A program made the translations under genes and the position numbers. This document shows positions 1 through 21,279 of a stretch of 21,279 nt of DNA, one piece after another (position 1 is the stretch's first letter; each line of letters begins with the position of its first letter). Under the pieces are notes generated by a model, which was not told where the DNA came from, searched no databases, and worked only from the letters and a program-made list of their open reading frames with translations. The stretch is from a virus: positions 1 to 21,279 of the IMG/VR virus record IMGVR_UViG_3300017765_000087; one strand, 5' to 3'.

Positions 1-122
1 ATGTATGACAATGCGGATCCATCGAAGTCATAATCAGTAAACTCTGTACGAGTTCTTAAATATGATTTGATACTTGCTTTGACATCATCAAAGTCTAGTG
101 CTGTTAGGTTATTCGGTTGCAT
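1..122 (-). CDS. 6: Baseplate wedge protein gp6, N-terminal fragment
   Basis: Only the first 40 or so residues lie in the window; the gene runs off the left edge. The reading frame starts MQPNNLTALDFDDVKASIKS and continues with YLRTRTEFTDYDFDGSALSY, which is the pattern at the start of T4 gp6-like baseplate wedge proteins. The ATG overlaps the stop codon of the gp25 gene by one base (TAATG), so the two are translationally coupled, and gp25 followed by gp6 is the usual order in T4-like marine phages. Gp6 forms the dimeric wedge ring of the baseplate. The call rests on a short segment plus gene order. Confidence 0.8.
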   Translation of the reverse strand, partial: MQPNNLTALDFDDVKASIKSYLRTRTEFTDYDFDGSALSY

Positions 123-541
123 TACTCAGGTCTCTGTAAGACGAATGTGATGGATTCAACGATAGGCAATCCAACAATTCTATATTCAACAGATACGTTG
201 ATTTTATTCTGCTCATATAAGGGCAAAACAGTCACTTCGGTTAGATCTACTCTTGGTTCATTCTGTTTGATGGTATTTATTATCTCATCCTTGATAGAAT
301 CAGCAATAAATGGGTCTAATGGTTCAAAAAGTAACTCATTTACTCTAGAACCAACTAAAGGTTGGAAAGGTTTTTCACCTGGAACGGTTAAAACAAGATT
401 TTTGATGGATTGCTTGATCGCATTCTCATTTTTGACACTATAAATGTCTTTTGTGAATGGATTTATAGGCAAAGAGATATTTACGTCGTCGAATCTACGA
501 GAACGCTTAAAATCTGAACCATCTATGTTCTTTAACGCCAT
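122..541 (-). CDS. 25: Baseplate wedge protein gp25 (GPW/gp25 family)
   Basis: A 139-aa protein, close to T4 gp25 (132 aa). It carries the EPR motif (residues 95-97, in NEPRVDLTEV) that is conserved in gp25 and in TssE of type VI secretion systems, and a basic N-terminal segment (FKRSRRFDD). Gp25 sits in the inner baseplate and helps nucleate sheath assembly. The start overlaps the end of the upstream 37-aa gene by 10 bases and the stop overlaps the gp6 start by 1 base, so the three genes form one late structural unit. One of the firmest calls in the window. Confidence 0.93.
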   Translation of the reverse strand: MALKNIDGSDFKRSRRFDDVNISLPINPFTKDIYSVKNENAIKQSIKNLVLTVPGEKPFQPLVGSRVNELLFEPLDPFIADSIKDEIINTIKQNEPRVDLTEVTVLPLYEQNKINVSVEYRIVGLPIVESITFVLQRPE

Positions 542-645
542 TTACTAAGTGGTTTTACATCCTTTTCTTTTTTTGCAGGATACTCACTTATCAAGACTTT
601 GCCACTTTTGACAAATTCTTCGCTTTTGTCTACTTTTACAACCAT
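532..645 (-). CDS. Small 37-aa protein upstream of gp25
   Basis: A short Lys-rich ORF (starts MVVKVDKSEEFVKSGKVLIS, ends PLSKWR) between the PAAR gene and gp25. It has a reasonable ribosome site (GAGG a few bases before ATG, revcomp of 645-658) and its last 10 bases overlap the gp25 start, which argues it is translated. A late-promoter-like AATAAATA lies about 20 bases upstream. I do not recognise a function; a structural or morphogenesis accessory role is inferred from position only. Confidence 0.6.
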   Translation of the reverse strand: MVVKVDKSEEFVKSGKVLISEYPAKKEKDVKPLSKWR

Positions 646-664
646 AATTACCTCGATCCTGTTT

Positions 665-672
665 TATTTATT
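665..672 (-). promoter_or_regulatory. Late-promoter-like octamer AATAAATA
   Basis: Read on the minus strand the sequence immediately after the PAAR stop is AATAAATA, matching the NATAAATA late promoter pattern reported for T4-like cyanophages (T4: TATAAATA, gp55-dependent). It would start a transcript covering the 37-aa gene, gp25 and gp6. One mismatch from the T4 octamer, and AT-rich DNA gives chance matches. Confidence 0.45.
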
Positions 673-1244
673 CAACTTCCGATGAAAACATTGGGACTTG
701 ATCCAGAAACTACACTTAAACAATCAAATGGTACAGTATTATTCCCAAATGGGTCTGCAAATCTCCCTGCTCGCATCCCTTCGATGAAAACTGTTTTACA
801 TGTTGCAAATAACCTTCTATTATGTCCAACAGAAGGTTCACGACCATTACCACCTACACCAGTAGTACAATGCCATGCAGGAGTCGATCTAACAGTCAAA
901 CATTTGAACCCTATCGATATTGTAGTAAACATCGTGGGGGTAGGATGAGTTATTAAGTCATCTTGATCAATAATTGGTACTAAGTCGTTTACTATTACAG
1001 TTCTATTAAAAGGATCGTTCCCACCAGACTGGGGATCTCTAGGTCTTTGGGGATGTGGTGGCCATGTTGCAAAATTATTAACAAACGGAACTCTTTTATT
1101 TACAATCGTCTCTTGTAATGATGAATGAGGGCATGGACTAACAAATCCTCCACCTGGACCAGGTTGCCAAGTAACACCATTACCTCTTCCGTGTCCGCTA
1201 CACGTTCCTGTAAAGAGTGCACATGCTTGATGTCCGCTTGCCAT
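672..1244 (-). CDS. PAAR-motif baseplate spike tip protein
   Basis: A 190-aa protein rich in Gly, Pro, Cys and His. The C-terminus reads VVSGSSPNVFIGS, the signature end of a PAAR repeat (G-S-P-N-V-x-I-G/N-G). Upstream Cys/His residues (near SPCPHSS, PAWHCTTG and LFATCKTV) could bind the metal that sharpens the cone. PAAR proteins (T4 gp5.4 type) cap the central spike and lead puncture of the host envelope. The ATG overlaps the stop of the 832-aa virion gene by one base (TAATG), and gp25/gp6 follow. At 190 aa it is longer than a minimal PAAR protein (about 90-100 aa), so an N-terminal extension is present. Confidence 0.78.
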   Translation of the reverse strand: MASGHQACALFTGTCSGHGRGNGVTWQPGPGGGFVSPCPHSSLQETIVNKRVPFVNNFATWPPHPQRPRDPQSGGNDPFNRTVIVNDLVPIIDQDDLITHPTPTMFTTISIGFKCLTVRSTPAWHCTTGVGGNGREPSVGHNRRLFATCKTVFIEGMRAGRFADPFGNNTVPFDCLSVVSGSSPNVFIGS

Positions 1245-3742
1245 TAGGTTACTTGATAAGGATTACCATACGCAGCAGTTGCTTTACTCAAAGTCCTCGT
1301 TGCGGAAGTAAAATCATTCAACATGATCATGTTTCCTGATGCGGACCAGTTCTGACATCCTGGACCTTGTACTCCACCAAGGAAACTAAAAGTTGATCCG
1401 CTTCTAGTTGATGCAGGAGGTTGAGGGCAACTGAAATGACTCGTTCCTTCTTGTGCTACGTTAACACTAAGAGTTACAGTGATATTAGTATCAACTCTAG
1501 GATCAGGACGAAACTGCCTTAAGAAGTATTTAGTTAGGTTCGATGCATATGGTAACTCAGAGAAGGGTCCTTGTGCAGTTTCAATATAAGATTCATCATA
1601 GTTCTTTACTATTGGTCCATCTTGAGTTATTCTACCCATATATGACTCAACTGCTTCATTCTCATCTTGTTGTGCTTTAATAATTGATCTTTTAAACTCT
1701 CTTGCCTCATTTGAGTCTCCAAAGTCATAAGATGTGACTTGAGAATAGTCCGCATTGTTTTTCATTTCATTTTTATACTGTTCTAAGTCCGATGCATGGA
1801 ACGCAGACTGTGGAAGTTCGTGGATTCGCTTATTATTTGGGTCAGTTTTGATTTCTATACTATCTGCAGTGTTTTCAAACGCTCTTTGTGCAGGAGGAAA
1901 TGACGCAGACTCAGATAATGCTGCTCTATCGCGCTGTTGATCCTCTGGAGTGTACGTTGGGAACGCATTTCCAAGATCAGGGAACGCATCAAGTATAGAT
2001 GTAGCATCTGATACGCGGTTTTCCGAGAATGCAGCATTCGGTGCTACGGAATTGAGCACTTTATGCACATTTACGATACTAACTTGTGGTAAATTGGTGC
2101 TAGAGTATCCGCTTCCCCCATTTTTAACAGTAACAGCAGTCAAAACTCCGTTACTAAACGTTCCTTCTACCTCTGCAGGTGTTCCAGTTGCTATAATTGG
2201 TGCAGTAATACTCAATTCTGGTATTCTTCCAAGTGTATCCCACCCAGAACCTCCTCCATTCGTATCTACTGAGACACTTGAGACTCTTCCATTCGTGATT
2301 GTAGCAGTACAACTAGGTTGAGTTAAGGTATTGTATATGTCTGGAGCATTTCTATCGACTGTTCCTATAGTGTATTGTATAGATTTCTCACTAAACTCAT
2401 ACAATCCACCAAAAAATCCTCTATCTACAACGCCTTTACCTGCTCTTACCGTAACTTGGTGTGCTCTGTTGCTTGTATATTGTGTATCTTTAGTAAAATT
2501 GCTTCCATTCCCATCCAAATAAGCAAAATGGTAAGGGAAAAGACCTGTTGATGTATCATAATCACTATCAATTGACGGTCCGTGGACTACTTGAGTGATT
2601 TGATGACCATTTAGAGTGTCACCTGTTCGTAAAACATCGGAAATAGTACCAGACTGACCAGAAATCGGTCCTACGCTAGTCACTTTGATGTTCAGTGTGA
2701 ACGTGGTTGTCGTGTTATCGGGGTGTGTATGAGCGTGGGTAAGCGAAAATACGTCGTCCACAGCATAATTTGTGCCAGGTTGCATGATTTCCTGTATTTG
2801 CCACCTCGTTCCAGTGAATGCTACTGTGGATCCCGACTCGTCGATGATCGGTTCGACCTTGACATTCAACTTAAGACCCTGTTTTGACCCAGAGTTCAAC
2901 TCATAGATGTTAAAAGTACCTGCTGCCTCGTCCCCTGCTTGCCAAGTATTCTGTGTGGAGTCATATATTATACCTATTCCCTCTCCTTCATTCCATGCAT
3001 CACTATAAGTTACCCCATCATAAGACGCAGAGAGGTCTAGAACACCATTAGGAATGATGCTCGAAAGGGAATCATACTCAAATACTATCTTATTACTATT
3101 CGTACCAATACCAAATAAGGTTGGGTGAGGGCAATCGGGATCACCTGTGTAGTCAATATCACTCTCTACAGTATACGCACACCCTGTGGAAGCGGGGGTA
3201 CAGGTAAAATTGCTGCAAGGAAAGCAGTTAGTATTACTAATCGTACTTCCATCATCAGCACCACCTGTAACTGTCTGCTCTTCATTCTCTAAATGAAACG
3301 CAGGAGTACCAATAATACCTGCATTGCTGCTAGTATCATACAAATAAGAGAACCAAGTATCACTCCCCTGTATATCAAATGACAACTGAGAAGGGAAATG
3401 GTCGTATATTAATACAGCACCATCATCACAAGGAGGATCACATACTGCAGAACGAGTTACTTTACCACAATTAGCACCACTTGAAGGAGTAACAAACCCA
3501 GATTGTCCAAAAGAAGCATTACCCTGAGTTAAACACACACGAATACTATCGTACATGACTGCTTGTCCAGTACGATTCGGAACATTTGCATCTACTTGAC
3601 GTATAATATCAGTAGGATACTCTCTGTATGTTAAACTAATCTTCCTATCAGCAGGAAGAGGATCGTAGTTTAGACATGCATCAGTATCCGCACAAGGATC
3701 GGTAATAATATTACCTAGGTAATCTTTTCTTTTACATCCCAT
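1244..3742 (-). CDS. Large virion structural protein (832 aa), tail/baseplate associated
   Basis: The biggest gene in the window. Residues 1-210 are Cys-rich with several CxxC-like pairs (for example CDPPCDDG and CFPCSNFTC). Residues 477-515 and 526-558 are two copies of a beta-type repeat with the core NGxVxxVxVxxxGxGY/W-xxxxxxP, a motif common in phage tail and fibre proteins. Residues 600-720 are charged and Glu/Gln-rich, and the C-terminal 110 residues become Cys/Ser/Gly-rich again. It lies directly before the PAAR, gp25 and gp6 genes, where T4-like marine phages carry long, poorly conserved virion proteins. A role in the baseplate hub or a short fibre is inferred from position and composition; no enzymatic motif was seen. 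Confidence 0.72.
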   Translation of the reverse strand: MGCKRKDYLGNIITDPCADTDACLNYDPLPADRKISLTYREYPTDIIRQVDANVPNRTGQAVMYDSIRVCLTQGNASFGQSGFVTPSSGANCGKVTRSAVCDPPCDDGAVLIYDHFPSQLSFDIQGSDTWFSYLYDTSSNAGIIGTPAFHLENEEQTVTGGADDGSTISNTNCFPCSNFTCTPASTGCAYTVESDIDYTGDPDCPHPTLFGIGTNSNKIVFEYDSLSSIIPNGVLDLSASYDGVTYSDAWNEGEGIGIIYDSTQNTWQAGDEAAGTFNIYELNSGSKQGLKLNVKVEPIIDESGSTVAFTGTRWQIQEIMQPGTNYAVDDVFSLTHAHTHPDNTTTTFTLNIKVTSVGPISGQSGTISDVLRTGDTLNGHQITQVVHGPSIDSDYDTSTGLFPYHFAYLDGNGSNFTKDTQYTSNRAHQVTVRAGKGVVDRGFFGGLYEFSEKSIQYTIGTVDRNAPDIYNTLTQPSCTATITNGRVSSVSVDTNGGGSGWDTLGRIPELSITAPIIATGTPAEVEGTFSNGVLTAVTVKNGGSGYSSTNLPQVSIVNVHKVLNSVAPNAAFSENRVSDATSILDAFPDLGNAFPTYTPEDQQRDRAALSESASFPPAQRAFENTADSIEIKTDPNNKRIHELPQSAFHASDLEQYKNEMKNNADYSQVTSYDFGDSNEAREFKRSIIKAQQDENEAVESYMGRITQDGPIVKNYDESYIETAQGPFSELPYASNLTKYFLRQFRPDPRVDTNITVTLSVNVAQEGTSHFSCPQPPASTRSGSTFSFLGGVQGPGCQNWSASGNMIMLNDFTSATRTLSKATAAYGNPYQVT

Positions 3743-3794
3743 TTTCGAGTTTATCCAATCGTTTATAGATTAGATCGAAGTTTTCCTTTATATT

Positions 3795-3953
3795 TCAGTA
3801 ATCTGAATGGTTAGTTGGTTTATAAAGTAACTTATCATGCACATGTATTGGCATTTCAGAAACATATTTCTCAACTTCTTCTAATCTCTTACCAATAACT
3901 ACCATACACTCATTAATAGTGTTAAGGGCAAGTGCTAGTTCCTGTTCATTCAT
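3795..3953 (-). CDS. Hypothetical 52-aa protein
   Basis: Begins MNEQELALALNTINECMVVI and ends KPTNHSDY. I chose the ATG at 3953, which overlaps the end of the AbrB-like gene by 8 bases, over an alternative start 11 codons upstream that would lie deeper inside that gene. Residues 1-30 look like an amphipathic helix (Leu/Ile at helical spacing, possibly coiled coil). Function not recognised; the overlap suggests co-expression with the AbrB-like protein. Confidence 0.55.
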   Translation of the reverse strand: MNEQELALALNTINECMVVIGKRLEEVEKYVSEMPIHVHDKLLYKPTNHSDY

Positions 3954-4110
3954 TCTCTGATTGTTTAAAAATAATCTTACCGTCAATTATATCATATTCT
4001 AACTCAGTTTCACGATACCATCCAAGGTCTTCACATATCTCGTAAGGAATAGTAAGTACTAGATCACCAAAATCGTCTTCGTCGAGTTTTGTGGTGAATC
4101 TTTTTGACAT
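3946..4110 (-). CDS. AbrB/MazE-like swapped-hairpin small protein (54 aa)
   Basis: The sequence reads MSKRFTTKLDEDDFGDLVLT followed by IPYEICEDLGWYRETELEYD and IIDGKIIFK. It follows the SpoVT-AbrB/MazE pattern: T-K-(V/L)-D, a G-x-(V/L)-x-(L/V)-x-I-P strand, the I-P-x-E/x-(C/L) helix, L-G-W/L and a final D-G-x-I strand. Such domains bind DNA as transition-state regulators or antitoxins. There is no obvious toxin partner: the overlapping downstream 52-aa ORF does not look like MazF or PIN. It sits just upstream of the large virion gene, so a role in gene timing is possible but unproven. Family assignment is by eye. Confidence 0.5.
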   Translation of the reverse strand: MSKRFTTKLDEDDFGDLVLTIPYEICEDLGWYRETELEYDIIDGKIIFKQSENE

Positions 4111-4113
4111 ACG

Positions 4114-4353
4114 TTATAGTTTGTATCTAGTGTTCGGATGGTTAGATTTCCATCCATTCCATAGTGTATATAGCACATCCTGATTTTTAGCATTATTCAA
4201 CCCAATATACAAGTCAGCAACTGTATACATCTTCGTATCTAGGAACCCCTCCTTACGGATAAGAGTTTGAAGTGCCCATGTTCTCAAGTCCTGGTCAATA
4301 GGTAGAGGTCTCATTTTTTTACTGGGAAATTTTTTATTTTCTATGGTAATCAT
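4114..4353 (-). CDS. Hypothetical 79-aa basic protein
   Basis: Starts MITIENKKFPSKKMRPLPID and contains WALQTLIRKEGFLDTKMYTV, with Trp/Tyr-rich C-terminal residues. N-terminal half is strongly basic. It lies three bases upstream of the AbrB-like gene and downstream of a GC-rich noncoding island with a perfect sigma70-type promoter (4536-4564). Function not recognised. Confidence 0.6.
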   Translation of the reverse strand: MITIENKKFPSKKMRPLPIDQDLRTWALQTLIRKEGFLDTKMYTVADLYIGLNNAKNQDVLYTLWNGWKSNHPNTRYKL

Positions 4354-4423
4354 AATACTGAATAATATGTAGGTCGCTTTCGGGTACCTTTGTAGGTTAG
4401 GGACTTAAGCGTTTTATATTTAG

Positions 4424-4497
4424 GGGCGCGACGACCCGCGAGAACCCGCGCCACGACTGCGATCTGGGCGACTGTGCTTGAGACTGGCGAGACTGAG
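4424..4497. repeat. GC-rich noncoding island with inverted and GACTG repeats
   Basis: About 75 bases of visibly high G+C in an otherwise AT-rich genome. On the plus strand it contains an inverted repeat GGCGCG (4425-4430) / CGCGCC (4447-4452), a direct repeat of ACCCGCG (4434-4440 and 4444-4450), and four GACTG words starting at 4455, 4470, 4482 and 4491 (spacings 15, 12 and 9). It occupies the gap between the terminator/promoter at 4508-4564 and the 79-aa gene. Structured leader, protein-binding array and transferred fragment are all open. Confidence 0.5.
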
Positions 4498-4507
4498 ATT
4501 AGACCAT

Positions 4508-4535
4508 AAAAAAAAGAGGGTTGTTGTTCCCTCTT
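4508..4535 (-). terminator. Intrinsic terminator after the 78-aa gene
   Basis: On the minus strand AAGAGGG (4529-4535) pairs with CCCTCTT (4514-4520) around an 8-base loop, followed by eight T (4508-4515, partly overlapping the stem). It ends the small-gene transcript. The ascending arm directly abuts the TATAAT box of the promoter at 4536-4564. Confidence 0.75.
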
Positions 4536-4564
4536 ATTATAGCACCGTGTGAGATGTTTGTCAA
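4536..4564 (-). promoter_or_regulatory. Consensus sigma70-type promoter (TTGACA-17-TATAAT)
   Basis: Minus strand: TTGACA (4559-4564), 17-base spacer, TATAAT (4536-4541). This is an exact match to the sigma70 consensus. The -35 box abuts the stop codon of the 78-aa gene; predicted initiation falls inside the terminator arm, so the new transcript would lack most of that arm. It would transcribe the GC-rich island and the genes at 4353-3795. The box and next bases, GCTATAATAAGAGGG, are repeated exactly at the promoter near 17891. Confidence 0.75.
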
Positions 4565-4801
4565 CTAGGCAAGTGCTTCGATTTCCTTCTGTGAAATTGT
4601 CTCGAACTCTGGGAAATCAGAATGACCATCTTTTAACCATTTGTTTATGTGGCGTGAAGTGGTAACGCTGAAGAACTGCTCAGTTTTTACGAACCCTCTG
4701 CCAAAGATATAAGCAGCAACTGGGGTACGGTAGGAAAAAAATACTCTTGCTGTGTCTGTCTCTACTTCTGTACCGTTTGCGAATACTGGTGTTAAGTTCA
4801 T
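4565..4801 (-). CDS. Conserved-looking hypothetical 78-aa protein
   Basis: Starts MNLTPVFANGTEVETDTARV and contains KTEQFFSVTTSRHINKWLKD. The TTSRHINKWL stretch resembles a short conserved element I associate with small proteins of cyanophages and other phages, but I cannot name a function. The start has a purine-rich site (AAAGGAC) upstream, unlike most cassette-driven genes here. Cassette 4833-4891 drives it and terminator 4508-4535 follows it, so it may be a one-gene unit. Confidence 0.7.
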   Translation of the reverse strand: MNLTPVFANGTEVETDTARVFFSYRTPVAAYIFGRGFVKTEQFFSVTTSRHINKWLKDGHSDFPEFETISQKEIEALA

Positions 4802-4832
4802 TTTAGAATGTCCTTTGTTTGTTTATACTATT

Positions 4833-4891
4833 ATTATAGTACTTCTTTCCCCTCTGTGGTCACTGTGTGTGCCACTTCTTCAACTGGCACA
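4833..4891 (-). promoter_or_regulatory. Dyad-promoter cassette 1
   Basis: Dyad TGTGCCA (4868-4874) / TGGCACA (4885-4891) with 10 bases between perfect 7-base arms; TATAAT at 4833-4838, 29 bases further downstream on the minus strand. No TTGACA at -35. It drives the 78-aa gene. The dyad also encodes VPVEEVAH in the upstream 72-aa gene, whose stop codon lies in the TATAAT box. Confidence 0.72.
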
Positions 4892-5052
4892 TAGTAGCAT
4901 AATCCCTCCTCTAAGAAGTATATACACCTCTGCATTATTTCAGTACTGAAGAAGTGTTGCTCTGTGTCTAACAAATACTGGCATAAGTCTATTTGCTGTT
5001 TATTACTTAAGTGGGGATACTTGTCATACAGTTCTTTATACTTAGGGGTCAT
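4834..5052 (-). CDS. Hypothetical 72-aa protein
   Basis: Starts MTPKYKELYDKYPHLSNKQQ with an acidic, helix-rich body and ends HTVTTEGKEVL. Its last 19 codons run through the regulatory dyad and stop inside the -10 box of the next promoter, so this stretch serves coding and control at once. A sigma70-type promoter (5088-5117) lies about 35 bases upstream. Function not recognised. Confidence 0.65.
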   Translation of the reverse strand: MTPKYKELYDKYPHLSNKQQIDLCQYLLDTEQHFFSTEIMQRCIYFLEEGLCYYVPVEEVAHTVTTEGKEVL

Positions 5053-5087
5053 AAGATACAGTTAACCTTTTCATTCCTTACAGTCAT

Positions 5088-5117
5088 ATTGTACCATAAT
5101 TCTTTATACATTGTCAA
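5088..5117 (-). promoter_or_regulatory. Sigma70-type promoter (TTGACA-18-TACAAT)
   Basis: Minus strand TTGACA (5112-5117), 18-base spacer, TACAAT (5088-5093, one mismatch). Placed to transcribe the 72-aa gene, in the 169-base gap 5053-5221. I see nothing else supportable in that gap. Confidence 0.6.
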
Positions 5118-5221
5118 GAATGTTCCGATATTCTGATATACTTGACACTCGGTAAGTTGCGTGCTAAGAGTACATTAACCTGAGAGATTAATCCATCTAT
5201 ATAACACTTAATAAGATTTAT

Positions 5222-5362
5222 TTACATATTTTCGTTATTATCCGCTAGATGCCATTTTCCATCTTTTCTAACATAATCCCAAGTAAAATAGGTTAGTTCT
5301 TTAACAACTATCCATACCATAGTGAAGTCCTTATTTATTACATAGTGATCGAACTTCCGCAT
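5222..5362 (-). CDS. Hypothetical 46-aa protein
   Basis: Starts MRKFDHYVINKDFTMVWIVV and ends HLADNNENM; rich in aromatic residues (Trp 3, Tyr 3, Phe 3). It begins six bases after the stop of the 88-aa gene, with GGAG 11 bases before the ATG. The composition fits a small folded beta protein. Function not recognised. Confidence 0.55.
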   Translation of the reverse strand: MRKFDHYVINKDFTMVWIVVKELTYFTWDYVRKDGKWHLADNNENM

Positions 5363-5368
5363 GCTAAA

Positions 5369-5635
5369 TTAACTCCAATCATCCAAAGTTAAAGAGTTCT
5401 TATTACTCTTATTTGCAAATCTGTTTGGTTGTTCTAATTTAGTCATTGCTTCATACTCATTTTTGAATACTAATACCTTAACTTGAATATAATTTAGTCT
5501 GCTTCCTTTTGCCTGTTCGTTATCTCTTTGTATCTCTCTAACACATAGAGTAATATAATCATTACATATGAAATCTATGTAACCTATATCATTTTTTGAT
5601 TGATAATAGTCTCCCCTATTAAATGTTACTTTCAT
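5369..5635 (-). CDS. Conserved-looking hypothetical 88-aa protein
   Basis: Starts MKVTFNRGDYYQSKNDIGYI, continuing DFICNDYITLCVREIQRD, then an IQVKVLVFKNEY strand and an Asn/Ser-rich tail. The FNRGDYY...GYIDFICNDYITLCV pattern resembles small cyanophage proteins of unknown function, from memory. It overlaps the upstream 70-aa gene by 4 bases (ATGA), so the pair is translationally coupled. Confidence 0.68.
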   Translation of the reverse strand: MKVTFNRGDYYQSKNDIGYIDFICNDYITLCVREIQRDNEQAKGSRLNYIQVKVLVFKNEYEAMTKLEQPNRFANKSNKNSLTLDDWS

Positions 5636-5844
5636 ATCTTAATATAGGGAAACTCGTTGTTATCAAAGAAAATAAGTTTGTTATGTGCTAAACACTTAGC
5701 ATCTAAATGTTCATCATAGATAGCAACATTTTTCTTTAACTGATTAGGGTTTAATTGTTGTAACTCTTCCAGTAAATCTTGATAGGTCATTGTTGCCATA
5801 ATGTTAGATGTTTGTTCTGACCATTGTATTAAGTTCCAACTCAT
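5632..5844 (-). CDS. Hypothetical 70-aa protein
   Basis: Starts MSWNLIQWSEQTSNIMATMT. The 4-base ATGA overlaps with both neighbours (5841-5844 and 5632-5635) support this start over Met16 (MATMTYQDLLEELQQLNPNQ), though that internal Met heads a more regular sequence. The middle (LLEELQQLNPNQLKKNVAIYD) resembles small phage proteins with one helix and a beta hairpin. Function not recognised. Confidence 0.62.
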   Translation of the reverse strand: MSWNLIQWSEQTSNIMATMTYQDLLEELQQLNPNQLKKNVAIYDEHLDAKCLAHNKLIFFDNNEFPYIKI

Positions 5845-6062
5845 TGCAAGTGAAGTAACTGGTTTATATAGTTATCATGTATAGTCTTTAATCTGTGTAT
5901 AATGTCAATAAGTGCTTTTTGCTCGTCTGTCATTGCTCCATATTGTTCCATTTCTGCTTCTAGATCCTCTGGAATATACTCGACTGCTTGATACAGTTCT
6001 GTTAACTCATCATAGTTGTTAAAACTCAAATGCGGTATAGGTGCGGATTGATTTAGGTTCAT
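5841..6062 (-). CDS. Hypothetical 73-aa acidic protein
   Basis: Starts MNLNQSAPIPHLSFNNYDEL; residues 18-73 are helical and acidic (EYIPEDLEAEMEQYGAMTDE). It overlaps the 70-aa gene by 4 bases and follows the 148-aa gene by 36 bases, so the four genes from 6545 to 5369 probably share the cassette 2 promoter. Function not recognised. Confidence 0.62.
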   Translation of the reverse strand: MNLNQSAPIPHLSFNNYDELTELYQAVEYIPEDLEAEMEQYGAMTDEQKALIDIIHRLKTIHDNYINQLLHLQ

Positions 6063-6098
6063 TTGCGTGTAGTGCGGATAAGTGTTAGAATAATGAGG

Positions 6099-6545
6099 TT
6101 ATCTCCTGTATAGATAACCACCTGCCCAATCTACATTTTTTGACTGGAATAAGAAATTTCTGTGTGTAACGTCTGCAAGATTGAAGCGAACTCCTTTTGC
6201 TGGTTTGTTATAACCTGCAGGTTTGAAAACCTCGCCTGTCTCCTTATTAATGAAAGCATGCACACTAGCGTCTCTATACTCGCCATTTCTGAAATCCTGT
6301 TGAACGACCTTGAAATACTTGCGACCCTCGTAGCATGCAAATTTCATTAACTTTTCAGTTCCATTCTCAATATTGCGAAGTTGCTCCTGTGCATAGTCTG
6401 ATAAGTCTGTTCTGTTTTGAGACTTAAAACTTGTGAAGTTTGTTTCATGCATTCTGATACGATACTCTTTATAGTTCCTTTCGAGAGAATCACATAGTTG
6501 ACTTACATAACCGTAGATGTCTGTTTTTACCATTGTGTGTGTCAT
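6099..6545 (-). CDS. Conserved hypothetical phage protein, 148 aa
   Basis: Largest product of the small-gene array. The first 70 residues are helical; the C-terminal half has the pattern KYFKVV (77-82), SVHAFINKETGEVFKPA (94-110), PAKGVRFNL and a terminal DWAGGYLYRR, which recurs in small proteins of many tailed phages, from memory. I do not know its role. The ATG directly follows the cassette leader (AACAAAGATTATT), without a Shine-Dalgarno site. Confidence 0.75.
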   Translation of the reverse strand: MTHTMVKTDIYGYVSQLCDSLERNYKEYRIRMHETNFTSFKSQNRTDLSDYAQEQLRNIENGTEKLMKFACYEGRKYFKVVQQDFRNGEYRDASVHAFINKETGEVFKPAGYNKPAKGVRFNLADVTHRNFLFQSKNVDWAGGYLYRR

Positions 6546-6560
6546 AATAATCTTTGTTGC

Positions 6561-6743
6561 TTATACCTCTATTATAGTGGCGTCCGACCCACAAATGGGG
6601 GACGAGTGTGACAGTTTAACAAGTGGCACAATATCGGTTGACATTATCATAGGTTTCTGTTCTATATTAGAGAAGAACATATACCCATGATCTTTGAAAC
6701 TTGTTTCTTTTCTCAAGTAAGAGATCTCTTTAAAAGTTTTCAT
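6561..6743 (-). CDS. Hypothetical 60-aa protein
   Basis: Starts MKTFKEISYLRKETSFKDHG. Its 3' end runs through cassette 2: the dyad is read as VPLVKLSH and the stop falls past the TATAAT box. It overlaps the 50-aa gene upstream by 14 bases. C-terminal residues imposed by the operator are probably tolerated rather than selected. Function not recognised. Confidence 0.5.
   Translation of the reverse strand: MKTFKEISYLRKETSFKDHGYMFFSNIEQKPMIMSTDIVPLVKLSHSSPICGSDATIIEV
6571..6630 (-). promoter_or_regulatory. Dyad-promoter cassette 2
   Basis: Dyad TGTGACA (6607-6613) / TGGCACA (6624-6630), gap 10; TATAAT at 6571-6576, 30 bases downstream. Where a -35 would be there is an imperfect C-run/G-run symmetry (GACCCACAAATGGGGGAC, plus strand 6585-6602). 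Drives the 148-aa gene. Confidence 0.72.
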
Positions 6744-6882
6744 AGTGTTGTTTAAGTTGTTTAGTCTTTTGCCTGATTAAATAACCCTGCTCGATTTGGG
6801 AAAAATAGATGTAAGAAGTATCTTGATATTTTTTATAATCTCCCCATCTTTTAGACTTCCATAACTTTTGATTATATTCCAT
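6730..6882 (-). CDS. Hypothetical 50-aa basic protein
   Basis: Starts MEYNQKLWKSKRWGDYKKYQ and ends QLKQHYENF; Lys/Tyr/Gln-rich and strongly basic, with a possible nucleic-acid-binding character. TAATG overlap of one base with the upstream gene and a 14-base overlap with the downstream gene support expression. Function not recognised. Confidence 0.55.
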   Translation of the reverse strand: MEYNQKLWKSKRWGDYKKYQDTSYIYFSQIEQGYLIRQKTKQLKQHYENF

Positions 6883-7097
6883 TATCCTAGAATCTCCAAC
6901 TCTTTAAAGTTATGACAATAAACTCTTTTACCTCTATCATTAATAAGGATAGTAAAGTTTTCAGTTGGTATAAATCCCTTCCTATCCTGATCTCCTTTAA
7001 TGTAGTTTATCAAGACTTGATACTCTTTATTTTTAAAGAGTACATTATCCCCGACTCCAATAGAGTCAGGTTTTTTGTATCGTTGTATAGTCTTCAT
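6882..7097 (-). CDS. Hypothetical 71-aa beta-rich protein
   Basis: Starts MKTIQRYKKPDSIGVGDNVL. I chose the ATG at 7097, which gives an ATGA overlap with the 111-aa gene, over a longer frame reaching 7142. GDNVLFKNKEYQVLINYIKG and FTILINDRGKRVYC alternate in strand pattern, like an SH3/KOW-type small barrel; this is a guess from pattern only. Confidence 0.58.
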   Translation of the reverse strand: MKTIQRYKKPDSIGVGDNVLFKNKEYQVLINYIKGDQDRKGFIPTENFTILINDRGKRVYCHNFKELEILG

Positions 7098-7429
7098 AGA
7101 TATGTGACCTCGCCATTTTCGACTGCTTCCATATATTCGCACATATCAGAATGTGCCTTCTCTTGATTTTTATTATTTTCCTTCCATGTAAGATCTCTGT
7201 ATATGTTCATTAGTTCCCCTATGTTGAGACCTTCCATGTCTGTCCAGTTAGCAACATAATCCAGTTGACTCTCATCATATCCACCTGACTTGAGACTAGG
7301 TGCTGATATAAACTCAAATGCGAGATCTATGAAAAAATGTCTTCCATAGAATTCTGACTCAATAGTCTGTAATGGCATAAACTTCCCATGCGGGTCGTTT
7401 ACATAGTTCCCAAAAATCCAAGTTCTCAT
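7094..7429 (-). CDS. Hypothetical 111-aa protein
   Basis: Starts MRTWIFGNYVNDPHGKFMPL; Trp/Tyr/Asp-rich, with an acidic helical C-terminus (MCEYMEAVENGEVTYL). Four bases separate it from the 69-aa gene upstream, placing it in the transcript started by cassette 3. No motif recognised. Confidence 0.65.
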   Translation of the reverse strand: MRTWIFGNYVNDPHGKFMPLQTIESEFYGRHFFIDLAFEFISAPSLKSGGYDESQLDYVANWTDMEGLNIGELMNIYRDLTWKENNKNQEKAHSDMCEYMEAVENGEVTYL

Positions 7430-7433
7430 TTGA

Positions 7434-7643
7434 TTAAACTCCTTTTACGTCATTAGTTAAATAAGTTTGCTTTGCGTTGCAAACATTATCAACTAGATTA
7501 TCAAAGGTTTGAGTATCCCAACCTTTTTGATCTGGAATATCCAAATCGTATGCTGACATAACTAGGTCATAAAGAAAATCGTACTGAGAATCAGTTACTT
7601 GAATGTTTAGACCTTTTTTGTTGCTTCCGTAAATACCTGACAT
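7434..7643 (-). CDS. Hypothetical 69-aa protein
   Basis: Starts MSGIYGSNKKGLNIQVTDSQ, then a helical acidic stretch (YDFLYDLVMSAYDLDIPDQK). First gene after cassette 3, heading an apparent transcript 7643-6561. Function not recognised. Confidence 0.65.
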   Translation of the reverse strand: MSGIYGSNKKGLNIQVTDSQYDFLYDLVMSAYDLDIPDQKGWDTQTFDNLVDNVCNAKQTYLTNDVKGV

Positions 7644-7679
7644 AATGAATAAAAGTTGTTGAATGTTTGTTATACTATT

Positions 7680-7738
7680 ATTATAGTGGATTGTATCCCC
7701 AGATGGGGATACTGTGTGCCAGTTTGTTTATTGGCACA
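7680..7738 (-). promoter_or_regulatory. Dyad-promoter cassette 3 with a second -35 palindrome
   Basis: Dyad TGTGCCA (7715-7721) / TGGCACA (7732-7738), gap 10; TATAAT at 7680-7685, 29 bases downstream. The space where -35 would lie is filled by a perfect palindrome-like repeat, GTATCCCCAGATGGGGATAC (7693-7712, 9-base arms around GA). Drives the 69-aa gene. The dyad includes the stop of the 54-aa gene upstream. Confidence 0.75.
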
Positions 7739-7892
7739 TCATCTCAAATTTTTGGTTAGCATGCTTTGATGCTATTGCTTCGAGGTGTTCCATAGGTAAC
7801 ATAATACCTAGTTGGATGTTTTTTGCTGTAAGATCGTCTAGAATCTCCTCGTATAAGTTTTCTAGGATTTCTGTGTTTGCTGAATGACTCAT
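7728..7892 (-). CDS. Hypothetical 54-aa acidic protein
   Basis: Starts MSHSANTEILENLYEEILDD and ends FEMMCQ, its stop codon lying within the dyad of cassette 3. Cassette 4 drives it as a single gene. Helical and acidic throughout; function not recognised. Confidence 0.6.
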   Translation of the reverse strand: MSHSANTEILENLYEEILDDLTAKNIQLGIMLPMEHLEAIASKHANQKFEMMCQ

Positions 7893-7924
7893 AATAAAGT
7901 TGTTTGAACTGTGTTTATACTAAT

Positions 7925-7982
7925 ATTATAAAGGATTATGACCACAAGTGTGGCATAAGTGGACACTTTATAAAGTGGCACA
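7925..7982 (-). promoter_or_regulatory. Dyad-promoter cassette 4 (degenerate)
   Basis: One good arm, TGGCACA (7976-7982); the other reads GTGGACA (7959-7965), but the inner ACTTTATAAAGT is a perfect palindrome. TATAAT at 7925-7930, 28 bases downstream. Drives the 54-aa gene. Weakest member apart from cassette 11. Confidence 0.6.
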
Positions 7983-7993
7983 TTTTTCATTGA

Positions 7994-8173
7994 CTAGTCC
8001 TCCCTCGGTAGTCCATACTCATTATAAATGAATGGAAATTTTTGTGCGATTGCTATATGTGCCTGATATATGTCAGTCGTAAATTTCTCTTCGTATTCCT
8101 CGTGATACTCTCGCCATTTTTGCTCTGTATCGTTAAATGATGGAATAGTCCAGTTAAATGGTTTAGTTGACAT
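7994..8173 (-). CDS. Hypothetical 59-aa protein
   Basis: Starts MSTKPFNWTIPSFNDTEQKW, continuing REYHEEYEEKFTTDIYQAHI and ending YGLPRED. A strong AGGAGG ribosome site lies about 8 bases before the ATG. A frame at 8053-8235 overlaps it but lacks such a site. It is the second gene after cassette 5. Function not recognised. Confidence 0.65.
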   Translation of the reverse strand: MSTKPFNWTIPSFNDTEQKWREYHEEYEEKFTTDIYQAHIAIAQKFPFIYNEYGLPRED

Positions 8174-8176
8174 TGC

Positions 8177-8419
8177 TTAAACCTCCTCTCTGATGTAACC
8201 GTTTTCTGACTTGATAAACTCATCAAGTTTAACAATATCGTCAGAAGTTAAATCATCAAAATCAACTCCGCCTAACTTGTAGATTCCCCACTCTTCGATC
8301 TCGATAACATACTCTGCCCAGTCAGCACAACAACATGCCATATTCTGTAAGTTGTCATCAAATAGGATTCTCTGTTTGATTCTGTTTGTTGGTTCTGTGT
8401 AAGTTGCTGTTGAGTTCAT
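8177..8419 (-). CDS. Hypothetical 80-aa acidic protein
   Basis: Starts MNSTATYTEPTNRIKQRILF, includes MACCCADWAEYVIEIEEWGI and an Asp-rich FDDLTSDDIVKLDEFI segment. The Cys triplet near residue 29 is unusual but lacks a CxxC spacing. First gene after cassette 5, with the canonical leader CAACAAACATTATT before ATG. Function not recognised. Confidence 0.68.
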   Translation of the reverse strand: MNSTATYTEPTNRIKQRILFDDNLQNMACCCADWAEYVIEIEEWGIYKLGGVDFDDLTSDDIVKLDEFIKSENGYIREEV

Positions 8420-8444
8420 AATAATGTTTGTTGCTTATACTATT

Positions 8445-8503
8445 ATTATAGTGGGTTGTATCCCCAGATGGGGTAACTATGTGACACTTTAATAACTGGC
8501 ACA
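8445..8503 (-). promoter_or_regulatory. Dyad-promoter cassette 5
   Basis: Dyad TGTGACA (8480-8486) / TGGCACA (8497-8503), gap 10; TATAAT at 8445-8450, 29 bases downstream. A near copy of the cassette 3 palindrome fills the -35 area: GTATCCCCAGATGGGGTAAC (8458-8477). Leader TATAAGCAACAAACATTATT then ATG. The best reference copy of the cassette. Confidence 0.78.
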
Positions 8504-8507
8504 ATGC

Positions 8508-8690
8508 CTATTGATTTTGATATTCAAATGGTGTATAAGAATCTTTGAGTGCTTTTGAAACATTCGGTACTTTAAACGATACTTCCCACATTTTAGTTTT
8601 TGGGTTGTAGTCCATACCGCCAGTTGTATAATCCCCATAGGGGCAAGTGTTTAACCACTCATTGAATATTGTAAAAGTTGATCTTTTCAT
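8508..8690 (-). CDS. Hypothetical 60-aa protein
   Basis: Starts MKRSTFTIFNEWLNTCPYGD, with a YNPKTKMWEVSFKVP segment suggesting beta strands. ATGA overlap with the 67-aa gene upstream; stop five bases before the cassette 5 dyad. It is the third gene of the 9168-8508 run. Function not recognised. Confidence 0.63.
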   Translation of the reverse strand: MKRSTFTIFNEWLNTCPYGDYTTGGMDYNPKTKMWEVSFKVPNVSKALKDSYTPFEYQNQ

Positions 8691-8890
8691 AGGAATGACG
8701 TTAGAGCGTGTGGTCTGTTTTTTTCATACTCTACATTTTTGAGAGTATAGGGTTGAATGTAGTTTTGTACATCATCCCATAGTTCATGATCTTTTGATGT
8801 CCAACATCCGAGACCATTGTCTATCTTAAACTGGATATCGTCATCCAGTTTTTCATAAACGTCTATGTGAGTAACTAATAGCATTACCAT
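8687..8890 (-). CDS. Hypothetical 67-aa protein
   Basis: Reads MVMLLVTHIDVYEKLDDDIQ and then GLGCWTSKDHELWDDVQNYI. Two starts are possible: 8890, or Met3 at 8884, which gives a one-base TAATG overlap with the upstream gene and may be the true one. Function not recognised. Confidence 0.62.
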   Translation of the reverse strand: MVMLLVTHIDVYEKLDDDIQFKIDNGLGCWTSKDHELWDDVQNYIQPYTLKNVEYEKNRPHALTSFL

Positions 8891-9168
8891 GTACCGTCTT
8901 TGTGATCATAGTTTAGTTTGTCTAGTAGAATGTCTCTTACTCTCTCTCTGTCTAGTGAATCACCATCACCCCATGTACAAAACTCGAAATCATCGTTGTT
9001 GCACTGGTCGAGGTAGATAACTGTTGCTGTTAGAATATCAGTCTTTGTTAATGGTTGACCTTGATAAACTAAAGGGTATAAAGGGTCATTCTGACCATAG
9101 AATGAATCAACATAATCAACGAAATCATCGATTTGTCTTTTTGCTGTTACTAGGTCTGTTGGTCTCAT
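8884..9168 (-). CDS. Hypothetical 94-aa acidic protein
   Basis: Starts MRPTDLVTAKRQIDDFVDYV, helical and Asp-rich throughout, ending NYDHKDGTW. Heads the three-gene transcript from cassette 6 with leader CAACGAACATTATT before ATG. The strong negative charge resembles small phage inhibitors in general, but there is no specific match. Confidence 0.67.
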   Translation of the reverse strand: MRPTDLVTAKRQIDDFVDYVDSFYGQNDPLYPLVYQGQPLTKTDILTATVIYLDQCNNDDFEFCTWGDGDSLDRERVRDILLDKLNYDHKDGTW

Positions 9169-9193
9169 AATAATGTTCGTTGTTTGTATTCTT

Positions 9194-9252
9194 ATTATAA
9201 GGTATTTTGTACCCTATGCGTGGAAGTGTGTGACACATAATTAACTGTCACA
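9194..9252 (-). promoter_or_regulatory. Dyad-promoter cassette 6
   Basis: Dyad TGTGACA (9229-9235) / TGTCACA (9246-9252): fully symmetric 7-base arms, gap 10. TATAAT at 9194-9199, 29 bases downstream. The stop codon of the 55-aa gene upstream (9241-9243) is inside the dyad. Drives the 94-aa gene. Confidence 0.75.
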
Positions 9253-9408
9253 TATGCTATTGACTTCCACACCTCGATTGATTAAGATATCCTCTATCTT
9301 AAAAGATATTCTCATCAACTCTTCTTCAATATCGTCAGCAATATTTGGTTGCTCACAATATTTGTCTAGAGTGCGAACTATTGAGATAAGTTCATTATCA
9401 GTTAACAT
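9241..9408 (-). CDS. Hypothetical 55-aa acidic protein
   Basis: Starts MLTDNELISIVRTLDKYCEQ, helical, ends NRGVEVNSICDS; the last codons and stop are part of the cassette 6 dyad. It overlaps the zinc-binding-like gene by 7 bases. Function not recognised. Confidence 0.6.
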   Translation of the reverse strand: MLTDNELISIVRTLDKYCEQPNIADDIEEELMRISFKIEDILINRGVEVNSICDS

Positions 9409-9593
9409 TGTATGTTCTCCTCTATAAATGCATCAAGTTCTTCAGCACAATGACCACACCGCCATCCCTCTACTTCGTCTCCATAATATGCATACCTATT
9501 CACAAATCGACCTGACCCGATACTACAGTTTTTACTACAGTCCACACAAGTTTCAAGTGAGAATAAGTTTTTTGGTGTAATAACTACTTGCAT
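9402..9593 (-). CDS. Small Cys-rich, probably zinc-binding protein (63 aa)
   Basis: Cysteines at 16, 19, 23, 46, 49 and 63, with CVDC (16-19) and CGHC (46-49) giving the CxxC...CxxC arrangement of a treble-clef or zinc-ribbon finger; a 26-residue insertion (GRFVNRYAYYGDEVEGW) separates them. Such small phage fingers often bind nucleic acid or host proteins. It lies in a chain of overlapping genes from 10170 to 9241. Metal binding is inferred from spacing alone. Confidence 0.66.
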   Translation of the reverse strand: MQVVITPKNLFSLETCVDCSKNCSIGSGRFVNRYAYYGDEVEGWRCGHCAEELDAFIEENIQC

Positions 9594-9594
9594 T

Positions 9595-9771
9595 TTACGC
9601 TCCTTGATAATGTTGTGAACTAGGATGAGTTTTGACTAGGTAGTCTCCTGTTTGTATCTTTTCAAATACACTCATTTGTTTTGGTGTTAAAGGCATATCC
9701 ATATCCCTGAGTATGTCATACAGTTTAATAAACTGATATGCTTCATCGAATGTAATCTGTACATTTATCAT
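9595..9771 (-). CDS. Hypothetical 58-aa protein
   Basis: Starts MINVQITFDEAYQFIKLYDI, with DMPLTPKQMSVFEKIQTGDY in the middle. It begins at a TAATG overlap with the 71-aa gene and stops one base before the start of the Cys-rich gene, so it fills an otherwise empty gap in the operon. Function not recognised. Confidence 0.62.
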   Translation of the reverse strand: MINVQITFDEAYQFIKLYDILRDMDMPLTPKQMSVFEKIQTGDYLVKTHPSSQHYQGA

Positions 9772-9986
9772 TAATCTAACTCTCCATTGTAACGTAGTGC
9801 ATCGTCACTAAATTCCATAAGTCTATCTAAAACTTCGCCCATAGAATAGTTACGATTGATGGCATCATCCCCGAAAGCGATTTCAAAAACCTCTTCAATA
9901 AACTGTTTAGGATTCTGGACGTAACCATAATCCCATGTCTCTCCCTCTGTTCCTACTTTCCATTGTTTAAGATCGTTGTTACACAT
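9771..9986 (-). CDS. Hypothetical 71-aa acidic protein
   Basis: Starts MCNNDLKQWKVGTEGETWDY; C-terminal half is helical and acidic (GEVLDRLMEFSDDALRYNGE). One base separates it from the 60-aa gene. Function not recognised. Confidence 0.65.
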   Translation of the reverse strand: MCNNDLKQWKVGTEGETWDYGYVQNPKQFIEEVFEIAFGDDAINRNYSMGEVLDRLMEFSDDALRYNGELD

Positions 9987-9987
9987 T

Positions 9988-10170
9988 TTAGTTTACCTCT
10001 GGTAGTTTTACTGAGATTGATGGAACTAACTCAACAGGTGTTAGTTTATCGAACTCTGGATAAAATAGATCATCTAAGATTTTCTCAGATAATACTTCGT
10101 CTGCATCTGTCATATAGACTCTATATGATCTGAATGCTGAATAGATTAGGTCGTACTCTTCTCTGGTCAT
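9988..10170 (-). CDS. Hypothetical 60-aa protein
   Basis: Starts MTREEYDLIYSAFRSYRVYM, ends VPSISVKLPEVN. First gene of the five-gene run 10170-9241, directly after cassette 7 with leader CAAACAAACATCATT before ATG. Function not recognised. Confidence 0.65.
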   Translation of the reverse strand: MTREEYDLIYSAFRSYRVYMTDADEVLSEKILDDLFYPEFDKLTPVELVPSISVKLPEVN

Positions 10171-10193
10171 AATGATGTTTGTTTGTTTATACT

Positions 10194-10255
10194 ATTATAA
10201 TAGATCATAATAGAGTGGAATGGGGGAACAATGTGCCAGTTTGTTAACTGTCACT
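10194..10255 (-). promoter_or_regulatory. Dyad-promoter cassette 7
   Basis: Dyad TGTGCCA (10232-10238) / TGTCACT (10249-10255), gap 10, last base off consensus; TATAAT at 10194-10199, 32 bases downstream. A GGGGG run occupies the -35 area. The stop of the 48-aa gene (10244-10246) lies inside the dyad. Confidence 0.7.
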
Positions 10256-10390
10256 TAGTTCATGTTGGATAAGTTTAGCAATGCTAGAGTTAATCATTAT
10301 CAACTCCTCTTTTCTATCATAGTTCTCACTATAATGAAAGTCTAAACATTTTAACATGTATCTAAGTTGTTCGGGTGTTAGTTCTAACAT
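10244..10390 (-). CDS. Hypothetical 48-aa protein
   Basis: Starts MLELTPEQLRYMLKCLDFHY and ends KLIQHELSDS, closing inside the cassette 7 dyad. The opening L-T-P-E-Q-L-R-Y-M is shared in style with the 58-aa protein (LTPKQM) and the 55-aa protein (LTDNEL), hinting at a repeated small helical fold in the array. TAATG overlap with the 78-aa gene. Confidence 0.58.
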   Translation of the reverse strand: MLELTPEQLRYMLKCLDFHYSENYDRKEELIMINSSIAKLIQHELSDS

Positions 10391-10626
10391 TACTCAATCT
10401 CCTGATCGATTAGATCTGATATGTATTCATTCTGTTCTGACCAATCTTGATTGATTAGTTTGTTGAGTACTGCTTCAGTTACTTCCTTTTCTACTTCGAT
10501 TGAAGCGAACTCATATTCATAAGTTTCGATCACGTTAGCAATATCTGCCCTGAGATCAACATACTCTAGAGCAAACTTTAGTTTGTCTGGGCAATGTGTT
10601 AACCAGTCTGCGAATGCTACATCCAT
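10390..10626 (-). CDS. Hypothetical 78-aa acidic helical protein
   Basis: Starts MDVAFADWLTHCPDKLKFAL, ends EYISDLIDQEIE. Strongly acidic and helical. Its ATG overlaps the stop of the 68-aa gene by one base. Function not recognised. Confidence 0.66.
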   Translation of the reverse strand: MDVAFADWLTHCPDKLKFALEYVDLRADIANVIETYEYEFASIEVEKEVTEAVLNKLINQDWSEQNEYISDLIDQEIE

Positions 10627-10832
10627 TAGTTTAACCCCTCTGGTAAAGTAAAGTTTCTCATGAACATGAACTGATAGTCATCTTGTTCAGCAATGTTATC
10701 TAAAACACACCACTCTTGATATAATGACATTGCATCATCTAATCTTTTTTGGTCTGTTGCTTTTTCGATTGCTTGACCTATGCTATCGCCCATATTGTCG
10801 ATTGCATATTCTCTTTCGAGTTGTAAATCCAT
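10626..10832 (-). CDS. Hypothetical 68-aa acidic helical protein
   Basis: Starts MDLQLEREYAIDNMGDSIGQ, followed by AIEKATDQKRLDDAMSLYQE and an aromatic FMFMRNFTLPEGLN tail. First gene after cassette 8 (leader CAACAAACATCATT before ATG). Function not recognised. Confidence 0.66.
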   Translation of the reverse strand: MDLQLEREYAIDNMGDSIGQAIEKATDQKRLDDAMSLYQEWCVLDNIAEQDDYQFMFMRNFTLPEGLN

Positions 10833-10855
10833 AATGATGTTTGTTGTATGTTCTT

Positions 10856-10916
10856 ATTATAGTATTATGATTCCTGATCTTGCAACTGGTCATGTGACAC
10901 TTCTTCAACTGGCACA
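10856..10916 (-). promoter_or_regulatory. Dyad-promoter cassette 8
   Basis: Dyad TGTGACA (10893-10899) / TGGCACA (10910-10916), gap 10; TATAAT at 10856-10861, 31 bases downstream. Here the dyad encodes VPVEEVSH in the overlapping 38-aa gene, almost the same peptide as at cassette 1. Drives the 68-aa gene. Confidence 0.72.
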
Positions 10917-10981
10917 TCATACTCATCAAAGTTGTCTGTGTATGTTAAACCTAGATCAGGGTCAAAGTATTCATCTTCCAT
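10865..10981 (-). CDS. Hypothetical 38-aa acidic protein
   Basis: Starts MEDEYFDPDLGLTYTDNFDE; very acidic (11 Asp/Glu in the first 20). It begins with a TAATG overlap of the 69-aa gene and runs through the cassette 8 dyad before stopping next to the TATAAT box. Small size and operator overlap make it less certain than its neighbours. Confidence 0.5.
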   Translation of the reverse strand: MEDEYFDPDLGLTYTDNFDEYDVPVEEVSHDQLQDQES

Positions 10982-11190
10982 TATGGTCTTACCTCGTATT
11001 TTAAATGTTCAGCATGATAACCGATAAAATCAAATATTCGATTTCTTAGGTCATCTTCATTATATGCTGTCCATCTACCTAGACACCTTTGGTGCATGAC
11101 ATACTCCTCTTCGGGTGTAAACTGTAAATCGGGGTCTCCGTCTCCAACTTCACATAAGTAGAGTTCAATCTCTGTTACTTGATAGTTCAT
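10981..11190 (-). CDS. Hypothetical 69-aa acidic protein
   Basis: Starts MNYQVTEIELYLCEVGDGDP; contains FTPEEEYVMHQRCLGRWTAY and ends YHAEHLKYEVRP. Its ATG directly abuts the stop of the 60-aa gene. Function not recognised. Confidence 0.66.
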   Translation of the reverse strand: MNYQVTEIELYLCEVGDGDPDLQFTPEEEYVMHQRCLGRWTAYNEDDLRNRIFDFIGYHAEHLKYEVRP

Positions 11191-11373
11191 TTATCTGTAT
11201 AGTTGATGAGATACTGCTAGTTGATGTTTGTAGTCCTCTAGTTGTTTAAGAGTATCGACTACATCAGGATATTCTAAATCACATCCTGCTTCCCTGATCT
11301 CCATTAACTTCCAATCAAGATAGTAAATGATGTCAGATAGTTGTTCGTATGTTAAACCTATGTTATGTTTCAT
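11191..11373 (-). CDS. Hypothetical 60-aa helical protein
   Basis: Starts MKHNIGLTYEQLSDIIYYLD, then KLMEIREAGCDLEYPDVVDT; regular helices. LTYEQLSDIIYYL echoes LTPEQLRYMLKCL of the 48-aa protein at 10244, so the two may be diverged copies. One-base overlap with the upstream gene. Confidence 0.65.
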   Translation of the reverse strand: MKHNIGLTYEQLSDIIYYLDWKLMEIREAGCDLEYPDVVDTLKQLEDYKHQLAVSHQLYR

Positions 11374-11687
11374 TAGAATAAAGGAAATGCTGTTTTGTGA
11401 TGTTTTTGATGATTCCAGTAGAATGGTTGAGTGGCATAATCTTTTCTCTCTAGATCAGATTTATCATCATAGTTTGCTTCATAAGTAGCAAGTGCTTTAC
11501 GATATAAAGATACGATTGCATCCTTACCAAAATCGTCTTCGTACCATGTGTTTCTGTTTGGTTCGTCTATACTTGCGAACATGATAGACATATGTCTGAG
11601 TAGGATACCTAACTCTCTGCGAGATAACTTGATGTCATGTGAACCTTCAAGTAGAGTAGCATCGATACGTTTTGATGTGTCGTACAT
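11373..11687 (-). CDS. Hypothetical 104-aa protein
   Basis: I start it at MYDTSKRIDATLLEGSHDIK (ATG 11685-11687), which follows the cassette leader AAAACATTATT. A longer open frame reaching 11741 would begin upstream of the -10 box and cannot be translated from this promoter. LSRRELGILLRHMSIMFASI is a helical segment that again recalls the small helical proteins at 10244 and 11191. Function not recognised. Confidence 0.65.
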   Translation of the reverse strand: MYDTSKRIDATLLEGSHDIKLSRRELGILLRHMSIMFASIDEPNRNTWYEDDFGKDAIVSLYRKALATYEANYDDKSDLERKDYATQPFYWNHQKHHKTAFPLF

Positions 11688-11709
11688 AATAATGTTTTGC
11701 TGTATTCTT

Positions 11710-11768
11710 ATTATAATGAATATGATAGGTAGATGGGGCAACTATGTGCCACTTTCTATACTGTCATA
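11710..11768 (-). promoter_or_regulatory. Dyad-promoter cassette 9
   Basis: Dyad TGTGCCA (11745-11751) / TGTCATA (11762-11768), gap 10, one off-consensus base; TATAAT at 11710-11715, 29 bases downstream. GATGGGG (11732-11738) is a half of the -35 palindrome seen at cassettes 3 and 5. Drives the 104-aa gene. Confidence 0.7.
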
Positions 11769-11927
11769 TACTCTGACTGATAACTCTGCATCCTGTGATA
11801 AGGTTATACCCGCCCGATCAAGTGCTTCCCATATCTTGTTAGAAATATGTGAATGCTCATCCTCTGGTATTACTTCCCAGATATTGATGTATCCATCAAG
11901 TTCAATAAGTTGTTTGTAGTTTACCAT
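11742..11927 (-). CDS. Hypothetical 61-aa acidic protein
   Basis: Starts MVNYKQLIELDGYINIWEVI and ends VRVYDSIESGT, its 3' end running through the cassette 9 dyad. It is preceded by about 317 bases without a gene and has no Shine-Dalgarno site, so it may be the coding part of a transcript with a long structured leader starting near 12194. Function not recognised. Confidence 0.6.
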   Translation of the reverse strand: MVNYKQLIELDGYINIWEVIPEDEHSHISNKIWEALDRAGITLSQDAELSVRVYDSIESGT

Positions 11928-12200
11928 GTTTCAAATAATAAAAGGATTAGGACTTACATAAGATTGCAACTGCCACATCTAATTAAAGTTGGTGTTTTAA
12001 AGTTCGTATGCTTAATGCCTAGGGATGGGTCTTACATGTTCTCGGTTGAACTAGATGCTCCAACGCAATGTTCGGTAGAGTGTGGCAATGCCCAGTGATG
12101 GGTCGAAACAAAACTCAACTACTTAAGTTCGATTTAAAAACGTATTCCTCTGGGTATCCGTTACCTTGAAAGTTTTACGTTGGTTTGTTTCGACATTATT
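11928..12200 (-). ncRNA. Candidate structured RNA or long 5' leader
   Basis: No convincing gene on either strand in this gap. Read on the minus strand, predicted initiation from the -10 at 12201-12206 falls at about 12194. That is exactly where an 11-base inverted repeat begins: GTCGAAACAAA (minus strand, 12194-12184) pairs with TTTGTTTCGAC (12112-12102). Inside it AACGTA/TACGTT (12139-12144 and 12176-12181) pair. Further on, an 18-base element is repeated with two mismatches (12087-12104 and 12014-12031; plus strand AATGCCCAGTGATGGGTC and AATGCCTAGGGATGGGTC). No tRNA fold was found. It could be an sRNA or the leader of the 61-aa gene. Confidence 0.45.
12014..12104. repeat. 18-base imperfect direct repeat pair
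   Basis: Copies at 12014-12031 and 12087-12104, 16 of 18 bases identical, starts 73 bases apart, inside the noncoding block. In the second copy CCCA/TGGG can form a small hairpin. Confidence 0.7.
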
Positions 12201-12260
12201 AATATAAACCATATTGCAACCCGATGCAACCACTCTTGTGCCACTTATACAACTGTCACA
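12201..12260 (-). promoter_or_regulatory. Dyad-promoter cassette 10, driving the noncoding block
   Basis: Dyad TGTGCCA (12237-12243) / TGTCACA (12254-12260), gap 10; -10-like TATATT at 12201-12206, 30 bases downstream. The stop codon of the methyltransferase gene (12245-12247) lies within the dyad. Unlike the other copies, no start codon follows closely: what follows is the structured noncoding stretch. Confidence 0.62.
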
Positions 12261-13108
12261 CCTTCCTTGACATTGTATAGTAGAATCTCTCTTGCCTTCT
12301 TTGCTTCAAACTTATCATCTATTTGTTTTCTTCTCCCTGCTGTGTATGTTATGTCAAAATGTGCTACGTTTAGTTTATGGTTTTGCTTTTCAAAGAAATC
12401 ATCGTCTGCTCTGTTAGCAAGAAATACCTGTGAACATGTATCAGCATACTTTATCAACTCTATTAAATCATTATCATTAAAAGCATTGCCATAATCAGCA
12501 TAAGATGTCCTATAAGGGGGGTCGAAAAAATGGAATGCATACACCTTAGATGGGGGTGCTTTAACTTCTTTCCAGTCTTTACTTGTTATCTCTGCACCTT
12601 GCAATGCTTCACTCCACCACTTAACAATCTCTTTATCGTAAACAGTATCCTTTTGATTAAGAAGTCCACTAGGTGTACCATAGCGTCCATTAGTATTCTT
12701 ATTGATCTGATATATGCCATTGAAACCTGTTTTCATTAAGAAGTATAGTGTTGATGCTTCCTTAACTTCACTCCATCCTTTATAATCAAATGCGTGTCCA
12801 TGTCTGACCTCGAAATAATATTTCTTTCTATCTTCCTTGCTGAGTGGTATATACTTCTCTTGATATTCGTCCATGTGTTTGATAAACTGAGAATGATTAT
12901 CTCTTATCATTCTGTATATTCTCATGATGTCTGGGTTAATATCATTAATCAATACATACTTCGGTTTGTACCTTTTCATTACATATATGAACATAGCACC
13001 ACCACCGAAAAATGGTTCATGATAGTGAGTGACGTAACTAGGCAAGTAAGGTTGATAATGCTTCATCATCTTATTCTTACCACCTGCCCACATGAAAAGG
13101 GGTTTCAT
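12245..13108 (-). CDS. Dam-like DNA N6-adenine methyltransferase (D12 class)
   Basis: A 287-aa protein of typical D12/Dam length. FMWAGGKNKM (5-14) is the N-terminal AdoMet-binding segment, EPFFGGGAMF (31-40) is motif I, the FNGIYQINKNTNGRYGTP block (129-146) is typical of Dam and DpnM, and DPPY (196-199) is the catalytic motif IV of adenine methylases. Order I-then-DPPY marks the alpha class. Function: AdoMet-dependent methylation of adenine in DNA; target unknown, GATC by family resemblance only. It overlaps the upstream endonuclease-like gene by ATGA, so its likely job is to protect phage DNA from that enzyme, with protection from host restriction as an alternative. Confidence 0.92.
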   Translation of the reverse strand: MKPLFMWAGGKNKMMKHYQPYLPSYVTHYHEPFFGGGAMFIYVMKRYKPKYVLINDINPDIMRIYRMIRDNHSQFIKHMDEYQEKYIPLSKEDRKKYYFEVRHGHAFDYKGWSEVKEASTLYFLMKTGFNGIYQINKNTNGRYGTPSGLLNQKDTVYDKEIVKWWSEALQGAEITSKDWKEVKAPPSKVYAFHFFDPPYRTSYADYGNAFNDNDLIELIKYADTCSQVFLANRADDDFFEKQNHKLNVAHFDITYTAGRRKQIDDKFEAKKAREILLYNVKEGVTVV

Positions 13109-13623
13109 AATAATCCTTTAAACCAGTTTCTTAATCTTGTTTTGAACTCTTGTTCTGTCTCATTCATAGCAATGGAATATCCTCGATACTTCATTATATC
13201 ATATAATGTGCCTGTTGCACCACCACCATGTCTATTTGTATCAAACTCAAATCCCACACCACCACATGATAAAAATATCTGGTTTGGTTTTAAATCCATA
13301 TACACTTGATACTTACATGCTCTCTCACATGCATTCCTATGATCTTGTTGATATTTGTCTTCACATAATCCTACGATTTTCCCATCATAAAATATAACTC
13401 CACCATCACTATAAATTTCATTAGAGTTACCTGTCATGTGTCTAGCGTAGTTAACATTTTCTTCTCCTATTAACTCTGCAACTGTTACCATTTTTCTTTT
13501 ATCCCACTTATCATCATGACATTTAAACTCATCATATATCTCTTGGACTAGGGATATATGTTTGTTCTCATGTTTAGTTTGTTTTCCACTTGAAAAACTA
13601 TGTGTTCCTTTTTTTGCTGTCAT
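13105..13623 (-). CDS. Putative type II restriction endonuclease, EcoRI/MunI-like PD-(D/E)XK fold
   Basis: A 172-aa protein. Residues 72-105 carry SDGGVIFYDGKIVGLCEDKY followed by Q...RNACERACKY. This reproduces the core of EcoRI-like enzymes: acidic residue before two Gly (D73), a strand with E-x-K (E88, K90), a following Gln, and N-A-x-E-R (97-101), as in EcoRI's GNAIER. The basic N-terminus (about 1-22) may be an arm on DNA. It is shorter than EcoRI (277) and MunI (202). ATGA overlaps join it to the helicase upstream and the adenine methyltransferase downstream, the expected partner of a type II nuclease. Identified by motif only; a Holliday-junction or DNA-end nuclease is the alternative. 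Confidence 0.62.
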   Translation of the reverse strand: MTAKKGTHSFSSGKQTKHENKHISLVQEIYDEFKCHDDKWDKRKMVTVAELIGEENVNYARHMTGNSNEIYSDGGVIFYDGKIVGLCEDKYQQDHRNACERACKYQVYMDLKPNQIFLSCGGVGFEFDTNRHGGGATGTLYDIMKYRGYSIAMNETEQEFKTRLRNWFKGLL

Positions 13624-14873
13624 GATGCATATGCTATAGGGGGTAATCCTTCCTTGAATATGTAATCAACAATAGACTCTAGTCTTCTAGCAATCTTATC
13701 TCCATACTTGTTCTCTGTTGGTACTGTGATCTGTCCACTTGATTTCTTATAGAACTGCCAGTTACCAATAGTCAACTGACCATTAGAGATAGCGTCTCTA
13801 TCATCTTTGTGAACTCTGATAACTCTACCAATAGTTTGTGCCATTTCGATAGTTGGTAAATTTCTCAATAGTATTGTATGAGTAAGTCCATTGACATTGA
13901 TACCTTCAGATAATATACTGTAGTGAAATACAATAACCTTACGATTATTATCATTGCCAAACTTAGTAAGAGTATCAAAGAACTCTTCTCTACCTACCTT
14001 CTTTCCATTGATGATAGCACCATACTTTGATGTAATATGTAGTACATCATATCCATTATCAGATAACCAATCAAGTATGAATGTTCTTGATAACATATTG
14101 TTTAGAACTCTAGTGCTAGGACTAGCAACTAATACTTTATGTCCATTGTCTCCGAATGATGTTAACATGTCCATTAAGTTCTGTGCATCAACCTCATGTG
14201 CATTCTCTTTGTTTCTCTCTGTCTTACATGTAAAAGGAACAACTTTAGGCGGTAATATAGCACCACTATCAATAAGTTCCTGTGCTTTTACATTACATAG
14301 AGTGTTACCCCATACTTTAGTATTGTTCATACCTCTAGTTTTAGATGCACCTCTACCTAACTTAGGTGTTGCTGTAAATGCGAACCTACGATATGCTACA
14401 CCAAATGACATTCTAGCAACCGCTTCAAAGAAATTCTTTGATGTGCCATTATGTGCTTCATCATAGTAAATAGTATCAACTTCTACATCAACTGCATTAC
14501 ATACTTTGTGTAGTGAATGATATGTTGTAGAGATAATAATATTCTTTGTGCTATTGTTAACCCATTCATTCAACTCAAACTGATTAGTTGTACTGAAGTG
14601 ATGAGTCTCTCCTGAGTGAACATGAGCAATATCAAGACCAAACTTTGAGTTCTGTTCTGTGATAAACTCTGTGAACTCTGCACATAACTGGTTTGCTAGT
14701 AATATACGTGGTGCGACTACTACAATAGTTTGTGATCTTGGTAACTGAAATTGCTTCATAGCATCAGCGATCATAATATAAGTTTTACCACCACCTGTAG
14801 GAATAATGACCTGACCATATGGTGTCTCTTGCATTGCGTTAAATGCTCTTTGCTGATGGGGTCTTAACTGCAT
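13620..14873 (-). CDS. SF2 DEAH-box helicase (type III restriction Res-subunit-like)
   Basis: A 417-aa protein from Met at 14873: LRPHQQRAF (Q-like motif, 3-11), Walker A PTGGGKT (25-31), motif Ia VAPRILLANQL, DEAH (138-141), FTATP (motif III, 166-170), and QTIGRVIR (motif VI, 346-353). This is the ResIII/helicase-C layout of translocases such as UvsW and restriction-subunit helicases. A TTG-started extension to 14915 begins in the -10 box and is unlikely. UvsW-type recombination helicases are common in T4-like phages, but the ATGA link to an endonuclease and a methyltransferase suggests a role in that module, for instance as a motor or DNA remodeller. Confidence 0.88.
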   Translation of the reverse strand: MQLRPHQQRAFNAMQETPYGQVIIPTGGGKTYIMIADAMKQFQLPRSQTIVVVAPRILLANQLCAEFTEFITEQNSKFGLDIAHVHSGETHHFSTTNQFELNEWVNNSTKNIIISTTYHSLHKVCNAVDVEVDTIYYDEAHNGTSKNFFEAVARMSFGVAYRRFAFTATPKLGRGASKTRGMNNTKVWGNTLCNVKAQELIDSGAILPPKVVPFTCKTERNKENAHEVDAQNLMDMLTSFGDNGHKVLVASPSTRVLNNMLSRTFILDWLSDNGYDVLHITSKYGAIINGKKVGREEFFDTLTKFGNDNNRKVIVFHYSILSEGINVNGLTHTILLRNLPTIEMAQTIGRVIRVHKDDRDAISNGQLTIGNWQFYKKSSGQITVPTENKYGDKIARRLESIVDYIFKEGLPPIAYAS

Positions 14874-14906
14874 AATAAAATAAATGACTTTCGTCTCAAT
14901 ATTATT

Positions 14907-14964
14907 ATTATACAATAAAAAAACCCCTTTTGCAAGGGGTTGTGACAGTTTGGTAACTGGACTA
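14907..14964 (-). promoter_or_regulatory. Promoter of the helicase-nuclease-methylase operon, with degenerate dyad (cassette 11)
   Basis: TATAAT at 14907-14912. Dyad arm TGTGACA (14941-14947) is intact; the other (14958-14964, TGGACTA) is degenerate, though CAGTT-TGGT-AACTG (14946-14959) is perfect. A TTGCAA at 14930-14935 sits 17 bases from the -10 and could act as a -35; it lies in the terminator loop. Leader ends TTTTATT before the helicase ATG. Confidence 0.6.
14917..14941 (-). terminator. Intrinsic terminator before the helicase operon
   Basis: Minus strand: AACCCCTT (14934-14941) pairs with AAGGGGTT (14922-14929) around a 4-base loop, followed by seven T (14917-14923, overlapping the stem end). 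It ends the 15844-14962 transcript and sits between the dyad and the -10 box of the next promoter. Confidence 0.8.
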
Positions 14965-15129
14965 ATCTGGAATCATATCTCGACAAATCCTACGACAGGA
15001 TTGATTATGGGTTTGTTCTGAACAATCAACTATACAATCAAAATAGTCGTTCCAAAGATCATTGTTGGGTGTTTCAGAAGAGAAGTTGTAATATTCTGGT
15101 GTCTGTTTGTGATTCATTAAGTTGTGCAT
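14962..15129 (-). CDS. Hypothetical 55-aa Cys-containing protein
   Basis: Starts MHNLMNHKQTPEYYNFSSET (ATG 15127-15129, with GAGG just upstream) and ends CRRICRDMIPD; four Cys in the C-terminal third (C-x3-C, C-x3-C) could form two disulphides or a metal site. The same frame extends to a TTG at 15159. A separate short ORF (MNPNSCIMS, stop) with a good AAGGAG site starts at 15169 in another frame. Stops at the edge of the cassette 11 dyad. Confidence 0.58.
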   Translation of the reverse strand: MHNLMNHKQTPEYYNFSSETPNNDLWNDYFDCIVDCSEQTHNQSCRRICRDMIPD

Positions 15130-15196
15130 TGTTACCTCGTAAGTTAACTCATAATACAAGAGTTTGGGTTCATCTTGTTCTCCTTAAGTCTACCAC

Positions 15197-15204
15197 TATT
15201 TATT
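15197..15204 (-). promoter_or_regulatory. Late-promoter-like octamer AATAAATA
   Basis: In the short gap between the 55-aa genes at 15249 and 14962, the minus strand reads AATAAATA, followed about 20 bases later by AAGGAG. Matches NATAAATA but could be chance in AT-rich DNA. Confidence 0.3.
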
Positions 15205-15248
15205 TTGATATCATCACATTTCAGTCACTTAGTAACAAGAATTTATGC

Positions 15249-15416
15249 CTAGATACCATCCTGAGTACAACATTCAACAGTACAACTCCACCCTTCATCA
15301 CTAACCATTTTCATTATCTCTGCTCCTGTTGAAATGTTATTGGTTACACATTCTCCTTTTTTATTATGGTAACCATGTATGCTACAATCCCACCACGAAA
15401 TGCGATAACAATCCAT
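15249..15416 (-). CDS. Cys-rich 55-aa protein
   Basis: Starts MDCYRISWWDCSIHGYHNKK, ends SCTVECCTQDGI; six Cys and four Trp/His-rich positions in 55 residues. The ATG directly follows the stop of the 65-aa gene (TAAATG). Metal-binding or disulphide-stabilised protein is plausible; no family recognised. Confidence 0.6.
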   Translation of the reverse strand: MDCYRISWWDCSIHGYHNKKGECVTNNISTGAEIMKMVSDEGWSCTVECCTQDGI

Positions 15417-15614
15417 TTAATATACGACCTCCCACATTGGGTCATTCTTTGGGTCAACCCAAAAATTTATACCTGTGTTGGGATTATATACATGCCATTT
15501 ATCTAATCGTTCATCACAATACATATACCCATCACGTTTCATGTGATAAGTGAATAGTTCCTGTGCTTCCCTACTATCCTCTCTGGGTATGAGTCTTAAT
15601 CTATGTGTGTTCAT
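15417..15614 (-). CDS. Hypothetical 65-aa protein
   Basis: Starts MNTHRLRLIPREDSREAQEL, contains KWHVYNPNTGINFWVDPKND. Overlaps the 76-aa gene by one base and abuts the 55-aa Cys-rich gene. Function not recognised. Confidence 0.66.
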   Translation of the reverse strand: MNTHRLRLIPREDSREAQELFTYHMKRDGYMYCDERLDKWHVYNPNTGINFWVDPKNDPMWEVVY

Positions 15615-15844
15615 TAATAAGAATGGTCATCAGTAATACATACATCATCAAAACATACAGCATAAGATAGTTCGTCTCTCCAATAAGAATAATATATCTT
15701 ATCCCAGATGAGATCGAACTCCTCTTCATTTAGATTTTTGAATAAACATTTATCATTCAAATAAATGTGATACGTTGCCATTTCTCTTGATGCATAGGTT
15801 ATGTTTGGTTGCCTATCATTATGGGTTTCGTAATCTCCTGACAT
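15614..15844 (-). CDS. Conserved-looking hypothetical 76-aa protein
   Basis: From Met22 the sequence MATYHIYLNDKCLFKNLNEE EFDLIW...ELSYAVCF resembles a small protein family I associate with cyanophages (YHI-L-x-D-KCL-FKNLNEEEF). The frame opens at 15844, immediately after the stop of the 38-aa gene, so either Met1 or Met22 (15781) may be the true start. Function unknown. Confidence 0.68.
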   Translation of the reverse strand: MSGDYETHNDRQPNITYASREMATYHIYLNDKCLFKNLNEEEFDLIWDKIYYSYWRDELSYAVCFDDVCITDDHSY

Positions 15845-15961
15845 TTAATCCTCTTTGTTTAGTACAATAACTGGTGCGATGACTCTGTGAAACTCTCTAA
15901 AGTATTCCATCCTATCCTTTGCGTATAGTCTAGGTTCTTTTTTAGGTTTCTTTTTTGCCAT
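15845..15961 (-). CDS. Small basic 38-aa protein
   Basis: Starts MAKKKPKKEPRLYAKDRMEY, with eight Lys/Arg in the first 16 residues, then a hydrophobic APVIVL near the C-terminus. Stop abuts the next ATG (TAAATG) and the ATG overlaps the previous gene by one base, strong signs of a real gene. A nucleic-acid-binding role is possible from charge alone. Confidence 0.62.
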   Translation of the reverse strand: MAKKKPKKEPRLYAKDRMEYFREFHRVIAPVIVLNKED

Positions 15962-16113
15962 TAGAATAATGTGTCTAGTGTATCTGATTCTGAACCGAGT
16001 ACAGATGATATCCAATCATCCTCTTGCTCCTGTACACAATCATATACAGGTATTTCAAATTTATCCGAAACCACCTTTCTGTGATTTCCTTGTTTCATGT
16101 TCAATTTTTTCAT
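15961..16113 (-). CDS. Hypothetical 50-aa protein (start uncertain)
   Basis: From MKKLNMKQGNHRKVVSDKFE to the acidic tail DTLDTLF. The first codons overlap the 64-aa gene by about 50 bases in another frame. Other possible starts are an ATG at 16176 (71 aa) and a GTG near the 64-aa stop. The C-terminal half (IPVYDCVQEQEDDWISSVLG) is acidic. Confidence 0.5.
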   Translation of the reverse strand: MKKLNMKQGNHRKVVSDKFEIPVYDCVQEQEDDWISSVLGSESDTLDTLF

Positions 16114-16255
16114 AATCTCGTTTTGCCTTTTTGAGTTTGTGTACTTCCTCTTCCGTATAGAGGAATGGTTCTTCAACAGATTTTTTTAGTGCTGTCTTAA
16201 TGGATTTAATAACTCCAACAATAGGTACTGATCTGTTGATGTTCGGTGTAATCAT
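16061..16255 (-). CDS. Conserved-looking 64-aa basic protein ending KGGFG
   Basis: Starts MITPNINRSVPIVGVIKSIK; then TEEEVHKLKKAKRDYEKIEH and a GGFG tail. The Lys/Glu-rich helix followed by a Gly tail resembles small cyanophage proteins from memory, role unknown. It begins six bases after the 2OG oxygenase stop. Confidence 0.62.
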   Translation of the reverse strand: MITPNINRSVPIVGVIKSIKTALKKSVEEPFLYTEEEVHKLKKAKRDYEKIEHETRKSQKGGFG

Positions 16256-16261
16256 TATATA

Positions 16262-16906
16262 CTATGGTTTAAGTGGTGTGGGGTCACGTTGTGACTCTTT
16301 GTTATTTGGCACAACATAGAGGTTGCCAGAGAATGTTATACGAGGTTTATCACTACGATTTGGTGCAACCAAATGTGCGTAGTGTGATGGAAATATCATA
16401 AAATCACCCTTCTTCACCTTCGGTATCACTCTTGGAAATACTGGCATGTCAAATGCCTGTGCCAATCCCGATTTCTTATATTTAGAATGACCATCATACC
16501 AGAATCGGAATCCAACATCTTCATTGTCAGGAATGTCATAAAAATATACCATGCTTAAGTTACAGAATGGTACTTCATGTGTATGGTATTCTTGAAAATG
16601 TCCTTTGTTATATTTGTTTGCCCATGCGTCCTGTGGTACAACTTCAATATCAATCTTTGGTTTTAACTTTTCAATAGCATCATCTATATCCAAGCGAACA
16701 CACTCTAACCAGTCATTCCAAGGTAAGTCCATGTTTTTCTCTGCTTGAAATGTAGTCAAACAATCACAATCCCAAGGGGATGCGGTGTATATACTATCCT
16801 GATATACATGTTTGTCAAACAATCTTTTGATTTGATCTTGATACTCGTCAGATAGTGTAGAATGATAATACCACTGTGGGCAAAACATTTCAATAGTTCC
16901 ACTCAT
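16262..16906 (-). CDS. 2OG-Fe(II) oxygenase (2OG-FeII_Oxy_5-like)
   Basis: A 214-aa protein. WANKYNKGHFQEYHTHE (95-111) gives the metal-binding H108/H110 region, SMVYFY (118-123) the following strand, FPSHYAHLV (172-180) the distal His178, and R189 in DKPRITFSGNLY the probable 2-oxoglutarate anchor. This is the layout of the phage and bacterial family with N-x-Y-x-x-G-x-F-Q-x-H-x-H and F-P-S-x-x-x-H. Such enzymes hydroxylate protein or nucleic-acid side chains using O2 and 2-oxoglutarate; the substrate is unknown. T4-like cyanophages carry several, often beside tail genes. ATGA overlap with the 66-aa gene. Confidence 0.87.
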   Translation of the reverse strand: MSGTIEMFCPQWYYHSTLSDEYQDQIKRLFDKHVYQDSIYTASPWDCDCLTTFQAEKNMDLPWNDWLECVRLDIDDAIEKLKPKIDIEVVPQDAWANKYNKGHFQEYHTHEVPFCNLSMVYFYDIPDNEDVGFRFWYDGHSKYKKSGLAQAFDMPVFPRVIPKVKKGDFMIFPSHYAHLVAPNRSDKPRITFSGNLYVVPNNKESQRDPTPLKP

Positions 16907-17103
16907 AATTTATAGAGTTCATTTAGATGTAGTTTTTCAACACATGACCGTACATACTCCATCTGTGTTTCGTATGTATGTACGTCTAGTGATTTATCTG
17001 CAAAAAATTGTTTCTGCAGACTTGCAACGTATTTAATAAGTGCATTTTTAAGTAAGGTCTTTTCTTCTAGACCAAACATAGATGAGTGGTAAAGGTATGA
17101 CAT
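16903..17103 (-). CDS. Hypothetical 66-aa helical protein
   Basis: Starts MSYLYHSSMFGLEEKTLLKN; helical, with a Cys-containing C-terminus (YVRSCVEKLHLNELYKL). Overlaps the oxygenase start by 4 bases, so probably co-translated. Function not recognised. Confidence 0.64.
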   Translation of the reverse strand: MSYLYHSSMFGLEEKTLLKNALIKYVASLQKQFFADKSLDVHTYETQMEYVRSCVEKLHLNELYKL

Positions 17104-17104
17104 C

Positions 17105-17344
17105 TTACTGGGGTTTAATTGCCTGTAACTTTGCTGTTTCTATCTCGTCACTCTCATCAGCATTAGTGTGATGTGTGACTTCTCTTAGGGTCTTGAGATA
17201 TCCCATTACATGTTCTCTGATCTCCATGAGTTCATTAAAACAATCTTGGTTGTATGCACACCCTCTCAATTTATGGTCAGGTTTTAATACTGACTCTTGA
17301 AATAGAGTTAATGCTCTATCGTATCTAACTTCGGGGGATTCCAT
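17105..17344 (-). CDS. Hypothetical 79-aa protein
   Basis: Starts MESPEVRYDRALTLFQESVL, with CAYNQDCFNELMEIREHVMG and an acidic C-terminal part (ADESDEIETAKL). One base from both neighbours. Function not recognised. Confidence 0.65.
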   Translation of the reverse strand: MESPEVRYDRALTLFQESVLKPDHKLRGCAYNQDCFNELMEIREHVMGYLKTLREVTHHTNADESDEIETAKLQAIKPQ

Positions 17345-17345
17345 T

Positions 17346-17489
17346 TTAGTATTGAGTAGTGTAATCTAGATCATATTCGTAAGAACAATCATCAAACATA
17401 TCTAAATCCTCTTCAGCATCTTTAATCATCAACATAGGTGTTGAATCTTCTTTCTTGCTTTTGTTTTCTGTTAGTTTTTTGGTAGTCAT
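17346..17489 (-). CDS. Hypothetical 47-aa acidic protein, dual-coded start
   Basis: Starts MTTKKLTENKSKKEDSTPML, then MIKDAEEDLDMFDDCSYEYD and ends DYTTQY: basic first third, very acidic rest. Its first 68 bases overlap the 59-aa gene in another frame. The same frame opens further upstream (GTG at 17579), but that part reads like a shadow of the 59-aa gene. Confidence 0.55.
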   Translation of the reverse strand: MTTKKLTENKSKKEDSTPMLMIKDAEEDLDMFDDCSYEYDLDYTTQY

Positions 17490-17601
17490 AAGAGTCTTCC
17501 GAGAAAGATGATTTAGAGTTACGAGATCTCTTGTCTCGTATTGATTTTCCGTAAGAGTAGTTGCCTTTTTCGCTCCCACCCCTTCTAAATGTTTTACCCA
17601 T
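17422..17601 (-). CDS. Basic 59-aa protein (MGKTFRRG type)
   Basis: Starts MGKTFRRGGSEKGNYSYGKS, then IRDKRSRNSKSSFSEDSYDY and ends RRFNTYVDD; Arg/Lys/Ser-rich, likely disordered. The MGKTFRR opening is one I associate with small cyanophage proteins. Its last 68 bases are shared with the start of the 47-aa gene. Confidence 0.58.
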   Translation of the reverse strand: MGKTFRRGGSEKGNYSYGKSIRDKRSRNSKSSFSEDSYDYQKTNRKQKQERRFNTYVDD

Positions 17602-17632
17602 TGATAGTGAATAACTTACATTTTATATAGTT

Positions 17633-17650
17633 GAAGTATGATTATACTTC
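17633..17650. repeat. Short hairpin after the 74-aa gene
   Basis: GAAGTAT (17633-17639) and ATACTTC (17644-17650), a perfect 7-base stem with a 4-base loop overlapping the stop codon. No T-run follows on the minus strand, so it is more likely a processing or stabilising hairpin than a terminator. Confidence 0.5.
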
Positions 17651-17866
17651 TGTTTGACTTGCTACATTTCTAGCATATGAAACAAGTTCAGATATATGAC
17701 CTTCTTGTTCATTTGTAACTGTATATGTTAAGTCATCATAAACATATCCAACACCTTTAAGGAAATCAGATGTTTTTTCTACAACTTCTTTAAGACCTTC
17801 AGATGTGAATTCTTTAGTTGTATTCGTTCCGTCATCATCTATGGCGGTCAATATAAAAGAGGGCAT
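17642..17866 (-). CDS. Hypothetical 74-aa protein
   Basis: Starts MPSFILTAIDDDGTNTTKEF, with SEGLKEVVEKTSDFLKGVGY and a C-terminal ELVSYARNVASQTEV. Alternating strand/helix pattern; similar small proteins occur in cyanophages from memory, role unknown. The start codon lies inside the hairpin 17857-17890 and directly behind a consensus promoter. Confidence 0.66.
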   Translation of the reverse strand: MPSFILTAIDDDGTNTTKEFTSEGLKEVVEKTSDFLKGVGYVYDDLTYTVTNEQEGHISELVSYARNVASQTEV

Positions 17867-17890
17867 TGGTTTGTGCCAAAGTACCCTCTT
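17857..17890 (-). terminator. Terminator-like hairpin overlapping a start codon
   Basis: Minus strand AAGAGGG (17884-17890) pairs with CCCTCTT (17857-17863); an inner TTGG/CCAA stem (17876-17879 and 17866-17869) extends it; TTTTATATT follows. It would end the tail-fibre transcript while holding the ATG of the 74-aa gene. The AAGAGGG/CCCTCTT arms are the same as at 4514-4535. Confidence 0.6.
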
Positions 17891-17918
17891 ATTATAGCAT
17901 GTTTTTAATGCATGTCAA
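17891..17918 (-). promoter_or_regulatory. Consensus sigma70-type promoter (TTGACA-16-TATAAT)
   Basis: Minus strand TTGACA (17913-17918), 16-base spacer, TATAAT (17891-17896). The -35 overlaps the stop of the 119-aa gene. Predicted initiation near 17884 removes the ascending arm of the hairpin, so this promoter escapes it. Drives the genes from 17866 leftward. Confidence 0.72.
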
Positions 17919-18274
17919 GTTTTTGGAAATGCTGCCTTCGTACTCTTGACTCCAAGATACCATGTACCTGTCTTTGCGTCTGAACCTAGTTTACCATCAT
18001 CAATGTCATGCCAGAGTTGATCAAGTTGTTCTGTCACTTCATTGTACTCATACTTTCTCTTCATATTATATGGTTCGGGTGCAATTGTTTTCCTTGAGAT
18101 AGTATCATTTGTTTTATCATACTCAAACTCTGGTGCGTTATCTGTACCTGCGACATAAGATAATCCAGTTTCATCAAACTCTTTCCATGCGTAATCGGAA
18201 TGAGTTTCAAAAGTTTCTCCATCTGCCACTAACTGACAAACGAGACCTGCTTCAACGTGTACTAATGCTTTCAT
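17915..18274 (-). CDS. Tail-fibre-associated protein, 119 aa (assembly/chaperone-like domain)
   Basis: The C-terminal half (69-119) reads YNMKRKYEYNEVTEQLDQLW, HDIDDGKLGSDAKTG and then WYLGVKSTKAAFPKT. This is a widespread phage domain with consensus R-x-x-E-Y-x-x-x-x-x-Q-L-D-x-L-W-H-D-I, often encoded beside tail fibres and annotated as unknown or fibre assembly. The N-terminal half is beta-rich with a hydrophobic start. Its position four bases after the tail-fibre gene fits a fibre chaperone or small virion component. Confidence 0.7.
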   Translation of the reverse strand: MKALVHVEAGLVCQLVADGETFETHSDYAWKEFDETGLSYVAGTDNAPEFEYDKTNDTISRKTIAPEPYNMKRKYEYNEVTEQLDQLWHDIDDGKLGSDAKTGTWYLGVKSTKAAFPKT

Positions 18275-18278
18275 GTTC

Positions 18279-19088
18279 TTAACTGTAGTTGTAAACGATT
18301 ACGACTCCCGCACCACCGTTTGAGTTGTTATATGCGTAATCGTGTTGTGAATAATAACCATGACCACCACCAGAACCCCATTGTCCATGAGTGATTTCTT
18401 CTTGGTTGTTGTAATAATGGTGTGATGACCCTGCTTTATGCCAGAATGATGAACCTGCCACACCTTCATTGTTTGAACCATGTGACATTTCTCCACCTCC
18501 CCCTGGCAAATTAATGTCTCCACCACTGGCACTTCCCCCTGGCCCACCCTGATGAGGGTTATCTGATTGACCACCCTGTCCACCAGTTGCACTGCAATAT
18601 GAACCAAATGATGAAGTACCACCTGTACCACCTCTACCACCGTTACGAACATAACCACCGCCACCACCATAAGTATAACTTACTGTACTAACTCCTGACA
18701 CGTCAATCCATTTAATAGCGGTTGCTCCACCACCTCCACCTGCACCACGATAGGTGTTATCATTGATTCTTGAACCTCCACCACCACCTGTGACATATAC
18801 CAATACATTACTACACCCACTTGGTTTAGTCCATGTACCACTACCACCTGATGTACTCTTAGAGTTCCACGTTCCGTTCTGCGATGTATATACATTCATC
18901 CCCAACAATCTTCCTTCCATCAACTGAGGAACCCATGCTGAACCGTTCCACATTATTGAATGGTTAGTACTGGGTGTACCAGTTAACATTCCTGTGATAC
19001 TACTTGCAGGTGCTGAGTTTAATGTTGTTGAGTCGCCAGTGAACTGTGTAGTACCTACATTTAATGTACCTACATTGAGTTGTGACAT
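18279..19088 (-). CDS. Glycine-rich tail fibre / adhesin, 269 aa
   Basis: N-terminal residues 1-55 have a repeated LNVGTLNVGT pattern and a WNGSAWVPQ motif common in marine phage fibre proteins. From residue 80 onward the protein is dominated by Gly runs (GGGGG at 101-105 and several GGxGG blocks) between aromatic and Ser/Asn segments. This recalls the polyglycine adhesins of T-even gp38 type, where Gly-rich helices pack into a sandwich and loops bind the receptor. A late promoter TATAAATA lies 30 bases upstream. Receptor binding is inferred. The loops between Gly runs are where host range would be expected to vary. Confidence 0.8.
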   Translation of the reverse strand: MSQLNVGTLNVGTTQFTGDSTTLNSAPASSITGMLTGTPSTNHSIMWNGSAWVPQLMEGRLLGMNVYTSQNGTWNSKSTSGGSGTWTKPSGCSNVLVYVTGGGGGSRINDNTYRGAGGGGGATAIKWIDVSGVSTVSYTYGGGGGYVRNGGRGGTGGTSSFGSYCSATGGQGGQSDNPHQGGPGGSASGGDINLPGGGGEMSHGSNNEGVAGSSFWHKAGSSHHYYNNQEEITHGQWGSGGGHGYYSQHDYAYNNSNGGAGVVIVYNYS

Positions 19089-19122
19089 AAAAAAATACCT
19101 GTAGTCCTTACCACAGGTATTT
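19089..19122 (-). terminator. Intrinsic terminator of the transporter operon
   Basis: Minus strand AAATACCTGT (19113-19122) pairs perfectly with ACAGGTATTT (19093-19102) around a 10-base loop, followed by seven T (19089-19095). It ends the transcript of the membrane protein gene. The T-run directly abuts the tail-fibre ATG. Confidence 0.82.
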
Positions 19123-19125
19123 ATA
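19118..19125 (-). promoter_or_regulatory. Late promoter TATAAATA for the tail fibre gene
   Basis: Exact TATAAATA on the minus strand, 30 bases before the fibre ATG; the T4 late consensus read by gp55 sigma. It overlaps the ascending arm of the terminator by five bases (19118-19122). Initiation a few bases downstream yields an RNA lacking that arm, so late transcripts pass while read-through ones stop. Confidence 0.72.
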
Positions 19126-19145
19126 AAGTTAAAGAGTCTTTACTG

Positions 19146-20183
19146 CTATGATACAAAAGTAGTTATGAATGCGTATCCTATTAACCATGCACACAATCCA
19201 CCTAACACTTTATAGTATTTTCTGATAGGTGTGCCAAAGTATTGCTGTCCAATCATCAAACACTTATGTGCAGGGGATAGTAGATACCCTGCGTATTCTG
19301 TTGCTAAAAACCATACGAGATATTGCTGACCAAATATCAATACAAGTGCTGATGTCATTCCTGCATACTTACCAGATGAACCCATAATCCATGCTGCTAT
19401 TGCTCCCACTATTGATACTGGTACAATCATAGTCGGGTCTGCTGACTTGAGATACACCATAACAGGTTCTTTTATCATACCTACAACACCACCTAATGCC
19501 AATACTATAGTTGCAATAATAGCAAAGTTACCATCAAGATATTTACCCCACCTCCAATCTTTACATAGGATACTATAATAACATGCCATACCTATGAACC
19601 AAGGGAAAAAGAATATAGCACCTGCCTTACCTACACACAATAAAAACCAGATCGTAGCAATAAAGGGTGCCCAACCTCGTAATGCCCTCTGCCAGTTGAA
19701 GTCTCGGATATTATCCATGTTAGGTATAACTGATCTAGGGTCAACTTTAGAAAATATATACCACCATGTATATAATAAACAGATACACAATGGCACAAAA
19801 GTATAACCTAACATTTCTCTATAAGTTATACCCAATGCTGCCATAGGCAATATAATAGTCTTTTCTAATGGACTCCACCAATAATAATGATGTGTAGATA
19901 AGTAATCAATAATACCGAATGCACTTCTCTTCTTCTTATCAGGCGGTGCTATAGCATCTAACAATGGTGCGGATAGTGCTACCCTGCCTGGGATTGGTAG
20001 TACACCACCTAAAATAGAGGTGAGAATTATCATCACCCTGTTGTCTTTAATATATCTCTTTGCAAGTGAGTAAACATCATTCAATACATGATACTCTCTA
20101 ATAAATCCACCTAAGATCATAATACCAAAGATATAACCCATGTAGAGTTCTTTCTGTGCTATTGATTCTAAAATTTTAAACAT
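19146..20183 (-). CDS. DUF401-like integral membrane protein, putative transporter
   Basis: A 345-aa polytopic membrane protein with about eight to ten hydrophobic segments. GGVLPIPGRVALSAPLLDAI (59-78) closely follows the DUF401 signature (G-x-L-P-M-P-G-G-A-x-x-S-A-P), and near the C-terminus LLSPAHKCLMIGQQYF follows the second signature L-L-S-P-V-H-x-C-L. DUF401 proteins belong with anion-permease-like transporters; no substrate is established to my knowledge. The usual PGG reads PGR here, which may change function. The family is usually about 400 aa, so this is somewhat short. It overlaps the 2OG oxygenase gene by 8 bases. Likely an auxiliary gene acquired from a host. Confidence 0.72.
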   Translation of the reverse strand: MFKILESIAQKELYMGYIFGIMILGGFIREYHVLNDVYSLAKRYIKDNRVMIILTSILGGVLPIPGRVALSAPLLDAIAPPDKKKRSAFGIIDYLSTHHYYWWSPLEKTIILPMAALGITYREMLGYTFVPLCICLLYTWWYIFSKVDPRSVIPNMDNIRDFNWQRALRGWAPFIATIWFLLCVGKAGAIFFFPWFIGMACYYSILCKDWRWGKYLDGNFAIIATIVLALGGVVGMIKEPVMVYLKSADPTMIVPVSIVGAIAAWIMGSSGKYAGMTSALVLIFGQQYLVWFLATEYAGYLLSPAHKCLMIGQQYFGTPIRKYYKVLGGLCAWLIGYAFITTFVS

Positions 20184-20667
20184 AGTTAAAGTTGATTACC
20201 ATACGAAATGATGAGTTAGTTGTTGATGTTCCTGTGTGTTTCATACCATTTGGAAATGTAACTAATCGATTAGCAACTGAGTCCACCTTAGTGCCATCTT
20301 CAAAGAGTGTGTAACCATCACAAGTATTCATATAATATATGGAAGTTTTGAGATAGTCTCTGTCTTCTGCATCTAAAACATCAATGTGCATACCATGTTC
20401 AACTAACTTATCAGTTCCCATGACAAGGTTTGCTTTGATCTTGATTATAGCACATGGTTGTAACTTCTGCAAGATAGGGTATAAAAGTTTACATGACTCA
20501 TCAGGTGTATGTCTCTCATAGAACATGTGAGTCATCTGTAGATTACGATTCTTATTTTCCTGTGTGTCATCTACAATCTTAGATGCATTCCAAGGAAAAT
20601 AACTATCCAGTAACCCATGATAGATACTCTCAAACTCTGCAAGTTTAAGGAAATTATCTGATATCAC
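20176..20667 (-). CDS. 2OG-Fe(II) oxygenase, 163 aa
   Basis: HxD at H94/D96 (EHGMHIDVLD), distal H144 (FPNGMKHTGTS) and R155 in SSFRMVINFNY form the complete 2-His-1-carboxylate plus 2-oxoglutarate-binding set. TSIYYMNTCDGYTLFEDGTK (108-127) is the usual middle strand region, where a Gly-Thr/Tyr-x-Leu/F pattern is typical. Similar small oxygenases are frequent in cyanophages; substrate unknown. ATGA overlap with the methyltransferase-like gene upstream and 8 bases overlap with the membrane protein downstream put all three in one operon. Confidence 0.88.
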   Translation of the reverse strand: MISDNFLKLAEFESIYHGLLDSYFPWNASKIVDDTQENKNRNLQMTHMFYERHTPDESCKLLYPILQKLQPCAIIKIKANLVMGTDKLVEHGMHIDVLDAEDRDYLKTSIYYMNTCDGYTLFEDGTKVDSVANRLVTFPNGMKHTGTSTTNSSFRMVINFNYV

Positions 20668-21279
20668 TTTTCTATTACTACGAGGTGTACTCCATTCCAG
20701 AAATCATTTGAGTCTTCTGATTTCTCTGTAAGTATAGTTCTCTCCCATATAACATTCTTATCTTTGGTGAACTCTTTTGTTTTTTCCATCACCCCTTCAA
20801 AGTTAGCATCATCAACAACCAGTATATAATCTTTATCAGCATGCTTATGGATATGTTCTAAGTTTGGTATCATATCCTTATCATTAGCAGCATCATAAAA
20901 TATCACACGAGGTGGAAACTGAGGATTAAATTCTACTGCCTGTATAGGTTTAACAGAAAATCCAATAGAACAATCAGTATTCATCCACTTCTCTGCATTC
21001 TTGATGAACTCATCAACTGGATTTGTTATATCTTCATATGGTTTATGTAAGTCTTTACGTTTTGGTTTTACTACTTCATCTTGGAAGTCATCAATAGCAT
21101 ATGCTTTGACTGCACTGTTATTCATAAGAGCAGCAAAAACTGTACTACCCATGTATGCACCTGCATCAACATAAACAGTGCCACGTTCTACACATAAGTT
21201 GTTTAGTAAATGTCTGACCTTATTTGATGATAAACCAAGTACATCATATCCTTTTGGATTGAAATTTGATTTATTATCA
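20664..21279 (-). CDS. Class I SAM-dependent methyltransferase-like protein, 5' end outside window
   Basis: The open frame continues past the right edge, so the ATG at 21152 is internal. The visible stretch GTVYVDAGAYMGSTVFAALM carries the Rossmann motif I pattern (V-D-x-G-x-x-x-G-S-T). PPRVIFYDAANDKDMIPNLE and ILVVDDANFEGVMEKTKEF match the acidic strand ends of phage methyltransferases related to Methyltransf_24. About 205 residues are visible. A role in modifying glycan, fibre or small molecules is open. First gene seen of the operon with the oxygenase and membrane protein. Confidence 0.7.
   Translation of the reverse strand, partial: DNKSNFNPKGYDVLGLSSNKVRHLLNNLCVERGTVYVDAGAYMGSTVFAALMNNSAVKAYAIDDFQDEVVKPKRKDLHKPYEDITNPVDEFIKNAEKWMNTDCSIGFSVKPIQAVEFNPQFPPRVIFYDAANDKDMIPNLEHIHKHADKDYILVVDDANFEGVMEKTKEFTKDKNVIWERTILTEKSEDSNDFWNGVHLVVIEK

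Follow-up and report, generated by a model that had tools for sequence, protein, structure and literature searches.

An EcoRI-family nuclease gene of T4-like cyanophages, probably paired with an adenine methylase gene and directed at AATT

The Type IIP restriction endonucleases EcoRI (PF02963), RsrI, MunI and MluCI have in common a PD-(D/E)xK fold of EcoRI topology, a catalytic triad and an N-A-x-E-R loop that reads AATT (PMC4081073). In EcoRI, N141, A142 and R145 of this loop contact the central AATT (PMC4081073). Type II nucleases are seldom found on bacteriophages, and the Chlorella virus PBCV-1 with its CviAII system is likewise a lytic virus that carries a Type II nuclease together with an adenine methylase (PMC4081073). 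Chlorella viruses have a eukaryotic host and belong to an unrelated lineage, whereas the locus described here lies in a T4-like bacteriophage, and some carriers of its nuclease have been purged of the site with no methylase found. Degradation of host DNA is the accepted role of the Chlorella virus restriction-modification systems.

The window, a 21,279-nucleotide stretch of DNA from a virus of marine cyanobacteria, carries three overlapping open reading frames on the minus strand. An earlier note had described them as a helicase, a nuclease and a methylase gene joined by two ATGA overlaps, and the three frames and both junctions are found at the same coordinates (Table 1). The nuclease–methylase overlap is predicted from the sequence to couple the translation of the two genes, and the helicase gene is probably co-transcribed with both. 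An alternative TTG start would extend the helicase frame to 14915, where it overlaps the promoter-like site. The trio occurs identically in two IMG/VR contigs, and a third contig, L044, has it in diverged form (helicase 93%, nuclease 62%, methylase 88%). Because helicase, nuclease and methylase are all under purifying selection (dN/dS 0.08, 0.37 and 0.17, respectively), they are real genes.

Table 1 Features of the helicase–nuclease–methylase locus in the window
Feature	Positions	Strand	Basis
EcoRI-family restriction endonuclease, 172 aa; predicted target AATT	13105..13623	-	residues, profile, relative's model, genome AATT counts
D12-class N6-adenine DNA methyltransferase, 287 aa; nuclease partner, AATT (rather than GATC) protection predicted	12245..13108	-	PF02086, TIGR00571, residues, linkage
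SF2 helicase, 417 aa from ATG, cyanomyovirus core gene T4-GC_36	13620..14873	-	PF04851/PF00270/PF00271
Catalytic codons D73 (13407-13405), E88 (13362-13360), K90 (13356-13354)	13354..13407	-	invariant in two alignments (A2, A5)
NACER loop, residues 97-101, equivalent to EcoRI N141-A142-I143-E144-R145	13321..13335	-	alignments; EcoRI contacts from PMC4081073
ATGA overlap, nuclease stop / methylase start	13105..13108	-	read from sequence
ATGA overlap, helicase stop / nuclease start	13620..13623	-	read from sequence
Sigma-70-like promoter TTGCAA-17-TATAAT, ~34 bases upstream of helicase ATG	14907..14935	-	consensus scan only
Intrinsic terminator-like hairpin AACCCCTTGCAAAAGGGGTT + T-run, end of upstream transcription unit	14922..14941	-	sequence scan

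By its sequence, the 172-aa protein is a member of a virus-borne EcoRI family. The EcoRI/MunI-type active site proposed for it in the earlier note is well conserved: an alignment of 21 relatives shows no variation at D73, G74, G75, E88, K90, Q92, N97, A98 and R101, and most of these residues are likewise invariant in the wider set. The recognition loop has the form N-A-x-[E/Q]-R, being NACER in the window protein, NAIER in the wide set and NACQR only in L044. A profile of the wide family finds EcoRI in the PDB at E 1.5e-7, with EcoRI chains alone above noise, whereas a profile of the narrow family reaches EcoRI at only E 0.28 and a single-sequence PDB search with the nuclease gives chance matches only. 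Scans of the nuclease against Pfam, NCBIfam and PADLOC matched no family, and phrog_2400 (E 4e-5) is the sole family match. Against the Pfam EcoRI model PF02963, which has a gathering cut-off of 22 bits, the window protein gives no match, and its relatives L040 and L030 score 13.9 and 12.1 bits, both below the cut-off. Comparison of predicted structures with EcoRI, suggested earlier as a check, gives a clear match for L040, whose model (pLDDT 77) aligns with Z 14.0 and rmsd 2.9 over 154 residues, the next unrelated match having Z 9.2. This match came from VIA-align 2 re-alignment; Foldseek alone put unrelated folds first. The window protein's own low-confidence model (pLDDT 61) has restriction-endonuclease-like folds as its best structural matches, but with Z only 5-7. 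Because the window protein itself models poorly, the fold assignment leans on relatives. All four features of EcoRI-type enzymes are present, namely the PD...ExK catalytic residues, the EcoRI fold (in L040), the profile relation and the NAxER loop. The phage family differs from EcoRI in its length (160-200 aa versus 277 aa) and in its site, for which genomic evidence indicates 4 bp rather than 6 bp. Two short-pattern scans of ~85,000 prokaryote genomes, which divergent proteins could escape, found no cellular relatives of the nuclease, and none were found in plasmids.

The phage methylase has its fold and motifs in common with the D12 methylases DpnM and Dam. It matches MethyltransfD12 (PF02086) at E 4e-32 and the Dam family model TIGR00571 with 139.8 bits (cut-off 114.85), and among solved structures its closest relative is DpnM (E 2e-23). 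In E. coli Dam, established structural work has assigned the reading of the outer G:C pairs of GATC to Lys9 and Arg124. These residues are replaced by Met6 and Gln134 in the window methylase, and all 22 paired methylases examined have M/I/V at the first of the two positions and Q at the second. The description of the enzyme as Dam-like is apt for its fold and family model but not for its specificity, because the GATC-reading residues are replaced in every paired methylase and the genomes point to AATT. The general D12 gene that cyanophages carry near regA is a different gene from the paired methylase. Methylase and nuclease are predicted to share AATT recognition; for the nuclease this prediction comes from the loop and from genome avoidance, and for the methylase the observation is confined to the missing GATC-reading residues.

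The nuclease gene is linked to a methylase gene in 56 of 72 distinct nuclease loci. The two genes overlap by 4 bp in 25 loci, are less than 150 bp apart in 14, are separated by one gene or ~1 kb in 16 and are fused in one (L127, 472 aa). In L144, an MT-A70 methylase takes the place of the D12 enzyme with the same 4-bp overlap. A mobile-looking extra gene lies between nuclease and methylase in some loci. Helicase loci that have no nuclease also lack the paired-type methylase. The earlier note knew of no such trio described in T4-like marine phages, but the genes have been recorded before: they stand side by side in more than 60 S-RIM2/S-BM1 records under the labels "hypothetical protein / DNA adenine methylase / helicase". 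In addition, gp11 of S-CREM2 (OR473000), which belongs to the same nuclease family and is 68% identical to the S-RIM2 protein (SWUG_00041), is annotated as "restriction endonuclease EcoRI". The S-CREM2 paper does not discuss the gp11 nuclease, and no description of the nuclease–methylase pair was found in the open-access literature. The D12 methylase of S-CREM2 is of another subtype, in which K9 is kept, and is not adjacent to gp11, whereas the window's pair overlaps. Homologues of the three genes lie together in S-RIM2/S-BM1 and L044, and the virus-borne EcoRI family, whose S-RIM2 member passes as a hypothetical protein, is spread through T4-like cyanophages. The linkage in most nuclease loci bears out the reading of the two genes as a restriction-modification pair, and they probably constitute a phage-borne Type II system with an EcoRI fold and the four-base target AATT.

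The genomes of the carriers avoid AATT. The median observed/expected ratio is 0.37 in carriers (n = 39) versus 0.87 in non-carriers (n = 67; p = 4e-14), and no other 4-mer palindrome is depleted alongside AATT in carriers. In non-carriers, AATT (0.87) is at about the level of the other A/T palindromes TTAA (0.87) and ATAT (0.89). The window has 52 AATT sites where 126 are expected. Such avoidance in carriers points to AATT as the nuclease target. Because every NAATTN context is depleted in S-RIM2, the predicted target is a 4-bp site. The six-base candidates GAATTC and CAATTG were rejected, as they show no depletion beyond that of AATT itself and all flanks are depleted in S-RIM2, and GATC was rejected because carriers and non-carriers do not differ in its avoidance (p 0.82). 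Nearly normal AATT is seen in some carriers, mostly distant ones (L149, L155 and L125).

Host restriction systems might instead have caused the avoidance, with the phage nuclease having another role or target and the association arising from shared hosts. P-RSM1 and L233 are AATT-poor (0.55 and 0.48) despite no nuclease in the sequence examined. Because CCGG is missing from many cyanomyoviruses irrespective of the nuclease, other causes can also purge a site; the group difference for CCGG runs in the opposite direction, with less depletion in carriers. However, AATT depletion tracks gain and loss of the nuclease, of which there are 10-12 on the helicase tree, among close relatives: tree-independent pairs have lower AATT with the nuclease in 8.4 cases and the opposite in 0 (p ~0.008). 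Moreover, the nuclease is an EcoRI-family enzyme, and the loop of this family reads AATT; the purge is also complete in carriers for which no methylase was found. An origin of the avoidance in host restriction is thus unlikely.

These latter carriers are two solo lineages, 86% identical, with 0 AATT in 100 kb (299 expected) and 0 in 60 kb (195 expected); the solo clade includes the IMG/VR contigs 3300021960_000030 and 3300033273_000208. No D12 or N6_N4 methylase was found in the solo contigs, which are incomplete, so that a gene could lie in the missing part; the MT-A70 search of these contigs was run without a positive control. The nuclease of the solo clade is as constrained as the core helicase (dN/dS 0.10 versus 0.09). 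Because such strong purifying selection operates in an AATT-free clade, the nuclease must be useful against other DNA. The pair might still be a selfish module spread by addiction, with no benefit to the phage, as the extra gene seen between the pair in some loci and the patchy distribution, for which the tree requires 10-12 events of gain or loss, would allow. However, addiction is impossible in an AATT-free clade where the nuclease is nonetheless so constrained, which makes a selfish module a quite improbable explanation. The carriers show a route from a restriction pair to a solo nuclease in a site-free genome. We lean, with some reserve, towards the view that this lytic phage family attacks other DNA with a restriction enzyme, and that AATT methylation and an AATT-free genome are two interchangeable immunities to it. 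The latter, a sequence-encoded antidote that persists over 14% nucleotide divergence, would then be a way of self-protection of a new kind, and the enzyme would be a missing host-DNA-degrading nuclease of cyanomyoviruses.

From the family, the pairing, the AATT avoidance and the selection, which are supported by sequence, we infer the following course of cleavage, methylation and early expression and the main foreign target. The nuclease would cleave unmodified AATT, and the D12 methylase would mark the adenine of AATT on phage DNA and protect the phage genome imperfectly. Imperfect protection and selection against sites would then make carrier genomes AATT-poor, and in the clade with no methylase found every site would have been removed, which makes the genome sequence itself the protection. 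The main use may be breakdown of the host chromosome early in infection, with unmodified DNA of rival phages as a second target. Cyanomyoviruses have none of T4's denA, denB and ndd (PMC2984593), and the nuclease is a candidate answer to how they degrade host DNA. A role in host takeover or superinfection exclusion, as first proposed, is plausible. If exclusion were the main purpose, the pair would cut incoming unmarked DNA of rival phages, and cutting of host DNA would be incidental. A system that tells self from non-self requires a paired methylase, and Chlorella viruses also encode Type II nucleases with methylases (PMC4081073). However, related non-carrier phages, which plausibly share hosts, are not depleted in AATT beyond other A/T palindromes, so that rivals bear no trace of exclusion pressure, and host DNA presumably bears the same unmethylated AATT sites. 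Superinfection exclusion as the main role is possible but doubtful, and on balance the main foreign target would be host DNA. Because the recognition sequence can be deduced from the genomes of the phages themselves, the proposal is open to a concrete, cheap test in cultured S-RIM2 on Synechococcus WH7803. Matching genomic word avoidance with phage nucleases provides a general method of finding their targets.

The helicase is better regarded as a neighbour of the pair than as a component. It was proposed earlier that the three genes form a restriction-modification unit with an added motor; the nuclease–methylase pair stands, but the motor is the cyanomyovirus core helicase T4-GC_36. A unit with its own DNA-translocating motor would suit a helicase of ResIII type (ResIII/DEAD/Helicase_C domains, PF04851/PF00270/PF00271) whose gene overlaps that of the nuclease by ATGA, although this overlap is found in only 4 loci (the window, L044, L093 and L140). 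The helicase occurs in 418 phage records and the nuclease in only ~65 of them, the gene order in S-RIM2/S-BM1 is nuclease-methylase-helicase with the helicase downstream and separate, and no helicase lies in the flanks examined of distant nuclease–methylase pairs. EcoRI-type enzymes work without an ATP motor. A motor-dependent unit is therefore extremely improbable. In motor-dependent Type I/III-like systems the translocase is inseparable from the nuclease, whereas here the helicase is mostly found without it.

The nuclease and methylase carried by the window are a real, conserved, virus-borne gene pair of the EcoRI family, predicted to act in restriction-modification. The window derives from a T4-like cyanophage (Kyanoviridae), of which it covers only part; its genes include those for baseplate wedge, tail fibre and 2OG oxygenase, and its best matches are metaG-MbCM1, P-RSM1 and S-TIM4. 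The helicase, nuclease and methylase genes are joined by ATGA overlaps, as the earlier note had read them. Because a hairpin and a promoter-like site, both consensus matches only, directly precede the helicase ATG, the three genes would form a single operon.

Layout of the helicase–nuclease–methylase cluster and its putative upstream signals
Feature	Coordinates	Strand	Remark
Helicase	13620-14873	minus	ATGA overlap with nuclease
Nuclease	13105-13623	minus	ATGA overlaps at both neighbours
Methylase	12245-13108	minus	ATGA overlap with nuclease
Terminator-like hairpin	14941-14922	minus	Just upstream of helicase ATG; consensus match only
Promoter-like site TTGCAA-17-TATAAT	14935-14907	minus	Just upstream of helicase ATG; consensus match only

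Family-library scans of the window nuclease return nothing beyond phrog_2400, where function is unassigned. The nuclease is present in at least 72 distinct loci (GenBank and IMG/VR counted together); no relative turned up when prokaryote genomes, by short patterns, and plasmids were scanned. The relatives in S-RIM2 (more than 60 isolates) and S-BM1 are both labelled 'hypothetical protein', and that in S-CREM2 carries the label 'restriction endonuclease EcoRI'. D73, G75, E88, K90, Q92, N97, A98 and R101 are invariant across the aligned relatives. Of these, D73, E88, K90, N97, A98 and R101 correspond to D91, E111, K113, N141, A142 and R145 of EcoRI. The numbering of N141, A142 and R145 follows PMC4081073. 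With a wide family profile, the PDB search returns EcoRI at an E value of 1.5e-7, all else being within noise. The EcoRI-type active site proposed earlier is borne out. Comparison of predicted structures with EcoRI is favourable for a relative, L040 (pLDDT 77; Z 14.0 across 154 of 181 residues, against 9.2 for the next unrelated match), whereas the window protein's own model is weak: its first four Foldseek matches are EcoRI chains, all weak, and its top VIA matches are mostly restriction-endonuclease-like folds with Z 5-7. Because this model is low in confidence (pLDDT 61) and its structural matches are weak, the fold of the window protein rests on homology. In the closest relative (L044:4486-5004), NACQR replaces NACER, placing Q at the EcoRI Glu144 position; this contig shares 62% identity with the window in the nuclease, 93% in the helicase and 88% in the methylase, so that the nuclease diverges far faster.

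The nuclease and methylase genes overlap by 4 bp in 25 of the 72 loci, lie within 150 bp of each other in 14, have a single gene or roughly 1 kb between them in 16, and are fused in one (L127, 472 aa). The other 16 loci have no linked paired methylase, and three of them have no room for one. Among these 16, the nuclease gene of L144 overlaps, again by 4 bp, one for an MT-A70 adenine methylase, and G006/L132 has a paired-type methylase elsewhere in the genome. The paired methylase subtype is found in only 2 of 80 helicase-centred loci, both the window phage. Linkage in most loci upholds the nuclease and methylase part of the restriction-modification unit that the earlier note had envisaged. In contrast, its 'added motor' is not supported. 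The helicase (T4-GC_36) occurs in 418 phage records, nearly all cyanophage by name, compared with 65 for the nuclease; it lies downstream of the methylase in S-RIM2 and S-BM1, and overlaps the nuclease by ATGA in four loci only. No helicase was seen near the pairs of more distant phages in the flanking sequence examined. A 351-aa protein (L001:6471-7526; phrog_2558; weak ParB-like/DUF6551 match) lies between nuclease and methylase, with homologues in L017, L029, L031, L033, L092, L098, L100 and L105 (33-59% identity across loci); it is missing in some S-RIM2 isolates. In S-BM1 the helicase is followed by a gene (L002:8529-8936) whose short product weakly matches PD-(D/E)XK (PF11645, E 0.001), which adds a further nuclease-like gene to this hotspot.

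The window methylase is a D12 enzyme, with DpnM nearest among solved structures. S-RIM2 and S-BM1 have two D12 genes each, and the nuclease-adjacent copy is orthologous to the window methylase. The second, general D12 gene (near regA in S-RIM2) is also present in nuclease-free S-TIM4 and P-RSM1. In Dam structures, recognition of the outer G:C pairs of GATC falls to Lys9 and Arg124. All 22 paired methylases retain FNG and DPPY, and all 22 replace E. coli Dam Lys9 by M, I or V and Arg124 by Q. Because of these replacements, the paired methylases are unlikely to be GATC enzymes, and 'Dam-like' holds for the fold but not for the GATC-reading residues. The S-CREM2 D12 methylase keeps Lys and differs in subtype from the paired methylases.

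AATT was chosen as the test word because the central AATT is what N141, A142 and R145 of EcoRI touch (PMC4081073). AATT is the most depleted 4-mer palindrome of S-RIM2 by z-score (249 observed, 795 expected). Because depletion spans all flanking contexts (0.18-0.50), a 4-bp site is favoured. The window has 52 AATT against 126 expected. The comparison covered 118 loci of 6 kb or more, after removal of duplicates. The median ratio of observed to expected AATT is 0.37 in the 39 that carry both nuclease and methylase, 0.52 in the 12 whose nuclease has no methylase linked to it, and 0.87 in the 67 that lack the nuclease; the first and last groups differ at p=4e-14 (Mann-Whitney). Among the remaining fifteen 4-mer palindromes, CCGG alone shows a clear difference between groups, and it runs the opposite way. 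On a tree of 88 helicases, AATT falls below 0.60, a threshold chosen after the distribution was seen, in 20 of 22 carriers of the nuclease versus 2 of 66 non-carriers; 8.4 phylogenetically independent pairs agree and none oppose (sign test p about 0.008). Because the threshold was set post hoc, the rank test is cleaner, yet it ignores relatedness. P-RSM1 and locus L233 are AATT-poor with no nuclease detected, and certain carriers, for the most part distant ones, show no depletion. Genomic evidence for AATT as the predicted target is strong. The whole P-RSM1 genome (NC_021071) has no detected nuclease, AATT at 0.55 of expectation and CAATTG at 0/60, perhaps because of a host enzyme resembling MunI or because a pair was once present and has been lost.

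The nuclease is present in three incomplete contigs, G003, G004 and G005, in which neither a D12 methylase (within 112, 74 and 90 kb, respectively) nor an N6_N4 methylase was found. In the sequence read, AATT is absent where 299 (100 kb), 195 (60 kb) and 177 (60 kb) copies are expected, respectively, and other A/T 4-mers number in the hundreds. G003 and G005 represent one strain. Because G004 differs from G003 by 14%, the absence is maintained and not a chance inheritance. When G003 is compared with G004, dN/dS is 0.10 for the nuclease, as low as the 0.09 of the core helicase. Because their own genomes would be uncuttable and strong constraint is nevertheless kept, the predicted enzyme must be useful against other DNA.

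The nuclease family, its pairing, AATT avoidance and selection are established at the level of sequence. In the proposed mechanism, the pair would be expressed early, the nuclease would cleave unmethylated AATT, and the methylase would methylate adenine within AATT. Exclusion of rival phages is a possible role; related nuclease-free phages avoid AATT no more than TTAA or ATAT, and this speaks against rivals being under strong pressure. The host chromosome is probably the main target, because cyanomyoviruses have no denA, ndd or denB, and an undescribed route of host-DNA degradation has been suggested (PMC2984593). The AATT-free contigs and cultured S-RIM2 make host degradation directly testable.

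Many of these phages lack CCGG, whether or not they carry the AATT nuclease. It is wholly absent from the S-RIM2 (0 observed, 144 expected), S-TIM4 and P-RSM1 genomes and from contigs G001, G003, G004 and G006, but not from S-CREM2; by analogy, it may be the target of a further site-specific nuclease, encoded by either phage or host. S-CREM2 gp12 and gp6 (L009:3305-5914 and 8537-9781), labelled CRISPR Cas9 and SAM hydrolase, look like low-complexity virion proteins, and these labels may not hold. Window positions 20176-20667 are labelled DNA endonuclease V by PHROG, whereas a weak Pfam match is to 2OG-Fe(II) oxygenase; the DenV label may be wrong. The 345-aa product of positions 19146-20183 matches DUF401 (phrog_14035); it is unusual for a cyanophage and occupies the same place in metaG-MbCM1.
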